Assembly: GCF_003977755.1 (NCBI RefSeq)
Contig: NZ_RQWN01000001.1
Location: 1,380,995-1,444,994 of the forward strand
DNA length: 64,000 bases
Direction: 5' to 3'
DNA from: Haloterrigena salifodinae
Lineage (GTDB): Archaea; Halobacteriota; Halobacteria; Halobacteriales; Natrialbaceae
Both the position numbers and the translations under genes were made by a program. Shown in pieces: positions 1 through 64,000 of this stretch (positions within the stretch are counted from its first letter, which is position 1; each line of letters starts with the position of its first letter). The notes under the pieces were generated by a model. That model saw only the letters and a list, made by a program, of their open reading frames with translations, was not told where the DNA came from and ran no database searches.

Positions 1-1239
1 AAGGGCGGTGTTGATCGTACTCCAGTCGTCTTCGGCCGCCGCCTCGCGGAGGCTCTTGGTCGGCGGCGCGAGCAACTGGTTGACCAGCGCGTCGGCCATC
101 GCCTCGACGACCTCCCGCTGTTCCGCGGAAAACTCATCGCCCTCGAGTCGCGACAGCGCCGTCTCGAGTTCGCGTTCCTTCATGCGCTCGGCGGATTCGT
201 ACATCGCGGCGATCACCTCGTCGGCGCGGGCGCGCTTGTACTGGTCACAGAGCAGGTCGAACTCGCGATCGACCATCGATTCGACCTCGCTTGCCGCGTC
301 CGCGCGCTGTTCGCGGGTCTCCTGGGTGATCGACTCGAGGTCGTCCAGATCGTAGACAGCGACGGTCGAGAGGTCGCCGGCGGCCGGCTCGACGTCGCGG
401 GGCTGTCCGAGGTCGACGACGACGCGGTTCGTCTCGGCGTCGGCGTCGGCGCCACCGTCGGTCGCGAGGTGGTCCGGTTCGAGGATCGGCTCCTCGCTGC
501 CGGTCGCGGTGACGACGACGTCGGCGCCGCTGGCGACGGTGGAAAGCGCCTCCAGCGGGACCGCCTCGGCGTCGGCGTCGAGTTCGGTCGCGAGGTGTTC
601 GGCGTGATCGACCGTCCGGTTCGCGACGACGATGTCCTCGACGCCGGCGTCGGCGAGGCTGCGGGCCGCGAGACGGCCCATCTCGCCGGCGCCGACGACG
701 AGCGCGGTCGTCCCGCTGAGGGAGAGCTCCCGGTCGGCGAGTTTCGTCGCCGCCGACCCCAGCGAGACGACGCCCTCGTTGATCTCGGTCTCGGTGCGCG
801 CCCGTTCGCCGACGTGGATCGCCTTCGTCACGGCGGTCTCGAGCATCTCGCCGATGCCGCCAGTCGTGCGGGCGTCCTCGTAGGCTCTCCGGACCTGCCC
901 GAGGATCTGATCCTCGCCGAGGACGACCGACTCGAGGCCGGCCGCGACCGACAGCAGGTGGTGTAAGCTCTCGTCGTGGTCGCTGACGACGACCGCGTCG
1001 TCGTCGACCGCCGCGAAGAACTCCTCGAGTGCGGCCCGCCCGACGGCGGCGTCGGTGCCGACGACGTAGGCCTCGACCCGGTTGCACGTCGAGAGCACGT
1101 ACGCTTCCTCGATCTCCGGCACCGAAAGCAGGTCGGCGACGGCCTCGCGTTGGCTCTCCGGACTCGCGGCCGCGAGGTCGTCGACGCTGCCGCTCTCGTG
1201 TGTTACTCGCGCAGCCGTGACGACTCCGGCCGAGATCAC
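1..1239 (-). CDS. hemA: Glutamyl-tRNA reductase, 3' end beyond the window
   Basis: Reduces glutamyl-tRNA to glutamate-1-semialdehyde, the first step of C5 tetrapyrrole synthesis. The frame is open from a GTG at 1239 to the window edge, so the C-terminus is missing. Visible are the catalytic Cys52 in STCNRVEAY, the substrate-site stretch GEDQILGQVR, a Rossmann nucleotide loop GAGEMGRLAARSL and the helical dimerisation region. The start is fixed by an in-frame TGA four codons upstream, at 1246-1248, and by the 4-base GTGA overlap with the stop of the precorrin-2 dehydrogenase gene, which implies translational coupling. No ATG exists in this frame near the start. A longer ATG-led frame over the same bases is an Arg-rich shadow. 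Family assignment is secure; the operon is inferred from the overlap. Confidence 0.95.
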   Translation of the reverse strand, partial: MISAGVVTAARVTHESGSVDDLAAASPESQREAVADLLSVPEIEEAYVLSTCNRVEAYVVGTDAAVGRAALEEFFAAVDDDAVVVSDHDESLHHLLSVAAGLESVVLGEDQILGQVRRAYEDARTTGGIGEMLETAVTKAIHVGERARTETEINEGVVSLGSAATKLADRELSLSGTTALVVGAGEMGRLAARSLADAGVEDIVVANRTVDHAEHLATELDADAEAVPLEALSTVASGADVVVTATGSEEPILEPDHLATDGGADADAETNRVVVDLGQPRDVEPAAGDLSTVAVYDLDDLESITQETREQRADAASEVESMVDREFDLLCDQYKRARADEVIAAMYESAERMKERELETALSRLEGDEFSAEQREVVEAMADALVNQLLAPPTKSLREAAAEDDWSTINTAL

Positions 1240-1892
1240 GGTCGATCACCCCTAGTATATAGCTCTTCGCCCAACACGTCCTCAATCACTTGACGGTAGT
1301 TGGAAGCACCGGTACGTAAAGCTGTCCAAAGGTCCGGAGAATTGACGATGTCGGTGACGATCGCTCGCCGTCGTTCGGGCGGGACGTCCCGCGATTTCAG
1401 TTCCGTCCGCAACTCGGCACAGACCCGCGCCATCTCCCCTGCGCCGGCGAGCGTCTCCTCGAGGTCCTGTCGGAGGTACTTGCTCAACGCGGGGGCGGTG
1501 CCGCCGGTCGCGATCGAGACGACGACGGGATCCTCGCGCACGGTCGCGGGAACGACGACGCTGCCGACGTCCCGCTCGCCAGATCGATCGGCACGGTTGA
1601 CCAGCGCGCCGCGCGCTCGAGCCGCCTCCGCGACGGCCTCGTTGAGCGCCTCATCGTCGGTCGCGGCGACGACCAGCGCGGGATCGATTCGCTCGATCCA
1701 GTCGTCGACGGCGGCCGGATCGGGCGCGGCGCGAACCAGTTCGGCGCCGCCGAACTCTCGGTCGGCGAAGTCGGGGCTGACGACGACCACGTTGGCCTCG
1801 CGGGCGAACCGTCGGGCCTTCCGGGCGCCGACCCGACCACCGCCGAAGACGAGCACCGTGGCGCCCGTGAAATCGTGAAGAAGTGGGATCAT
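1236..1892 (-). CDS. Precorrin-2 dehydrogenase / siroheme synthase N-domain (Met8/CysG-N type)
   Basis: 218 residues, the usual length of a stand-alone CysG N-terminal module. It should oxidise precorrin-2 to sirohydrochlorin with NAD+; Met8-type enzymes may also insert Fe2+. The N-terminus has the Rossmann loop GGGRVGARKARRF (about residues 17-29), followed by NRADRSGERDVGSVVVPATV-like substrate-site sequence and the GTAPALSKYLRQ segment typical of the family. Its stop overlaps the hemA GTG by four bases, and the siroheme decarboxylase gene lies about 30 bp upstream on the same strand. The three genes read as one unit making siroheme and then heme by the alternative archaeal route. The ferrochelatase function is not decided by the sequence. 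Confidence 0.92.
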   Translation of the reverse strand: MIPLLHDFTGATVLVFGGGRVGARKARRFAREANVVVVSPDFADREFGGAELVRAAPDPAAVDDWIERIDPALVVAATDDEALNEAVAEAARARGALVNRADRSGERDVGSVVVPATVREDPVVVSIATGGTAPALSKYLRQDLEETLAGAGEMARVCAELRTELKSRDVPPERRRAIVTDIVNSPDLWTALRTGASNYRQVIEDVLGEELYTRGDRP

Positions 1893-1921
1893 TCTGGTAT
1901 CGAACGCTCGTTCGTCATCCG

Positions 1922-3004
1922 TTACTCGGCCTCGGTGTTCGCATCGGCACGCTCGTCCAAACGAATGCCGGTTTTCTTCAATATTTGTGTGGAGTGCAAG
2001 GTATCCCAGTCGTCGGCAGTTACGTCCCAGTAGTCGTCCATCCGTTCCCGAACCTGTTCGATACGCTGCTGGCTCTCGGCCTCGCTACGGCCGTGGGTCA
2101 TCGCGAAGAAGTTGTACGGCCAGACGCCCTCGTGGCGCGGACGCTCGTAACAGTGAGTGACGAAGGGCAGGGCGGCGATCTCGGGACCGACCTCCTCGAC
2201 TCGGTCGTCGGGAACGCTCCAGACCGTCATCCCGTTCTCCGCGTAGCCCAGCGCGTAGTGGTTCGGCACGACGCCGATCCGCCGGATCTTCCCCTCTCGT
2301 TCGAACCGTTTGATCGTCTCAAGGACCCACTCGAGCTCCTGACCGATGGCGTCGGCGACGTCGGCGTACGGCGTCTCCGTGAGGGGGAGTCCGTCCTGAA
2401 TCTCGAGGATCAGGTCGCGCTCGGCCGGCGAGAGCGTCTCGCTGTCGACCGGCGCCACGTCGGGGCCGAGGTCGGTACAGTCGACGCCGGCCCGTTCGGG
2501 ATCGCCGTCGCCGTCTAACGGGCCGTCGACGTAGAACTTCGCCTCGACGCGGAACTCCTGCTGTTTGGGCAGGTTGTACGTCTCCTGCCCGGTTTCGTCT
2601 TCGATCTCCCCGAGGACTTCGTCGACGCGATCCTCATCAGCCACCGAGACGACGAACCAGACGTTCAGATGGGGGTGTTCGCGCTCGTAGTTGTGGGCCA
2701 CCTCGCGGTGGGCGTTGACCTGCTCGACGATCTCGTCGAACCGATCCTCAGGGGCGTGCATGGCGACCAGCGTCGCTGCCCCGCCGATCTCCTGGGCGTT
2801 GACGAGCGGGCCGAACCGGGAGAGGACGCCGCGCTCGTCCAACTCGCTGATCGTCTCGAGCAACTCGTCCGCCGTGATGTCGACCCCGCGGTCGCGTATG
2901 GCGGCTGCGGCCGGTTCGAAGGGCCGTTCGGCGACGGGGAATCCGCCCTGATAGGCGTTGACGACCGCCCGCTTGCGCACCGTGAGGTCGACGTCAGTGG
3001 TCAT
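1922..3004 (-). CDS. Fused siroheme decarboxylase AhbA-AhbB (two Lrp/AsnC-like halves)
   Basis: About 360 residues made of two homologous halves (roughly 5-175 and 190-360). Each has an AsnC-like helix-turn-helix followed by an RAM-like alpha/beta domain. These proteins are often annotated as AsnC regulators. The position next to precorrin-2 dehydrogenase and hemA, and conserved stretches such as PHLNVWFVVS and WPYNFFAMTHGRS, match siroheme decarboxylase subunits AhbA/AhbB (NirDL/NirGH), which decarboxylate siroheme to 12,18-didecarboxysiroheme. In many organisms the subunits are separate; here they form one chain. The ATG at 3004 is preferred over a GTG at 3013 three codons upstream. Enzyme role is from family knowledge and context; a DNA-binding role cannot be excluded from sequence. 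Confidence 0.85.
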   Translation of the reverse strand: MTTDVDLTVRKRAVVNAYQGGFPVAERPFEPAAAAIRDRGVDITADELLETISELDERGVLSRFGPLVNAQEIGGAATLVAMHAPEDRFDEIVEQVNAHREVAHNYEREHPHLNVWFVVSVADEDRVDEVLGEIEDETGQETYNLPKQQEFRVEAKFYVDGPLDGDGDPERAGVDCTDLGPDVAPVDSETLSPAERDLILEIQDGLPLTETPYADVADAIGQELEWVLETIKRFEREGKIRRIGVVPNHYALGYAENGMTVWSVPDDRVEEVGPEIAALPFVTHCYERPRHEGVWPYNFFAMTHGRSEAESQQRIEQVRERMDDYWDVTADDWDTLHSTQILKKTGIRLDERADANTEAE

Positions 3005-3132
3005 ACGCGGCACTCCGGACTACCGAACTATAAGGACCTCGGAGACGTGCTCCTCGAGACGACTCGGACCCGCTCGAGGGTCCCGTACGGAGGCAACAGC
3101 TGTTCGAAAATCGCCGCGTCGGCTCGGTCCCG

Positions 3133-3540
3133 CTACTCGTCGCCTCGAACGCCGGTAACCTCGTGGCCGAGCTCGCGGATATCCTCGAGAATCGCCTCGT
3201 GGTCCGCCGTCGCCCGGTAGTAGATGACGATGTCGAAGCTCCCCTCCCGAAGCAGCTGCTGGCACTCCCAGACGAACTCCTCGTCGTCCAAGGTCAGCCC
3301 CTGGTGTTGGTTCGAGGAGAAATCGGGGTCGTCGTTCCCCGAGTAGACGTAGCAGTCCTCGGGATCGTACTCCGAGCGCTCGGCGATGATATCGCCGACG
3401 TCGAGGGTCGCCTGCATCATCTTGACGTCTTCCTGACCGTCGTAGTCGGTGCGGACGATCGCCCCGTTGAGATCGATCTCGCCGGGCTCGAGCAGTGCCT
3501 TGGTCCGCTGGTAGAGGTCGTCGTCGATCGCGTCTGCCAT
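3133..3540 (-). CDS. Conserved haloarchaeal protein (probably DUF5778)
   Basis: 135 residues, soluble, acidic, no signal or membrane segment. It starts MADAIDDDLYQRTKALLEPG and contains a well-ordered central stretch with YVYSGNDDPDF and SSNQHQGLTLDDEEFVWECQ, then a short beta-strand (FDIVIYYRA) and an amphipathic helix. I recognise it as a conserved haloarchaeal family, probably DUF5778, with no known function. It lies on the same strand as the heme genes, separated by about 130 bp, and is divergent from the cis-prenyltransferase gene at 3657. Nothing in the sequence ties it to tetrapyrrole metabolism beyond position. Confidence 0.8.
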   Translation of the reverse strand: MADAIDDDLYQRTKALLEPGEIDLNGAIVRTDYDGQEDVKMMQATLDVGDIIAERSEYDPEDCYVYSGNDDPDFSSNQHQGLTLDDEEFVWECQQLLREGSFDIVIYYRATADHEAILEDIRELGHEVTGVRGDE

Positions 3541-3656
3541 TGTTCGAACTGAGCGGGGCCGAACGGATAGCGGTCACGATTTTCTCGAGGGCTTGCGTTC
3601 TCATGCTGCTAGATGGCACGCAAGACACATAGGGATAGAAGACCTTTACTCCGGTA

Positions 3657-4613
3657 ATGAAGCGGTGGCTCCGTGAACGCGTCGACGCTGCCTACGAGGG
3701 GTTGCTCTCGCGGGAGATTTCCGGCGCACCGACCCACGTCGCAGTGATTCAAGACGGGAACCGACGGTACGCCCGCAGCAACGGCGACGACGCTCCCGAG
3801 GGCCACCGCGAAGGTGCACAGACGACCGAACGGGTCCTCGAGTGGTGCCAGGAGATCGGCGTCGAGGAGCTGACGCTGTACACGTTCTCGACGGAGAACT
3901 TCAACCGTCCCGACGAGCAAAACGAGGCGCTGTTCGATCTGCTCTGCGAGAAACTCCACGAGTTCGCGGACGCCGACCGCGTACACGAGAACGGGGTCTG
4001 TATCCGGGCGATCGGCGAGACGGAGATGCTCCCCGACCGGGTACAACACGCCATCGAATACGCCGAACGCCGTACGCAGGAGTACGACCGATTCGTGCTC
4101 AACATCGCGCTCGCGTACGGCGGTCGGTCGCGGCTGCTCGAGGCCGCCCGCGGGGTCGCCGAGGACGTCGAGCGGGGCAACCTCGACCCAGCGGAAATCG
4201 ACGTCGAGGACATCGAACGTCGACTTTACGACCGCCCGATCCGGGATGTCGACCTCATCATCCGACCCGCCGGCGAGGAGCGGACCTCGAACTTCCTGCC
4301 GTGGCACGCCAACGGCAACGAGGCGGCCGTCTTCTTCTGTACGCCCTATTGGCCGGAGTTCTCCAAGACGGACTTCCTGCGGGGGATCCGAACCTACGAG
4401 CACCGCGCCGAGTCCTGGCGACGGAACCGCGCTCGGCGGGCGCTGGCCCTACTGGGCGCCGTCAGCGACGCCGAACTCGCGGAGGCGAAGTCGGTCGTCG
4501 AGCGGTTCCGCGACTCGCTACCGACCGCCGAACAGCCCGATCCGGAGGAGTTAGAAACGAGCCAAAACGAGCAGGGCGACGGCATCGACTCGAACAGTCG
4601 GGCCGCCGACTGA
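3657..4613 (+). CDS. uppS: Catalytic cis-prenyltransferase (undecaprenyl/dolichyl diphosphate synthase family)
   Basis: 318 residues. Condenses isopentenyl diphosphate in cis to make the long polyprenyl diphosphate that becomes the dolichol carrier for N-glycosylation. The P-loop-like motif HVAVIQDGNRRYAR contains the catalytic Asp, followed by TLYTFSTENFNRP. The LIIRPAGEERTSNFLPW segment keeps the diphosphate-binding arginines, and a Glu lies in NGNEAAVFF. The usual C-terminal RxG motif found in homodimeric enzymes (RFG in E. coli UppS) is absent; the chain instead ends in a ~60-residue acidic tail. This resembles the catalytic DHDDS/Rer2 subunit of heteromeric enzymes. A partner candidate lies 470 bp downstream on the other strand (5084-5716). 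Confidence 0.93.
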   Translation: MKRWLRERVDAAYEGLLSREISGAPTHVAVIQDGNRRYARSNGDDAPEGHREGAQTTERVLEWCQEIGVEELTLYTFSTENFNRPDEQNEALFDLLCEKLHEFADADRVHENGVCIRAIGETEMLPDRVQHAIEYAERRTQEYDRFVLNIALAYGGRSRLLEAARGVAEDVERGNLDPAEIDVEDIERRLYDRPIRDVDLIIRPAGEERTSNFLPWHANGNEAAVFFCTPYWPEFSKTDFLRGIRTYEHRAESWRRNRARRALALLGAVSDAELAEAKSVVERFRDSLPTAEQPDPEELETSQNEQGDGIDSNSRAAD

Positions 4614-4703
4614 TCGGCTGCGACCGCCGACGCACTCGCAGTCGCAATAGGGAGCCGCCGCGACCCCAAAAATTTTACCGATATGTGTGGAAAAATAATA
4701 ACC

Positions 4704-5087
4704 ATGGTAGTAGCTGGCAGCGTCGTCGACATCGAGCGGCTCGCACAAGTGACGAATTGCTCGATAGAGGCGGCTGCAACCCTGCTCGGGAGTTCGCGGA
4801 CGCGGATCGCGCTTCGAGTGCTGTCGCGGTGTGACCCGCCGGTCTCGCTCGATCGACTGGCGGCCGACGTCGCCGCGGTCGACGACGAGCGAACCCGGAT
4901 GGCGGTCCGCATCACGCTCGTTCACGCGACGCTGCCGAAACTCGAGGACTACGGGCTGCTCGAGTACGATCTCCGATCCGGAACCGTCCATCTGTCGGGC
5001 CCCCTCGTCGCCCTCGAGGAACCGCTGGGAACGCTGCCGGACGGCGACGACCGCGAGTCGAGCGACGTCCGTGACCGGCGCCGTTAG
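4704..5087 (+). CDS. Winged-helix protein (DUF7344-like)
   Basis: About 127 residues with a helical N-terminal part (DIERLAQVTNCSIEAAATLLGSS) and a winged-helix core: RIALRVLSRCDPPVSLDRLA, then HATLPKLEDYGLLEYD and a short beta wing TVHLSGPL. This is the architecture of the haloarchaeal DUF7344 regulators. An ATG also exists at 4683. The ATG at 4704 is preferred because a TATA-like AATTTTACC at 4671-4679 lies ~27 bp upstream, fitting leaderless initiation there. It sits between the catalytic and the non-catalytic cis-prenyltransferase genes and its 3' end overlaps the latter by 4 bp tail to tail. A regulatory role for these neighbours is inference only. Confidence 0.75.
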   Translation: MVVAGSVVDIERLAQVTNCSIEAAATLLGSSRTRIALRVLSRCDPPVSLDRLAADVAAVDDERTRMAVRITLVHATLPKLEDYGLLEYDLRSGTVHLSGPLVALEEPLGTLPDGDDRESSDVRDRRR

Positions 5088-5716
5088 CGGCCGAACCGAC
5101 GTGAGCGGTTACAATATTCCCGGACGGCCCGCAGGAAGTCCCGCTTGCGGAAGTCCCGCCAGTTGACGTCCGTGAAGTACAGCTCCGAGTAGACCGACTG
5201 CCAGATCATGAAATCCGAGAGCCGCTCGGCGCCGGTCTTGATCACGAGGTCGGGCTCGGAGGGGAACACGAGGTGATTCTCGACCCGCTCGTCGTCGATC
5301 TCCTCGGGCGCCAGTTGTCCGTCCTCGACGTGTTCCGCGAGCGTCCGGACCGCGCTGGTGAACTCGTGTTTCCCGCCGAGACCGATTCCGATGCGAATGG
5401 GCGCTTCCGCCGGCGTCCGATCATCGGGACCGCGGACGGCCACTTCGCGGGGCGCCTCGAGGGTCTCGAGTTCGCGTCGCAGGGCCGGTACCGCCGCGGC
5501 GTCGAGGACGCTGACGTAGACGGTCACCTGGGTGGCGTACTCGAAGGCCCACGCGAAGAAGTCCGTCAGCGTCCCGTAAGCGTCCCGCTCGAGGAGGTCG
5601 CGCTCGGTGATGACGAGCGCGATGTGATCGGGGAATTCGCCGTCGTGGCGACGGATGCGGAGGCTGAGATACTGTTCGTACAGACCCACGGCAGTGAGTT
5701 TCCCGTCCGATCCCAT
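5084..5716 (-). CDS. Non-catalytic cis-prenyltransferase homologue (NgBR/Nus1-like subunit candidate)
   Basis: 210 residues with the cis-prenyltransferase fold signature near the end: LVIKTGAERLSDFMIW, then SELYFTDVNWRDF and RKRDFLRAVREYCNRSRRFGR. The N-terminal catalytic motif is degenerate. Where the catalytic paralogue has HVAVIQDGNRR, this chain reads HIALVITERDL, so the catalytic Asp is replaced by Thr and the Gly-Asn is lost. One diphosphate-binding Arg is Lys. It does end in RRFGR, which carries the RxG motif that in heteromeric enzymes belongs to the NgBR/Nus1 subunit. I read it as the structural partner of the UppS protein at 3657-4613. Alternatively it is a decayed paralogue, but the intact frame and conserved C-terminus argue against simple decay. 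Confidence 0.85.
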   Translation of the reverse strand: MGSDGKLTAVGLYEQYLSLRIRRHDGEFPDHIALVITERDLLERDAYGTLTDFFAWAFEYATQVTVYVSVLDAAAVPALRRELETLEAPREVAVRGPDDRTPAEAPIRIGIGLGGKHEFTSAVRTLAEHVEDGQLAPEEIDDERVENHLVFPSEPDLVIKTGAERLSDFMIWQSVYSELYFTDVNWRDFRKRDFLRAVREYCNRSRRFGR

Positions 5717-5899
5717 ACCGGTTTCGGGTTTTCGCGGGTAGCGATTCCTCGTCCCGGCCGGCGATCGACCCGCCTGTAGCCGACCGGTCGGTCATCCGAA
5801 CGGAGAGGTTCCGACGCAACACCCCGGTGAGGCGGGGTAGAACGGCCACAGCGAAGTTCACGAAGCTTCAAGTGAACGCCACAGAAAGGACTCGGTATC

Positions 5900-7249
5900 G
5901 TGACAGCACCTGTTCGGCGAGCAGGCGTGTTTGCAGCCCTCTGTACGCTCGCACTCGCCGTTCCGCTCGGCAACCCGCATGTCGGGGCTGTGATCGCCGC
6001 CGTCGCAGCCCTCGGGGCGCTCGCCGTGACCGACGGGCCGCTCTTCGAACTGCTGGCCTATCCGAGCGACTACGAAGCGGGGCGCCTCTACGGCATCGTC
6101 ACGCTCGTGCTCGCGGGGACCACGCTCGGCCTCATCGCGGTCACGACGTCGATGTCGATCGCGGTTTTCGTCGGGACCGTCCTGCTGGTCGGGTACGGCA
6201 ACCTCGCCGAGCAACTCGCCCACCAGTGGACCGACCGCGACGTCGTCCACACGGCGGCCTTCTGCGTCGTCGCGACCGTCGCCGCCGTCGTCGGCCAGTC
6301 GGTGGCGCGCTCGATCGCCGACGGCGCCGCCTTCGAGTCGCTTTCGGCGGCGCTGCCGACGATGCTCTTCCTCGGGGCGAGCGGCGCGTTGCTGGCGTCG
6401 CTGCTCCGGGACATCCTGTTCGCGAACGACGATCCCGTCGTCATGCTCACCGTCGGCCTCCTCGGCTGGCTGCTCGCGGAGCTCGAGCCGGCGCTGGCCC
6501 TCTCCGGGGGCGAGATCGTCGCCGCGCTCGCGATCACCGTCGCATTCGGCTACCTCTCCTACGCCCTCGAGACGGCCTCGATCGCGGGGATGCTCACCGG
6601 GATCCTGCTGGGGCTGTTGACGATCGTCCTTGGCGGCTACGGCTGGTTCGCCGTCCTCATCTCCTTTTTCGCTATCGGCGGCCTCTCCTCGAAGTACCGC
6701 TACGAAGAGAAGGCTGAACGCGGCGTCGCCGAGGATAACAACGGCGCCCGGGGCAGCGGGAACGTCCTCGGTAACGCCGCCGTCGCGCTCGGGGCCGTTC
6801 TGGGATACGCGGCCAGTTCGGCGACGCTGTTGCCCGGCAATCCAGAACCGAGCCTATTTCTGTTCGCCTTCGCCGGTTCCGTCGCCACGGCGATGAGCGA
6901 CACCCTCTCGAGCGAAATCGGCAGCGTCTTCGAGACGCCGCGGTTGATCACCACCCTCGAGCCCGTCGAACCCGGCACCGACGGCGGGGTCACCTGGCAG
7001 GGCGAGATCGCCGGCGTCGTGGGCGCGACCGTCGTCGCCGGCATCTCCTACGGTCTCTTTGACGCGGTCGCGACCGTCGGCGCGGCGATCATCATCGCCG
7101 CCGGCGTCGTCGGCATGACCGTCGACAGCCTGCTGGGTGCGACCCTCGAGGGACGAGTGCTTGGCAACCAGAGCGTCAACTTCCTCGCGACGCTCTCGGG
7201 CGCGCTGGTCTGTGCGCTGCTGGTCCTGTCGTTTGCCGTGCTCGGCTAA
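5900..7249 (+). CDS. DUF92 family polytopic membrane protein (TMEM19/VTE6-like)
   Basis: 449 residues, GTG start at 5900, with about 12-14 hydrophobic segments. The C-terminal half (from about residue 215) carries the DUF92 hallmark stretches: GMLTGILLGLLTIVLGGYGW, FAGSVATAMSDTLSSEIG, TLEPVEPGTDGGVTWQGEIAG and DSLLGATLEG. DUF92 includes plant VTE6 phytyl-phosphate kinase. The N-terminal half is an additional block of hydrophobic helices that resembles the dolichol-kinase type of membrane domain in general character only. It sits beside two cis-prenyltransferase genes, which makes phosphorylation of an isoprenoid alcohol a reasonable guess. The substrate is not known from the sequence. Confidence 0.88.
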   Translation: MTAPVRRAGVFAALCTLALAVPLGNPHVGAVIAAVAALGALAVTDGPLFELLAYPSDYEAGRLYGIVTLVLAGTTLGLIAVTTSMSIAVFVGTVLLVGYGNLAEQLAHQWTDRDVVHTAAFCVVATVAAVVGQSVARSIADGAAFESLSAALPTMLFLGASGALLASLLRDILFANDDPVVMLTVGLLGWLLAELEPALALSGGEIVAALAITVAFGYLSYALETASIAGMLTGILLGLLTIVLGGYGWFAVLISFFAIGGLSSKYRYEEKAERGVAEDNNGARGSGNVLGNAAVALGAVLGYAASSATLLPGNPEPSLFLFAFAGSVATAMSDTLSSEIGSVFETPRLITTLEPVEPGTDGGVTWQGEIAGVVGATVVAGISYGLFDAVATVGAAIIIAAGVVGMTVDSLLGATLEGRVLGNQSVNFLATLSGALVCALLVLSFAVLG

Positions 7250-7318
7250 GAAGAACACCGATCGACAAGGGTCGCGAAAACGAGACGCGTTCCGTCCGCC
7301 CGACTGCGGTGGCCGGCC

Positions 7319-7519
7319 TCAGTCGTCGGCGGTGGGGAACGAGCGCTCGGCGGTTTTCCCGGTCGATGCCTCGAGGTCGTCGAGCCGATCGTCGGGAACG
7401 ATGCGATCGAGTCGGTCGTCGGTGCGCGCCTGCCTGGTGGCGCTGGCAGCGGTCGCCCAGAAGGTCGTGAGCATCCAGACGCCGAGCAACGCGAGCGCCG
7501 CTGTTACCGGCGGTGTCAT
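7319..7519 (-). CDS. Small single-span membrane protein
   Basis: 66 residues. One N-terminal transmembrane helix (PPVTAALALLGVWMLTTFWA) is followed by a charged cytoplasmic tail rich in Asp and Arg (DDRLDRIVPDDRLDDLEAS). No recognised domain. It is convergent with the DUF92 gene and upstream of nothing obvious on its own strand. Codon use and composition match the neighbours, so it is probably a real gene, but function is unknown. Confidence 0.6.
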   Translation of the reverse strand: MTPPVTAALALLGVWMLTTFWATAASATRQARTDDRLDRIVPDDRLDDLEASTGKTAERSFPTADD

Positions 7520-7595
7520 TACCGCTCGCTCGGCGCTCTCGGCTTATCAATTACTCGACCGAGTCCCGCTCGCTGGGAGTCGCGCGAGCGCCGCG

Positions 7596-7835
7596 TTAAC
7601 AGCCGCAGGAGTCGCCACAGCCACGGCCGCCAGTCGACCGTCGAATCCACAGGTAGAGGCCGCTCCCGACGACGACGGCGCCGCTCCCGACCAGCAGTCT
7701 GGAGACGGTGCCGACGACCGGAACCGCGACGGGCTCCGGCGACACGAGCGTGCCGATACCGAGCCCGACGACGACGGCCGCGAGGAACTTCCCGATCCAG
7801 AGTGCAGAGACTGACTCGAGCGCTGCTGTCTCCAT
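7596..7835 (-). CDS. Small two-span membrane protein with Cys-rich tail
   Basis: 79 residues from the ATG at 7835; a GTG at 7862 would add nine residues. Two hydrophobic helices (WIGKFLAAVVVGLGIGTLV and VSRLLVGSGAVVVGSGLYLW) are followed by a basic turn and the tail RGCGDSCGC, three cysteines within eight residues. The tail could bind a metal or form a disulfide, but this is a guess. No homologue recognised. It lies between dnaG and the small membrane gene at 7319, all on the same strand. Confidence 0.6.
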   Translation of the reverse strand: METAALESVSALWIGKFLAAVVVGLGIGTLVSPEPVAVPVVGTVSRLLVGSGAVVVGSGLYLWIRRSTGGRGCGDSCGC

Positions 7836-7949
7836 CTTCTCCGAATTGTCATTCAGTAGCACCTTCAGTCTTGGGAGACGAGACAGACGACTCGAGAATC
7901 GGGATCGAATCGGGACTCGAGGGCGACCAGGGCGCCCCGACGGCGGCTG

Positions 7950-9356
7950 CTACTCCGTGTTCGGCGGTTCGTCCGCGATCTCGTCGATCGCGTGGATCTG
8001 AACGGCGGTCGGTCGCTTAGTGAACTGCCCCAGCGAGTGCGCGACGATCCGCTCGACGCCGCGGTCCGCCGCGAGGTCGAGCAGCCGCTGGTCGAGGATC
8101 TCGTCGAGGACGATCGTCGTCGGGGCCGTCTCGAGTCCCTCGAGGGAGTCGTAGGCCTCGCTCGCGTCGGCCTCGTCGACGGTGTCGCCGTCGGCGTCGA
8201 GAAAGCGGACGCGGCCGGTGTTCCGCCGGACGATCGCCGTCGCGTGGCCGTAAACGGTCTCGGGTTCGGCGTCGCTGGTAACGTCTTCGACTATCGCGTC
8301 GGAACCGGTTTCGGCCGAGGCCGACGCGTCTGAGACGTCGTCGCGGACGGCACCGTCGTCGACGGTTTCATCCCTGCCGTCCGTGTCGCCGGTCGGCGCC
8401 GAGGGGCTCGCTGTCTCGGGCGGCGACGTCACGGGACCGTCGATCGCCTGCGACGAGTCGTCGGCGTCGCGGTCGGTCGACGACTCGGTCGGCGCCGGGG
8501 CCGGGGTCGAACTGCCGTCGGTCGCGGCGACGGCCTCGCGGGGCTCGTTCATCCCCGAGACGGTATCGTAGGGGACCTTGTTCCGCAGGGCGGTGAACAG
8601 CTGGTGGTGGTCGAGATCCTCAACGGACTCGCCGGCCGGCGCGAACGCGACGTAGTCGACGTCGCCGACCTGGGACAGCTCCTCGAGGATGAGGTCACCG
8701 CCCCGATCACCGTCGAGGAAGGCCGTGACCGTACGGTGGTGGGTCAGTTCGGCCACCGCGTCGGGGACGTTGGTCCCTTCGACCGCGATGGCGTTTTTGA
8801 CGCCGTATTTGAGAAGAGTGAGGACGTCGGCACGGCCCTCGACGACGATGATCGCGTCGCTGTCGGTGACACGGGGACCCGCGGGGAGGCCCTCGTACTC
8901 GGTGATGTCCTCGACGCGGACGTGCTGGCGGACCTCCGCGAGGATCTCCTCGGAGGACATGACGCTGTCGTCGAACCCCGTCTGGAGCAGTTCCTTCGCG
9001 CGGTCGACGACCGCCTTGCGCTTGGCGGCGCGGACGTCCTCGATTTCGGTTACCTCGAGGTCGGCCCGGCAGGGGCCGACCCGGTCGATCGTCTCGAGGG
9101 CGGCGGCGAGCGTCGCGGTCTCGACCTTGTCGAGGCTGGTCGCGATGGTGAGGTGGCCCCGAGACTGGCCGCCCGTGCTGACGATTTCGACGTCGATGCG
9201 TCCGACTTTCTGCGACTGGCGGAGGTCGCGGAGATCGAGTTCGTCGCCGAGTAGGCCTTCGGTCTGACCGAAGATCGCGCCGACGACGTCGCTCCGCTCG
9301 ACGACGCCCTCGGCCGTAACATCGGCGTGGATGAGATATTTCGACGTGTCTTCCAT
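7950..9356 (-). CDS. dnaG: Archaeal DnaG-type primase / exosome subunit
   Basis: 468 residues starting MEDTSKYLIHADV at the ATG at 9356. The open frame continues upstream to 9749, but that extension is Arg/Thr/Ser-rich shadow sequence and not part of the family. The N-terminal region includes GAIFGQTEGLLGDELDLRDL. The TOPRIM domain (about residues 165-260) carries DAIIVVEGRADVLTLLKYG and the acidic FLDGDRGGDLI motif. A low-complexity acidic linker (about 285-390) precedes a conserved C-terminal domain ending in the IHAIDEIADEPPNTE region. Archaeal DnaG has been found as part of the RNA exosome and also has primase-like activity. The long acidic linker is a usual haloarchaeal feature. Confidence 0.93.
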   Translation of the reverse strand: MEDTSKYLIHADVTAEGVVERSDVVGAIFGQTEGLLGDELDLRDLRQSQKVGRIDVEIVSTGGQSRGHLTIATSLDKVETATLAAALETIDRVGPCRADLEVTEIEDVRAAKRKAVVDRAKELLQTGFDDSVMSSEEILAEVRQHVRVEDITEYEGLPAGPRVTDSDAIIVVEGRADVLTLLKYGVKNAIAVEGTNVPDAVAELTHHRTVTAFLDGDRGGDLILEELSQVGDVDYVAFAPAGESVEDLDHHQLFTALRNKVPYDTVSGMNEPREAVAATDGSSTPAPAPTESSTDRDADDSSQAIDGPVTSPPETASPSAPTGDTDGRDETVDDGAVRDDVSDASASAETGSDAIVEDVTSDAEPETVYGHATAIVRRNTGRVRFLDADGDTVDEADASEAYDSLEGLETAPTTIVLDEILDQRLLDLAADRGVERIVAHSLGQFTKRPTAVQIHAIDEIADEPPNTE

Positions 9357-9531
9357 AGATCTGTCCTCGCTGCGCGGTCCCACGGTCGGGATCGCGATCG
9401 GTTTATGTAGGTTTTGGATCGTGACGGGGAAATAGCTGTTGACCTTGCAGAACGCCGAGGGTCGAATCGGCCGCCGGCGGAGGTCGACTGACCCGGCGAT
9501 CGGAATGTCCTCGAGTCGCCTCGAGCGGGAC

Positions 9532-10359
9532 TCAGTACGTCGGGCGGTACCAGTACCAGTAGGCCGTGACGGCGAGCAACATGAGCAGGCCACCGAGGAA
9601 GAAGAGCAGTCCCGGCGGCGCGACGTCGAAGATCGCGTCGGCCACGTCTGCGGCACCGTCGGCCGCCGCGTCGACGGTCTCGTTGTCGGTCGCGTTCTCG
9701 GTCGTCCCGTTGCCGTCGGGGCTCGGCGCGCTGTCGCCGCCAGTCTCATTGCTGGCGATTCCGATGTCGTCCGACTGCTCCTCGGCGGCTCCCGTTCCGC
9801 CGCCGTCCCCGCCTGCGTCCGCTCGGTCGCCGCTCGTTTCGCTGCCGTTCGGTCCGTCGCCTTCGTCCCCGGCAGCGCCCGTCGGCGCCGTCTCGGCGGG
9901 CGCGGACTCCGTCACCGACTCGGCCCATCGCGTGAGGGAGTACTGGACGAACAGGCCGCCGGCGGCGAGTAGCGCGACCCCGCCAACGAACCGCGAGAGG
10001 GCCTCGCGAAGCCGGCTGGCCGTCGAGTCGTCGCTCGTGACGATCAGCGGCCCGTCGGTCGTCGCGTAGACGCTCATCTCGTTGCCCCGCGAGGAGTACC
10101 AGGTGTCGACGACCTCGACGAGCCCCGCCTCCTCCAAGTTCTCGAGGTGGTAGCGGACGTTCTGGATCGAGGAGTCGATGGCCTCGGCGACGTCGCTGGG
10201 CGTCGCGGGCTCCTCGTCGAGGCGCGCGTAGATCCGGCGGGCCGTCGTCGAGGAGAGCGCGCTGAACACCGCGTCGGCGTCTTCACCCTCGAGACCGACG
10301 ATGCGCGGCTGGCCCTCGGTTTCGGCGGGTTCGGAGCGAAACGGGAACAGCCGGGCCAT
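9532..10359 (-). CDS. Membrane-anchored ArsR-type winged-helix regulator
   Basis: 275 residues. The winged helix-turn-helix is N-terminal (about 25-110): DADAVFSALSSTTARRIYAR, then TPSDVAEAIDSSIQNVRYHL as recognition helix region, and a wing with GNEMSVYATTDGPLIV. A transmembrane helix follows (about 138-160), then an ~85-residue Gly/Asp/Glu-rich linker and a second helix near the end (PPGLLFFLGGLLMLLAVTAYW). This is a common haloarchaeal layout for regulators tied to the membrane. The linker would be outside if the two helices form a hairpin. The target is unknown; it is divergent from the DUF3311/symporter pair. Confidence 0.85.
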   Translation of the reverse strand: MARLFPFRSEPAETEGQPRIVGLEGEDADAVFSALSSTTARRIYARLDEEPATPSDVAEAIDSSIQNVRYHLENLEEAGLVEVVDTWYSSRGNEMSVYATTDGPLIVTSDDSTASRLREALSRFVGGVALLAAGGLFVQYSLTRWAESVTESAPAETAPTGAAGDEGDGPNGSETSGDRADAGGDGGGTGAAEEQSDDIGIASNETGGDSAPSPDGNGTTENATDNETVDAAADGAADVADAIFDVAPPGLLFFLGGLLMLLAVTAYWYWYRPTY

Positions 10360-10574
10360 GTGGTTCGCTTCGTACTCGCGCGGCGATTACTATACGTTTT
10401 GTCCTGTCTGAAAGAGCGATTTTACCTTCGGATAACCAGTGACTTGCGCTGTCAAAGAGCGATTTGAGTCTGAAACGGTCGGCGGAGAGCGCTCTCGAGG
10501 AGTCGATAACGAAACGTCTTCAATCGCGACGGTTGAAGGGAAACTGTTACCAACGTCGGGCCGAACACCCGGAT

Positions 10575-10877
10575 ATGCGTCGACTGCAACTCCTGGGGTG
10601 GATCACGGTCGGGACCAGCCTCTGTGCGCTGGCGGTCCCGTGGTTCCTCTGGGGCGATTCGACGGTCGTCGCCGGCCTGCCGCTGTGGCTCTGGTGGCAC
10701 GTCGGCTGGATGTGGCTCGCGTCCGTCGTCTTCTGGACATTCGCTCAGCGGGCATGGGGTATCGGCATCGAACCCGGGCGCGAGGGCGACTCGAGCGACG
10801 CGAGCGGGTCGGAACCTTCGGGTCTCGAGCACGGAAATCGCTCGTCGCGGCCGGCAACGGGAGGTGACCGGCCGTGA
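10575..10877 (+). CDS. DUF3311 small membrane protein paired with the symporter
   Basis: 100 residues from the ATG at 10575; an in-frame ATG at 10464 would add 37 non-conserved residues. Two transmembrane helices (LLGWITVGTSLCALAVPWFL and WWHVGWMWLASVVFWTFAQ) and a short acidic tail match DUF3311. These proteins are nearly always encoded just upstream of a solute:sodium symporter gene, as here, where the stop overlaps the next GTG by four bases (10874-10877). The probable role is as a small accessory subunit of that transporter; that is inference from gene pairing. Confidence 0.85.
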   Translation: MRRLQLLGWITVGTSLCALAVPWFLWGDSTVVAGLPLWLWWHVGWMWLASVVFWTFAQRAWGIGIEPGREGDSSDASGSEPSGLEHGNRSSRPATGGDRP

Positions 10878-12358
10878 GCGTCGCCTTACAGCTTGGGATC
10901 ATCGTCGGCTACCTGCTGCTGGCGTTGGCGGTCGGACTGGTCGCCTACCGACTGACCGACCGGACGGCGGAGGACTTCTACCTAGCGAGTCGGACGCTGG
11001 GAACGGTCGTCCTGCTCTTTACGACCTTCGCGACGCTGCTGTCGGCGTTTACCTTCTTCGCCGGTCCGAACATCGCCTACGCGCAGGGTCCCGAGTGGAT
11101 CCTCGTCATGGGGCTAATGGACGGGATCATCTTCGCCGTCCTCTGGTATGTCATCGGCTACAAGCAGTGGCTGCTCGGCCGCCAGTACGGCTACGTCACG
11201 CTCGGCGAGATGCTCGGCGACCGCTTCGGGTCGAAACGACTCCGCGGGCTGATCGCCGGTATCAGTTTGTTGTACCTTTTCCCGTACGTGATGCTCCAGC
11301 AGGTCGGCGCCGGGACCGCCCTCGAGGCGCTCACCGAAGGCGCCGTTCCCTATGCCGCCGGTTCAGGGCTGATCACCGCGTTCATGATCCTCTATGTCGT
11401 CGTCGCCGGGATGCGCGGGATCGCCTGGACTGACACCCTGCAGGGTGCGTTCATGCTCGTCACGACGTGGGTCGCGACGATCTGGGTGCTCGCCGCCGTC
11501 GGCGGTCCCGGCGCCGCGACCGAAGCGATCGCCTCGAGCGAGGCGACGAGCGGGTTCCTCTCGCTGGGTAGCGCCTACTACACGCCCCAGTGGATGCTCT
11601 CGACGGCGATCACGATCGGCTTCGGCGTCGCGATGTTCCCGCAGGTCAATCAGCGCTTTTTCGCCGCGGGCTCGAAGACGGTGCTCAAACGCTCGTTCGC
11701 CCTCTGGCCGATCCTCTGCGTTCTGCTGTTCGTCCCCTCGTTCATGCTCGGCGCGTGGGCCGCCGGCCTCGAGTTGACGGTGCCGGAGGGCGGTAACGTG
11801 CTCCCAATCGTGCTCGCCGAGTACACGCCCGTCTGGTTCGCTGCGCTCGTCATTGCCGGCGCGATGGCGGCGATGATGTCCTCTTCGGACTCGATGCTGC
11901 TGTCGGGCTCGTCCTATTTCACGCGGGACCTATGTCGCCCGATCCTCGCGTTCTTCGGACGGGCGCTCTCCGAGCGAGGCGAGGATCTGATCGCCCGCAT
12001 CGGCGTCGTGGTCTTCGCCAGTGCGGCCTTCCTCGCGAGCCTCTGGAACCCCGCGACGCTGTTCGAACTCGGCGACGCCGCCTTCAGCGGGTTCGCACAG
12101 CTCGCCCTCCCCGTACTCGTGGCTCTCTACTGGCGCCGGACGACTCGAGCCGGGATCACCGCCGGAATCCTCGCCAGTCAGACGTTCTACCTCTTATGTC
12201 TCTTTCTCTCGGTCGTTCCCAGCAGTTACGCCGGCTGGACGGCCGGCATCGTCGGCATGGGCGTCGGACTGCTCGTCACCGTCGCCGTCTCGCTGGTGAC
12301 GACGCCCGCGGCCGCCGAGCGGCGGGCGCTCTATTTCGAGCGGCTGGGTGCGGACTGA
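10874..12358 (+). CDS. Solute:sodium symporter (SSS family)
   Basis: 494 residues, about 13 transmembrane helices, GTG start in a GTGA overlap with the DUF3311 gene. Family features are the TAEDFYLASRTLG segment after helix 1, TLLSAFTFFAGPN in helix 2-3, GYVTLGEMLGDRFGS, and AGAMAAMMSSSDSMLLSGSS in helix 8-9, which holds the Na+ site serines. It imports an organic solute with Na+. Haloarchaeal homologues are usually annotated as pantothenate or monocarboxylate permeases, but the sequence alone does not settle the substrate. Confidence 0.9.
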   Translation: MSVALQLGIIVGYLLLALAVGLVAYRLTDRTAEDFYLASRTLGTVVLLFTTFATLLSAFTFFAGPNIAYAQGPEWILVMGLMDGIIFAVLWYVIGYKQWLLGRQYGYVTLGEMLGDRFGSKRLRGLIAGISLLYLFPYVMLQQVGAGTALEALTEGAVPYAAGSGLITAFMILYVVVAGMRGIAWTDTLQGAFMLVTTWVATIWVLAAVGGPGAATEAIASSEATSGFLSLGSAYYTPQWMLSTAITIGFGVAMFPQVNQRFFAAGSKTVLKRSFALWPILCVLLFVPSFMLGAWAAGLELTVPEGGNVLPIVLAEYTPVWFAALVIAGAMAAMMSSSDSMLLSGSSYFTRDLCRPILAFFGRALSERGEDLIARIGVVVFASAAFLASLWNPATLFELGDAAFSGFAQLALPVLVALYWRRTTRAGITAGILASQTFYLLCLFLSVVPSSYAGWTAGIVGMGVGLLVTVAVSLVTTPAAAERRALYFERLGAD

Positions 12359-12455
12359 ACGGCCGTCCGTCCGCCCGACCCCGTCGCAACTGGTTTCTCG
12401 TGACTCCCTTGCCACTGGCACCGGGATTTTGTAGTTCGTCGCCCTGGGTACGCGC

Positions 12456-13241
12456 ATGGACCTCGAACTCGACGGGAACAGCGCACTGGTGACGGCCTCC
12501 TCGAGCGGGCTCGGCTTCGCGAGCGCCGAGACCCTCGCCGCGGAGGGCGCGAACGTGATGATCTGCGGGCGCGACGAGGAGCGCCTCGAGGAGGCCCGCG
12601 AGAAACTCGCCGACACGGGCGACGGCGAGGTCCGGGCGACGCCGACCGACCTCACGGACCCCGACGAGGTCTCCCATCTCGTCAGCGAGACGGTCGACGC
12701 CTTCGGCGGGATTGACCACCTCGTCACCTCCTCGGGCGGCCCGCCGAGCACCACCTTCCTCGAGACCGACGAACAGGACTGGTACCAGGCCTACGACCTG
12801 CTGGTGATGAGCGTCGTCTGGACGATCGAGAACGCCCACGAGCACCTCCTCGAGTCCGAACACGGCACGATCACCTGCATCACGTCCCGGACGGTCCGCG
12901 AGGTAGCCGACGGCCTCCTGCTGTCGAACTCCGTACGCCGGGGCGTGATCGGCCTCGTCAAGACCGTCTCGCGGGAGTTCGCACCCGAAATTCGCGCGAA
13001 CGCGGTTCTCCCGGGAACGATCGAGACGCCCCGTATCGAGGAGCTCATCGAGGCGAACATCGAGCGCGGTGTCTACGAGGACTACGAGGAGGGGCTAGCG
13101 GACATGTCGAGCGACATCCCGATGGACCGCCTCGGCGAGCCCCGCGAACTGGGCGACGTCGTGGCGCTGCTCTCGAGTCCTCGCGGGAGTTTCGTCAACG
13201 GTGTCGCGCTCCCGATCGACGGCGGGCTGTTGCGGAGCTAG
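12456..13241 (+). CDS. Short-chain dehydrogenase/reductase lacking the canonical YxxxK
   Basis: 261 residues, classical SDR length. The cofactor loop is TASSSGLGFASAETL and the NAD(P) pocket residues CGRDEERL follow. The catalytic Ser is present (CITSRTV), but the position of the YxxxK motif reads LSNSVRRGVIGLVKT, with Ser in place of Tyr and Arg in place of Lys. A C-terminal INGVALPIDGG-like segment (FVNGVALPIDGGLL) is normal. A branch of SDRs annotated as 3-oxoacyl-ACP reductase shares the SN-x-R substitution, so this is probably a family trait and not local damage. The reaction is unknown. It stands alone after the symporter. Confidence 0.85.
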   Translation: MDLELDGNSALVTASSSGLGFASAETLAAEGANVMICGRDEERLEEAREKLADTGDGEVRATPTDLTDPDEVSHLVSETVDAFGGIDHLVTSSGGPPSTTFLETDEQDWYQAYDLLVMSVVWTIENAHEHLLESEHGTITCITSRTVREVADGLLLSNSVRRGVIGLVKTVSREFAPEIRANAVLPGTIETPRIEELIEANIERGVYEDYEEGLADMSSDIPMDRLGEPRELGDVVALLSSPRGSFVNGVALPIDGGLLRS

Positions 13242-13304
13242 TCGTACCCGACAGCGTTCGACCGTTTCCGAACGGGTTTCAACAGCCTGGGAGATGTAGG
13301 CTAT

Positions 13305-13495
13305 TCAGTGGCGTGCGCTGTCGAGAGTCTGAGTGATAGCGAAGACTCTCGACGAAACTGCGCGAGGGATGAGCGAACGACTGAAAGGAGTGAGCGTTAG
13401 CGCGGGACCGCTGGTCCCGCGAACCATCCGAACGGGTGCTTCGCACCCGTGAGGAGAAATCAGTTGGGGAGGGTGTGGCAATCCCCGTTGCCAGA
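13305..13495. repeat. Dispersed structured repeat, copy A
   Basis: Non-coding stretch homologous to 19728-19911. Read on the + strand it begins GTGGCGTGCGCTG. It then forms a 10-bp stem (13320-13329 with 13342-13351) around the loop GAGTGATAGCGA, and continues with CGCGAGGGATGAGCGAACGA. Two hairpins with 8-bp stems and 3-nt loops follow (GCGGGACC-GCT-GGTCCCGC and ACGGGTGC-TTC-GCACCCGT). It ends with the conserved TTGGGGAGGGTGTGGCAA and hairpin TGGCAA/TTGCCA. The remaining 13496-13660 up to ribE shows nothing I can name. See the findings for the comparison with copy B. Confidence 0.75.
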
Positions 13496-13660
13496 ATCAG
13501 CAGACCACTCGTGTTCGTTCCCACTCTCGAGTCGAGGGCATTTCCTGTTCTTCGGAGCGCTCCGTTCGCCATTCTCACCGCCGAGTCCGTAGCATCGATC
13601 GACGGCTGGATACGAGGAATTGTGAGAGGCTTCTTGCGATGGGAGTCGTCGCCGAATTCG

Positions 13661-14314
13661 TCACTCGAACCGCGCCTCGAGCAGCCGTTCGACGTACTTC
13701 GCGAGCACGTCGACCTCGAGGTGGACCCGATCGCCGACCGATTTCTCGGAGAGCGTCGTGAGGTCGTAGGTCGTCGGGATGATGGCGACGGTCACCCGAC
13801 CTGCGGCCTCGGCGGCTTCACCGCCTCGGTCTCGTTGCGTCTTCGACGCAACGCCTTCGTCTAGGTCGGCGACGGTGAGACTGATCCCGTCGAGCGTGAT
13901 CGACCCCTTCTCGACGACGTACTTCGCGTACCCCTCGGGCAGTTCGAACTCGAAGAACCAGTCCTCTTCTACGGACTCGATTTCCGTCACCGTCGCGACC
14001 GCGTCGACGTGGCCCTGGACGACGTGGCCGTCGAACCGGCCGTCGGCCGGCATCGCTCGCTCGAGGTTGACGACGTCCCCCTCCTCGAGGGTCCCCAGAT
14101 AGGTCCGCTCGACCGTCTCGGTCGCGAGGAAGACCTCGAACCACGTGCCCGTCTCGAAGCGTTCGACCGTTAGGCAGACGCCGCTGACGCTGATGCTCTG
14201 GCCGTGCTCGAGGCCCGTCGCGACCTCGTCGGCGCCGATGCGGAGTCGGAGGCCGTCGTCGGTCCGCTCGCGGGCGACGATCTCGCCGGTCTCCTCGACG
14301 ATTCCCGTGAACAT
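13661..14314 (-). CDS. ribE: Riboflavin synthase alpha-type with in-frame hairpin insertion
   Basis: 217 residues made of two lumazine-binding barrels. The N-terminal MFTGIVEETGEI and the mid-protein FDGHVVQGHVDA and GSITLDGISLTV motifs identify the trimeric bacterial-type enzyme, which dismutates two 6,7-dimethyl-8-ribityllumazines to riboflavin. Between the second barrel's GISLTVADLDEG and RVTVAIIPTTYDLT lies an extra ~20-residue hydrophilic stretch (VASKTQRDRGGEAAEAAG). It is encoded by DNA with two tandem hairpins (13834-13852 and 13811-13825). The usual family sequence runs almost directly from one strand to the other, so this looks like an in-frame insertion into a loop. It is convergent with repeat copy A. 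Confidence 0.92.
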   Translation of the reverse strand: MFTGIVEETGEIVARERTDDGLRLRIGADEVATGLEHGQSISVSGVCLTVERFETGTWFEVFLATETVERTYLGTLEEGDVVNLERAMPADGRFDGHVVQGHVDAVATVTEIESVEEDWFFEFELPEGYAKYVVEKGSITLDGISLTVADLDEGVASKTQRDRGGEAAEAAGRVTVAIIPTTYDLTTLSEKSVGDRVHLEVDVLAKYVERLLEARFE

Positions 14315-14448
14315 ACTCGAAGGTCCGAGTCGACGGATAAAGCCGTTCCGAACTCGGAACTCGTTCCAGTTCTGTGGCGACTCGAGGGTCGCCGGCGGCA
14401 GTGACGGAGTCGCCGCGCTTTTGACCGCATCGTTCGTACGCCGGGGTA

Positions 14449-14736
14449 ATGGCCGGTATCATCGACACGATCAAACTCGCGGGGACGCTCGTCTTCGCGC
14501 TTCCCGCTGCCATGGCCGGGATCCAGTTCCTGATCGACGGGAACACGCTCGTCGGCGTGACCCTGCTCACCCTCGCGGTGTTACTCGTCGTCGTCCAGCA
14601 CTGGCTGACCATGCCGTCGGACATCCCGGAACTGGCCGTCAAACGGGTCGTCGGATCGATCGCCAGCGACCCGGAAGCCGAGTCGGACGACGACCGCGAC
14701 GTGGTGGACGTCACTCCCGAAGACGAACGACGATAG
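14449..14736 (+). CDS. Small two-span membrane protein (DUF7533-like)
   Basis: 95 residues. Two transmembrane helices (DTIKLAGTLVFALPAAMAGI and GVTLLTLAVLLVVVQHWLTM) with a short loop, then an acidic cytoplasmic tail ending DDRDVVDVTPEDERR. It matches a conserved haloarchaeal membrane family, probably DUF7533, with no known function. It is divergent from ribE and followed after 50 bp by a second tiny gene on the same strand. Confidence 0.75.
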   Translation: MAGIIDTIKLAGTLVFALPAAMAGIQFLIDGNTLVGVTLLTLAVLLVVVQHWLTMPSDIPELAVKRVVGSIASDPEAESDDDRDVVDVTPEDERR

Positions 14737-14785
14737 TGGCTAACCACCGATAGTTATCTCGTTCGAGCGGCTATCGAACGGGTAG

Positions 14786-14938
14786 ATGAGCGACCTCGTC
14801 ATCGGACTCATCCACGCGGTCAATCTCCTCATCGAGGGCGTCCTGCGCGTTTACGATCGAATAACTGACTCGGAAGCGGACGCGAACAACGAGGCAGGCG
14901 ACGAGCGCTCGACGGCTGACGCCGACGGCGACCACTGA
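14786..14938 (+). CDS. 50-residue conserved-type microprotein
   Basis: ATG at 14786, TGA at 14936-14938. The first ~24 residues form an amphipathic or short membrane helix (MSDLVIGLIHAVNLLIEG), followed by VLRVYDRITDSEAD and an acidic tail ending DGDH. Amino-acid bias (Asp, Glu, Ala) is typical of real haloarchaeal proteins, and the start lies a few bases after a purine-rich GGTAG. It probably forms a unit with the small membrane gene at 14449. No function is known. Confidence 0.55.
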   Translation: MSDLVIGLIHAVNLLIEGVLRVYDRITDSEADANNEAGDERSTADADGDH

Positions 14939-14960
14939 GCGTTTCGGAGGCCGCTACTCC

Positions 14961-16181
14961 TCACTCCTCCAGCAACGCCCGCGGCTCGAGCGAGCGCGAC
15001 GGCGCCGCCAGATAGGTCGCCCGCTCCCCGGGATCGCCTCTCTCGAGGAGGTCGCCGATCCGCAGCCAGCGGTCGCCGTCGACCCGCACCGCCGACTCGA
15101 GTCGCACGACACTTCCGGGCTCGATCTCGTCGCCGCCCGCGAGCGGTCGCTCTCGGGGCTCGAGCCCGACGCCGCCGACCCGCGTCACGACAGCGTCGGG
15201 GTCCTCGAAGCCAAACGCGCGGACCTCGGCCTCGAGGTCGGCCTCGACGGCGGTGACCGACTCGGCGTCGGCGGTCAGCATCGCCGCCGCGGAGCGAAAC
15301 GACTGGGTCGCGCCGACGTGGGCCCGCCGCTCCCGACCGCCGTCGCCGTCGACGACGAGCGTACGGACGAGACCCCCGTGGTAGCCGTCCGGACCGCGAG
15401 GCGCTGTCTCGAGGACGATCGGCTCGGCGGGGCGGAGCGGTTCGTCGGCTGCGTCGGCGCTGCCAGCGGCGACGGTTGCGTCGCGACTCGAGGGCGCGTG
15501 TCCGGGATCGGGATTGATGACGGTGTTGCCCGCGGGAAACGCGCCCGCTGCCACGATGCTCTCGTCGATTACCCTCCGGAGCCGGGCCGGGGTCACGGCG
15601 TCGCCGTCGGCCACGAGGTGGCCGTCGTCGACCGTCGCGTCCGCGAGCAGCGCGGCCGCGCGGCGGATTCCGGCGCCCGCGGCGGTCTGCGCGGCGGCAA
15701 TCCGCTCGCGTTCGGCCGGCGTCTTCGCCGCGCGAGCGCGTTCGAGGACGTCTGTCGAGGCCGGTTCGAAGCCGGCTTCCTCGAGGTAAAGCGCGGCGTC
15801 GTGGGGGAGCCGCGCCGGTGTCAGAACCGTTCCGGAAGCGACGCGATCGGCGAGTTGCGAGGCGAGCGCTCGAGCGGGATGGGTCGACGCGTCGGCGGCC
15901 GTGGCCGCGTGCCACTCGCGGTCGTCACCGTCGAACGCGACGGCTGTGAGCAGTTGATTCCGCTCGGCCGGCGGCTGGTCTTCGAGTTCCTCGAGATCCT
16001 CGAGCGCCACCTGGCAGTACCTGAGTCCCGGATCGCGCGGAAAACCGACGTGAACGAACGCGACGGCGTCGCGTCGCTCGAGGGTGTCGGCGAGACGCGA
16101 CTCGAGGCGTTCGGCGACGCTGCCGACGGGGGCCCCGGCAGTGTCGACCGCGTCGTTCGCGGTCGAGTCGGCGTCGGTCAC
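14961..16181 (-). CDS. M24 (creatinase/aminopeptidase P fold) homologue with degenerate metal site
   Basis: 406 residues from the GTG at 16181, which overlaps the helicase stop in GTGA. An N-terminal creatinase-like domain (to about 190) precedes a C-terminal pita-bread-type domain. The order of motifs is recognisable (GNTVINPDPGHAP, PIVLETAPRGPDGYHGGL, TRVGGVGLEPRERP, SVVRLESAVRV, RIGDLLE). However, the metal ligands expected in M24 peptidases are mostly missing. The first Asp strand reads LETAP, the second Asp is replaced in DGYHGGL, the His of HGIGLE is Val in VGGVGLE, and the last Glu (RIED in peptidases) is Gly in RIGD. It is probably a binding protein or a non-peptidase enzyme. The upstream continuation of the frame to 16916 is shadow. 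Confidence 0.8.
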   Translation of the reverse strand: MTDADSTANDAVDTAGAPVGSVAERLESRLADTLERRDAVAFVHVGFPRDPGLRYCQVALEDLEELEDQPPAERNQLLTAVAFDGDDREWHAATAADASTHPARALASQLADRVASGTVLTPARLPHDAALYLEEAGFEPASTDVLERARAAKTPAERERIAAAQTAAGAGIRRAAALLADATVDDGHLVADGDAVTPARLRRVIDESIVAAGAFPAGNTVINPDPGHAPSSRDATVAAGSADAADEPLRPAEPIVLETAPRGPDGYHGGLVRTLVVDGDGGRERRAHVGATQSFRSAAAMLTADAESVTAVEADLEAEVRAFGFEDPDAVVTRVGGVGLEPRERPLAGGDEIEPGSVVRLESAVRVDGDRWLRIGDLLERGDPGERATYLAAPSRSLEPRALLEE

Positions 16182-18052
16182 GGCGCTTCGGCTTCGACCT
16201 CGTTGTCGTCGGCCTCGGCGTCCTGGGGTTGCTGGGCCTGCTCGATCAGGTCCTCGAGGGGCATATCGGTCAGCCGGTTGTTGAGCAGGACGTCGATCGG
16301 CAGCGTCGGCGCGCCGTCGACTAAGTTCTCGAGGAGGACGAGCCGTTCCCGGGCCCGGGACATGCCGACGTAGAAGACGCGTCGTTCGTTGTCGGTCAGG
16401 ACGGGAACCGGCGACGTGTTCTTGGTGAACTCCTCGCAGCCGGGGACGTCCTCGGGGTCGTCGACGGTCGCGACCATCTGCTCGACGACCTTCTCGGTGA
16501 GGTCGGTGCCGACGATGACGTGGTCGGCCTCGCGACCCTTCGCGGAGTGGATGGTGCCGACGCGGACGCGGTCGGTCTCCATCCTGAGGTACTCGCCAAT
16601 CGCGAAGTACGACCGGACGCTCTTCTTCTGGAAGTTGGTGACCTTCCGAACCATGTCGGCCGCCGAGGCGGGACCGGGCATGAACGGCACGTGGTCCGCG
16701 ACGACGTCGGCGGGGATCATGAGCTCCGCTAAGTCGTCGATGCCGGCCTCCTCCTGGCGGTCGTCGATGGTGTCGAAGAGGTCGTCGCGCTCGTTGGTTC
16801 CGAACGCCGACTCCTGGAGCATGTCGGCGAGCCGCCGAGCCTGCAGGCCAGTGACGTCCCTGCCTTCGTCGATGGCTTCGACGGCGCGGACGTACTGGGT
16901 GAGTCGGTCGGTCCACATCCGCTGGTCGGTCAGCGACGTGAACGGCACGCCCTCGGTGATGAACTCGTCGATGAACTGGAACATCTGGTAGCGCGCCCGG
17001 AACAGGATCATGACGGTGCCGTCGGTCTGGTCGAGCGTCCGCCGGACGTTCCGGACGACGTCGAGCATCGACGCGTTCGCTCGCGCCTCGACGGCCCCGC
17101 CCTCCTTGCGGGGCTTTAGGTCCTTGTCCTGGCGGGTCTCGATGTGGCGAATCTCCTTGTTGACTGCGTTGAGGACGTTCGAGGGGAGTCGGTAGGAGTT
17201 AGGGAGAATGACGTCCTCGTCGACCTGCTCGTCGAGCAAGAGCGCAGGGTCGGCGCCCTGCCAGGAGTAGACGACCTGGTCGTCGTCGCCGGCGATCAGC
17301 ACCTGCCGCATGTGGGGTTTCCACTCCTCGTAGACGTCGTACTGCAGCGTGGTGATGTCCTGGAACTCGTCGATCACCAGGAAGTCGACGCTCGGAAGCA
17401 GGGAGCGCTGTGCGACCCGCTCGAGCATATCTGCGAAGCCGATCTTGCCCTCCTCGCCCTTGTAGGAGCGCCAGGCGCGGATCGCCTCGGGGACGTCGAT
17501 CCGGTCGTCGTCGCTGGGCCAGGTCGGGGTGTACTTGTTGCCCTCCTGGGCGTTGGGATCGATTTCGGGCGGCAGTCGCACTTCTTCGTCGTTCCACTGG
17601 AAGGGGACGTCGTACCAGTCAGTGACGTCCCGTCGGGTCCGCTGGAGCCACTGGCTGGTCGCGATGACCTTGTTTCCGATCGTCGTCGACCGGGCGGTTC
17701 GGCGACCGGCGCCCGAGTACTCGTCCTCGTACTCGATGCCGTACTCCTCGCAGAACTCTTCCTTGTCGGACTCGCCGATGACGTCGCTTCGAGAGAGGTC
17801 CAGCAGTTCGTAGGCCTTCGCGTGCATCGTACAGACGTTGCCCTGCAGTGCGCGGGGGCTCTCGCCGAGTCGCTCGGCCAGTCGCTCGCGAACCTCCTGT
17901 GCTGCCGCTCGCGTGTACGAGACGACGAGGATATCCCGGAAGGTTACACCCTCCTCTTCGAGGATCTCTTCGACGTGGTCGAGCAGGGCAGTAGTCTTCC
18001 CGCTGCCCGGACCACCGAACAACCGGGTCACCTTCGTCTCCGTGGTAGCCAT
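16178..18052 (-). CDS. UvrD/Rep-type superfamily 1 helicase
   Basis: 624 residues with the full set of SF1 motifs: Walker A FGGPGSGKTTALL (residues ~12-24), motif Ia SYTRAAAQEVRERL, Walker B DFLVIDEFQDIT, motif III GDDDQVVYSWQGAD, motif IV NSYRLPSNV, motif V GTIHSAKGREADHV and motif VI VFYVGMSRARERL. A 3'-5' DNA helicase for repair or recombination is expected. At 624 residues it is shorter than bacterial UvrD (about 720) and lacks the C-terminal Tudor tail. Its stop overlaps the M24-like gene by four bases, so the two proteins are probably made together; why is unclear. Confidence 0.9.
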   Translation of the reverse strand: MATTETKVTRLFGGPGSGKTTALLDHVEEILEEEGVTFRDILVVSYTRAAAQEVRERLAERLGESPRALQGNVCTMHAKAYELLDLSRSDVIGESDKEEFCEEYGIEYEDEYSGAGRRTARSTTIGNKVIATSQWLQRTRRDVTDWYDVPFQWNDEEVRLPPEIDPNAQEGNKYTPTWPSDDDRIDVPEAIRAWRSYKGEEGKIGFADMLERVAQRSLLPSVDFLVIDEFQDITTLQYDVYEEWKPHMRQVLIAGDDDQVVYSWQGADPALLLDEQVDEDVILPNSYRLPSNVLNAVNKEIRHIETRQDKDLKPRKEGGAVEARANASMLDVVRNVRRTLDQTDGTVMILFRARYQMFQFIDEFITEGVPFTSLTDQRMWTDRLTQYVRAVEAIDEGRDVTGLQARRLADMLQESAFGTNERDDLFDTIDDRQEEAGIDDLAELMIPADVVADHVPFMPGPASAADMVRKVTNFQKKSVRSYFAIGEYLRMETDRVRVGTIHSAKGREADHVIVGTDLTEKVVEQMVATVDDPEDVPGCEEFTKNTSPVPVLTDNERRVFYVGMSRARERLVLLENLVDGAPTLPIDVLLNNRLTDMPLEDLIEQAQQPQDAEADDNEVEAEAP

Positions 18053-18149
18053 TATCCCTGTTCAGGGTCGCAATACCCATAAGTCACGTGGGTTTTCGTC
18101 GGCAAAAATCGACGGCCGTTCGACGACGGAAACGGATCGATACCGACGG

Positions 18150-18308
18150 TTAGGGGTTCCGCGGAGAGCGGGCGGTTCGCACGTCGGCCCCGTCGCGGAT
18201 CTTGTCCTGACAGTCGGGACAGACCCGCGGATCGTCGACGTCACGCGGCGTGAACACGCGTGCGTAGGCATCCGTTACGAACGCGCCGCAGTTCTGGCAT
18301 TCCGGCAT
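18150..18308 (-). CDS. Zinc-binding microprotein (DUF7563-like)
   Basis: 52 residues from the ATG at 18308. One treble of cysteines, CQNCGAFVTDAYARVF and RVCPDCQDKIRDG, gives a CxxC...CxxC zinc site. The C-terminus is basic (ADVRTARSPRNP). Upstream, a 7-bp inverted repeat (AACTATA at 18320-18326, TATAGTT at 18341-18347) overlaps likely TATA sequence and may be a regulatory site. The longer open frame to 18533 is not coding in character. It belongs to a conserved haloarchaeal zinc-finger family without assigned function. Confidence 0.75.
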   Translation of the reverse strand: MPECQNCGAFVTDAYARVFTPRDVDDPRVCPDCQDKIRDGADVRTARSPRNP

Positions 18309-18468
18309 TGTTCTCAGCGAACTATAGGGTAACCATACGTTATAGTTGTATCGCATATTATGCGTTGAAATTACGGACAGACAGATGCCTAATTCTCCGT
18401 CTTCGAGTCGGCGAACGCTGCTCCGTTCGGTTCGGCGGACGCGAAAAAACGAGCGACGCGGAGTCGCG

Positions 18469-18654
18469 TTACGGCGTCGGTTCCCACCCGCAGACGGTAC
18501 AGGCCGTAGCGGCCGTGTCGTGCAGGCCGCCACACTCGGGGCACTGCTTCTTGTTATACTCCTGCTCCCACCCGACTCGTTCTACGGTGTGACCGCGGTC
18601 CGAGAGGAATTGGTCGATGACGTCGTCACCGCCGTCATTGGGTGAGGTTGCCAT
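18469..18654 (-). CDS. HVO_0416-type zinc finger microprotein
   Basis: 61 residues, ATG at 18654. The N-terminal half is an acidic helix (VIDQFLSDRGHTVERVGW) and the C-terminal half a zinc ribbon, QCPECGGLHDTAATACTVCG, with two CPxCG-like knuckles. This matches the small haloarchaeal family named after HVO_0416 of Haloferax. Such microproteins are thought to mediate protein contacts; no partner is evident here. The upstream open frame to 18834 is not conserved sequence. The gene is divergent from ubaA. Confidence 0.8.
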   Translation of the reverse strand: MATSPNDGGDDVIDQFLSDRGHTVERVGWEQEYNKKQCPECGGLHDTAATACTVCGWEPTP

Positions 18655-18832
18655 AAGTGTGTCAATGGCTGCCACAGTATTAAACGATTGGGTTGGCCCC
18701 CACATCTGCCTCGAACGCCGAACACCATTGGCGACCCGATGACGGGGTCGCCCCTCCGGTCGACTCGAGCGGTGTTCCAGCGTCGCCGGCACGACCCGCG
18801 GACTTTTCTCGGTCTCGGCCCAACTAGCTCCC

Positions 18833-19672
18833 ATGAGCGACCTGCGCCTCGATGCGACCCAACTCGATCGCTACTCGAGACACGTCATCATGGACGAGAT
18901 CGGGCCCGAGGGCCAACAACGGCTGCTCGAGGCCAGCGTCCTCGTCGTCGGGGCGGGCGGTCTGGGCTCACCGGCGATCCAGTACCTCGCGGCGGCGGGG
19001 GTCGGCCGGCTGGGGATCGTCGACGACGACGTTGTCGAGCGGTCGAACCTGCAGCGCCAGATCGTCCACGGCGACGCCGACGTCGGCCGCCCGAAAGTCG
19101 AGAGCGCCGCCGACTACGTCGACGCGCTGAACCCGGACATCGACGTTGAGACCTACGAGACCCGCATCACGGCCGACAATGTCGGCGAACTCGTCGCCGG
19201 CTACGACGTCGTCTTAGACGCCAGCGACAACTTCGGCACCCGGTACCTGCTCAACGATCACTGCGTCCTCACCGAGACGCCGCTCTCCCACGGCGCGATC
19301 TACCGCTTCGAGGGGCAGGTCACGACGTTCACGAACGAGCGCGGGGGAGAAGGGGACTCTCCGCCCTGCTACCGCTGTATCTTCCCCGAGGCACCCGAAC
19401 CGGGCACCGTCCCCGACTGCGCCACGACCGGCGTCCTCGGCGTCCTGCCCGGCACCGTCGGCTGCATTCAGGCTACCGAGGTCGTCAAGTACATCCTCGG
19501 AAAGGGGGAGCTCCTCGAGGGGCGCCTGCTCATGTACGACGCGATGGACATGAGCTTCGAGGAGGTGCCGATCCAGTCGAATCCGACCTGTCCGGTCTGC
19601 GGCGACGAGCCCAAGATCGAGTCGGTCGAGGACGTCAGCTACGAGGGGAGCTGCGAGATTTCCGCGGATTGA
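18833..19672 (+). CDS. ubaA: E1-like SAMP/MPT-synthase adenylyltransferase (MoeB/ThiF/UbaA family)
   Basis: 279 residues. Activates the C-terminal Gly-Gly of ubiquitin-like SAMP proteins for protein conjugation and for sulfur transfer to molybdopterin and thiolated tRNA. The adenylation site is GAGGLGSPAIQYLAAAGVG with RSNLQRQIVH (Arg finger). The zinc site is built from CYRCIFPEAP and CPVCGDEP. The catalytic Cys lies in PDCATTGVLG, and VLDASDNFGTRYLLND is the conserved helix. There is no C-terminal rhodanese domain, as usual for archaeal UbaA. It stands alone, followed by the dispersed repeat. Confidence 0.92.
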   Translation: MSDLRLDATQLDRYSRHVIMDEIGPEGQQRLLEASVLVVGAGGLGSPAIQYLAAAGVGRLGIVDDDVVERSNLQRQIVHGDADVGRPKVESAADYVDALNPDIDVETYETRITADNVGELVAGYDVVLDASDNFGTRYLLNDHCVLTETPLSHGAIYRFEGQVTTFTNERGGEGDSPPCYRCIFPEAPEPGTVPDCATTGVLGVLPGTVGCIQATEVVKYILGKGELLEGRLLMYDAMDMSFEEVPIQSNPTCPVCGDEPKIESVEDVSYEGSCEISAD

Positions 19673-19727
19673 ACGGACACACCGACCTGATCTCTGCTCC
19701 GATTACTCCAGCCTGAGAACCCGCTGT

Positions 19728-19911
19728 ACGGTGGCGCGCGCTGGATTGCGGTGAGCTATCAGCGAACCGCGAGCCAACATCGTGCGAGGTCTTCGTGAAC
19801 GGAGTGAACGAAGGCTTGAGAGACGCTCTGTGTCTCTCAGTGGATGAGTGAGTGAGCGGCGTGAACGAACGAATCGGCTGGGGAGGGAGTGGCAATTCCT
19901 TGTTGCCACGA
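19728..19911. repeat. Dispersed structured repeat, copy B
   Basis: Homologous to 13305-13495 in the same order. CGGTGGCGCGCGCTG comes first, then a GCGGT/ACCGC stem (19748-19752 with 19766-19770) around the conserved loop GAGCTATCAGCGA. CGTGCGAGGTC and repeated GAGTGAACGAA follow, then a 7-bp hairpin GAGAGAC/GTCTCTC, then GAACGAACGAATCGGCTGG and GGGAGGGAGTGGCAATTCC, ending in the hairpin GTGGCAA/TTGCCAC. The rest of the 19673-20010 gap carries no gene that I can support. Confidence 0.75.
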
Positions 19912-20010
19912 GAGGCAGAACCTCGCGTTCATCCAAACGCCGTTCGGAAACGCGCCTTGGAACGCTACGGCTGTCTTCACTGCGCAACGTCATGTGAAAA
20001 ATCGATCCCG

Positions 20011-22263
20011 CTATTCCGCGTCGTCGGCCAGCCGCTGCTGGCACGCCTCAAGGATCGCGACCTGTCGCTCGAGCAGGTCATCGGCAATTTCGTCGTTCGC
20101 ATCGGCTGTCTCCTCGAGTTGCGCTCGCATCGACTGGAGCAACTCGAGGTGAGACGCGAGCTGCTGCTCGAACTCGTCGGCCGGGAGCTGGGCGTGTGCG
20201 TCCTCGAGGTCGCCGATCGACTCGTCCATCGACTGGGACGCTCGACGATCCGAATCAGCGACACCCAGCAACGCACTGACGGCGTCGAAGTAGCCGCTGG
20301 TTGCCGACTGCGTCGCCTCGAGGCCCTGCCGTTGCAGCCGGAGCGGCGTCTCGACCGCGGAGCGGGCGGCGGCCTGCTGGGCGGCGATTCCCTGCTTGAC
20401 CAGCTCCTGTCCGCCGGTCATCGCGGCCCGCTGTGCCGAAATCATCGCTGTGAGCGGCGAGCCCGATCGATCGTCTCGGCCGCTTGTCTCGGTGTCGGTC
20501 TCGGTCTCCGCGTCGGAAACCTCCTCCTCCTCGTCGACGCGCTCTCTGGCGACCGCTCCGTCCGCGGGCTCGGCGTCGGCCTCCTGGCCGGCGAGCGCTT
20601 CCGGATCGATCTCCGCATCCGCACTGGAACCTGCATCTTCGTCGGAGTCGACCGCGGATTCGATGTCGACGTCGGGAACGACGTCCGTCGGTGACGACGA
20701 CTCGAGTGCGGTCTCCGGCCGGGGGTCGGCCTCGGAACCCGAGCGAGCGTCGATGTCGGGATCCAGTTCCGTCTCCGGACGGGCGTCGGACCGCGACTCC
20801 GCGTCGGCCGTCGCGACCGATTCGATGTCGACGCCCGTATCGACCGCATCGGCGAGATCCGTCGATTCGGTCCCGCTCGAGGCCGCCTCCCGGTCGTGGG
20901 CGGTCGATTCCGCGGCCGACTCGAGGTCGAGACCGGTGTCGACCGCGTCGGCGACGTCCGCGTCGTCGCTCGAGTCACGCTCCGCTCGAGTCGCGTCGTC
21001 GGACCGCTCGTCGTCGGACGCTACCGCAGCTTCGATATCGCTACCGGTGTCTAGTTTGTCGGCGAGGTCCGTCTCCTCGGTCGCCGACTTCGACGCGTCG
21101 TCGCTTGTCGCCGACTCCGCAGCCGAGTCGGCGACGTCCCCGCTGTCGGCGTCGTCCTCGTAGTCGATATCGTCCTTGAGGTCGGCATCGGCCGGCGCAC
21201 CCGTCTCGGCATGGTCGGGCGCCGACTTGGCCTCGCCGACCGGCGTGTTCTGGACGCCCGCGTGATCCATCTCGTCGGAGACGTCCCCGTCTCGAGTTCC
21301 GCTCGTTTCGTCGGACGACGCCTGTGCGTCGGTGGTTTCGGTGTCCAGTTCAGGTCCCGTGTCTGGCTCACTCTCTCTGTCCGGCTCGTGCTCCGTCACC
21401 GACTCGTCCCCTCTGCTCGTCTCGTCTTCCGTTCCCAGTTCGTCCGTCTCGAGTGGCTCCACCGTCTCGGTCTCGTCTGCCGTCTCGGACGGATCGCTCC
21501 CGGCGGATGCGTCGCTATCGGCGGGAGCGTCTGTCGATTCATCCGCCGTCGAGTCGTCGGTCCCACGTATCGGTTCGATCGGGCCGGAGTCGGTAGAAGC
21601 GTCCGGCGACTCGTCCAGTTCCGGATCGCCGGGCGCGTCTATCGGCTCGCCCATCTCCGGTTCGTCGGACGGTTCGACCGACTCGTCGATATCCGGGTCG
21701 TCGATCATGGACGGCTCCGCTGGCTGTGTCGTCTCCGACTGCGCGTCGTCAGCTTCGAACGGATCGGGCGCCTCGGAGGGCGTATCGGCGGGCTCGGCGG
21801 TCCGCTCGGCTGCGTTCCCCGTCGCAGTCTCTCCCTCATCGATGGTGTCCCGCTGGGCGGTCCGACTCATCTCCTCGGCGAGTCCGGTGTCCGGTTCGCG
21901 TTCCGCAGTATTCGCGGGTTCGTCGCCCGCTCGAGACACCGGCTCCGTCGCGTCGTCGATCTCCGACGGCGTCGATGCCGCTCCGTCGATGTCCGCCGGT
22001 TCGTCCGTCGACGTCTCGCCCGCCGCGGCCGTCTCGAGACGGATCGTCTCGCTCGAGATCTCGTCGACGGTCTCCTCGTGGATCGCGACGGCGTCCTCGT
22101 GGTTTCCGCTCCAGCCGAGGGCGGCCCTGATCGAGTCGACCAGGCCGGCCCGGGGCTCGACGAGGGCCGTGTCGTCCTCGACGGACGCGACGGTCCCGAT
22201 TACCTCGCCGGACTCGTTCTCGACGGTTTTCTCGAGATCGTCGTCGGTAAACGTAGCGCTCAT
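20011..22263 (-). CDS. Large acidic protein with PRC-like N-terminus and phasin-like C-terminus
   Basis: 750 residues from the ATG at 22263; the open frame up to 23433 is shadow of the neighbouring gene. Residues 1-70 look like a small PRC-barrel-type domain (GEVIGTVASVEDDTALVEP). Residues ~90-595 are very rich in Asp, Glu, Ser and Thr, with a degenerate ~35-residue repeat around ADAVDTGLDLESAAES. The last 150 residues are long amphipathic helices (MTGGQELVKQGIAAQQAAAR, then LASHLELLQSMRAQLEETAD), similar in character to phasins and other granule- or membrane-coating coiled coils. No family is assigned with certainty. It may be a structural or scaffolding protein. Confidence 0.7.
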   Translation of the reverse strand: MSATFTDDDLEKTVENESGEVIGTVASVEDDTALVEPRAGLVDSIRAALGWSGNHEDAVAIHEETVDEISSETIRLETAAAGETSTDEPADIDGAASTPSEIDDATEPVSRAGDEPANTAEREPDTGLAEEMSRTAQRDTIDEGETATGNAAERTAEPADTPSEAPDPFEADDAQSETTQPAEPSMIDDPDIDESVEPSDEPEMGEPIDAPGDPELDESPDASTDSGPIEPIRGTDDSTADESTDAPADSDASAGSDPSETADETETVEPLETDELGTEDETSRGDESVTEHEPDRESEPDTGPELDTETTDAQASSDETSGTRDGDVSDEMDHAGVQNTPVGEAKSAPDHAETGAPADADLKDDIDYEDDADSGDVADSAAESATSDDASKSATEETDLADKLDTGSDIEAAVASDDERSDDATRAERDSSDDADVADAVDTGLDLESAAESTAHDREAASSGTESTDLADAVDTGVDIESVATADAESRSDARPETELDPDIDARSGSEADPRPETALESSSPTDVVPDVDIESAVDSDEDAGSSADAEIDPEALAGQEADAEPADGAVARERVDEEEEVSDAETETDTETSGRDDRSGSPLTAMISAQRAAMTGGQELVKQGIAAQQAAARSAVETPLRLQRQGLEATQSATSGYFDAVSALLGVADSDRRASQSMDESIGDLEDAHAQLPADEFEQQLASHLELLQSMRAQLEETADANDEIADDLLERQVAILEACQQRLADDAE

Positions 22264-22379
22264 GGGAGACTCTCGGGCCGCTCCGAGGCAAGCCACTGCT
22301 GCCTGCACCCGCGGGCCGCGCCAGAACCGCCGCTCTGACGGGTCGAGACGGCTGAAACGGTGATCGAGACGGAGGCCCG

Positions 22380-23393
22380 TCAGCGTCCGGGCGGGTCGAA
22401 CTCGGTCGGTTCCGACTGCGGTTCCGGTCCGGTATCGTCCCTGACGGCGCGGAAGGCCCGACGGTATCTGGCGATCTTCCGGTAGAGGAACGCGCCGATG
22501 GCGAGGTCGAACAGGACCACGTAGCCGATAAACGCCGCACCGAAGGGAAGCGGGGTGAAGCCGGTGACGAGCTCCGGGACGATACCGACCGTGACGTTGT
22601 ACGTGCCGTGGATGAACGCGGCGATCAACACCCCCTTCGTGGCGATCGACCCGGCGTGCTCGGGGTTGAACTTCGCGAGTCCGAGGTAGTAGCCCGCGAT
22701 CGCCGAGTAGATGACGTGGCCGGGACCGACGAGCGCCCGGACGGTCGTGGTTCCGGCGGCGACGGTGAGGAGTCCGCCGTCGGCCGTTGCGACCGCACCG
22801 GAGATGTAGAGGGTGTTCTCGATCGCGGCGAACCCGAGTCCGGCGACGGCGCCGTAGACCGCGCCATCGATGACGGCGTCGAACGCCTCGCTCCGGTACG
22901 CGAAGAATCGGATCGCGAGCAGTTTCACCGTCTCCTCGACGGGGCCAACGATCAGATAGAAAAAGAGGAGCATGCCGACGGAGCCGAGCGCCTGAAAGCT
23001 CGGACTGAATAGAGAGTTGACGACGGCCGCGAACGTCGCGAACAACACGGCCAGCACGAAGGTTGCGACGAGTAGCGTGAGCGGTTCGTTCGTCGTAATA
23101 TCCGAGTACCAGATGAAGGCCGCGAGGATCGCCGCCGGAACGACCGAGAGCCCGAAGAAGACGGCGATGAAGATTGATCCCTCCTCGAGGACGAGCAGCG
23201 CCGGTTGGACCAGCAATGCGACCGTGATCGCGAACGCGACCGCGAGTACGATCGTCTGCAACCCGTAGTTGATCGCGGTGTAGATCGCGTACGCGAATCG
23301 ATCGAGGTGGGATCTCGGCTCCCACGTCGAGACGTCGTACAGATCGGTCGACTCCTCGCTGGCCGCTTCGACCGGATCGCGCCTGCGTGCCAT
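22380..23393 (-). CDS. PrsW-type intramembrane glutamic protease
   Basis: 337 residues from the ATG at 23393, with eight or nine hydrophobic helices. The family motifs are present in order: VGPVEETVKLLAIRFF (Glu pair on one helix), FAAIENTLYI (second Glu), GPGHVIYSAIAGY (His) and AFIHGTYN (His). These residues form the active site of PrsW/RCE1-like ABI proteases. Bacterial PrsW makes the first cut in an anti-sigma factor; the archaeal substrate is unknown. It lies upstream of the large acidic protein on the same strand, 116 bp apart. Confidence 0.88.
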   Translation of the reverse strand: MARRRDPVEAASEESTDLYDVSTWEPRSHLDRFAYAIYTAINYGLQTIVLAVAFAITVALLVQPALLVLEEGSIFIAVFFGLSVVPAAILAAFIWYSDITTNEPLTLLVATFVLAVLFATFAAVVNSLFSPSFQALGSVGMLLFFYLIVGPVEETVKLLAIRFFAYRSEAFDAVIDGAVYGAVAGLGFAAIENTLYISGAVATADGGLLTVAAGTTTVRALVGPGHVIYSAIAGYYLGLAKFNPEHAGSIATKGVLIAAFIHGTYNVTVGIVPELVTGFTPLPFGAAFIGYVVLFDLAIGAFLYRKIARYRRAFRAVRDDTGPEPQSEPTEFDPPGR

Positions 23394-23534
23394 ACGCAAG
23401 TGTATACGAGCCGGCCCAGTATAGGTTCGGCACACGGACTCAAGTGGTGGGTACCCGACGGCGTTCGGACTCACCGTCGCTGTGAGAGAGCCCAACTCGG
23501 AATTCACAAAGGCCCGCCTCGCGTATCGGTTCCC

Positions 23535-23912
23535 ATGCACTTCGATCAGCGAACCCAGCAGGCGCTTCGTGACGTCGGCCTCGAGGCCGACGATCTCCGG
23601 GCCGCCTCGGAGGCGGTCGTCGAGGCCGTCGAAGCCGACGCGGCGGCGCTCGAGGCGTTCTTCGACGAGCACGACACCGTCTACTCGGACATGGACATGG
23701 CTCACTCGTCGTCGGAGTATCCCGAACACGCCGTCGAGTACCTCGACCTGACGACCCACGCCGACGAGATGCGGGGCTGGCTGCGGTTCGACACGTGGGG
23801 CGTCTACGTCGAGGACGGCCGCGTACTGCCCGACGAGTCGGTCGAACTGACGCTCGGGCCGACGATCAACGGCCGCGTGCGGTTCGCGCCGGACCGGGAG
23901 ACGCTGCGGTGA
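23535..23912 (+). CDS. Conserved haloarchaeal protein (DUF7532-like)
   Basis: 125 residues from the ATG at 23535. The first half is helical (QALRDVGLEADDLRAASEAV). The second half holds the ordered stretch TVYSDMDMAHSSSEYPEHAV, EYLDLTTHADEMRGWLRFDT and a strand-rich end (WGVYVEDG, SVELTLGPTINGRVRF). Soluble, acidic, no signal. I know it only as a conserved haloarchaeal family. Its gene ends 22 bp before the FAU-1 gene on the same strand, so the two are probably co-transcribed. Confidence 0.75.
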   Translation: MHFDQRTQQALRDVGLEADDLRAASEAVVEAVEADAAALEAFFDEHDTVYSDMDMAHSSSEYPEHAVEYLDLTTHADEMRGWLRFDTWGVYVEDGRVLPDESVELTLGPTINGRVRFAPDRETLR

Positions 23913-23934
23913 TCCCCAGTATGGAGGGACAGCG

Positions 23935-25371
23935 ATGACAACGGGACGCGTTCGCGGCATCTACACCACTGCGATCACGCAGTTGCTCCGCAACCGCGGT
24001 CTCGAGGTCGTCCAGGCCTCCGAGCCCATTCGAGAACGGTTCGACGCCTCGTTCGAGGCCGCGCCGGCTGACGTGGCGATCGAGACGACTCGGGACCGAC
24101 AGGGCGTCGAACTCTCGGGCGATCCCGACGCGGTCGAGACGGTCGCGAGCGAACTCGAGTCCCTCGCGATCGATAGCTTCCGCTGGGACGACGACGTCTC
24201 CCGCGGCGCGGTCTTCGACTGCGAGGTCGTCGACGCCGGCGGCGGGGGCGGGGCGACGGTCGACCTCGGCGACAGCCGACGGGGCTACCTCCACTACGAC
24301 GACGCCGACGGCTACGTCGACTCGGGGAACCGCTACCGCGTCCAGATCACCGAGCCGACGCCGCCGTGGACCGACGACGATCCGCGCGTCGAGCCGACCC
24401 TCGAAGCCGCGGACGGACTGGTCACCCTCTCGCGCGATCGGTCCGGCGTTTCAGCGGCACTCCGGGGTGAGCGGGCCGACGAACTCGTCGGCATGACCGA
24501 CCTCCTGTCGGTCGACGTCCCCGACGACTGGGGCGTGCGCTGGCAGGGAACGGCAGCCGACGCCGACCTCGAGGCGATGGGAACCGCCCTCGAGCGCGCG
24601 GTCGATCGCGCGCAGGCGCTCAAGGACGCGCTCGCCGACGCGCCCGAGACGCCGGGCGAGCCCGACCTCCTCGCCGCCCCGCGGACCACGACGTGGGTCT
24701 GGTTCGGCCGCGAGTCGCGGTTCGCGCTGGACGGAGTTCGCCGCGAGGTCGAGACGACGATGGCGGGCCATCACCGGACCAAGGCCGCCGACCGGGCCGC
24801 GAGCGCGGCCGTCGACTTCGCGGAGGCCGTCTGCGAGTCCCCCGGTGAGAACGAGGACGACGGCGACGGGTTCCCCTTCGATGCGGTCTCGCGCCAGTTC
24901 GGACCGACGACCGGCGACCGCCTCGAGATCGGCCACGGCAAGCCCGACGGGCGACTCATCTCGCTCGGCCGCGGCGAGGTGACCGACTGGGACGCCGACG
25001 GCTCGGTCACCCTCGAGCGGTCGATGCGCGGCGGCGGCAGCTACGACGCGCTCGGGGTTCCAAAGGAGGAGGGCGACGTCGCCGTCACCAAGTTCCGGGA
25101 GGGTCGCTGGTGGTATCCGACGACGTACAGGGACGAAAACGGGACGGCGAAGGGAACGTACGTCAACGTCTGTACGCCCGTCGAACTCTTCCCCGGGACG
25201 GCGCGGTACGTCGACCTCTACGTCGACGTGATCCGCCGCGCCGACGGGACGGTCGAAACCGTTGACGAGGACGAACTCGAGGCCGCAGTCGACGACGGAC
25301 ACGTCTCCGAAGAACTTGCCGAGAAAGCGACGAGCGTCGCGGCGGCCGTCGAACGGGCGCTCTCCAAGTGA
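23935..25371 (+). CDS. FAU-1 family RNA-binding protein / probable ribonuclease (DUF402)
   Basis: 478 residues, the usual size for archaeal FAU-1. An N-terminal S1-like/RNase E-G-type region (VRGIYTTAITQLLRNRGLEV through VDLGDSRRGYLHYDDADGYV) is followed by a central domain (DWGVRWQGTAADADLEAM) and a C-terminal DUF402 domain (YDALGVPKEEGDVAVTKFRE, GRWWYPTTYRDENG, TYVNVCTPVELFPG, ARYVDLYVDVIRR). FAU-1 from Pyrococcus binds AU-rich RNA and is implicated in 5S rRNA maturation. Role here is by family. Confidence 0.9.
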   Translation: MTTGRVRGIYTTAITQLLRNRGLEVVQASEPIRERFDASFEAAPADVAIETTRDRQGVELSGDPDAVETVASELESLAIDSFRWDDDVSRGAVFDCEVVDAGGGGGATVDLGDSRRGYLHYDDADGYVDSGNRYRVQITEPTPPWTDDDPRVEPTLEAADGLVTLSRDRSGVSAALRGERADELVGMTDLLSVDVPDDWGVRWQGTAADADLEAMGTALERAVDRAQALKDALADAPETPGEPDLLAAPRTTTWVWFGRESRFALDGVRREVETTMAGHHRTKAADRAASAAVDFAEAVCESPGENEDDGDGFPFDAVSRQFGPTTGDRLEIGHGKPDGRLISLGRGEVTDWDADGSVTLERSMRGGGSYDALGVPKEEGDVAVTKFREGRWWYPTTYRDENGTAKGTYVNVCTPVELFPGTARYVDLYVDVIRRADGTVETVDEDELEAAVDDGHVSEELAEKATSVAAAVERALSK

Positions 25372-25421
25372 GGGCGGGCCGGTGCGGGTCGCCGGATAAC
25401 GTTCGAACCCCGAGTGCCGGC

Positions 25422-25886
25422 TCAGTCAGAGATGCTCGCGATATCGCCCTCACCGGAGGCGGAGCCGGTCGGCAGCAGGTGGACGTAGTCGTCGAGATCG
25501 AGGGCGAACTCGCGGTTCGTCGACGGCTGGATCCACCGGAACTCGAACTCGGCGCCGTGTTCCTCGCCGCCGTCGGTGACAGTGTGAGTCCAGCTGTCGC
25601 GCGGTTCGTGGACCGTCGCGTGGAAGAAGTGCCGGACGTACCGCTTGGGCGGCGACTCGCGGCGCGTCCAGACGTCGGTCGTCAGCTTCGTTGCTCCGTT
25701 TAACGTGCCGAGACCGCTTTCCTCGAGGACTTCTCTAAACAGCGCCTCAGCGGGCGATTCGCCGGCCTCGAGCGTCCCCTTCGGAATCTGGAGGCCGTCG
25801 TGACCCGGCCCCTCGAAGACCAGTAACTCACCCGACCCGCGAGTGATGTATGCGCACGCTTTCTGGACGTACGTTACGTCTATCAT
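25422..25886 (-). CDS. Nudix hydrolase
   Basis: 154 residues, ATG at 25886. The Nudix box is complete: G-TLEAG-E followed by SPAEALF and REVLEESGL (GX5EX7REUXEEXGU). The start MIDVTYVQKACAYI leads directly into the first strand, and the C-terminal part (EHGAEFEFRWIQPST) is normal. It hydrolyses a nucleoside diphosphate linked to another group; the substrate is not predictable. Longer upstream frame is not family-like. It is convergent with the FAU-1 gene and shares a strand with the BASS transporter. Confidence 0.88.
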   Translation of the reverse strand: MIDVTYVQKACAYITRGSGELLVFEGPGHDGLQIPKGTLEAGESPAEALFREVLEESGLGTLNGATKLTTDVWTRRESPPKRYVRHFFHATVHEPRDSWTHTVTDGGEEHGAEFEFRWIQPSTNREFALDLDDYVHLLPTGSASGEGDIASISD

Positions 25887-26010
25887 GATGGTAGAAGCCA
25901 CATCACGTATCCGTAAAAACCCACCACCTGATGTGTTACCGGAGATTAGGGAAATCGGGCGCTCGTCCCGAAATATGGTCGGCATCGAAACGGGAACGAG
26001 ACGATTCTGA

Positions 26011-27000
26011 TTAGTCCGAAACGATCGCCGCTTCGTCGCCCTCAACGGGGTCGTCGGCATCGAGGTGGGCGAACAGCGTCGCGAGCGCTGGCCCGGAGAC
26101 GTTGTGCCAGACGCTGAACAGCGCTGGGATCAGCGCGGCGCTGGCGCTAAAGTGCGCCGTGGCGAGGGCTACTGCGAGGCCGCTGTTCTGGAGGCCGACT
26201 TCGAACGCACAGGCCCGCGCTCGATCCTCGGCCATATTGGTCGCGTGGCCGACGGCGTAGCCGGATCCCAGTCCGAGTCCGTTGTGCAGGACGACCGCGA
26301 GGAAGACGAGCGCGCCGGCGCCGAGAATCGTCTCGACGTTAAGTCCCACGACGGCCGCGACGATCGCGACGATCGTGATCACGCTGATCGCCGGGAAAAC
26401 GGAGAGCCCCGCCTTCGCGACGGCCGGCGCGTACCTATCGAGCAAGTGTCGAAGGACCAGCCCACCGATGACCGGGAGCAGTACGACCTGGATGATCGAC
26501 CCGGCCATCTCCGCGAACGTGACCGAGATCGACTCGCCGGCCAGCGTGACGATCCAGGCCGGCATCACCAGGGGCGCGGCGATCGTCGTCACCGTCGTGA
26601 TCGACACCGACAGCGCGACATCACCCCGTCCGAGGTACGTCATTACGTTCGACGCCGTTCCGCCCGGCGCCGCACCGAGCAGGATCAATCCGAGGCCGAT
26701 TTCCCACGGTAGCCCGAGCGCGACGACGAGGGCGTACGCGATCGTCGGCATCAGAATCCACTGGGCCAGCGCACCGATGGCGACGTCGCGCGGCCGCTCG
26801 AGGATTCGCCGGACGTCGTCGGGCGTCAGCGTCAGCCCCATTCCGAGCATGATGATTCCCAGTAGGGGCGTGATATACGGCGCGATCGGCGTGAAGAGAT
26901 CCGGCGCGTAGAGCGCCAGCGGCGCGGCGATCAGCACCCAGAGGACGGAGTACTTGCTCGTGAACTCACCGACCCGCTCTAGAGAAGACTGCCAGCCCAT
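26011..27000 (-). CDS. Bile acid:sodium symporter (BASS) family transporter
   Basis: 329 residues from the ATG at 27000; in-frame starts up to 27060 would add 20 residues. About ten transmembrane helices in two inverted five-helix repeats. Family hallmarks are LLGIIMLGMGLTLTPDDVRR after the first helices, LLGAAPGGTASNVMTYLGRG and CAFEVGLQNSGLAVALATAH, which holds the Na+-site Glu and Asn residues. It imports an organic anion with Na+. Substrate unknown; pyruvate, pantothenate-like or other 2-keto acids are handled by relatives. Confidence 0.9.
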   Translation of the reverse strand: MGWQSSLERVGEFTSKYSVLWVLIAAPLALYAPDLFTPIAPYITPLLGIIMLGMGLTLTPDDVRRILERPRDVAIGALAQWILMPTIAYALVVALGLPWEIGLGLILLGAAPGGTASNVMTYLGRGDVALSVSITTVTTIAAPLVMPAWIVTLAGESISVTFAEMAGSIIQVVLLPVIGGLVLRHLLDRYAPAVAKAGLSVFPAISVITIVAIVAAVVGLNVETILGAGALVFLAVVLHNGLGLGSGYAVGHATNMAEDRARACAFEVGLQNSGLAVALATAHFSASAALIPALFSVWHNVSGPALATLFAHLDADDPVEGDEAAIVSD

Positions 27001-27192
27001 TCGAATTAGCAATCCGCGTGTCTCGGGCATCAACATTCCGGCTTCCGTGTATTTCCGCACGTCGGACCGCAGTGCGTCTCGACAGCCCGAACCGTCGACC
27101 GTTTCGAGTTCGTCCGTCTCACTCGGGGAAATCGGTCGCTATCCGTTCGAGATATCGAAACCGCCGTCGAGCGATCGGCGTTCGCAGCGGCG

Positions 27193-27327
27193 TCAAACGG
27201 CGAAGTGTTCGCCGGTAACCGATCGACCGCAGATCGGACAGCCGTTCGCAAGCGTCGCCTCGCGCATCGGATTAGTCACCGGAATCGCTCTCTGACAGTT
27301 CGGACAGGAAAATTCGTACGTGTTCAT
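27193..27327 (-). CDS. 44-residue zinc ribbon microprotein
   Basis: ATG at 27325-27327, TGA at 27193-27195. The sequence starts MNTYEFSCPNCQRAIPVTNP and contains CPNC and, 25 residues on, CPICGRSVTGEHFAV, four cysteines placed as a zinc ribbon. The residues between (MREATLANG) match the small haloarchaeal zinc-ribbon families that include DUF7560. It is too short for most gene callers. It lies between the BASS gene and the left end of the histidine-kinase cassette, on the same strand as both cargo and transporter. Confidence 0.7.
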   Translation of the reverse strand: MNTYEFSCPNCQRAIPVTNPMREATLANGCPICGRSVTGEHFAV

Positions 27328-27399
27328 GGGCTGTGTCCCTCTCGATTAGTGATACGTCGGCGTTCGGCATAGTCTCTCAACCCAGATATAGAGGGGTAT

Positions 27400-27447
27400 C
27401 AGTAGCTAGTAGCACGGTTTCTTTATTCAAAGTTGGCCGTGAAACTC
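27400..27447 (+). repeat. Terminal inverted repeat, type 1 (cassette 1 left)
   Basis: Begins CAGTAGCTAGTAGCACGGTT and continues with TCTTTATTCA and, after a short gap, TTGGCCGTGAAACTC. It matches the type-1 end at 35753-35800 in 27 of 30 outer positions. The kinase stop codon lies 19 bp beyond its inner edge. Confidence 0.8.
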
Positions 27448-27465
27448 GTGTTCGGTACAGCACGT

Positions 27466-29064
27466 TCAGTTATCGGACGTATCTGCTTCCAGGAGGGTGA
27501 AAGAAAACGTTGTTCCCTCGTGTGGGTCAGACTCAACCCAGATATCGCCGCCGTGGCGCTTGATAATGCGCTCGCACAGCGCCAGCCCGATTCCTGTCCC
27601 CCCGCCTTCTTCTTGTGTGTGGAGGCTCTGGAACACGTTGAAAACACGGTCGGTGTCCGCGGAGTCGATACCGACACCCTCATCACGAACCGATATCGTC
27701 CATTTGTCGCCCGTTCGCTCGGACAAGACGTATACTCGTGGTGACTCAGAGCCGCTGTATTCGATGGCGTTGTCTAGCAGATTTTGGAACACCTCCCGGA
27801 GTTGGTCGGCGTCGCCTTCGACAGTGGGGAGTGTCTCCGTAACGATCTCAGCGTTCGTCTCCTCAATTTTCAACTGGAGGTCCGCGCGAACGTCTTCGAG
27901 AACGGTATCCAACGCAACCGGATCCAAAGGGTCCCCACGCGTGTCGACTCGCGAATATTCGAGCAATCCATCTATCATGTCGCGCATTCGCGTGGCACCA
28001 TCGACTGCAAACTCGATGAATTCCCGGCCGTCCTCGTCAAGGTCGTTTGCGTACCGCGACTCCACCAACTGGAGATAACTCGTCACCATCCGTAGGGGCT
28101 CTTGGAGATCGTGAGAGGCGGCGTAAGCGAACTGCTCCAAGCGCTCGTTAGACTCCTCAAGTTCTTCTTCGTAGACCTTGTACTCGAGTTCGTTGCTCAC
28201 CCAGTTGCTGAGCAGACCGATGAACGAGACCTCCCAATCGGAGAAGGCTTCGGTTTGCGCCTCCATCCCGTAGAAGCAGAACGTCCCGTACACTTCTCCG
28301 TGTACGATGACCGGCGTCCCGAGATAGCAGGCAATTCCCCACTCCGGGTCGGCCAATTCGGGAGCCTCAGCCTTCACGTCCTGCAGGACGAGCGTCTCTT
28401 CGGTCTCGACGACGCGTGAGCAGTTAGGGAGAGTCTCTAGCGGCGTCGTGTCGCCCGGTTCGAGGTCTACCTCTTCCGGCGCGGCCACATGTTCGAAGAT
28501 ATACTCACCAGTATCTTCTTTGACCTGTGAGAGCGTCGCAAACTCAGTGCCGACTGTCGTGCGGACTATTTCAAGGAGCGCCTCTATCTGCTGGGAAAAC
28601 GGTCGGTCCGGGGCCGCCATCACCTCATTAGCACGCCGGAGAGCGTGCTCACGTTTCTCGAGTTCCTGCTGACGGTTATCCGGGTCGGCGATGTCGCGGA
28701 CGTACACTGAAAGCCCAGTTTCAGTGGGATAAATACGGACCTCGAACCAACCGTCTTGCGGCGGATAGTGTGTCTCGAATGTGATGGCTTCTTGGGTCTC
28801 CATCGCACGTTCGTGCTCCCACTGGAACGTCGAATTGGTGAGTTCGGAAAACTCTTCCCAGATAATTTTCCCGTGGAGTTCCGCTTGGTCTCGCTCAAAT
28901 AGTGTTGCAGCTTGGTCGTTGAAATACGTGAACTGCCAGTCATCGTTAAGTTCGAAGACAGCGTCGGTTACGCGCTCCAAGACCGCTTCTGGAGAACTTT
29001 GATTGGAGGGGTTACTCGACGTCTCCGGGTCCGTCATTGGATAACCTACTACTTTGAGAGACAT
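27466..29064 (-). CDS. PAS-GAF sensor histidine kinase, cassette cargo
   Basis: 532 residues (523 if the ATG at 29037 is used). A PAS domain (about 25-125, FELNDDWQFTYFNDQAATLF) is followed by a GAF domain (about 150-300, with WGIACYLGTPVIVHGEVYGT). The HisKA helix carries the phospho-acceptor His in QFAYAASHDLQEPLRM (about residue 317). The ATPase domain has N-box FQNLLDNAIEY, G1 VRDEGVGID, F-box RVFNVFQSLH and G2 GGGTGIGLALCERI. There are no membrane segments, so it should sense a cytoplasmic cue. No response regulator is adjacent. Codon use is less GC-biased than in the flanking genes, and the gene fills a segment bounded by inverted repeats, so it was probably acquired horizontally. Confidence 0.92.
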   Translation of the reverse strand: MSLKVVGYPMTDPETSSNPSNQSSPEAVLERVTDAVFELNDDWQFTYFNDQAATLFERDQAELHGKIIWEEFSELTNSTFQWEHERAMETQEAITFETHYPPQDGWFEVRIYPTETGLSVYVRDIADPDNRQQELEKREHALRRANEVMAAPDRPFSQQIEALLEIVRTTVGTEFATLSQVKEDTGEYIFEHVAAPEEVDLEPGDTTPLETLPNCSRVVETEETLVLQDVKAEAPELADPEWGIACYLGTPVIVHGEVYGTFCFYGMEAQTEAFSDWEVSFIGLLSNWVSNELEYKVYEEELEESNERLEQFAYAASHDLQEPLRMVTSYLQLVESRYANDLDEDGREFIEFAVDGATRMRDMIDGLLEYSRVDTRGDPLDPVALDTVLEDVRADLQLKIEETNAEIVTETLPTVEGDADQLREVFQNLLDNAIEYSGSESPRVYVLSERTGDKWTISVRDEGVGIDSADTDRVFNVFQSLHTQEEGGGTGIGLALCERIIKRHGGDIWVESDPHEGTTFSFTLLEADTSDN

Positions 29065-29100
29065 GGGTATTACGCAACTCTACATAACGAATCAATCGCT

Positions 29101-29148
29101 CGGATTCAGTTCCAAGACGGAATAAAGAAACCGTATCATCAACTACAG
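29101..29148 (-). repeat. Terminal inverted repeat, type 2 (cassette 1 right)
   Basis: Read inward on the minus strand it begins CTGTAGTTGATGATACGGTT then TCTTTATTCC and, after a gap, CTTGGAACTGAATCCG. It matches the type-2 end at 34629-34676 in 24 of 30 outer positions. It lies 36 bp upstream of the longest possible kinase start and so overlaps the promoter zone. Confidence 0.8.
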
Positions 29149-29243
29149 TTATCAGTAGTCGATCGGTCGTCGCCCGGTTCACCTTCCGAGTCTCGACGAA
29201 CTCGGGCTATCTATTTCAGGGCTTCCGGACAAGGAAATTCACA

Positions 29244-30047
29244 ATGTGTTGCCAAGTACTCTTGACCGGCGCGACCGGGACGCTGGGGTCGGCGTTGCGA
29301 CCGCACTTGTGCGACGCGGGCAGCGAGGTGGTCGCGGCGAGTCGATCGCCGCCGACCGACGGCGGGACCGACGTCGAGTGGACCGCGCTGGATCTGGTCG
29401 ACGGGACGGGAATCCGCGACGCCGTGTCGGACGTCGACGTGATCGTCCACGCCGCGACCGCCCCGCAGGGCGACACCGAGGCGGTCGACATCCGCGGAAC
29501 CGAACGGCTGCTCGAGGCGGCGGCCGACGCCGGCGTCTCGAACGTCGTTTACGTCTCGATCGTCGGCGTCGACGAGATTCCGTACTCGTACTACGAGCAC
29601 AAACTGGCGGCCGAACGGGCCGTCGAGAAGAGTCCCGTTCCGTCGACCATCGTGCGGGCGACCCAGTTCCACTCGTTCGTTCACGACATCTTCGAGACGA
29701 TCGCGCGCGTGCCGATCTGGCCGCTCCCGACCGGGATTCGACTCCAGCCGATCGACGTCGGCGAGGCGGCAGCGGCGATCGCCGACCGCGCGACGCCGGA
29801 CGCGGTCGGACGGGTACCAGACGTCGGTGGTCCCGAGATACTGACCGTCCGCGACCTCGCGGAAACCTATCGCGAGGTTCGGGGTCTCCGACGGCCCATC
29901 GTCCGCCTCCCGCTGCCGGGGTCGGTCGCTGCCGGTTTCCGGTCCGGTGCGGCCTGCTGTCCGGATCGAACCGTCGGGACCACGACGTGGGAGACGTGGC
30001 TCGAGTCCGCACGTCGCGAACGTCCCGAGGCGGGCGGACGCCGATAG
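29244..30047 (+). CDS. NmrA-like atypical SDR (NAD(P)-binding)
   Basis: 267 residues. The N-terminus has the extended-SDR cofactor loop LLTGATGTLGSALRPHL, then VIVHAATAPQGDTEAVDIRG and VVYVSIVGVDEIPYSYYEHK, where YxxxK is present as YYEHK. The C-terminal part (PIDVGEAAAAIADRATPDAV, GPEILTVRDLAETYREVRG) is that of NmrA/YtfG-type proteins. It could reduce a small molecule or act as a redox sensor. It starts 95 bp beyond the right end of cassette 1. Confidence 0.85.
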   Translation: MCCQVLLTGATGTLGSALRPHLCDAGSEVVAASRSPPTDGGTDVEWTALDLVDGTGIRDAVSDVDVIVHAATAPQGDTEAVDIRGTERLLEAAADAGVSNVVYVSIVGVDEIPYSYYEHKLAAERAVEKSPVPSTIVRATQFHSFVHDIFETIARVPIWPLPTGIRLQPIDVGEAAAAIADRATPDAVGRVPDVGGPEILTVRDLAETYREVRGLRRPIVRLPLPGSVAAGFRSGAACCPDRTVGTTTWETWLESARRERPEAGGRR

Positions 30048-30075
30048 GCGCCGTCACGTCCGCGCCCGTCGATCA

Positions 30076-30504
30076 TCACAGGTTCGCGAGGACGAGGGCG
30101 AGCTGGGCGACCAGCAGCGACAGCAGGACCGACAGCGTAGCCAGTTCGTAGTACCCCCGCTCTCTACTGTCCGTCTCGGTTTGCTCGAGGAGCGTCGCGC
30201 CCCCGCGAAACGCGCCGACCGCGACGGCGACGAGGATCGGGAACGCGGCGAGGACGATCGCCGTCGGCGCGTACTCAGGACCGTAGTAGGTGCCGACGCT
30301 CCAGCGGATCCGGAGCGTCTCCCCGAGGAGGCCGGCCGCCGCGAGGCTCACGGCGGCGCTGACCGCAACCAGTGCGAGTCCGCCGCCGGCGGTCGGTCGG
30401 AGCGGACTCGAGCGCCCGAGGCGGGTCCGCAGCCAGCCCGCCGCGCGGCGCGTGAGCCTCGTCGAGTCGGTTCGATCGTCGATCGCTCGAGTCGACGGTG
30501 ACAT
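30076..30504 (-). CDS. Hypothetical three-span membrane protein
   Basis: 142 residues. A basic N-terminal stretch (RRAAGWLRTRLGRSSPLRP) precedes three hydrophobic helices (GGLALVAVSAAVSLAAAGLL, TAIVLAAFPILVAVAVGAF, ELATLSVLLSLLVAQLALVL). A hydrophilic loop between the first two holds TYYGPEYAP. No family recognised. It is divergent from the regulator at 30607 and shares the short intergenic region containing a perfect palindrome. Confidence 0.65.
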   Translation of the reverse strand: MSPSTRAIDDRTDSTRLTRRAAGWLRTRLGRSSPLRPTAGGGLALVAVSAAVSLAAAGLLGETLRIRWSVGTYYGPEYAPTAIVLAAFPILVAVAVGAFRGGATLLEQTETDSRERGYYELATLSVLLSLLVAQLALVLANL

Positions 30505-30542
30505 ACGACCATCAACGCGTTCAGGGCCAAAAGATCCGCGAG

Positions 30543-30582
30543 CACGACTGCAGCGGCTGCAGTCGTGAAAATCCCTTTATAG
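30543..30582 (+). promoter_or_regulatory. Perfect 11-bp palindrome next to BRE/TATA of the HTH gene
   Basis: CACGACTGCAG and CTGCAGTCGTG (30543-30553 and 30557-30567) form a perfect inverted repeat with a CGG centre. A BRE-like GAAAATCC and a TATA-like CTTTATAG (30575-30582) follow directly, about 25-30 bp before the GTG at 30607. This fits a leaderless promoter with an operator just upstream, available to the regulator it precedes and to the divergent gene at 30504. Confidence 0.55.
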
Positions 30583-30606
30583 TAGTTCTCGGTAGACGAT
30601 GCTACC

Positions 30607-30951
30607 GTGAGTGAGGAGCCGGACGTCGAGACGATCGGGACCCTGCTGGAGGACTCGACGGTGCGCACGATCCTCACCCAGACGAGCCAGGAACCCATGT
30701 CAGCGACCACCTTGAGCGACCGCTGTGACGCGTCCAAACCGACGGTGTACCGGCGGCTCGACGACCTCCGCGAGTGCGGGCTCCTCGTCGAGCGAACGAA
30801 ACCGGATCCCGAGGGCGGCCACCACCGGACCGTCTACGCGACGAACTTAGAGCGGATCACGATCGAACTCGAGGACGACGGGTTGTCGCTTCGGATCGAC
30901 CGCCGAACGGATATCGCGGATCGGTTCACCGATCTCATCGAGGGGATCTAG
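30607..30951 (+). CDS. Winged-helix transcriptional regulator (ArsR-type HTH)
   Basis: 114 residues, GTG start 25-30 bp after a TATA-like box. The helix-turn-helix is clear: ETIGTLLEDSTVRTILTQTS, PMSATTLSDRCDASKPTVYR and RRLDDLRECGLLVERTKPD, then a His-His wing (GGHHRTVYATNLERITIELE) and a C-terminal helix. This small family typically precedes a four-helix membrane protein gene, as here with one base between stop and next GTG. The palindrome at 30543-30567 is a natural candidate for its binding site. Confidence 0.85.
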   Translation: MSEEPDVETIGTLLEDSTVRTILTQTSQEPMSATTLSDRCDASKPTVYRRLDDLRECGLLVERTKPDPEGGHHRTVYATNLERITIELEDDGLSLRIDRRTDIADRFTDLIEGI

Positions 30952-30952
30952 C

Positions 30953-31273
30953 GTGCAGCCCATACCGCTCCAGCTCTGGGAAACGACGACGACAGAGTGG
31001 CTCGTGACGTTCGTTCAGGCGACCGACGTGCTGAGTGCTTTCATCGGGCTGTTCATCGCGTATCAGGCCTACCGCGGCTACCGGCGAAACGACAGCCGAC
31101 CGATGCTGGTCATCGCCGTCGGGTTCGCACTCGCGCTCGCCGTGCCGTTTCTATTGGTCGTGCTCTACGCGGCGCTTCCGTTCCTTCCGGAGACGGCGAT
31201 CGCCGTCCTCAGTCAGCTCAGTCAGCTGTCGGGGCTGGTCGCGATCCTTTACGCGCTCCGAATGCCCTCCTGA
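30953..31273 (+). CDS. Small membrane protein co-encoded with the HTH regulator (DUF7521-like)
   Basis: 106 residues, GTG start one base after the regulator stop. Three hydrophobic helices: TDVLSAFIGLFIAYQAYRGY, PMLVIAVGFALALAVPFLLV and TAIAVLSQLSQLSGLVAIL. The pattern of a short helical protein coupled to a winged-helix gene is frequent in haloarchaea and suggests a membrane sensor that controls the regulator, but no direct evidence exists in the sequence. Confidence 0.75.
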   Translation: MQPIPLQLWETTTTEWLVTFVQATDVLSAFIGLFIAYQAYRGYRRNDSRPMLVIAVGFALALAVPFLLVVLYAALPFLPETAIAVLSQLSQLSGLVAILYALRMPS

Positions 31274-31354
31274 CGCCCCGCTGGTCGTCGGCGGGCGACT
31301 CGAGTCGAACTATCAAGGTGAAGCGTTAACGTCTCGCACTACCTACGCTCACCG

Positions 31355-31624
31355 ATGTCGACGTTAAACGACGAGATGGCCGACGTGCGGTCGGAAGTCG
31401 ACAACGTCCGCGATCGGCTCAGGGAGGACGTCCCCGACCTCTTCGCGTTCGACGTCACGGTCGGCAACATCGCGTACAACGCCAACAGTAACAGCGTCTC
31501 GGTCACCGTCGAGCCGAGCTCTCGAGCGCGGGAGCAACTCTCGGACGAACTCGGCGGGGTCAACGTGAAGACCGAAGGGCACCTCGAACTCGAGTTCAGG
31601 TTGACGAACACCGATCGAGAGTAG
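31355..31624 (+). CDS. Conserved small acidic protein
   Basis: 89 residues. The first 30 form an acidic helix (LNDEMADVRSEVDNVRDRLR), followed by a strand-rich domain with FAFDVTVGNIAYNANSNSVS, VTVEPSSRAREQLSDELG and HLELEFRLTNTDRE. It reads as a small alpha-beta fold of the haloarchaeal proteome with no assigned function. It stands alone, convergent with the aldo/keto reductase. Confidence 0.65.
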   Translation: MSTLNDEMADVRSEVDNVRDRLREDVPDLFAFDVTVGNIAYNANSNSVSVTVEPSSRAREQLSDELGGVNVKTEGHLELEFRLTNTDRE

Positions 31625-31660
31625 TCGCTCCCGCGACGTACTCGAGGACCGAAAACGCGC

Positions 31661-32773
31661 TCAGTCAGCTGCCAGCTTGTCGAGGCCGGCCGACTCGATG
31701 TCCGCGCCGTCGACGGAGGAGCGAAGCGAGTCCATGCCGTCGTCGCGGTCGATGTCGAAGTCGTTCTCGTACAGTTCCTCGACGCGGGCCAGTTCCTCCG
31801 CGGAGAGTTTCGGAACGTCGCTCGCCGCGGTCCACTCGTCGATGTCGTCTTTCGTTCGGAATGTCGGGGTCACGGTCGCGACCGACTCGTGGGAGAGCAG
31901 CCACGCGATCGACGCCTGTCCCATCGTTCGCTCTCCGTCTCGCTCTCGCGAGCCCTGCTCGCTCAAGCCGTCCGCGGAGCGTGGCTCCGCGTGCTCGAGG
32001 AACCGGAGCTTCTCGAGTTTCTCCCAGCCGGTCTCGTACCACTCGTCGGGACGGAAGCCGCGGTGGTCGCCCTCGCCGAGTTCGGTGTCGGGCGTGACCT
32101 GCTCGTTCAAGATCCCCGAGGAGTGGGGGACGCGGGGGATCAGGCTCGTCGACGAACCCGTGCGTTCGATCGTCTCGAGGAAGTGGTTGCCGACCTCCTG
32201 CTCGAGCACGTTCCAGACTAACTGGACGGAGTCGAACTCCTCCTCGATGGCGAGGTCGCCCTCCGCGAGCCAGCCGATCGAGGGGCCCAACGCGAGGCCG
32301 GTCGCGTCGATCAGCCCCTCTTCCTCGAGTTCGTCGAGGAGTTCGAGCACGTCGGGCGTGATCTCGTCGACGTCGGCGTTGTGCAGTTGGAGGACGTCGA
32401 CGGAGTCGACGCCGAGGCGATCGAGACTCTGCTCGACGGCGTTCCGGAGGTACTCGGGGTCCATCTCCTTGGGCAGTTCGCCGTGGCCGGCCTGGGGATT
32501 GTCGTAGAAGTCGTAGCCGACCTTGGTGGCGATCGTCACCTCGTCCCGGAACTCCGAAAGGGCCTCGCCGACCAGTTCTTCGCTGCGACCGTGGCCGTAG
32601 ACGTCGCCGGTGTCGAAGTAGGTGATTCCCTGCTCGACGGCGTACCGGATCATCTCGAGGGCGTCGTCTTCGGAGCGGTCGCCCCACCAGTCGGTGCCGA
32701 CGACCCACGCGCCGAAGCCGACTTCGCTGACCTCGACGCCGGAGTCGCCGAGTTCCTGGTATTGCATAGTCAT
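31661..32773 (-). CDS. Aldo/keto reductase with in-frame hairpin insertion
   Basis: 370 residues from the ATG at 32773 (or 32767). Catalytic residues are recognisable: Asp/Tyr in FDTGDVYGHGRSEELVG, Lys in IATKVGYDF and His in VLQLHNADVDEI. The phosphate-binding end is ASIAWLLSHESVATVTPT. Between the barrel segment EKLRFLEHAE and TMGQASIAWLL lies an unusual basic and polar stretch (PRSADGLSEQGSRERDGER). The DNA for it contains two tandem hairpins with 3-nt loops (31948-31962 and 31973-31991). It looks like an insertion in a loop and should not disturb the barrel. A palindrome TTTCGG-ATC-CCGAAA (32815-32829) lies upstream of the start. Confidence 0.9.
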   Translation of the reverse strand: MTMQYQELGDSGVEVSEVGFGAWVVGTDWWGDRSEDDALEMIRYAVEQGITYFDTGDVYGHGRSEELVGEALSEFRDEVTIATKVGYDFYDNPQAGHGELPKEMDPEYLRNAVEQSLDRLGVDSVDVLQLHNADVDEITPDVLELLDELEEEGLIDATGLALGPSIGWLAEGDLAIEEEFDSVQLVWNVLEQEVGNHFLETIERTGSSTSLIPRVPHSSGILNEQVTPDTELGEGDHRGFRPDEWYETGWEKLEKLRFLEHAEPRSADGLSEQGSRERDGERTMGQASIAWLLSHESVATVTPTFRTKDDIDEWTAASDVPKLSAEELARVEELYENDFDIDRDDGMDSLRSSVDGADIESAGLDKLAAD

Positions 32774-32814
32774 CCGTTCGTATCGAGGGAACTTATGGGA
32801 TGCGGAATATCGCT

Positions 32815-32829
32815 TTTCGGATCCCGAAA
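32815..32829. promoter_or_regulatory. Palindrome upstream of the aldo/keto reductase
   Basis: TTTCGG-ATC-CCGAAA is a perfect 6-bp inverted repeat with a 3-bp centre, 42 bp upstream of the reductase ATG and about 95 bp before the small membrane gene at 32923. It is a possible operator for either gene; the evidence is symmetry and position only. Confidence 0.3.
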
Positions 32830-32922
32830 TATGATGGGGGTTGCGTAATCCGTCGACTCGATTCAGTCGCGCCGCCGCTCCTGATCCAAACGACTCATGC
32901 GAGTCGACTGACAACCCACGGT

Positions 32923-33183
32923 ATGGACACGCAGTGGGACCGACGCCTCGAGTACGCCGCGTTGCTACTCGCATTCGTCGTCGTCCCCATCGTAGCGGTC
33001 ATCATCCTCAGAGTCACTGCGATCCCGCGATTCGACCCGAGTCGCATCACGAACTGGGCGGTTGTCGGCGGCGTACTCCTCGCGATCGCGGCGATCGCGC
33101 TTCCGGCCGTCCTGCTCACGGGGTGGCAATCGGCACAGCAGTCGACGAGCGAGGAACCGCCGCGGGAGCGCCGTCGCTCGTAG
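32923..33183 (+). CDS. Small two-span membrane protein
   Basis: 86 residues from the ATG at 32923. Two helices (LEYAALLLAFVVVPIVAVII and WAVVGGVLLAIAAIALPAVLL) flank a short loop with RFDPSRITN; the tail is polar and basic (EEPPRERRRS). No domain recognised. The open frame extends upstream to 32800, but that part overlaps the reductase promoter and is not protein-like. Confidence 0.6.
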   Translation: MDTQWDRRLEYAALLLAFVVVPIVAVIILRVTAIPRFDPSRITNWAVVGGVLLAIAAIALPAVLLTGWQSAQQSTSEEPPRERRRS

Positions 33184-33271
33184 TCGACGGCTCGAAAAGG
33201 AGTCCGCTTCCAAACAGAACAGTCTCCACGTCCGTACGGACGGTCCGCGAACGGTGTGGATTCGACTCGAG

Positions 33272-34048
33272 TTACTGGTCCTCGTCGTCGCTGTCCTCGG
33301 TTGTCTCGTCCTCGTCGTCGGTGCTGTCGGCTTCCTCGCCCGGGTCGACTTTCATGTCCGAGGCGTCCTCCTCGGGCGTCTCTTCGGGTTCGGTCGCGTC
33401 GGTCTGGGTGGGCTGGGCCTGTTCGGGATCGGGACCCGTCGCCTCGCTGGTCTCCTCGGCCATGGCCGTATCAGAGACGTCGACCTCGACCGTCTCGTCG
33501 TCGTCGTCGCCGGTGTCCCGGCGCGGATCCTCCTCGTCGCCCGCGTGGTCCGGTTTGGTACGCGTCTCTTCCTCGTCCGTCTCGTCGCTGAACTCGATCC
33601 GCGATCCCGTCTCGCCCTCGTCGCCGAGCTGTGCCGACTCGTGAACGTCTCCGCTGGCGTCGATCTCGGATTCCTGTCCGGAATCGGGGCGCTCGGCGGC
33701 CGCATGGGCCGCGTCGGAGACGTCTTTCCCCTCGGTCCCGGCCTCGATATCGTCTAAGGTCGGCTGGAACGTCTCCGTCTCGTCCCCGCCGCGGTTGCGC
33801 AGCCCGTAGCTGAGCAGGCCGGCGGCGACGGCGGCTTTCGGGATCGCCCGGAGTTGGCCCTTGCCGAGCGATCGGAGCGCCGAGAGGAGCGCCACGCCGC
33901 CCCCTAACAGCGGTACCGCGGCTTTGAGATCGCCACCGACGATCGACAGCACCGCGCCTATCGGATCGTCTACGTCGTACTCGTCGAGTTTCTCGGTCGC
34001 TTCCGTCGGGAGCTCCGTCGACAGATCGTGATCGTGTTCCTCGGACAT
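33272..34048 (-). CDS. Hypothetical protein with hydrophobic N-half and acidic tail
   Basis: 258 residues from the ATG at 34048. After an acidic start (MSEEHDHDLSTELPTEATEK) a conserved-looking hydrophobic block runs from about 28 to 85 (DPIGAVLSIVGGDLKAAVPL, GGGVALLSALRSLGKGQLRA, AAVAAGLLSYGLRNR), which may lie in or on the membrane. The remaining 170 residues are low-complexity Asp/Glu/Thr. I do not recognise a family. The acidic tail is of the type seen on many haloarchaeal membrane-associated proteins. Confidence 0.65.
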   Translation of the reverse strand: MSEEHDHDLSTELPTEATEKLDEYDVDDPIGAVLSIVGGDLKAAVPLLGGGVALLSALRSLGKGQLRAIPKAAVAAGLLSYGLRNRGGDETETFQPTLDDIEAGTEGKDVSDAAHAAAERPDSGQESEIDASGDVHESAQLGDEGETGSRIEFSDETDEEETRTKPDHAGDEEDPRRDTGDDDDETVEVDVSDTAMAEETSEATGPDPEQAQPTQTDATEPEETPEEDASDMKVDPGEEADSTDDEDETTEDSDDEDQ

Positions 34049-34290
34049 TGGATGAACCTCCGCGCACGCTGCGCTCGTGGTGGCTACACCCCCCGGACGG
34101 TTGAAGCTTGGACCGGCAACTGAAGCTGAACGTCGAGGGATCGACGACCGATCGCTGTCAGCCGGTCGGCGAACAGTCAGCCGAGCGAAACGACGATGCC
34201 GTACGCGGTCACGATACCCGAGCGATGCGCCTCGAGCGGCTCCGTTTGGCTGTCGGCCGAGTCGGTCCGCCACTCCGTCGTATCGGGTAA

Positions 34291-34641
34291 TTCGTCCGAT
34301 GGCTGTTAGGAGCAATACGGTCTACGCTGGTCGTTCTCGCGTATCCCCATCCGATCTTCGGCGTTCTGTTCGGTCTGGCGTTGTTCTTCCTCGCTTTCGC
34401 TCGCCTCCACCCGATCCTCTCGTGGGACGGGCTCTCGGAGCAGGTGATCGGTGTGATCGCCGGCACCGACACTTCGAACCGGCGGGACGCGGCCGAACTG
34501 GCATTGAGGCTCGAGTCGGTCCCCGCCAAGGGCGGGACGCTCGATACGACCCTCCTGCTAAACGTGCAGTCGGCGTTGCTGGCAGACGAATCCGGATCGA
34601 GAACTGACGCCGAAACCGAAGCCCAAAGCAGCAGTTGGTAA
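34291..34641 (+). pseudogene. Membrane-protein-like open frame without start, 3' end formed by cassette 2
   Basis: The frame is open after the TAA at 34288-34290 and reads WLLGAIRSTLVVLAYPHPIF, GVLFGLALFFLAFARLHPIL and then a polar helix with DAAELALRLESVPAKGG and TLLLNVQSALLADESGS. It has no ATG before the hydrophobic part; only a TTG at 34381 could serve. The last four codons (AGC AGC AGT TGG then TAA) fall in the left terminal repeat of cassette 2, which starts at 34629. I read it as the remains of a gene that lost its start and whose 3' end was cut by the cassette. It could instead be a chance frame. The 34049-34290 stretch holds nothing else I can name. Confidence 0.35.
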
Positions 34642-34676
34642 TACGGGTTCTTTATTCAGTGATGGGAGCGAAAATC
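34629..34676 (+). repeat. Terminal inverted repeat, type 2 (cassette 2 left)
   Basis: Begins CAGCAGTTGGTAATACGGGT and continues with TCTTTATTCAG and, after two bases, ATGGGAGCGAAAATC. It agrees with the other type-2 end (29148 inward) at 24 of 30 outer positions. It also agrees with the cassette 1 type-1 end over a 45-base ungapped stretch in about 35 positions. Confidence 0.8.
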
Positions 34677-35046
34677 GCGTTCAGTACAGGCGAAGGCGTT
34701 ACGGGAGCAGCTCCACATCTCTCGGATAGGCGTCAGAAACGACCTGCTGAATATAGAGCATGAGTTCAGCACAACGCCTTCGTTTGTTTCACGATGAATC
34801 CAATGACTTGGCTGTTCAGTAGACTTGCGAACTGAGCGAATAGCTATATCCCACACATATATACGCCATCCATACACCAAATTCCACTCCTGCTCAGAAT
34901 TATGAGGTGAACTGCTACCCGTCTATTGCGAATTATAGCAAGTTAACCGAGAAGAATGATCACCAAAGTATCTTAAAAAGAACATTGAACACTAACATAA
35001 AGGAACTTATCGATATTCTTATTAACACGACAACATACCTGACTGT

Positions 35047-35505
35047 ATGAATCGACGGAAATTACTGGTTGCGGGCGGCGCAGCACTAACCACCACCATT
35101 GCAGGCTGTTCAGAGGAATCATCTGATCCTGACGACCGCGAAACCGGCGACACCAACACCACCAACAATAACGACAACTCCGGTGACAGCGGAAACGGCA
35201 GTGGCAATGGTGACGGAAGTAGTGGCAGCGAAGAACAAGTCAAACTCCTTGAACACGCATGGTACGAAGAATCGTACAGTTCTGGTGTCAAGGGCCAACT
35301 CGAAAACGTCTCTGGACAGACGCTGAGCTACGTCGAAGTCACTGTGTACTTCTTGGACTCGGAAGGCGTGCAGATTGCTGAAGGACTGGCAAACACTAGC
35401 GATCTTGCTGCTGAACGCGTCTGGGAATTCGACGCCATGTTCTTGGGAGACGACTCATCCCGTGTCAAAAATTACGAGATTGAAACCAGCGTAACGAACT
35501 ACTAA
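35047..35505 (+). CDS. FxLYD-type lipoprotein, cassette cargo
   Basis: 152 residues. The N-terminus MNRRKLLVAGGAALTTTIAG ends in a lipobox Cys, with Arg-Arg fitting Tat export; the mature protein would be lipid-anchored outside the cell. After a Ser/Gly/Asn/Asp linker (to about 65) comes one compact beta domain: VKLLEHAWYEESYSSGVKGQ, LENVSGQTLSYVEVTVYFLD, then GLANTSDLAAERVWEF and a final strand VKNYEIETSV. This is the FxLYD pattern of small haloarchaeal lipoproteins. Codon choice (many A/T third positions) differs from the flanking folCP gene, consistent with transfer on the cassette. Confidence 0.8.
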   Translation: MNRRKLLVAGGAALTTTIAGCSEESSDPDDRETGDTNTTNNNDNSGDSGNGSGNGDGSSGSEEQVKLLEHAWYEESYSSGVKGQLENVSGQTLSYVEVTVYFLDSEGVQIAEGLANTSDLAAERVWEFDAMFLGDDSSRVKNYEIETSVTNY

Positions 35506-35752
35506 AAACAGCCTTCAAAGATCGGAAGCCGAACCGAATCCGTCATCAGAAGGCGACTTATTCTTGCGCTGCATCCAGCGGTGCTGGCCAAGACAGATAT
35601 CTCCTGTACTGAGCGATCACTGCTCTCGTAGATCGGTCACGATCTCGTGCAACACTCGCGCTCTGTATTCAGCAAGGCTCTTCCAACATTTCCGATAGAT
35701 TATAGAAGTATCAGTCTTAGATTCGTACCTGTAGTTACCAAATTACTCGATT

Positions 35753-35800
35753 CGCTTTCAGACCCATATCTGAACAAAGAAACCGTGCTGCTATCTACTG
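35753..35800 (-). repeat. Terminal inverted repeat, type 1 (cassette 2 right)
   Basis: Read inward on the minus strand it begins CAGTAGATAGCAGCACGGTT, then TCTTTGTTCAG and, further in, ATGGGTCTGAAAGCG. It differs from the cassette 1 type-1 end at only three of the first 30 positions. The folCP stop codon lies 42 bp outside. Confidence 0.8.
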
Positions 35801-35841
35801 AAAACGAACCGTAACGGGTCCCCTGACTCGAGCGATCGGCG

Positions 35842-38433
35842 TCAGGGCTGCCAGTCGAAGCGGTTCGGATCCCGGGCCGCGAGCGCCGTCCGGACCGCGG
35901 CGACGTTCTCGGGGACGTCGTGGACCCGGACGATATCGGCGCCGCGATCGGCCGCGATCGCGCTCGCCGCGACGGTCGACGGGCCGCGCTCGCCGGTCTC
36001 GCGGCCGACGTGTTCGAACATCGACTTGTGGGAGTGCCCGATCAGGATCGGACAGCCCAGCGCCCGGAACTCGTCGGTGCGATCGAGGATCTCGAAGGCT
36101 TCGCGAGTCGACTTGCCGAAGCCGATCCCCGGATCGACGATGATATCCTCGCGGTCGATGCCGGCCTTCTCCGCGAGCAGAATCCGCTCGGAGAGGCGGT
36201 CGATCACGTCCTCGACGACGTCGTCGTACTCGATCTCGCGGCCCGGCACGACCGGCGCGTCGATGCTGTGCATCAACACCAGCATCGCGTCGTGGTCGGC
36301 GACGACGAAGCGCATCTCGGGATCCTCGAGCCCCGAGACGTCGTTGATGATGTCGGCGCCGGCCTCGAGGGCGGCCTCGGCGACGGCGGCTTTTCGGGTG
36401 TCGATCGAGACGAGGGCGTCGAGATCGGTAATCTCCTCGACGACGGGCACGACGCGGTCGATCTCCTCCTCGATCGGAACCGGGTCGGCGCCGGGCCGGG
36501 TCGACTCGCCGCCGACGTCGATCACGTCGGCGCCGGCCTCGATCATCGCCTCGGCGCGGGCGACGGCGTCCTCGAGAGCGTCGTACTCGCCGCCGTCGTG
36601 GAAGCTGTCCGGCGTGACGTTCAGGATGCCCATAACGGCGGTTCGGTCGTCCCAGGGGTGCCCCGCGTCGGCGTCGGAACCGGCAGTCGCGGTCTGGCCG
36701 CTCGGGACCGCCGCAGTCGACTCCCGTGGACTCAAGGACTCTCCGGTCGGCCCCTGTGGACTCGAGTCCGCCGCCGGTTCGATCTCGAGACTCTCCCGAA
36801 GCACCCGGGCGACCTCGAGCAAGCCGTGGGCGGTCGCGTCGGCGTCCGAGCCCGCCTCCGGTCCGGGGTTGGACTCGAGGCGCTCGACGAGGCGTTCGAA
36901 CTGGGTAACGGTGCCCATCAGGACGGCGTCGACCGACTCCTCGTCGCGTTGCAGCCCCGAGAGGGCACACTCGCCGCCGAGTCGCAGCAGTTCTCGCTCG
37001 ACGGCCGTGGCCTGTCGGTAGCCCAGCGAGAGCGAGACGACGCGATGGACGGCGTCGCCCTGCAGTTCCGTATCGCTCGCGGCGGGAACGTTCGCCGTCG
37101 CGAGCGTTTCCCGGGCGTCCTCGCGGTCGCGAATCCGTTTGGGCACGCCGGCGTTCGTCCAGCGCGAGCGGGCCTCGGCGACGGCAAACAGCGAGCCCGT
37201 CACGAGCACGCAGTCGTCGGCGTCGGCCTCCCGAAGGGCGGTCTCGAGGGCGTCCTGGACGGCGGCCGACGTTCGGACGTTGGCGACGCCGACGTCTTCG
37301 AACACGCTCGCGAGGAGGTCGCGGTCCTCGGCGCGGTCGAGAGATGGCTCGGTCGCGACGACCGAGTCGGGCGTCGGCAGCGTCGCGGCCATCTCGCGGT
37401 GGTCCTTGTCGTGCATCGCTCCGAAGACGAGGTGGAGGTCGTCGTAGTCGTAGGTGCCGAGCGTCGCCGCGAGCGTCTCGCAGGCGCCGGGGTTGTGCGC
37501 GCCGTCTAAGACGACCAGCGGCTCGGTGTCCATCACCTCGAACCGGCCGGGCCAGTGGGCGCTTCGCAGCCCGCGCGCGAGGTCGTCGTCCGAAACGTCG
37601 GCGACCTGCCGGGCCAGGACGGCGGCGATCCCCGCGTTTTCGGCCTGGTGGGACCCCAGCAGCGAGAGCCGCGTCTCGAGGTTCCAGTCGCCGCGCTCGA
37701 CGGTGACGGCGGCTTCGGTGTGGTTCACGCGGCCGCCGTACTCGACGCGGACGTCGGGCTCGTCGTCGCGGTCGGCATCCGCGGCCCCGACGGTGATCAC
37801 GTTGCCCGCGACCTCGCGGACCCCCTCGAGGGCGTCGCCGGTGGTACCGGTCACCAGCGGGGCGTCGGCGGGCGCGACGTGGGCCTTGTCGCGGGCGATC
37901 TCGCCGATCGTGTCGCCGAGGATGCCCGTGTGCTCTAACGTGACGCTCGTGACCGCGCTCGCGACGGGGTCGACGACGCTCGTGGCGTCGTACTTGCCGC
38001 CGATGCCGACCTCGAGGACGGCGACGTCGACGTCCTCGCGGCCGAACTGCCAGACGGCCATGGCGGTCATCGTCTCGAAGAACGTCGGCGACTCGCCGTC
38101 GGCGCCCCGGTCGGTGATGTACTCGCGGGTCGCCTCGACGAACTCGCCGACCGCCGAGCGGGGGATCTTCCGGCCGTCGACGCGGATCCGCTCGCGCAGG
38201 TCCTCGAGGTGGGGTGAGGTGTAGAGGCCGACCGAGAGCCCGGCCTCCCGGAGGCTTCGCTCGACCATCCGCGCCGTGCTTCCCTTGCCGTTGGAGCCGG
38301 CGATCTGCACGAACTCGACCCCGTCGTGGGGGTCGCCGAGGTGGGCGAGCAGCCGCGCCGTCGACTCCGTCCCCGGTTTGGGGCGAAAGCGCCGCAGATC
38401 GAATAAGAAATCCGCCGCCTCGTAATACTCCAT
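35842..38433 (-). CDS. folCP: Bifunctional folylpolyglutamate synthase-dihydropteroate synthase fusion
   Basis: 863 residues. The N-terminal Mur-ligase-type FolC part (about 1-430) has the P-loop QIAGSNGKGSTARMVE, the LEVGIGGKYDATSVV and LEHTGILGDTIGE motifs and LDGAHNPGACETLA. A linker region (about 430-595) includes a conserved piece with HRVVSLSLGYRQATAVEREL and a variable Ser/Pro/Thr-rich stretch. The C-terminal dihydropteroate synthase (about 600-863) has MGILNVTPDSFHDGG, DVIDVGGESTRPGA, SIDTRKAAVAEAAL, DIINDVSGLEDPEM and ILIGHSHKSMFEHV. The chain would make dihydropteroate and add glutamate. This fusion is known in haloarchaea, where it supports folate synthesis. Confidence 0.95.
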   Translation of the reverse strand: MEYYEAADFLFDLRRFRPKPGTESTARLLAHLGDPHDGVEFVQIAGSNGKGSTARMVERSLREAGLSVGLYTSPHLEDLRERIRVDGRKIPRSAVGEFVEATREYITDRGADGESPTFFETMTAMAVWQFGREDVDVAVLEVGIGGKYDATSVVDPVASAVTSVTLEHTGILGDTIGEIARDKAHVAPADAPLVTGTTGDALEGVREVAGNVITVGAADADRDDEPDVRVEYGGRVNHTEAAVTVERGDWNLETRLSLLGSHQAENAGIAAVLARQVADVSDDDLARGLRSAHWPGRFEVMDTEPLVVLDGAHNPGACETLAATLGTYDYDDLHLVFGAMHDKDHREMAATLPTPDSVVATEPSLDRAEDRDLLASVFEDVGVANVRTSAAVQDALETALREADADDCVLVTGSLFAVAEARSRWTNAGVPKRIRDREDARETLATANVPAASDTELQGDAVHRVVSLSLGYRQATAVERELLRLGGECALSGLQRDEESVDAVLMGTVTQFERLVERLESNPGPEAGSDADATAHGLLEVARVLRESLEIEPAADSSPQGPTGESLSPRESTAAVPSGQTATAGSDADAGHPWDDRTAVMGILNVTPDSFHDGGEYDALEDAVARAEAMIEAGADVIDVGGESTRPGADPVPIEEEIDRVVPVVEEITDLDALVSIDTRKAAVAEAALEAGADIINDVSGLEDPEMRFVVADHDAMLVLMHSIDAPVVPGREIEYDDVVEDVIDRLSERILLAEKAGIDREDIIVDPGIGFGKSTREAFEILDRTDEFRALGCPILIGHSHKSMFEHVGRETGERGPSTVAASAIAADRGADIVRVHDVPENVAAVRTALAARDPNRFDWQP

Positions 38434-38642
38434 ACCCGAACCACAGAGTCCGCGCGCTTAGGAATGTCGGACTCCGCTCTCGTCGCGGTCGCGTCTCGGT
38501 CGGATTGCGGTCGGGTCTCGAGAGCGATCGATAGTCGGTCCGTTCGGGCGAGCGCATCCCGTGATTTGCGGATACCGAAGATTTCGCTCAGTGCGTGCTG
38601 TCTCCGCGAGGCGGAGACGCCGATCGCGGACCGGACAGCGAC

Positions 38643-39734
38643 TCACGCGTCCGCCGCCGTCAGCGACAGGTCGAGTCCGACGTGATCGGCCAGGTAGTTC
38701 GGCACCTCGCCGTTATCGTCCGCGTAAAACTGGTCCGGCGGCGCGAGTTCCCGCCAGAACACGCGGCGCTCGAGCGCGTCGACGCGCAGATCCAGCTCGT
38801 GGTCGGCCGTCGGCTCCTCGAGGAAGACGTAGTCGATTCGCTCGCCCGCGTCGTCGGCGGGACAGTACGCCGGCGGCGCGCCGCTCGGATCGAAGGCGCA
38901 GCCGTCGACGATCGCGGCGTCGTTCGTGCCGCCCGGTCCGCGCCCGTGGTCGAGCCACGCGTCGTACAGCCCAGCGGTCGACGCGAACGACTCGAGGGCG
39001 TCGGCCGCCGCGCCGTCCGGCGCGACGTTGAAATCGCCCGCGACAAGGGTCACGTTCTCCGGGCTGGTCCGCTCGGCGACGAACGCGCCCAGTTCCTCGA
39101 GTTGCTGGCTTCGGAGCGCCGGGATGTCCTCGTCGCCGCCGTCGGTCCACGGCAGGAGCGAACCGGACACCAGATGCGTCGTAAACAGATCGACCTTCCC
39201 GGGGCCGAGGTCGAGTTCGACGTAGTTTGCCCCCTTCCCGACGTGGGCGTCGACGTAGGTCAGATGGTCGCTCGGTTCGGCGTCGTACTCGAGCGTCGCG
39301 TGGTCGGTCACGGTGACGCCCGCGACCAGATCCAGCAGTCCCGCACCCTTCTCGCCGCCGTCCGGTCCGGGGCCCTGGATCGCCGTCCCGGTTCCGGCAC
39401 CATCGACGTACTCGGCTTCGATCGTCTCCTGCTCGTCGTTGAACACTTCGCAGAGGCCGACGACGTCGTAACCCTCCTCGCCGAGTCGCCTGCCGAGCTC
39501 GCTCGCCCGCTCCTGGTACTGCGGTTTCGCCGCGACGGGAAAGGGAAGGCCCGCAACGCCCTCCAAGCCGTCGGCGAGCCACGCGTTCACCCAGAGGAAC
39601 CGATAGGACTCGGACGCCGCCCGAACGGGTTTCGAAGCGCCCGCCGCGCCGAGCAGTGCGCCGCCGAGGCCGGTCGCGCCGGCTTTTAGTGCCGTTCGCC
39701 GTCGAAACGTCGGAAGGTCCGCGCTGTCAGTCAT
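38643..39734 (-). CDS. Tat-exported endonuclease/exonuclease/phosphatase-fold protein
   Basis: 363 residues. A twin-arginine signal (TFRRRTALKAGATGLGGALL) with AASE cleavage region precedes an EEP domain. Visible catalytic elements are WVNAWLADGLEG, VGLCEVFNDEQET (metal Glu), LFTTHLVSG (His), LVAGDFNVAPDG (Asp-x-Asn) and the final YLADHVGLDLSL (Asp-His). The DYVFLEEPTADHELDLRV strand precedes the last motif. Relatives include sphingomyelinase-like phosphodiesterases and secreted nucleases; the substrate cannot be chosen from sequence. The AT-rich 39735-39966 upstream holds its promoter. Confidence 0.87.
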   Translation of the reverse strand: MTDSADLPTFRRRTALKAGATGLGGALLGAAGASKPVRAASESYRFLWVNAWLADGLEGVAGLPFPVAAKPQYQERASELGRRLGEEGYDVVGLCEVFNDEQETIEAEYVDGAGTGTAIQGPGPDGGEKGAGLLDLVAGVTVTDHATLEYDAEPSDHLTYVDAHVGKGANYVELDLGPGKVDLFTTHLVSGSLLPWTDGGDEDIPALRSQQLEELGAFVAERTSPENVTLVAGDFNVAPDGAAADALESFASTAGLYDAWLDHGRGPGGTNDAAIVDGCAFDPSGAPPAYCPADDAGERIDYVFLEEPTADHELDLRVDALERRVFWRELAPPDQFYADDNGEVPNYLADHVGLDLSLTAADA

Positions 39735-39966
39735 GCGTCAACGACTGATCATCCGACGATCGGTTTTATATTTAATATTTTATCTATATCTATTAAAATT
39801 TGTGTACGTATTAGTACGTTACTGGAATAGCTGACCGCTGGTCGACGATCGATCGAACGTCCCGTTCCAATCGCGACGGGCTAACACGTTCGGGAGAAAG
39901 CGACCTGTTCAGCCTGTTTACGCTCCCGTACGCGTAATTTCGGGAGCCGCCGGAGGACGATCACCG

Positions 39967-40337
39967 ATGCCAGCAACGGACTTCGACACCGAACGGACGT
40001 ACGACGAGGAGCGATTCAGCACCGCGCCGGTCTTCCGGAGCGATCGGATGAAGGTCGTCCTCGGCTACTTCGAGCCGGGACAGTTCATTCCAGTCCACGC
40101 GCCGGGTAGCGACGTGGCGATCTGCGTCCGGTCCGGAGACGGAGTCGTCCGCGAGGGCGACGCCGAGCACGACGTCGAACCGGGCGACGTCGTCGTCGTT
40201 CCGGCCGACGTCGATCGCGGCGTGCGCGCCTCCGATAGGGCCGACCCGAGGCGCTGTTAGTTACGGCGCCGCCGCCGACGGACGAGGAACACGCGCCCGT
40301 TCGCGAGGGACTTCAGCGGGGCGTATTCGACCCCTAA
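39967..40337 (+). pseudogene. Cupin protein split by a 1-base frameshift
   Basis: Frame 1 from the ATG at 39967 encodes a small beta-barrel cupin (VVLGYFEPGQFIPVHAPGSD, VRSGDGVVREGDAEHDVEPG, DVVVVPADVDRGVRA) and stops at 40260 after ADPRRC. Directly in the next frame the sequence continues as EALLVTAPPPTDEEHAPVRE and GLQRGVFDP with a stop at 40335-40337, which is the normal end of such proteins. One base seems to be missing near 40240-40247 (GCCGACCCGAGGCG). It is either a recent pseudogene or a sequencing error. The metal-site pattern is H-only (VHAPGSD), as in many small haloarchaeal cupins. Confidence 0.75.
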
Positions 40338-40432
40338 CTCCGACGGTCACGTCGTCATCGCAGCGTCATCGCCGCCGTTACCGCAGCAGTCACCGCTTGG
40401 ACCACCGAAACGTCGCGTCGACCGCTCCCGGT

Positions 40433-41332
40433 TCATCCCAGTTGGCGGACCGCCGAGCCACCGGCGTCGAAGTACCGATGTCGATTGAAGAGGTAGACGA
40501 CGGCCGTGATCCAGAGGACGCCGATGAACGCGTAGATGGCGTAGCCGTCCGGATGACCCGATCCGCGGAGCGCCGCTACCGCGTAGACGAGTGCGTACGT
40601 CCCGATCGGGGCGCCGACGTACGCCAGCGCGTTCGGCGCCCAGTCTGTTTTCGAACTCCGGGGAGCGGTCGCATCGGCGAAAAGCGCACCGAGGGCGACT
40701 ACCGAGAGGGGAACCAAAACCAGCAGCCCGAGCACCGAGAGGACGAATCCGGCACCGCTGGCAGGAATCTCGAGGAATACGGAGCCCAGCACGGGTGGTG
40801 TAGCGAGAACGTACGCAGCGAGGATCGTCCGCCACCTCGGATTGGGGACGGTCAACCCGCCATCGTCCGACGCGTCCGGGGCTCGGTGTGCGCGCCGGAG
40901 TCTCGTCGTCACCCAGTCGGCAAACTGCGCGGTGAACATCGAGAACAGAACGATCAATCCGACGCCGAGAGCGAGGACAAACGGCGTCCCGATCACGGCG
41001 ACGACAGCCCATTGCGACGGTTCGGAGACGATCGTCGCGACCGTATTAGCGCCGAAGACCAGCACCGCCGCGATCGAGGCGACGAGACCGGTCCAGATAC
41101 CTGCGCGACGACTCTCCGTTTCTCGATCGCTGTAGTAGTAGCCGACGAACAATCCGGCTAGCAAGAGCGGCGCACCCGAAACGGAGCCGCCGGCGACGAT
41201 ATCGTCCGCAATCGGATCCCAGGAGAGGGCGACGGTGAACGGGACCGTCGCGAGGCCGACGAGAATCGCGACCCGCAGCGAGTTGTCGGACACACCATCG
41301 CGGAGAGCGTGGAGGGCGCGGATCGGGTGCAT
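40433..41332 (-). CDS. Polytopic membrane protein with DUF5518-like first half
   Basis: 299 residues with about eight transmembrane helices. Residues ~15-110 (RVAILVGLATVPFTVALSWD, GAPLLLAGLFVGYYYSDRET, RRAGIWTGLVASIAAVLVFG) resemble DUF5518. The second half adds four helices (ILAAYVLATPPVLGSVFLEI, GAGFVLSVLGLLVLVPLSVV and two near the end). Function unknown. A TATA-like GTATAATT lies ~20 bp upstream of the ATG (41353-41360 on the minus strand). Confidence 0.7.
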   Translation of the reverse strand: MHPIRALHALRDGVSDNSLRVAILVGLATVPFTVALSWDPIADDIVAGGSVSGAPLLLAGLFVGYYYSDRETESRRAGIWTGLVASIAAVLVFGANTVATIVSEPSQWAVVAVIGTPFVLALGVGLIVLFSMFTAQFADWVTTRLRRAHRAPDASDDGGLTVPNPRWRTILAAYVLATPPVLGSVFLEIPASGAGFVLSVLGLLVLVPLSVVALGALFADATAPRSSKTDWAPNALAYVGAPIGTYALVYAVAALRGSGHPDGYAIYAFIGVLWITAVVYLFNRHRYFDAGGSAVRQLG

Positions 41333-41404
41333 GGTGTTGTTGGAATTATACCACTTACAAACCCATTAATGCATTGACGGATGGAGCCGGAACGTCCGTA
41401 CGGA

Positions 41405-42190
41405 CTACTCGATCGACGGCTCCGCCGACCGCTCCTCGGCCTCGGGCGTCTCCTGGGTCACCTCGAGGAACGCCTCCTCGAGACTCCGGGCCTCGCCGGT
41501 CTCCGCGCGGGATTTCAGCTCTTCGGGGTCGCCCTGTGCGACCAGTTTGCCCTTGTGGAGGACGCCGATCTCGTCGGCCAGTTCGTCGACGACGGGGAGG
41601 ATGTGCGTCGAGAGGAAGATCGTCATCTCCTGGTCGGCCAGATCGGCGATCGTCTCTCGCATCGTCCGGGCCGCGCGGGGATCGAGTCCGCTGGTCGGTT
41701 CGTCGAGGAAGGCGACGGCCGGTTGGTGCAACACGGCCTGAATGACGCCGACCTTCTGGCGCATCCCCTTCGAGTAGCCCTCGATCCGCCGACCGGCGTC
41801 CTCGCGCAGGTCGAACCGCTCAAGCATCGACTCGATCCGTTCGGACGACTCGGCTTCCGGCAGATCGCGGAGCCCGGCGGCGTACTCGAGTTGCTCGCGC
41901 CCGGTGAGTTCGTCGTAGATCGGCGGCTCCTCGGGGAGGTAGCCGATGTGCGGCGTAACGGCGTTGCGATCGGTGATCGGCTGGCCGGCGACGCGGGCCG
42001 TCCCCGACGTCGGTCTGGTGAGCGTCGTCAGCATCCGCATCGTCGTGGTCTTCCCGGCCCCGTTCGGGCCGAGAAAGCCGTAGACCGTCCCGCGGTCGAC
42101 GTCCATCGTCAGGTCGGAGACGGCGGTCGTCTCCCCGTATCGTTTGGTTAACCCGTCGGTCTCGATCGCGGGGACGTCAGCGGGGTTCAT
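41405..42190 (-). CDS. ABC transporter ATP-binding protein
   Basis: 261 residues. Walker A is LGPNGAGKTTTMRML, the Q-loop region reads IGYLPEEPPIYDELTGREQL, the signature is YSKGMRQKVGVIQAV and Walker B is VAFLDEPTSGLDPRA, with an H-loop at LSTHILPVV. It is of the CcmA/NatA type used for export or for resistance. No permease is directly next to it on the same strand; the multi-span protein at 43620-45278, beyond the Tat beta-propeller gene and divergent, is the likely partner. Confidence 0.9.
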   Translation of the reverse strand: MNPADVPAIETDGLTKRYGETTAVSDLTMDVDRGTVYGFLGPNGAGKTTTMRMLTTLTRPTSGTARVAGQPITDRNAVTPHIGYLPEEPPIYDELTGREQLEYAAGLRDLPEAESSERIESMLERFDLREDAGRRIEGYSKGMRQKVGVIQAVLHQPAVAFLDEPTSGLDPRAARTMRETIADLADQEMTIFLSTHILPVVDELADEIGVLHKGKLVAQGDPEELKSRAETGEARSLEEAFLEVTQETPEAEERSAEPSIE

Positions 42191-42255
42191 GATCGATTCT
42201 TCGTCCGAATAAAGTTAAAGGTGTGTCATTTATCGCGGCCGCGATTGGCGCGCCG

Positions 42256-43419
42256 TTACTGCACCTGTCCCGGCGTCGTCCACTCGCCCTCGACGTAGTT
42301 CTCGACAGAGAGCCGTTCGGCGGCGTCGAGTGAAAGGGTCGCGGCGTCGAGTGTCGTCACGCTCGCCTGAGACGTCTCGTTCGTCTCGTTTCCGCTCTCG
42401 GTGCCGGATTCGTCGTTGCCAGATCCGGTGCCCTCGACTCGCCGTTCGAGGATCGTCCCGTCGTCGCCGACTGCGATGTCGTACGACGACCCCATCGCGA
42501 CGCCGTCGAGTTTCGATTCGACGCTCATTTCGTGCCGGCGCCACTGGCCGGCGGACCGGCGCTCGTAGACCGTCCCGCCGTCGCCGGCGGCGAGTCCGCC
42601 GGTCCCGTCGCGATCGACGGCCCGGATCGCCCGTCGCTTGTCGTCGACGACGTGGGGCGTCCAGCGGAAGCCGTCGTAGCGATAGACGATGCCGGAGCCG
42701 GCGGCGACGTTCACGTCCTGCTGGCCCTGACTTGCCAGATCGAAGAACGCGCCACCCGCGAAGTCGATGCCGATCCGCTCCCACGTCTCGCCGCCGTCGG
42801 CAGTCTCCCCGATGAACTGGCTCGTGGTACAGACGTGGCCCGCCTCCCGGGCGTGGAAGTCGATCCCCGGAATCGTCGAGCCGCCGCCGGGTTTGATCAC
42901 CTCCTCGTACTGCATCGCACCGCTGTCCTGGCGGACGCCGACGAGCAGTTCGCCGGAGCCGTTGACGAAGTACACCCGCTCGTTCTCGCCGGCGGTCCCC
43001 CGCACGGCGCAGTCCTCCCAGGTGCTGGTCTTCCCCTTCGGCGCGGAGTAGTTGGTCAGCGTCCGCGTCTCGACGTTGTACTCGCCGATGACGCCGCTGC
43101 CGCCGACGAACCAGACCGCTCGGCCGTCGTCAGTGGCATCGATTCCGGTCAAACGACGGCTCCGGGCCTGCGGGCCGTACGCCACGACCGTCTGCCAGCC
43201 GTCCTCGCGGCGGGCGACGACGTTTCCGTCGGCCCCGGCCGCGAACGGCCCCGCCGCGGTATCGACGGCGTCGTTCAACGCTTTTCCGGTCGGCGATTCG
43301 ACCCGTTCCCACTCGCTGTCGTCCGATTGCGCGGCGGCCGTCGAACCGAACGGAAGGACACCGACGGTCGCCGATGCGGTCGCGAGCCGAAGCACGTCGC
43401 GTCTGGTCTGGTCGGTCAT
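42256..43419 (-). CDS. Tat-exported beta-propeller protein (Ycf48/BNR-like)
   Basis: 387 residues. A Tat signal (TRRDVLRLATASATVGVLPF) is followed by repeated propeller blades: WERVESPTGKALNDAVDTAA, GVIGEYNVETRTLTNYSAPK, TTSQFIGETADGGETWERIG, GIVYRYDGFRWTPHVVDDKR and YDIAVGDDGTILERRVEG. The TADGGETWERIG pattern is the BNR/Asp-box found in Ycf48-like proteins. A C-terminal acidic linker and a short end domain (AERLSVENYVEGEWTTPGQV) follow. It is exported and probably binds a protein or polymer outside the cell. It sits between the ABC ATPase and the multi-span protein. Confidence 0.8.
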   Translation of the reverse strand: MTDQTRRDVLRLATASATVGVLPFGSTAAAQSDDSEWERVESPTGKALNDAVDTAAGPFAAGADGNVVARREDGWQTVVAYGPQARSRRLTGIDATDDGRAVWFVGGSGVIGEYNVETRTLTNYSAPKGKTSTWEDCAVRGTAGENERVYFVNGSGELLVGVRQDSGAMQYEEVIKPGGGSTIPGIDFHAREAGHVCTTSQFIGETADGGETWERIGIDFAGGAFFDLASQGQQDVNVAAGSGIVYRYDGFRWTPHVVDDKRRAIRAVDRDGTGGLAAGDGGTVYERRSAGQWRRHEMSVESKLDGVAMGSSYDIAVGDDGTILERRVEGTGSGNDESGTESGNETNETSQASVTTLDAATLSLDAAERLSVENYVEGEWTTPGQVQ

Positions 43420-43619
43420 GGGTCGCGACCCGGAGTAACGCTCGAGGGCCTATAAGGACCCGAGACGTTCCAACTCGGTAAACTAAACGAGGGTAACAAC
43501 GCGCTCGATCGACTCCGTTCGAATGACAATATCCGAACTATTTACTGGGTACGGCGCGCGTTTCCGATCATGATCCCCGAATCGACGGTACGTCGAGACG
43601 AGAACGGAGGCGATCACTG

Positions 43620-45278
43620 ATGACGGGAATCCCCGCTCTCGTCGCCAAAACGGAGTTTCGGCGGACGGTGCGAACGGTCGCGTCCGATACGACGAAACTC
43701 CTCGTAACGGGGTTTCTGGCACTTCTCGTAGGCGGCTCAGTCCTCTTTGCAAGCGGTTACATCTTCCCGGGACTGGGCGTGGAATTCGCCGACGGGGTGT
43801 CCTCGGACCAAGCCGCATTCACAACTGATTTCGTCACTGGCGGCGTCGGCGTCGGCTGGTTCTTCCTGATTTTCTTCGCAACGTTACGCACATTTTCGTC
43901 GGCGGCAGATCCCGACGAACCAGCTTTTCTACTGACCTCGAGTTCGTTACGGAACGTCGTCATTGGCGTCATTGGCGCTGAAATTCTGCTATTCGGTGTC
44001 TGGATCGTGCCGGCGACGATACTGATCTCGGCCGCGTTCGCCTACGGCGCGGGAGCGATCTGGCCGGTTCTGTTTGGCCCGCTGTTTGTCTGTCTCGCGT
44101 TCGTCACTGCCTTCCCGATCGGCTTCGTGATCGGAACCTGGGTCCGCCATCTGGTCACCGTCTACGAACCGATCGCTCGCTTCCGCATCCTGGTGTTCGC
44201 CGCGTTCTGGATCGCGTACCTCTGGGTGTTCGCGACGGGCCGCATCGATGGGCTCACGAGCTGGTTGTTCTCGCTCCTCCAGGACACGCCGCTGGGCTGG
44301 TCCGGCCACATCCTGCTCGCGGCCGTTCCGAACGTCGACGCCTCAAGTACGGCGATCGTGGGCGCGCTCGTCGGTGCCATTATCGTCAGCGCCGCCGCGT
44401 TCGCTACTGCGATCGTTACCGCACGCGTCCACTGGTTCGCCGATCCAGCCCGGTTCGAGGAGGAAGAGGCGACCGCGACGGAGTCGTCGAACCGGCTCGC
44501 GGCCCTGCTCGGTCGCGGCCTCTCGCGGCCGGTCCGAACGGTGGCCGTCACCGCGATCCGACGGACGAAGCGAGCGCCAATCCGGCTGGCGTACGTCGCC
44601 TACCCGCTGTTCGGCTCGATCGTGTTCTTCCAAGAGATCGTCCAGACCGGACGCGTGCCCGCGTACATCGCCGTGATCCTCTCGGTGTACCTCGTCTGGG
44701 CCGCCGGCGCGCTGTTCACGCTCAACCCGCTGGGCGATCTGGGCCGCGGGCTGCCCGCCGTCGTGGCGTCGCCGCTGTCTGGCCGACAGGCGATCACCGG
44801 ACTGGTCGTCGCCGGCGCGCTCGTCGCCGGCCCGATCGGCCTCGTCGGTTCGCTCGCCCTCGGCCTCGCCAGCCCGCTCCCGCTCGAGCGGACGGCCGCG
44901 CTGGCCGCGGGCACCGCCGTCGGCGCCGTCGTGACGCCCGCGCTCGCGACGGGTATCGGGACGGTGGCGCCCCGCTTCGGCAGCGTCAAGGTCACGAACA
45001 ACCGCGAGGCGGTGATGCCGAGCAAGACCGCGTTCGTCGTCTACTCCCTGGCGATCGTCCTCCCGGCGGTCGCCGCGATCGTGCTCTACGCCGACGCCCC
45101 CGAACTGATCGCCGAGACCGTGGTCGCTGTCTCGTCGTGGGTCCCCGGACCGACGGTGTCGGTCTCCGCACGCGGGATTACAATCGCCGCGTGGGCCGTC
45201 CTCGTGACCGGCCTGATCGCGCCCGTCGTCTCGTATCTGTACGCCGTCGAACGGTTCGATTGGTACACGCTCGACTGA
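43620..45278 (+). CDS. Large multi-span membrane protein, probable ABC permease
   Basis: 552 residues with about 14 hydrophobic helices in two halves. The N-terminal segment MTGIPALVAKTEFRRTVRTV and its repeat at about 305 (LSRPVRTVAVTAIRRTKRAP) resemble ABC-2 permease entry helices. The LNPLGDLGRGLPAVVASPLS region and a long hydrophobic C-terminal half follow. The ATPase at 41405 is the natural partner although it is on the other strand; the two genes flank the beta-propeller gene. Substrate unknown. The first ~600 bp show less GC-biased codons than the rest. Confidence 0.75.
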   Translation: MTGIPALVAKTEFRRTVRTVASDTTKLLVTGFLALLVGGSVLFASGYIFPGLGVEFADGVSSDQAAFTTDFVTGGVGVGWFFLIFFATLRTFSSAADPDEPAFLLTSSSLRNVVIGVIGAEILLFGVWIVPATILISAAFAYGAGAIWPVLFGPLFVCLAFVTAFPIGFVIGTWVRHLVTVYEPIARFRILVFAAFWIAYLWVFATGRIDGLTSWLFSLLQDTPLGWSGHILLAAVPNVDASSTAIVGALVGAIIVSAAAFATAIVTARVHWFADPARFEEEEATATESSNRLAALLGRGLSRPVRTVAVTAIRRTKRAPIRLAYVAYPLFGSIVFFQEIVQTGRVPAYIAVILSVYLVWAAGALFTLNPLGDLGRGLPAVVASPLSGRQAITGLVVAGALVAGPIGLVGSLALGLASPLPLERTAALAAGTAVGAVVTPALATGIGTVAPRFGSVKVTNNREAVMPSKTAFVVYSLAIVLPAVAAIVLYADAPELIAETVVAVSSWVPGPTVSVSARGITIAAWAVLVTGLIAPVVSYLYAVERFDWYTLD

Positions 45279-45389
45279 ATCCACGCCCCCCTTCGAGCGC
45301 GGTTGAATCGTCGTCGTCGCCGGCAACCGTCGACGTCCCGGTGTCGGCAGCCCAATACTTATTTTGCGAGCCGAGAAACCGCTCGCGCA

Positions 45390-45965
45390 ATGCCACGGCT
45401 GTGGCGGCTGACACGGAATCGGTACGGTCGCGCCGTCTACGACGCGCTCGCACGTCGCGGAATCACGGCGACGGAGATGATCGAGTACGTCGCCGAACTC
45501 GAGGACGCGCCGGCCGCCGACGGCGGGGCTCAACGCAGCGCGTACGCGGTCGAGACCTGCGACCCCTCGACGGTCGCGGCGCTCGACGCGCCGATCGAGG
45601 AACTCCAGTCCGACGAACTCGTCGTCGCCGCGCTCGAGGACGGCCGTCCCCGCGGCTACCTGTTTTGCTCCGTCGACGCGACCCACGAAATCCATCCCCT
45701 CGAGCGGGAACTGCGCTTTGAGGGGGCGTATATCAGGCGCGTCTTCGTCGATCCCGACCACCGCAATCGCGGCATCGCAACGGCGCTGGTCGGCGAGACC
45801 TGCCGACTCGCTCGGGAACGGGGTGCGGAGCGCGCGACGGCGCTGGTCGCGCTCGACAACAGCCCCTCGCGAGCTCTGTTCGAGCGCCGCGGCTTCGACC
45901 CGCGGCGCCGCCGCCGCTACGTCAGAGTCGGGTCGTTCTCCCACCGGTCGGTACGGCCGCCCTGA
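45390..45965 (+). CDS. GNAT N-acetyltransferase
   Basis: 191 residues from the ATG at 45390. A helical N-terminal extension (RNRYGRAVYDALARRGITAT) precedes the acetyltransferase fold: DELVVAALEDGRPRGYLFCS, FEGAYIRRVFVDPDHRNRGI (acetyl-CoA pyrophosphate loop HRNRGIA) and ATALVALDNSPSRALFERRG with the last conserved strand. Substrate cannot be inferred. The N-terminal extension contacting a long helix is not part of the minimal GNAT fold. Confidence 0.85.
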   Translation: MPRLWRLTRNRYGRAVYDALARRGITATEMIEYVAELEDAPAADGGAQRSAYAVETCDPSTVAALDAPIEELQSDELVVAALEDGRPRGYLFCSVDATHEIHPLERELRFEGAYIRRVFVDPDHRNRGIATALVGETCRLARERGAERATALVALDNSPSRALFERRGFDPRRRRRYVRVGSFSHRSVRPP

Positions 45966-46123
45966 CCGGAACGCGCCTCGAGAACGCTGAATTCGCCGCC
46001 TCGCGCCGATCATCTGGAACTCCGTACCGGTACGTAGCGACCAAGAACTATATAGATCCGTACTAAGTAAATAGTTCTCGGAGCAGCTTTATTCCGGTTC
46101 GGGTGGAGGTGTCACGCGAGCGG

Positions 46124-46822
46124 ATGACCAACGAACTGCGAGAGGCGATACGGGGCGTCAGGAACCGACTGGATCTCGCCGATCGGCGCGTCGGGACGAC
46201 GGCGGACCGAACGAACGTGCTCGAACAGTTGACGGGCGCCGACTACATCAGCCTCGGGGCGCTGTTCGTCGGCTGGGCCAGCGCGCTGCTGTTCGTCGGC
46301 GGCGAACCCAACTGGGCGCTGCTGGCCATGTTCGGCGCGTTCCTGCTGGACAAGGCCGACGGCTGGTACGCCCGCCGCACGGGGACGTCGTCACCCTTCG
46401 GCCGGCAGGTGGACTCCTTCATCGACATCTTCGCCTACCTGGTGCCGGCGGTGCTGCTCTATCACTTCGTCCTCGCGCCGCACGTGCTCGCCAGCCTCGT
46501 CGTCGGCTTCCTCGTGCTCGCCTTCGGCGGCTTGCGACTGGTTCGGCACAACGAGGAAGGGTTCGGCTCCGACGGCGGCGCCAGTTACTACCACGGAACC
46601 ACCGTCGTCCACACGAACCTCCTCGTCGTCGCGAACTACTTCGTCGCCGCCCTCGTCGGCCCGTGGAACGGCTGGGTTGCGGGGCTGCTCGTCGCCGCCG
46701 CCTGCCCGCTGATGGTCTCGGACTACAAGGCCTACAAGACCGACGGCACCCACGTGCTGGCCGGCCTCGCCGCGGTCGCGGCCGTCGGCCTGGCGCTGGG
46801 CCTCGAGTTCGGCTACCTATGA
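46124..46822 (+). CDS. CDP-alcohol phosphatidyltransferase family
   Basis: About 232 residues from the ATG at 46124 (a GTG at 46103 adds seven). The complete family motif DX2DGX2ARX8GX3DX3D is present: DKADGWYARRTG, then SSPFGRQVDSFID. Six hydrophobic helices follow the standard pattern. It transfers a phosphoalcohol from a CDP-activated lipid precursor such as CDP-archaeol to an alcohol (serine, glycerol phosphate, inositol phosphate); which one is not clear. Its stop overlaps the PHP gene start in ATGA, so the pair is coupled. Confidence 0.9.
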   Translation: MTNELREAIRGVRNRLDLADRRVGTTADRTNVLEQLTGADYISLGALFVGWASALLFVGGEPNWALLAMFGAFLLDKADGWYARRTGTSSPFGRQVDSFIDIFAYLVPAVLLYHFVLAPHVLASLVVGFLVLAFGGLRLVRHNEEGFGSDGGASYYHGTTVVHTNLLVVANYFVAALVGPWNGWVAGLLVAAACPLMVSDYKAYKTDGTHVLAGLAAVAAVGLALGLEFGYL

Positions 46823-47553
46823 CGAGTCGGGCCGAGTACGCCGGGGTCGATCCGGGGCCGCAAACGCTCCGAATCGATCCCCATGTTCACACCGCGGCGT
46901 CCTACGACGGGACGACGACGCCGGCGGAACTGGTCGACGCCGCCCGCCGCGCCGGCCTCGACGGGATCGCCGTCACCGATCACGACACGATCGACGGCGC
47001 CCGCGAAGTCGCGCGGCTGGCACCCGACGACCTCCTCGTCATCGTCGGCTGCGAGGTCTCGACCGCCGACGGTCACCTGCTCGCGCTCGGCGTCGACGCC
47101 GCGCCGGAACCCGGCCGTCCACTCCCCCGAACGGCCCGAGCGGTGCGGGAGGCCGGCGGAATCGCGGTCGTCGCCCACCCGTTCCAGCGCTCGCGCCACG
47201 GCGCCCGCGAGGCCGCGATCGAGGGTGTCGACGGCGTCGAGGTCTACAACGCCCACGCCGTCACGAACGTCCGCAACCGGCAGGCAGACCGGTTCGCGAC
47301 CCGCCGCGACTTCCCTCGGTTCGGCGCCAGCGACGCCCACCGGCCCGAGAACGTCGGCCGCGCCGCCACCGACGTTCGACTCCCCGCTGACGCCGTCCCT
47401 TCCACCACCGATACACCCTCGACGGAGACGGTCCTCGAGGCGATGCGCGCCGGCCGAACCGATCCTGTCGGCGACCGAACGACGACCTGGCAGTACCTGA
47501 CCAAGGTCGTCGGCAACGCCCGGCGGAAGACGACCTCGCTCTCGCTGTTCTGA
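46819..47553 (+). CDS. PHP-domain metal-dependent hydrolase
   Basis: 244 residues, ATG overlapping the upstream stop by four bases. The metal-binding motifs are complete: IDPHVHTAASYDG, AVTDHDTIDGA, VIVGCEVSTADGH, VVAHPFQRSRHG and RFGASDAHRPENVG. PHP proteins hydrolyse phosphoester bonds, for example histidinol phosphate or 3',5'-nucleotide substrates. The coupling to a CDP-alcohol phosphatidyltransferase suggests a phosphatase in polar lipid synthesis, for example removing a phosphate after head-group transfer. That is inference. Confidence 0.88.
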   Translation: MTSRAEYAGVDPGPQTLRIDPHVHTAASYDGTTTPAELVDAARRAGLDGIAVTDHDTIDGAREVARLAPDDLLVIVGCEVSTADGHLLALGVDAAPEPGRPLPRTARAVREAGGIAVVAHPFQRSRHGAREAAIEGVDGVEVYNAHAVTNVRNRQADRFATRRDFPRFGASDAHRPENVGRAATDVRLPADAVPSTTDTPSTETVLEAMRAGRTDPVGDRTTTWQYLTKVVGNARRKTTSLSLF

Positions 47554-47747
47554 CTCCATCTCGCCGGAGGAACGCGGCCGGCGATACGGCCGCGACGTTC
47601 TTCTCGTCGCGCTATCGTCGTGATTTGAGGGCCCTCGCTCGAGTACGGTTTGATCGACCGTCGCCTCTCGAGTCTCCCCTGACTAACACGACCGCGAAAA
47701 GGCGCTTCTTTATCAGGATTGAGAACTACGTACCGAACAGTATCGCT

Positions 47748-48404
47748 ATGATGGCGCTCACCCACGGGTTCATGGCCCTCGCGACCGCCGTGCTCCTCCT
47801 GCCGGCCGTCGGCGAGTACGGCGGCCCGGCGCTGCTTGCGGCCGCGTTCCTCGGCGGTCTGGCGCCCGACGCTGATCTGGTGGCGCGCCACCGGAAGACG
47901 CTGCACTTTCCGGTCTGGTTCTCGGTCGCGACGCTCGTGCTCTCAGCGCTCGCCGTCCTGACGGGGTCTGGTGCGCTCCTGGTGCTGACGGTCGCCGTCG
48001 GGGCCGCCGCCCTCCACTCGCTCTCGGACGTCCTCGGGGGTAGCGCCGAGCGCGAGCCGTGGAATCCCGTGACCGAAAACGGCGTCTACAACCACGTCCT
48101 CGGGCGCTGGCACCGGCCTCGTCGGTACGTCCGCTACTCGGGCGCGCCGGAGGACTTCCTCGTCTGCCTCGCCTTCGCGGCCGTCGCCATCAACTCCGGA
48201 CTGACCGGACCCGCCGTCGACCGCGTCCTGTTCGGCCTGGTCGCGTTCGCGGGCGGCTACTCGCTGTGTCGGAAGCGACTCGCGACGATCAGCGCGGTCG
48301 CCGGCGGGCTCGTCCCGACGAGACTGCGCGCGGTCCTCCCCGCGGTGTCCGTCGAGGAGACGGAAACCGACGGGACGACGGTCAACATCCGGTTCGGGCG
48401 CTGA
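47748..48404 (+). CDS. YdjM/DUF457-type membrane-bound metal-dependent hydrolase homologue
   Basis: 218 residues from the ATG at 47748. The N-terminus MMALTHGFMALATAVLLLPA and the segment FLGGLAPDADLVARHRKTLH carry the His and Asp-Asp residues of this family, with HSLSDVLGG further on. Four to five helices follow. Homologues are annotated as metal-dependent hydrolases without known substrate; a role in membrane lipid or DNA damage response is not established. It has an unusual C-terminal strand-rich end, EETETDGTTVNIRFGR. Confidence 0.82.
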   Translation: MMALTHGFMALATAVLLLPAVGEYGGPALLAAAFLGGLAPDADLVARHRKTLHFPVWFSVATLVLSALAVLTGSGALLVLTVAVGAAALHSLSDVLGGSAEREPWNPVTENGVYNHVLGRWHRPRRYVRYSGAPEDFLVCLAFAAVAINSGLTGPAVDRVLFGLVAFAGGYSLCRKRLATISAVAGGLVPTRLRAVLPAVSVEETETDGTTVNIRFGR

Positions 48405-48417
48405 GCCGATCGAATCG

Positions 48418-48591
48418 TCACGGCTCGAGTCGGTCTCCCCGTCCCGGGCCGGAGAGAGCCGATTTCACCAGTTTCGCTTCGCCTCGACGGAAGATCGTAC
48501 TGGCCGTCACTTTATCGATACCCGCCGCTTCGGCGACCGTCGCAATCGTGCAGTCTCGTAGCACTCTCTTGATCGAAAAATTGCTGCGGAT
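48418..48591 (-). pseudogene. Fragment of a helix-turn-helix protein (C-terminal end)
   Basis: On the minus strand an open stretch after an in-frame TAG (48592-48594) reads KRVLRDCTIATVAEAAGIDK, VTASTIFRRGEAKLVKSALS and GPGRGDRLEP before a TGA at 48418-48420. The middle is a good helix-turn-helix (ATVAEAAGIDKVTASTIFRR). A start could only be a GTG inside it, so a complete gene is unlikely. It is most likely the decayed end of a regulator gene. It follows the membrane hydrolase gene tail to tail. Confidence 0.45.
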
Positions 48592-48614
48592 CTAATATAA
48601 AGTTCAATCACTGT

Positions 48615-48809
48615 ATGAATAGAAGCAACAAAAGTGTCGAACGCCACACTGCAAACATTGTCATATTGGCCGGGGCATTAGCGACAGCAATACTATATAT
48701 ACTGTCTGACTACGTTACGATCGAACAGACAATACTCGTCGCTTCAACTCCAGTAGTTGTGGCCGGACTCGTTGCAGCGGCTTCGATACTCTATTGGCAA
48801 TCGGAGTAG
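48615..48809 (+). CDS. Small two-span membrane protein, AT-rich
   Basis: 64 residues. A basic N-terminus (MNRSNKSVERHTAN) and two helices (IVILAGALATAILYILSDYV and ILVASTPVVVAGLVAAASIL). The gene has clearly lower GC than its neighbours, with A/T in many third positions, and it sits in a 900-bp AT-rich gap between the hydrolase and carB genes. It may be foreign. The ATG is preceded by ATAATATAAAG-like sequence (48594-48602), a possible TATA. Confidence 0.6.
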   Translation: MNRSNKSVERHTANIVILAGALATAILYILSDYVTIEQTILVASTPVVVAGLVAAASILYWQSE

Positions 48810-49268
48810 CAGTGATACGGACAAGAAGATCCGATCCTCCGCTTACCGCATCGACCGTCCTCTTTTTGTCAGAGTGTCTATAGGTCTATTGACACAGCGT
48901 CCGATTATCCCCGTCGATTCTCCCACAGGAGGCGAGTAGTCGATCTAGTTTTTCTTCTCGAGAAATGCTTGGTAGCAACTCTTCTTTACGTCGGTACGTT
49001 CACTTTTGGAGTTAGTACTTCAATTACGCTATTTTATAATGGCTTATCGGTGTTGCAGCGTGGATAGAAGCAATAGTAACACCGATGGTTGCACCGCGTT
49101 TTAACGAGTTATAGTATACCCCATTCCGCTCGTTACCGTATATGTTGAGCGATCGAATTACTCGCTTTATCGCTTGGCATTGTGGACCAGATAAATTTCC
49201 CGCTGAAGATTGGCAGCCGGATGATCTGAACCGTGTGACGGCTCGATTTCGCTTCCCTCGAGCCGGCC
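48810..49268. other. AT-rich intergenic region
   Basis: About 460 bp without a supportable gene. An ATG at 49142 opens a 57-codon frame running into the carB 3' end on the opposite strand (LSDRITRFIAWHCGPDKFPA), but its composition drifts and its overlap with carB makes it doubtful. The rest contains several stop codons in all frames. It may hold regulatory DNA of the small membrane gene or a decayed insertion. Confidence 0.4.
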
Positions 49269-52200
49269 TTATTCTGAGCGGCCCCACTCGGCGGTGCGCT
49301 TCGGACGGTCGGTGATCGCCTGCACGTCGATCGGCTCGTCCTTCGCCTCGAGCGCCTCGAGCGCAGCGGACGCGCTGGCGGGCGTCGAGAAGTAGGTGAT
49401 TTCCTCCTCGACGGCGACCTCAAGCAGGTCGCGGTCGCGGGAAACGATGAGGTCGACCTTCCCCTCGCGGACGGCCTGTGCGAGGTCGACCTCCTCGCAG
49501 AGGTCGAAGTACTCGGTGAAGCCGTCGACGAGTCGCTCGCCTTCTTCGGTCTCCGGATCCGGGAACTTGTCGGCCGAGAGGTCGATGATCGCGGTGCCCG
49601 ACTCGGGAATCGGCTTGTTCGTCGCGTCCTGGGCCTTGTCGTAGGCCTTACCGAAGGTGTCGGCGCTGCCCATGACCTCGCCGGTGGACTTCATCTCCGG
49701 GCCGAGACGCGGGTCCGAGCCCGGCAGGCGGTCGAACGGCAGGACGACCTCCTTGATCGAGGTCTGCTCGGGGATCTGCTCCTCGATCTCGAGGTCCTCG
49801 AGCGTGTTGCCGGCCATGACCTTGGCGGCGATCTTGGCGATCGGGACGCCCGTGGCCTTCGAGATGAATGGGACGGTACGCGAGGAGCGCGGGTTCGCCT
49901 CGAGGACGTAAACCTCGCCGTCGCGGACCGCGAGCTGGACGTTGAGCAGCCCGACGGTGTCGAGCGCGGTCGCGATGGCCTCGGTGACCTCGCGGACGCG
50001 CTCGAGGGTGTCGTCGTCGAGCGAGCGCGGCGGGATCATACAGGCAGAGTCGCCGGAGTGGACCCCCGCGGCCTCGACGTGTTCCATCACGCCGCCGATG
50101 AGCACGTCTTCGCCGTCGGCGACGGCGTCGACGTCCAGTTCAACGGCGTCGGCGAGGAAGTCGTCGACCAGGATCGGCTTGTCCGGAGAGACGCGGACGG
50201 CTTCCTCGATGTAGGTCTCGAGTTCCGCGTCGTCGTAGACAACGTCCATCGCGCGGCCGCCCAGCACGTAGGAGGGGCGCACGAGGACCGGGTAGCCGAT
50301 CTCGTGGGCGAGTTCCATCGCTTCCTCCTTGCTGTGGGCGGCGCCGCCCTCGGGCTGGGCGATGCCCAGTTCGTCCATCAGGGCGTTGAAGCGGTCGCGG
50401 TCCTCCGCCAAGTCCATCGCTTCGACGCTCGTACCCATGACCGCGCAGTCGAGTCCGCGGCGCTCGAGTTCGTCCTCGAGCGGTTCGCCGATGTTGACGG
50501 AGGTCTGGCCGCCGAACTGGACCATCACGCCGTCGGCGCCGGTCGCCTCGGCGACGTCGGCGACCTCCTCGGCGGTGATCGGTTCGAAGAACAGCCCGTC
50601 GGAGGTGTCGTAGTCGGTCGAGACGGTCTCGGGGTTGTTGTTGACGACGTGGGCCTCGATGCCCATGTCGCGAAGCGCCTGGACCGCGTGGACCGAACAG
50701 TAGTCGAACTCGACGCCCTGCCCGATGCGGATCGGACCGCCGCCGACGACGATCACGCTCTCGATGTCGCGGTCGACCTCGAGTTCGCCGGCCGCGGCGT
50801 CGCCCTTCAGCGGCCCCGACTCGAACTCGTTCTTGCGCGCGGAGTAGTAGTACGGCGTCTCGGCCTCGAACTCGCCGGCACAGGTGTCGACCTGCTTGTA
50901 GGTGCGACCCGGCACTTCCTGTTCGACGGCGCCGACGTCGGCGCCCGCCGCGGCGGCGATCGTCGCGTTCGTGTGACCGGCGATCGCGGCCTCGGTGAAG
51001 TCGCCCTCCTGGGCGGCGACCGTGGCGTCGGCGATGCGCTTGAAGCGCTCGGTGTACCACTCGTAGATGTCCGTCAGCTCGCAGATCTCGTCGACCGTGT
51101 AGCCGCGTTCGAACGCCTCGAACATGGCGTAGGGACGGTCCGGCGACGGACGAGCCAGATACTGCTCCTCGAGTTCCTCGTCGCCGACCTCGTCCCAGTC
51201 GACGTCGGGTTCGTACTCGGAAGAGCGAAGCGCCTTGAGCAGCGACTCCTCGAAGCTGCGGCCGATGGCCATCGCCTCGCCGGTCGACTTCATCGCCGTT
51301 GTCAGTTCGAAGTCGACGTCGTCGAACTTGTCTTTGGGCCAGCGCGGGACCTTGGTGACGACATAGTCGATCGCGGGTTCGAAGGCGGCGGTCGTCTCGC
51401 CGGTGATCTCGTTGGTGATCTCGTGGAGGCGCTTGCCGAGCGCAACCTTCGCGGTCACGCGGGCGATCGGGTAGCCGGTCGCCTTCGAGGCCAGCGCGGA
51501 GGAGCGGGAGACGCGTGGGTTGACCTCGACGACGCGGTACTCGCCGCCGGGGGTGCCGTCGTCGCGCCACGCGAACTGGATGTTACAGCCGCCCTGAATG
51601 CCGAGTTCGCGGATGACCTCGAGCGCGGCGGTGCGCATCTCCTGGTGACCCTCGTCGGGGACGACCTGCGAGGGAGTGACGACCGTCGACTCCCCGGTGT
51701 GGATGCCCATCGGGTCGATGTTCTCCATGTTGCAGATGATGATACAGGAGTCGTCGGCGTCGCGCATGACCTCGTACTCGTACTCGACCCAGCCCGCGAT
51801 GGACTCGGTGATCAGCACCTCGCTGTTACGCGAGAGGCGCAGACCCTTGCGAACGCGGCGCAGCAGTTCGTCCATCTCGTGGACGACGCCCGAGCCCGAA
51901 CCGCCGAGCGTGTACGTAGTGCGTGCGATGACCGGCAGTCCGCCGACCTCGTCGACGGCGGCCTGGACGCGCTCTTTCAGGCCCTCCTCGGTCATCTCCG
52001 AGACCTCCTCGCCCTCGTCGAGCGAGATGGTCGTCGAGGCGGGAACCGGCTGGCCGATCTTTTCCATGCGCTGGCGGAAGAGGTCGCGGTCCTCCGTGGC
52101 GTAGATGGTGTCCAGCGGCGTTCCCATGATCTCGACGTCGTACTCCTCGAGAACGCCTTCCTCGGCCAGTTCGGCCGTGACGTTCAGGCCTGTCTGGCCG

Positions 52201-52493
52201 CCCAGGCCGGCGATGACGCCGTCGGGCTGCTCCTTGCGGATGATCTCGGAGATGGCCTCGGTCGTGATCGGCTCGATGTAGACACGGTCGGCCATCTCCG
52301 GGTCCGTCATGATCGTCGCGGGGTTGGAGTTGACGAGGACGACGCGGGCGCCCTCCTCCTGCAGCGCCCGGCAGGCCTGTGCGCCGGAGTAGTCGAATTC
52401 GGCTGCCTGTCCGATCTGGATCGGGCCGCTCCCGATCAGCAGAATCGTGCGTCCGTCCCCTGTCTCGCCCTCGCTTGGCTGGTCCGTACTCAT
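49269..52493 (-). CDS. carB: Carbamoyl-phosphate synthase large subunit
   Basis: 1074 residues from the ATG at 52493, the normal length. Makes carbamoyl phosphate for pyrimidines and arginine from bicarbonate, ammonia (from CarA) and two ATP. Two ATP-grasp halves are present. The N-half starts with [20 protein letters not shown] and has [19 protein letters not shown] and [19 protein letters not shown]. The C-half has [40 protein letters not shown] and [20 protein letters not shown]. An MGS-like allosteric domain ends the chain. No carA gene is nearby. An inverted repeat (52601-52622) lies upstream. A longer upstream frame is not conserved. Confidence 0.97.
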   Translation of the reverse strand: [1074 protein letters not shown]

Positions 52494-52600
52494 TTCTCTT
52501 GTTCGTCTGGAGTTCGCACATCGTAATAAGCCCCACGATACAGTACGAATCTCGAAATGGCTTTTCGAAATTCGAACCCAACCCTCGATACGGGTCGTCG

Positions 52601-52622
52601 ACGGCACGGTCCGTCGTGCCGT
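52601..52622. repeat. Inverted repeat between carB and the hybrid kinase gene
   Basis: ACGGCACG-GTCCGT-CGTGCCGT, an 8-bp stem with a 6-nt loop about 110 bp upstream of carB and 210 bp upstream of the kinase ATG. It could be an operator for one of the divergent genes. No T-run follows, so a terminator is less likely. Confidence 0.35.
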
Positions 52623-52829
52623 TTCGACGGAAATTACCCATATTTTATCTCATCTTCGGCGTGATCCGCCCTGCCGTTTTACGGATCGGCGTCCGTCCGC
52701 GTCCTCCGTCTCGAGGTCGACAGTTCGGCGATCGGACGGGCGAGTCCACGCGCGCCGGCCGAATCGCTTATCGTGGCCCCGTTACTGTTCGGACGCAACG
52801 AGATGGTCGACGCCGGACGCACACGTTCG

Positions 52830-55097
52830 ATGCCGTCAAAAGCCGTGCTGTACGTCGATCCCGACGAGACGGATCGACGGCGGCTGTCGCGCGACTTCGC
52901 GGCCGACGCCGCGATCGAACTCGAGGAGGTGGCGACCGCGGCCGCCCTCCGCGACGCGCTCGCGGACGGGTCGAACGCGTACGCCTGCGTCGTCACCGAA
53001 TACCGCCTCGACGATCCGGAGACGGACGCGCTCGCGCTGTACGATTCGCTGCGAGCCGACGGACTGGCGACCGCCCCGTTTCTCCTCTACACCGCCGACG
53101 GGAGCGAGACGCTCGCCAGCGAGGCGATCACGGCCGGATTCTCGGGCTACGTTCCGAAGGGACGGACGGATTCGGTCGAGCGACTCCGCGAGCAGTTGCA
53201 AACCGTGGGCGGACCGGACGCCAACCAAGCGAGCCGCGCTCGGACGGATCAGCGGGCGGTGCCAGGGGGCCCGAACCGAGAGTGCGAACGCGAGCAGGAC
53301 CTCGAACGGTATCGAACGGTCGTGGAAACGGTCGGGGACTCGATGTACGTGCTCGACGAGTCCGACCGCATCGAGATGGCCAACGAAGCCATGGCCGACG
53401 CGTTCGAGACGACGCGCGACGAACTCCTCGGCCGGCCGGTGGACGACTTCGTCGCCGACGAAGACGCCGGCCGCATCCGCTCGACGCTCGAGGCGGTCCG
53501 AGCGATCGACGGTCGGACGTGGAAGACCGTCGACCTGACCGTCGAAGTGGTCGACGGAACGACCCGCGACGCCGAAGTCAACGTCGCGCCGCTGGTCGAC
53601 GACGGAACGCTGACCGGGAGCGTCGGCGTGATCCGCGACGTCTCGGAGCGGACGAAGCGCGAGCGGCGGATCAGACGGCTCCACGACGGGACGCGCCGGC
53701 TAATGGCGGCGACCGAGACCGACGAGATCGCCCGCATCGTGACCGAAATCGCCGCCGACGCGCTCGACCTCGATCTCAACTCCGTTCACCTGTACGAGCC
53801 GAACGTGCTGACGCGATCGGCGGCTCGCGCCCCTAGCGAGAGCGAGCCGCCCGTCAGCGACGGTTCGCCGGACGCGACCGACGAGGAGCAGGGCGGGCTC
53901 GTTCCCGTCGCGATGAGCGACCGCGTGCTCGAACTGTTCGATGGGATCCCGTCGAACATCGAACCCGGCGGCGGGATCGCCTGGGACGCCTACGAGGCCG
54001 GCGAGGCGATCGTCCACGGCGACGTCCGGCAGGCGCCGAACGTTCGCAACCCCGAGACGCCGATCCGCAGCGAGGGCCACGTTCCGCTCGGCGATCACGG
54101 GGTCTTCATCGTGAGTTCGCTCGAGACCAACGACTTCGATCCGGAGGCGCTGACGCTGGCGCGGATCCTCGCGGCCAACGCCGAAGCCGCCCTCGACCGC
54201 GCCGAGCGCGAGGGCGAACTCGCGGAGCACGGCCGCGAACTCGAGCGCCAGAACGAACGGCTCGAGGCCTTCGCCAGTACGGTTTCACACGATCTCCGGA
54301 ACCCGCTGACGCTCGCGACGGGCCACCTCGAACTCCTCGCGGGCCGGATCGACGGCGACGACGACGAGACCGACCGCTACGTCGAAGAGCTCGAGTGGGC
54401 CCTTACCCGAATGGACGAACTCGTCGAGAACGTCCTGACCTTAGCCCGGAGCGGCCGGCGGTTGACCGAGACCGAGCCGGTCGACCTCGCCGCCGTCGTC
54501 GAGCGCGCCGACCGGACGGTCGAGGGCGACCTCGAGGTAGTCTGGGACGGGGCGCTGCCGACGGTCGACGGCGACGAGGAGCGGCTCCGGGTCCTCTTCG
54601 AGAACGTGTTCCGCAACGCCGTCGAACACGGTTCGACGAGCCCTGACTCGCACGCTCAGGAGGACGACGGAAGACACGGTGTGTCTTCCGAGCCCTCGGT
54701 CGCTGATGCTCCCGAGGACGCCGTCAAACACGGTTCAACGAGCCCTCCTTCGCACGCTCAGGAGGACGCCGTCGAACACGACTCCGCGAGCCCCGGCTCC
54801 CAGGGGACCCAGGCGGATCTCGACGAAGAGACGACGAACCGCGGCGAACGCGACGGGGAGCCCGTTACCGTCACGGTCGAGCCGACCTTCGAGGGGTTCG
54901 CGATCGCCGACGACGGGCCCGGAATCCCGCCTGGCGAACGCGACCGCGTCCTCGAGTGGGGGTACAGTACGGACGCCGAGGGAACCGGCTTCGGGCTGGC
55001 GATCGTCGCCGAGGTCGTCGAGGCCCACGGCTGGTCGGTCGCGGTCGAAGAAAGCGACGCGGGTGGGTTGCGGTTGGCCGTCTCCGTCCCGTCGTGA
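52830..55097 (+). CDS. Receiver-like/PAS/GAF histidine kinase with repeated N-box insertion
   Basis: 755 residues from the ATG at 52830 (also possible: 52803). Residues 1-115 form a receiver-like domain (AVLYVDPDETDRRRLSRDFA, then VVTEYRLDDPETDALALYDS), which keeps an acidic pair but has Glu at the expected phospho-Asp position. A PAS domain (about 160-285) and a GAF-like domain (about 290-440) follow. HisKA carries His487 in FASTVSHDLRNPLT. In the ATPase domain the N-box VFRNAVEHGSTSPDSHAQ is followed by an insertion in which a 48-bp unit occurs three times (see the repeat entry). It then goes on to VTVTVEPTFEGFAIADDGPG and the G2 box GTGFGLAIVAEVVEAHG. Confidence 0.9.
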   Translation: MPSKAVLYVDPDETDRRRLSRDFAADAAIELEEVATAAALRDALADGSNAYACVVTEYRLDDPETDALALYDSLRADGLATAPFLLYTADGSETLASEAITAGFSGYVPKGRTDSVERLREQLQTVGGPDANQASRARTDQRAVPGGPNRECEREQDLERYRTVVETVGDSMYVLDESDRIEMANEAMADAFETTRDELLGRPVDDFVADEDAGRIRSTLEAVRAIDGRTWKTVDLTVEVVDGTTRDAEVNVAPLVDDGTLTGSVGVIRDVSERTKRERRIRRLHDGTRRLMAATETDEIARIVTEIAADALDLDLNSVHLYEPNVLTRSAARAPSESEPPVSDGSPDATDEEQGGLVPVAMSDRVLELFDGIPSNIEPGGGIAWDAYEAGEAIVHGDVRQAPNVRNPETPIRSEGHVPLGDHGVFIVSSLETNDFDPEALTLARILAANAEAALDRAEREGELAEHGRELERQNERLEAFASTVSHDLRNPLTLATGHLELLAGRIDGDDDETDRYVEELEWALTRMDELVENVLTLARSGRRLTETEPVDLAAVVERADRTVEGDLEVVWDGALPTVDGDEERLRVLFENVFRNAVEHGSTSPDSHAQEDDGRHGVSSEPSVADAPEDAVKHGSTSPPSHAQEDAVEHDSASPGSQGTQADLDEETTNRGERDGEPVTVTVEPTFEGFAIADDGPGIPPGERDRVLEWGYSTDAEGTGFGLAIVAEVVEAHGWSVAVEESDAGGLRLAVSVPS
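54618..54815 (+). repeat. 48-bp direct repeats and hairpin inside the kinase ATPase domain
   Basis: Three 48-bp units at 54618-54665, 54720-54767 and 54768-54815, each encoding 16 residues of the type AVEHGSTSPDSHAQED. The first two differ at about six bases; the third is more diverged (AVEHDSASPGSQGTQA). A 54-bp segment between units 1 and 2 contains the hairpin GGAAGACAC-GGT-GTGTCTTCC (54669-54689). All parts are multiples of three, so the reading frame is kept. Unit 1 is the genuine N-box; the others are copies of it. Confidence 0.8.
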
Positions 55098-55153
55098 CGG
55101 ATCGGGCGGGCCGCTATCGGACGCGACTCGCCAGAAAACGTGGCCCGGGGCCG

Positions 55154-55690
55154 TTACAGCGCGCGGTCGTGTTCGCTCTCGAACTCGCGCTGGCGACGGT
55201 ACTGGTCGACGAACTCCTCGATGTCGAACTCGAGCATCTGGGTCTCGAACTCGGAGATGGCGGTATCGTCGTCGGCGTGGCTGACCGCGTGTTCCATCAG
55301 TTCGACCACCAGTTCGACAACAATCTCGTGGAGCCGCCGGGAGTCGAAGTCGGTCACCCACAGCATCGCGTAGCCGACGGCGCCGTCGTCGCTGGCGTCG
55401 TAGGTGCGGACCTTCTCGGGGAACTCCTCCATGACGACGCCAAGCAGATGGGGCGTGCCGAACTCCTCGAACTCGTCGGCCGGCTCGATCGTCTCCCGCA
55501 GGACGGCGACGAGCGATTCGGGGAAGAACCGCGAGGGCGGGTGAACGTCCGTGACGACGGCGTGGGACGCGCCGCAGGGACAGGAGTACTCGCGCATCCC
55601 CAGATCGATCTCGTGGGGGTCGATCGAGTTGCCGCAGGGAAGCTCGAGGTGCCGGTCGCCGCCGGATCCCGGGACGCGGGGCTCTGCCAT
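55154..55690 (-). CDS. Conserved haloarchaeal zinc-type protein (DUF5815-like)
   Basis: 178 residues from the ATG at 55690. An N-terminal zinc-like knuckle region (LELPCGNSIDPHEIDLGMRE, YSCPCGASHAVVTDVHPPSR) is followed by a helical, acidic body (FEEFGTPHLLGVVMEEFPEK, AMLWVTDFDSRRLHEIVVEL, VVELMEHAVSHADDDTAISE). I recognise it as a conserved haloarchaeal family, probably DUF5815, of unknown role. It is convergent with the hybrid kinase gene. Confidence 0.78.
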   Translation of the reverse strand: MAEPRVPGSGGDRHLELPCGNSIDPHEIDLGMREYSCPCGASHAVVTDVHPPSRFFPESLVAVLRETIEPADEFEEFGTPHLLGVVMEEFPEKVRTYDASDDGAVGYAMLWVTDFDSRRLHEIVVELVVELMEHAVSHADDDTAISEFETQMLEFDIEEFVDQYRRQREFESEHDRAL

Positions 55691-55779
55691 TGCTCCTCGT
55701 TGGGGGGGACGAGCCAAAAGGGCGACGACTCGAGGCGTCGCAACGGCCGCAGTCGCCGACCGAGATCTTTCGTCGGCGC

Positions 55780-56547
55780 TCACTCTGGCCGGCGCAGGGC
55801 GAGGCTGTACATCTCGCCGGTCGACTCCGAGCCGATCACTTCGACGAGGGTATCGGCCCGTTCGAGCAACGCGGCCCCCAGTTCCGAGTCCGCGGGGAGC
55901 GCATCTACCCTCGAGCGAACCACCTCGGTGTGGGCCTCGAGGTGGCTCGCGGTCCACGGGACGGGGTCCAACAGCGTTCGGTGCCGATCGACCGTCCACC
56001 CGTAGCCGGCGAACAGCCGACCGAGCACTTCCGCCGGGTAGAAGGTTACCATCGGCGTTCCGTCGGCGAACTGTGCGGCCGCGTTCTCGAGGGCGAAGAG
56101 GTCACGAACGGCGGCGTCGTCGGGCGGCGGCTCGTAGTCGTCGACGAGGAGATGACAGCCAGGTGCGGCGACGCGGGTCAGCTCGCCGGCGATCGCGTCG
56201 AGGTCGGCGGGCGGAACCACGTTGAACAGCCCGTGTGCGGTGATCACCTCGACGGCGTCGTCGGGAAGGGGGATCGCCCGAAGGTCGGCCTCGAGGACGG
56301 CGAGTCGCCGTTCGATCCGCTCTCCATCTCGGTTTCGGTTCTGGTCGACGGCGTCGCGGTCCGTCCGGATCCGTTCGAGCACGGTCTCCGCGTGCGTTCG
56401 ATCGTCGGTCACGGCGTAGACTCTGGCTGCGCCGCTCGCGAGCAGTCCCGCCGTCGCGTTGCCGACGCCGGCGCCGGCTTCCAGACAGACCGCGCCCTCG
56501 ATCGGGCGGTCCTCGAGGGCGGTCGTGACGGTGCGTGGAACGTCCAT
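55780..56547 (-). CDS. Class I SAM-dependent methyltransferase
   Basis: 255 residues from the ATG at 56547. Motif I is AVCLEAGAGVGNATAGLLAS, the acidic loop after beta-2 is VYAVTDDRTHAETVL and motif post-I/II LEADLRAIPLPDDAVEVITA; VPPADLDAIAGELTRVAAPG is the helix before beta-5. Substrate unknown; the small-molecule class is likely from the loop lengths. It shares a strand with DUF5815 (upstream of it) and with the aldo/keto reductase. Confidence 0.85.
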   Translation of the reverse strand: MDVPRTVTTALEDRPIEGAVCLEAGAGVGNATAGLLASGAARVYAVTDDRTHAETVLERIRTDRDAVDQNRNRDGERIERRLAVLEADLRAIPLPDDAVEVITAHGLFNVVPPADLDAIAGELTRVAAPGCHLLVDDYEPPPDDAAVRDLFALENAAAQFADGTPMVTFYPAEVLGRLFAGYGWTVDRHRTLLDPVPWTASHLEAHTEVVRSRVDALPADSELGAALLERADTLVEVIGSESTGEMYSLALRRPE

Positions 56548-56590
56548 GTGGTCTCGCGGGTCGGCTCGCCGTCGCGGGCGGTTCAGGGGT

Positions 56591-57475
56591 TCAGTGGTGG
56601 AGCTGTTCGGGAACCGGGCTGTCGTCGTGGCGCGCCTCCTCGACGAGCGAGCGCTGTTCGCTCTCGGCCATTCCGTCGTACCGGGTGGCGGCGTCGAGCA
56701 CCATCGCAACGAGCTTCGGATCGCCGGGCGTGACGACGGTCGAAAGTCCTTGCGACGCGGCGAAGTCGAACCGTTCGCGGATCTCGTCGGGCGTATCGAC
56801 CGGCTCGTACCAGTTGGCGTACGGCCGATCAGTTTCGGGCAACTCCTCGGTCGAGGGCCACGAGCCCTTCGCGAAGGCCTTGATTCCGAGCGTACCGATT
56901 CCTTCCTCGTCTGCGCGCCCGAGGACGGCCTCGTAATCGTGATCGTCGTCGTCCTTCGCGGCGACGACCGGATTCAGGGGGAACATCACCGTTGCGAGGT
57001 CATCGATCCGATCCATCGCGTCGAGGATGAGTTGGGGGTTCCCGTGGCTCGTGAGGCCGATATCGCCGATCAGACCCTCCTCCTTGGCGTCGCGAAACGC
57101 CGCGAGCGCACCGTCGTTGCCCGTGATCTCCTCGAGTTCCTCCTCATACTCGAGGCCGTGGACCTGATAGAGGTCGATGTGATCGACGCCGAGCCGATCG
57201 AGCGAGCGCTCGAGTTTGCGGCGCGCGCCGTCGTAGTCCCGCTCCTGGGTCTTGCAGCCGAGGTAGATCTCCTCGCGGTGCTGGCGGAGTTTGGGACCGA
57301 GCTTGAGTTCGGCGTCGCCGTAGGTCGGCGCGACGTCGAAGTGGTTGACGCCGCGGTCGAGGACGAGTTCGACCATCTGGTTCGCGCCCTCCTGCTCGAG
57401 CCAGTTGAGCGCGATCGCACCGAAGGTCGCAACCGTGCTTTCGTGGCCGGTCGGGCCCAAGTCACGCGTTTCCAT
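56591..57475 (-). CDS. Aldo/keto reductase
   Basis: 294 residues from the ATG at 57475. The barrel begins METRDLGPTGHESTVATFGA. Catalytic positions are Asp/Tyr in NHFDVAPTYGDAELKLGP, Lys in YLGCKTQERDYDG and His in HIDLYQVHGLEYEEEL. The C-terminal part has GIKAFAKGSWPSTEELPET and LSTVVTPGDPKLVAM. It is shorter than the enzyme at 31661 and not closely related to it. The frame continuing upstream to 58003 is shadow of the next gene. Confidence 0.9.
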   Translation of the reverse strand: METRDLGPTGHESTVATFGAIALNWLEQEGANQMVELVLDRGVNHFDVAPTYGDAELKLGPKLRQHREEIYLGCKTQERDYDGARRKLERSLDRLGVDHIDLYQVHGLEYEEELEEITGNDGALAAFRDAKEEGLIGDIGLTSHGNPQLILDAMDRIDDLATVMFPLNPVVAAKDDDDHDYEAVLGRADEEGIGTLGIKAFAKGSWPSTEELPETDRPYANWYEPVDTPDEIRERFDFAASQGLSTVVTPGDPKLVAMVLDAATRYDGMAESEQRSLVEEARHDDSPVPEQLHH

Positions 57476-57585
57476 ACCGGCCCATTGGTGAGACTGCACA
57501 TAAGTCACGGGCCATCGGCAGCGCGATCCGGCTTGCGTGAGTAGAACGAGTGAACGAAGCGAGACGCCGCGATCGGACCGAATCC

Positions 57586-57996
57586 TCAGGGCCAGTCGTC
57601 GCGGACCGGTTCGGCGTCGTCGTCGCCCGTCTCGGTGTTCGCGGCGATGATCCAGTCGGCCGCCTCCGCGGCGTTCTCGACGTCCAAGTACTCCCAGTCG
57701 ACCTCGTCGGCGAGCTGTTCGTCCTCCTCGGTCGAGCCGATGAAGACGTACCGGTCGGTGTCGAACTGGTCTTTGACGCCCTCGAGGCTCTCGGCTTTGC
57801 CCCGCGGTCCGGAGAAGAAGTCCTGTCGGATGCGGTTCTTCCGAGTGAAGTTCGTCACGACGTACGTGGGTTTCTCGGAGACGACGCCGATGTACTCCGT
57901 CCAGCCTCTGGCGTCTTCGAAGACGCTCTCGGGCGAGGCGAACTCTTTCAGCGCCTCGAGCTCGAACGCCAGGGTCATGTCGCTGTCGCCGTTCAT
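57586..57996 (-). CDS. Conserved haloarchaeal protein (DUF7124-like)
   Basis: 136 residues. The well-conserved part includes LAFELEALKEFASPESVFED, ARGWTEYIGVVSEKPTYVVT, NFTRKNRIRQDFFSGPRGKA and DTDRYVFIGSTEEDEQLADE, which suggests a small alpha/beta protein. No signal or membrane segment. I know it as a conserved family in Halobacteria without a function. It lies between the reductase and a 75-residue gene on the same strand. Confidence 0.75.
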   Translation of the reverse strand: MNGDSDMTLAFELEALKEFASPESVFEDARGWTEYIGVVSEKPTYVVTNFTRKNRIRQDFFSGPRGKAESLEGVKDQFDTDRYVFIGSTEEDEQLADEVDWEYLDVENAAEAADWIIAANTETGDDDAEPVRDDWP

Positions 57997-58072
57997 AGGT
58001 CACCGAAGGCGCGCACGCGGGAAAACGACTTCGATACTTTCGACGGAACGGGAGCCGACGAACCGGAGCGGC

Positions 58073-58300
58073 CTAGGCGCAGACGACCCGATAGTACTCG
58101 GTGAAGACGATGATATCGCCAGCCTCGAGGTCGACGTCCGATTCCGCCAGCGTGCGGTTCGCCTCGAGACTCTCGTAGAACGCCTCCAGCGTGTCGGTGT
58201 CGAGCTGGTCGACGTGGCGGACGGTCGCGCCCGTCGAGACGGAGTCGGCGCGCTCGAGTCGGAGCTGTCGTTGGAGAAGTTCGCCGGAAGCCATGTTCAT
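58073..58300 (-). CDS. Small conserved-type protein
   Basis: 75 residues from the ATG at 58300; another ATG lies at 58294 and a TTG at 58309. It reads MNMASGELLQRQLRLERADS, then TVRHVDQLDTDTLEAFYESL and ends DLEAGDIIVFTEYYRVVCA. Acidic, with helix then strand character. No family recognised. It is preceded by an AT-rich stretch with CATTTGGTA-like sequence on its promoter side. Confidence 0.55.
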   Translation of the reverse strand: MNMASGELLQRQLRLERADSVSTGATVRHVDQLDTDTLEAFYESLEANRTLAESDVDLEAGDIIVFTEYYRVVCA

Positions 58301-58518
58301 CGTTACCAAATGTCGTGGTACTACTTAACGATTCCGCCGAATCGACCGGAAATCAAAAGCGCAGCCTCGAGTCGGAACTGCCGAAGCGGTGACGAACCGC
58401 GGAGGTGACCCTCGGTACGACGTCGTTGATACCCGAACGCAGGGGAGCAAAAGACGCGAACGGACGAACGAGCGCCTCGAGTGCCGGCCATCGTTCGGCC
58501 GGCTCCCGTCGGCGGCCG

Positions 58519-59757
58519 TTACTGTTCTTGTGTCGGCGCGAGTTCGTCGAGATCGACCTGCTGCTGGAGGAGGACCTCGGCCTGGTCGGCGACCTTGCGT
58601 TGTTCGCGCATCAGCTGTTTGAACTTGCTCTGTGGCGAGAGGTCGCCGATGAGGACGCCGCCGACGATCTTGCCGTCCTTGAAGGCGATGCGGCGCCACT
58701 CGGTGTCGCTGTACTTGCGCTCGGCGTGTTCGTCGCCGAGCGTCGGGTGACCGAACGAAAGGAACGGGAAGTCGAAGTGCGTGATGGAGTACGAGGAGAC
58801 CCACTCGAACTCCTCTGCCTCGTCGTCGGCAGCCATGTTAACCGCGGCGACGCGACCCTGCTCCTTGGCCGAGCCCCACGAGCCGTTCTGGGCCTGATCG
58901 CCCAGCAGGACGTCGTAGAAGCGCGTGATGTCGCCGGCGGCGTAGACGTCGTCGACGTTGGTCTGCATGTACTCGTCGACGACGAGTCCGTTGTTCTGCT
59001 CGAGGCCGGCTCCGCGGAGGAACTCCGTGTTGAAGGTGAGGCCGATGGCGACGCCGGCGAAGTCACAGTCGTAGCGGTCGCCGTTGGGGTCGACCGCGGC
59101 GGTGACGTGGCCGTCGTCGTCGACTTCGAAGCGGTCGACGCCGCTGTCGAAGACCGGTTCAACGCCGACTTCGCGCATGCCCTTGTGCATGATCTCGGCG
59201 CCGTCGTCCGAGAGCGCGTAGCGCCACCAGCGGCCGCCACGCATCAGGTAGTCGGCCTCGATGCCCTGCGCGCCGCAGACGGCCGCGAAGTCGATGCCCA
59301 GCAGGCCGGCGCCGACGATGACGCCGCGGTCGGACTGCTCAGCGTGCTCGCGAATCCCGCGAGCGTCCTGAAACGTCCAGAAGTGGTGGATCCCGTCGGC
59401 GTCGCTGTTTTCGACCGGGAGCTGCGTCGGCGTTCCGCCGGTCGCGACCAGGAGCTTGTCGTACTCGATATCGCCGTTGTCGTGGGTGTGGATGACCCGC
59501 TCGTCCGTGTCGACGCTCGTGACGTGAGTGTTCAGTGAGAGGTCGATATCGCGCTCGTCGTACCACTCTTCGTCGTGAATCGAGATGGGGGCTTCCGGCA
59601 GTTTGCCCTTCGCGTGTTCCTTGATGAGAATGCGGTTATACAGTGGCTCCCCCTCATCGGTGATGACGGTAATCGTCGCCTCCGGATCCTCCTCCCGGAG
59701 GGTCTCGGCAGCCGAACTGCCGGAGATTCCGTCACCGATGATCACGTAATGGGTCAT
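58519..59757 (-). CDS. FAD/NAD(P)-dependent oxidoreductase (nitrite/rubredoxin reductase-like)
   Basis: 412 residues. FAD loop YVIIGDGISGSSAAETL at the start, NAD(P) loop GVIVGAGLLGIDFAAVCGAQ near 150, and the second FAD motif VDDVYAAGDITRFYD around 285. The pyridine-nucleotide-disulfide oxidoreductase fold is complete; there is no redox-active CxxxxC, which places it with NirB-type, rubredoxin and ferredoxin reductases. The C-terminal ~120 residues (SPQSKFKQLMREQRKVADQA) lack a thiol motif. Electron acceptor unknown. Confidence 0.88.
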   Translation of the reverse strand: MTHYVIIGDGISGSSAAETLREEDPEATITVITDEGEPLYNRILIKEHAKGKLPEAPISIHDEEWYDERDIDLSLNTHVTSVDTDERVIHTHDNGDIEYDKLLVATGGTPTQLPVENSDADGIHHFWTFQDARGIREHAEQSDRGVIVGAGLLGIDFAAVCGAQGIEADYLMRGGRWWRYALSDDGAEIMHKGMREVGVEPVFDSGVDRFEVDDDGHVTAAVDPNGDRYDCDFAGVAIGLTFNTEFLRGAGLEQNNGLVVDEYMQTNVDDVYAAGDITRFYDVLLGDQAQNGSWGSAKEQGRVAAVNMAADDEAEEFEWVSSYSITHFDFPFLSFGHPTLGDEHAERKYSDTEWRRIAFKDGKIVGGVLIGDLSPQSKFKQLMREQRKVADQAEVLLQQQVDLDELAPTQEQ

Positions 59758-60024
59758 ATTCGGACCGTTCGTAATGCGGGTTAAAGTGGGTTGCTATCTC
59801 GTCTATTTTACCCAACGGGAGTTTCCCTGCAACAGTTGTATGATGAAATTGGATGTGAACCTTCAAATCGGTAATCACACGTCGAGCTTTCGTTTCCGAT
59901 AGTTGACTTCGCAAGGTTTGCTGTTATCTCTGACGGTCTCCCGTCCGAGCGAGCCGTCGATATCGGGGCCGGACCTGCATAGTTGTCCGAACCGTTCTTT
60001 AGGCGCTGCTCCCTATATCGTCGC

Positions 60025-60621
60025 ATGAAACTCCGTCAAAACGCGAAACACTTCGCCTATCGGAAGGCCCTCGAGACGCCGGGCGTCCGTTCGGTCGCCA
60101 ACGCGGGCCTGGTCAGACTGCACACGAAGATTTTCACCGGGAAGGCCGACCCCGCCCACGCCGAGGAGCGAAAGGCCCACCTCGACGGCCTCTTCGACGC
60201 GACGATGGATAGCTACCTGCGAGCGCTGCAGGAAGGGTTCTCCGAGGCCGAAGCCCGCGAGATCACTCACATTCAGGCCAACTTCGACTTCTACAACCAT
60301 GGCTGGACCGAGATGCTGGAGATTCCGGTCGACGAACTCGAGGCCCACCACGAGCGCTACGGCGACTTCTTCGAGCGGTGGGATATCACGATCGACGACC
60401 CGCTCGGCCAGTTCGAACCGCCGGAGGGGCTTCCCGAGGCACCCTCGACGCCCGAAAAACTCGACGACCCCGAACACCCCCACGCGGAGGGCGGATTCGC
60501 CGACGACGTCTACGTCGAGACCGAGGGGGGTGACCTCGTCGTGGGCGGCCAGGACGAACCGGACGACGCCGACGTCTCGACGGCGATCGATCTCGAGGAC
60601 GAGGATATCGAAGCCGACTGA
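60025..60621 (+). CDS. Conserved haloarchaeal protein (DUF6149-like)
   Basis: 198 residues from the ATG at 60025. The conserved part spans MKLRQNAKHFAYRKALETPG, LVRLHTKIFTGKADPAHAEE, ITHIQANFDFYNHGWTEMLE and HHERYGDFFERWDITIDDPL; the end is acidic and variable. It is soluble and helical. I recognise it as a conserved family of Halobacteria, probably DUF6149, without a known role. It stands alone after a 270-bp gap with no other gene. Confidence 0.78.
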   Translation: MKLRQNAKHFAYRKALETPGVRSVANAGLVRLHTKIFTGKADPAHAEERKAHLDGLFDATMDSYLRALQEGFSEAEAREITHIQANFDFYNHGWTEMLEIPVDELEAHHERYGDFFERWDITIDDPLGQFEPPEGLPEAPSTPEKLDDPEHPHAEGGFADDVYVETEGGDLVVGGQDEPDDADVSTAIDLEDEDIEAD

Positions 60622-60755
60622 CCGACTCCCGGTCTGTGTTCCGTCGCGCGCGTTCGTGATCGAGGCGTTTCGCACCGACGTTTTCGGCGTTTGTTTTCGT
60701 CTACTGGATAGTAATTCAATCGTAACAATATTGCTTGCAGATTTGTTCTTCGTCG

Positions 60756-61994
60756 ATGAACCGACGAACGTATCTCGCGGCAGCAGCGTCGACGGCGGGA
60801 CTCGGGCTAGCGGGCTGTGCCGACTTGCCCGCGCTCGACGAGGACGCAGAGAACGGCGACGACTCGTCGCCGCCGGCGAGCGATCCCGCCGCGGATCTCC
60901 CCGACGTCGCCGGAACCGTTGACGACTTCGAGGACCTCGAGGCGTGGGCGGTCGCCGGCGGGACGCTGACGGCGGATCCGGACCGCGCCGCCATCGGCTC
61001 GCAGAGCGCCCGACTGACGGTCGGTGAGACCGAGCAAATGGCTAGACTCACGAGGACGTTCGCCGACCCGCGCGATCTTACCGACGTCGTTCCCGGCGTC
61101 GCCGTCGCGGCGGACGAACTCGTCGTCCCGTGGCTCCGACTGGTCGACGACGAGGGTGCCGCGATCGAGTACCGCCGCGGAATCGTCGGCGACCTCCCCC
61201 TCGAGCGGTACAACTTCGGCGTCAGCGAGACCGATCCGGCGTTCGACGCGGCGAGCGTCCGGAAAGTGTCCCTGCGCCTCTGGACGACCGAGGGAGACCG
61301 ACGGACGGTCTGGTTCGACGACCTTCACTTCACGCCGCGGCCGAAGACGGGGCAGGTGATGATCCAGTTCGACGACGCACACGTCACCGATTACACGGAA
61401 GCGTTGCCGCGCCTCGAGTCGTACGACTATCCCGCGACGACGTTCGTCAACTCCGGGTACATCGGCGGCGGCGACGTCGGCGGCGATTCCCGATTGACGG
61501 TCGACCAACTCCGCGAACTCCGGGACGCCGGCTGGTGCGTCGCGAACCACGCGAAGAATCACCCGAAACTGCCCGAACTCGACGCCGACGAACAGGAGAC
61601 CCAGATCCGGGCGGGCAAGGAGTGGCTCGTCGAGCGAGGGTTCGAGGACGGCGCCGACTACTTCGCCTACCCGTTCGGCCAGTACGACGCGACGTCGATC
61701 GAACTCGTCGACGAGTACCACTCGATCGGCTTCGGCGGCGGCCCGCCGGCTCAGGGGTATACGACGAATACGAAACTGGCCTCCAGAATCGGCAACCCCA
61801 GCGCCGACCGCGTCCGGACCGCGCTCGAGCACACCGTCGAACGGCGCGGGATCACCGGTCTCTTCTTCCACCGCCTCGAGGGCGACCACCTCGAGGCCTT
61901 CGAGACAATGATCGAAATGATCCGCGAGTACGAGTCGAAGGGCAAACTCGAGGTGATTCTTCCCCGGGACCTCGAGGAGCGGTTCCTGTTCTAG
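60756..61994 (+). CDS. Lipid-anchored polysaccharide deacetylase-family protein
   Basis: 412 residues from the ATG at 60756. A Tat-type lipoprotein signal (MNRRTYLAAAASTAGLGLAG, then C) gives export and lipid anchoring. Residues ~45-205 are a carbohydrate-binding-like beta domain (DDFEDLEAWAVAGGTLTADP). The NodB-like barrel (about 205-412) has the metal Asp in MIQFDDAHVTDYTEALPRLE, His in CVANHAKNHPKLPELD and later FAYPFGQYD and GLFFHRLEG. It should remove acetyl groups from a cell-surface polysaccharide. Substrate unknown. Confidence 0.88.
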   Translation: MNRRTYLAAAASTAGLGLAGCADLPALDEDAENGDDSSPPASDPAADLPDVAGTVDDFEDLEAWAVAGGTLTADPDRAAIGSQSARLTVGETEQMARLTRTFADPRDLTDVVPGVAVAADELVVPWLRLVDDEGAAIEYRRGIVGDLPLERYNFGVSETDPAFDAASVRKVSLRLWTTEGDRRTVWFDDLHFTPRPKTGQVMIQFDDAHVTDYTEALPRLESYDYPATTFVNSGYIGGGDVGGDSRLTVDQLRELRDAGWCVANHAKNHPKLPELDADEQETQIRAGKEWLVERGFEDGADYFAYPFGQYDATSIELVDEYHSIGFGGGPPAQGYTTNTKLASRIGNPSADRVRTALEHTVERRGITGLFFHRLEGDHLEAFETMIEMIREYESKGKLEVILPRDLEERFLF

Positions 61995-62093
61995 GGGCGG
62001 TCGACCTCGCGCCCGTCAGGGAGCGATCGGGTGGTGTCGGGATCCAAGCCGCTAAGTGTCCAGAGAGACCCGTTTCAACAACGAGACGATTCG

Positions 62094-63365
62094 ATGGCAC
62101 TCGATAGCAATGATCGATCGATCGCCGGCTTCACCATGGCCGGCCACGCGCTCGTCCACTGGTTCGAGACGTCGATCCCGATCTTCCTGGTGGTTTGGCT
62201 CGATACGTTCGACACCGGTGTCGCCCTGTTCGGACAGATCGTCGCGCTCGGTTACGCGCTCTTCGGAATCGGCGCGCTGCCGAGCGGCATCCTCTCGGAC
62301 CGATACGAGACCAAGCGGCTCATCCTGTACTGTCTCGCGGGGATGAGCGGGGCCTTCCTCATCCTCTCGTTCGCGAGGTCGGTCTACGCGATCGCCGTCG
62401 CCCTCGTCCTGTGGGGGGTCGCCGCCAGTATCTACCACCCCGCCGGGCTGGCGCTCATCAGCACCGGGGTCGAGGAGCGCGGCACCGTCTTCGCCTGGCA
62501 CGGGATCGCCGGGAACGCCGGCATCGCCCTGGGTCCGTTCGTCACGGCGACGCTGCTCGTCGTCTTCGACTGGGAACTCGTCGCGGCGGTTCTGGCCGTC
62601 CCCGGCGTTCTCGCGGTGCTGTACGGCCTCAGCGCATCGTTCGATCCGACGGCAGCCGTCGACGACGACGTCGACGCCAGCCCCGACGAGGCGCTATCGA
62701 TCTCGGAACTGTTCGCGGAGACGCGGACGCTGTTCGCGAGCGCGTTCGCCGTCGTCTTCGCCATCGTGATGTTCGAAGGGCTGTACTACCGCGGGATGTT
62801 GACCTACCTGCCCGAGATCCTCCACGGCCTCGAGGCCATGGCCGGCTTCGCCGTCCCCGCGAGCCTCGAGGGGATCGAGCCGGCCGATTACATCTACGTT
62901 GGACTGCTGGTCGTCGGGATGGCGGGCCAGTATGCCGGCGGGAAACTGACCGACCGCGTGGCGCCGGCCCGCGGGATGATCACCATCTTCGCCGTCCTCG
63001 CGGTGCTGGCCGTCGCGTTCGTTCCCGTCACCGGCATGGGGATCGTCGCGATCGCGGCGCTCTGTGGCGCCTTCGGGTTCTTCCTGTTTGCGATCCAGCC
63101 GTTCTACCAGAACGCCGTCGCGGTCTACACGCCCGCGGACAGTCGCGGGCTCTCCTACGGCTACACCTACCTCGGCGAGTTCGGCTTCGGCTCGGCGAGC
63201 ATCGCCATCGGTGGCTTCGTCCTCGGCGGCTTCCCGCTCGCGGCGTTTTTCCTCCTGGTCGCCAGTTTCGCCCTCGTCGGACTACTACTCTCGGCGGCCC
63301 TGCTCGCCGGCCTCGACAGGTTCGTCGACCTTGATCAAACAGTCGATACCCGGGCCGACGACTGA
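62094..63365 (+). CDS. MFS transporter
   Basis: 423 residues from the ATG at 62094, twelve transmembrane helices. Loop 2-3 has the MFS signature region GALPSGILSDRYETKRLILY, and a second copy occurs as AGQYAGGKLTDRVAPARGMI between helices 8 and 9. Helix 4-5 reads WGVAASIYHPAGLALISTGV, a pattern of the fosmidomycin-resistance-like group. Substrate not evident. It ends 145 bp before the next gene, which is convergent. Confidence 0.88.
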   Translation: MALDSNDRSIAGFTMAGHALVHWFETSIPIFLVVWLDTFDTGVALFGQIVALGYALFGIGALPSGILSDRYETKRLILYCLAGMSGAFLILSFARSVYAIAVALVLWGVAASIYHPAGLALISTGVEERGTVFAWHGIAGNAGIALGPFVTATLLVVFDWELVAAVLAVPGVLAVLYGLSASFDPTAAVDDDVDASPDEALSISELFAETRTLFASAFAVVFAIVMFEGLYYRGMLTYLPEILHGLEAMAGFAVPASLEGIEPADYIYVGLLVVGMAGQYAGGKLTDRVAPARGMITIFAVLAVLAVAFVPVTGMGIVAIAALCGAFGFFLFAIQPFYQNAVAVYTPADSRGLSYGYTYLGEFGFGSASIAIGGFVLGGFPLAAFFLLVASFALVGLLLSAALLAGLDRFVDLDQTVDTRADD

Positions 63366-63509
63366 CGGCGCGTCGTCAACGGAACGCTCGGGCCGACCGG
63401 ACTCGACTGAATCGACGGCCGCCCGGAGTCGCCCGAAATCGTCCCGATTAGTCGTCCGTAGAAAACCCATCCGATCAGTCAACCCTGGTCGCCAGCGGAT
63501 TTCGTCGCG

Positions 63510-64000
63510 TTAGGCCTCGGTTTCGAGCCACGGCGGCGTAATGTAGTCCCCGGTCTTCTTATCCGGCGGCCAGATGGCCTCCTGGACGCCCTCGCCGTCC
63601 TCGTTTTCCTGCCACTGGAAGTAGACCGTCTCGCCGTAGTTGTAGACGAGGTCGTGGGGCGTCTCAGAATCGTTGTCGTAGAACTCGACCGTCGCGGCGT
63701 AGCCGGGGTGGGACGCGTTCTCGAGGGCGCCGACCATATCGTCGGAGTCGAGCGAGTTCGACTCCTCGGCGGCGTACGCGATGGCTCGGACGCCGTCGTA
63801 CGTGTGGTAGCCCGTGTAGATCGGGTTCTGCCCGCCGTACTCGTTCTGATAGGCCGTCACGAAGTCCTGCGTGTTTTCGGTAATCGACGTCTTCGCCGTC
63901 GAACTGGTCTGCGTGACGGCGTACCGGCACTGTCCTCCGACTAAGTCGTAGTACGCCGGCAGCTGCATGGGGACGTGGACGCCGCCGAACCCGAACGATC
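63510..64000 (-). CDS. ABC transporter substrate-binding protein (LivJ/urea type), N-terminus beyond the window
   Basis: The frame is open to the window edge, giving the last ~163 residues of a periplasmic-binding-protein type I fold. Visible are the upstream strand SFGFGGVHVPMQLPAYYDLV, then TENTQDFVTAYQNEYGGQNP, IYTGYHTYDGVRAIAYAAEE, LDSDDMVGALENASHPGYAA and the final PHDLVYNYGETVYFQWQEN. The spacing of YDGVRAIAYA and the helix before it is that of branched-chain amino acid or amide/urea binding proteins. The transporter genes must lie to the right. An ATG at 63968 is internal, not the start. Confidence 0.85.
   Translation of the reverse strand, partial: SFGFGGVHVPMQLPAYYDLVGGQCRYAVTQTSSTAKTSITENTQDFVTAYQNEYGGQNPIYTGYHTYDGVRAIAYAAEESNSLDSDDMVGALENASHPGYAATVEFYDNDSETPHDLVYNYGETVYFQWQENEDGEGVQEAIWPPDKKTGDYITPPWLETEA

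Follow-up and report, generated by a model that had tools for sequence, protein, structure and literature searches.

A putative heteromeric cis-prenyltransferase in Haloterrigena salifodinae with its catalytic and RxG motifs on two separate, co-occurring proteins

Genes at the locus

The window, that is, the whole stretch of 64,000 nucleotides of Haloterrigena salifodinae DNA that was analysed, contains two genes whose products are classified as cis-prenyltransferases (cPTs) by NCBIfam as well as by Pfam (family PF01255). The two genes are convergent and separated by 470 bp (4614-5083). The following features were located in and around them:

3657 to 4613, + strand: catalytic cPT subunit with a putative DHDDS/Rer2-like role, 318 aa, with a predicted helical extension at the C-terminus
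3753 to 3767, + strand: catalytic DGNRR motif with Asp33 (equivalent to E. coli UppS D26), read from the sequence
4683 to 5087, + strand: DUF7344 gene between the pair (PF24035, 48.5 bits)
5084 to 5716, - strand: non-catalytic accessory subunit with a putative NgBR/Nus1-like role, 210 aa
5090 to 5098, - strand: C-terminal RxG of the accessory chain (R207-F208-G209), one residue before the protein end, read from the sequence
5606 to 5608, - strand: Thr37 of the accessory chain, at the catalytic-Asp position (MAFFT column of E. coli D26)
5900 to 7249, + strand: DUF92 (PF01940/TIGR00297) membrane protein gene, divergent from the accessory gene, assigned by domain match

In the 318-aa chain, the PF01255 match reaches 225 bits over residues 31-252 and covers the whole family, and in the 210-aa chain it reaches 93.6 bits over residues 106-209 and covers the C-terminal half of the family alone (positions 116-219). 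A match restricted to this half is usual for NgBR/Nus1-type subunits (PMC7839719). An earlier sequence-only reading had reported that the 318-residue protein keeps the catalytic Asp motif and lacks a C-terminal RxG, and both features were confirmed in the open reading frame at 3657-4613 (+): Asp33 is found within VIQDGNRRYAR, and ESWRRNRARR occupies the place of RERRFGG in E. coli UppS, so that no RxG is present. The description of the paralogue 470 bp away, with Thr in place of Asp and an RRFGR end, proved equally correct for the frame at 5084-5716 (-), in which HIALVITERDLL contains Thr37 at the Asp position and SRRFGR forms the end of the protein. By a six-frame search of the window genome (4.96 Mb, 99.6% complete), exactly two PF01255 genes were found, neither with the full motif set; the polyprenyl carrier, if made via the cPT route, must therefore depend on these two genes. 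The DUF7344 and accessory genes share 4 bp at their 3' ends. Its product is probably not part of the enzyme, and in other members of the phylum the pair abuts directly with no intervening gene.

Division of motifs between the two chains

To follow the active-site residues, 112 catalytic and 94 accessory chains were aligned by MAFFT with three reference sequences, those of human DHDDS and NgBR and that of E. coli UppS. Each of the 110 catalytic chains that span the respective positions keeps D26, N28, R30, S71, N74, R77, R194, R200, and S202 (E. coli numbering) as well as the DGNRR motif, and R242 plus G244 (RxG) occur at the aligned position in none of the 112. Accessory chains carry RxG in 93 of 94 cases, the odd one being RKFGK, and every one of the 94 stops exactly one residue past the Gly. 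The catalytic residue set was found in none of these 94 chains, with H43 and N74 missing from all. The Asp position is occupied by Thr in all haloarchaeal accessory chains (46/46), as in human NgBR; outside Halobacteria, the Asp is kept in 12 of 48 accessory chains, but the rest of the DGNRR site is gone. Because the motif split holds over 206 sequences, in the class and in the phylum, it is not a product of chance. The two features that define heteromeric cPTs, a catalytic chain without RxG and a dead PF01255 chain with a terminal RxG, are thus both present. The homodimeric UppS type of bacteria was rejected, since the catalytic site and RxG occur together in none of the aligned archaeal chains. 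A shift of E. coli E213 to the accessory subunit was also considered and dropped, as a two-residue insertion in the catalytic chains makes the alignment ambiguous at this site.

Loss of RxG alone is no proof of dependence on a partner. MM_0014 of M. mazei ends in TLGG without an RxG and yet is active (PMC8131916), and the catalytic chains of the present set have a predicted N-terminal helix of their own as well as predicted C-terminal helices. Both observations would suit a self-sufficient catalytic homodimer with no need for RxG, in which case the paralogue would have a modulating role, perhaps in setting chain length or in attachment to the membrane. This arrangement is nevertheless considered improbable: the persistence of RxG in the accessory chains despite the loss of the catalytic set fits a tail under active-site selection, and the orthologues in M. 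mazei are reported to act as a heteromer (PMC8131916).

Predicted structures were compared with the PDB by fold search. For the catalytic model, human DHDDS chains occupy ranks 1-6 and are followed by bacterial UppS, and for the accessory model the top matches are ordinary cPTs at modest TM, NgBR not being favoured. Residues 208-210 of the accessory tail have pLDDT below 50 in the single-chain AlphaFold2 model; such an unresolved RRFGR tail may be a faint hint of a segment that becomes ordered only on its partner. The C-terminal extension of the catalytic chains varies from 32 to 110 residues among Halobacteria and is predicted to form helices.

Distribution, gene order and origin of the pair

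Co-occurrence over Halobacteria, which the sequence-only reading had named as a check, was almost complete: the accessory gene is present in 292 of 292 genomes and the catalytic gene in 291 of 292, and exactly two PF01255 genes were counted in 281 of the 292. In a sample of the phylum, at least one catalytic gene plus the accessory gene was detected in 58 of 60 genomes and neither gene in the remaining 2, and the pair was again the rule among 41 Methanosarcinaceae-like and 36 Archaeoglobaceae-like genomes. Genomes with a single gene, which if numerous would speak against the pairing, amount to a handful. Five were found (G072, G342, G343, G398, and G349), mostly assemblies of at least 80 contigs. 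G072 (120 contigs) is the sole Halobacteria genome without a catalytic gene, the accessory gene of the fragmented assembly G342 is truncated at a contig end, and G343 and G398 (110 and 80 contigs) each lack one gene. On contig C103 of G349, the catalytic gene is disrupted by several in-frame stops despite an intact accessory gene, reflecting either a decayed copy or poor assembly. No PF01255 gene was found in G298 and G306, two species of one genus, which suggests that the cis-prenyl route to the glycosyl carrier was lost or replaced in this lineage. That the two genes almost always occur together, and are missing together in this genus, is in keeping with an essential partner and argues further against the self-sufficient homodimer.

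Extra cPT copies were observed at three loci, L109 (G002), L108 (G292), and L110 (G309); two are of the MM_0014-like TLGG type and one is a divergent haloarchaeal form (DGHRR, ending in LRRNEGR).

The tail-to-tail orientation was found in all 52 genomes in which both genes lie on one fetched stretch, and many of the linked pairs adjoin without a gap or share up to 54 bp. Convergent linked loci (including L080, L088, L091, L094, L099, and L103) occur in Halobacteria and several methanogen families, and the pair is unlinked in other genomes from many families. As the order is convergent, there is no operon to enforce stoichiometry. Such an order is unusual for obligate partners, and antisense coupling is possible. 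The neighbouring DUF92 gene is present as a single copy in 59/59 Halobacteria and adjoins the accessory gene in most of them, usually in divergent orientation. Linkage of uppS with DUF92 and a lipid-kinase suggestion for DUF92 were published in 2015 (PMC5898192), and its product is probably an enzyme of the polyprenol pathway, putatively kinase-like. Neither dolichol nor uppS is mentioned in the H. volcanii open-issues paper.

The convergent genes, which are not co-transcribed and in many families not linked, and the usual position of the accessory gene beside DUF92 might also indicate that the two proteins belong to different enzymes, the accessory chain pairing with something else or being a relic. 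This is regarded as very unlikely indeed, given that the window genome offers no other PF01255 partner, that the invariant C-terminal motif is unlike the behaviour of a relic, and that the accessory chains are a single conserved group phylum-wide.

In phylogenetic analysis, the accessory chains formed one group (87/77 with the full alignment; 98/95 with the C-terminal half after removal of the RxG columns), as did the catalytic chains (81/77, full alignment). Two separate single groups across the phylum imply that the pair is older than the split of the sampled phylum lineages. The origin trees, for which the sequences from outside the archaea were limited to a single human pair and two bacterial UppS, placed NgBR on the stem between the accessory group and other cPTs with the full alignment (93/95), on a very long branch. 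With the C-terminal half, the accessory chains and NgBR no longer fell on one side of a branch, but the AU test rejected neither this grouping (p 0.268) nor a DHDDS plus NgBR clade (p 0.236 and 0.182). By profile comparison, the archaeal accessory chains are nearer to bacterial UppS, the best of which scored 112-118 bits, than to NgBR, at 46-49 bits. Features common to the archaeal accessory chains and NgBR are the lost active-site loop, Thr-Glu after LVI, and an end one residue past RxG. Descent of the archaeal accessory subunit and NgBR/Nus1 from one ancient dead cPT subunit, with the eukaryotic two-subunit form as an archaeal inheritance, can be proposed tentatively and is open to considerable doubt. 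If true, the eukaryotic two-subunit dolichol-precursor synthase would be inherited rather than a convergent invention.

Proposed function and comparison with known systems

Taken with the universality of the motif split in the class and the heteromeric behaviour reported for orthologous archaeal pairs (PMC8131916), these data support the heteromeric reading: the two proteins very probably constitute one obligate heteromeric cPT that makes the precursor of a dolichyl or polyprenyl glycosyl carrier. The heteromer would extend an allylic diphosphate by isopentenyl diphosphate units to a C50-60 polyprenyl diphosphate, the presumed precursor of dolichyl phosphate, on which the sugars for archaeal N-glycosylation would be carried. 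Of the two subunits, the 318-aa chain would provide the Asp-Mg site, the substrate-binding arginines, and the hydrophobic tunnel; the 210-aa chain, catalytically dead, would dimerise via the conserved C-terminal half of the cPT fold and contribute its RRFGR tail to the partner's active site on the other side of the interface. The motifs, their split throughout the class, the co-occurrence of the genes, and the lack of a further cPT in the window genome are direct observations; assembly of the complex, action of the tail in trans, the product, and the pathway are proposed by analogy with the solved DHDDS/NgBR structures and the M. mazei enzyme.

Heteromeric cPTs were already known in archaea, a point absent from the sequence-only reading, and the window pair is a well-supported further example. 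What is new is the class- and phylum-wide universality of the pair, the phylum-wide motif split, the conserved tail-to-tail order, and the DUF92 linkage. A missing step in dolichol phosphate synthesis may thereby be assigned to a defined gene pair in essentially every haloarchaeon, including tractable ones, and the heteromeric architecture would extend to a whole archaeal phylum. The broad sequence set may also be used to test the archaeal inheritance of the eukaryotic two-subunit enzyme, which is mutated in human disease.

A close likeness is to M. mazei, a member of the same archaeal phylum that uses two subunits for glycosyl carrier synthesis. Three cPT paralogues, MM_0014, MM_0618, and MM_1083, are present in this organism (PMC8131916), and MM_0618/MM_1083 are reported, in the same article citing Emi 2019, as a heteromeric cPT with C45-50 products for glycosyl carriers. 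Sampled Methanosarcinaceae have one catalytic and one accessory type, some also an MM_0014-like TLGG type, and one of them (G346) has exactly one of each of the three; the published heteromer is therefore expected to represent the two families described here. The likeness is at the family level, and the haloarchaeal catalytic chains differ in bearing the variable C-terminal extension of 32-110 residues.

In an Archaeoglobus-group genome of 2,178,400 bp, the catalytic orthologue lies at about 1.09 Mb and an accessory orthologue ending in RRYGR at about 0.64 Mb, with identities to the window proteins of 44% over 241 aa and 46% over 96 aa, respectively. Their positions agree with the gene numbers Af1219 and Af0707 of Archaeoglobus fulgidus (DSM 4304), which we take them to be. 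A J Biochem article of 2022 is said to describe Af1219/Af0707 as a cPT that is heteromeric and probably tetrameric; its authors reportedly regarded the resemblance to the human enzyme as convergent. Compared with the window, the Archaeoglobus genes are far apart, and the catalytic chain has no C-terminal extension.

Human DHDDS/NgBR (6W2L, 6Z1N, 7PAX) and yeast Rer2/Nus1 likewise combine a catalytic chain without RxG and a dead chain with RxG at its extreme end. In the human enzyme, NgBR reaches over the interface with its C-terminus into the active site of DHDDS. There, the RxG Arg together with backbone amides arranges the pyrophosphate site and the Mg site, and D34 of DHDDS binds Mg (PMC7573591). 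NgBR and the accessory chain both have Thr for Asp and share LVITE, whereas NgBR carries a transmembrane region at its N-terminus and has diverged strongly from the archaeal chain. The parallel with DHDDS/NgBR drawn by the sequence-only reading therefore stands for function and motif logic, but the analogy is imperfect in that yeast Nus1 has Asn where the canonical RxG has Arg (PMC7573591, PMC7839719). E. coli UppS has the same fold, catalytic residues, and RxG, but carries both motif sets in one chain.
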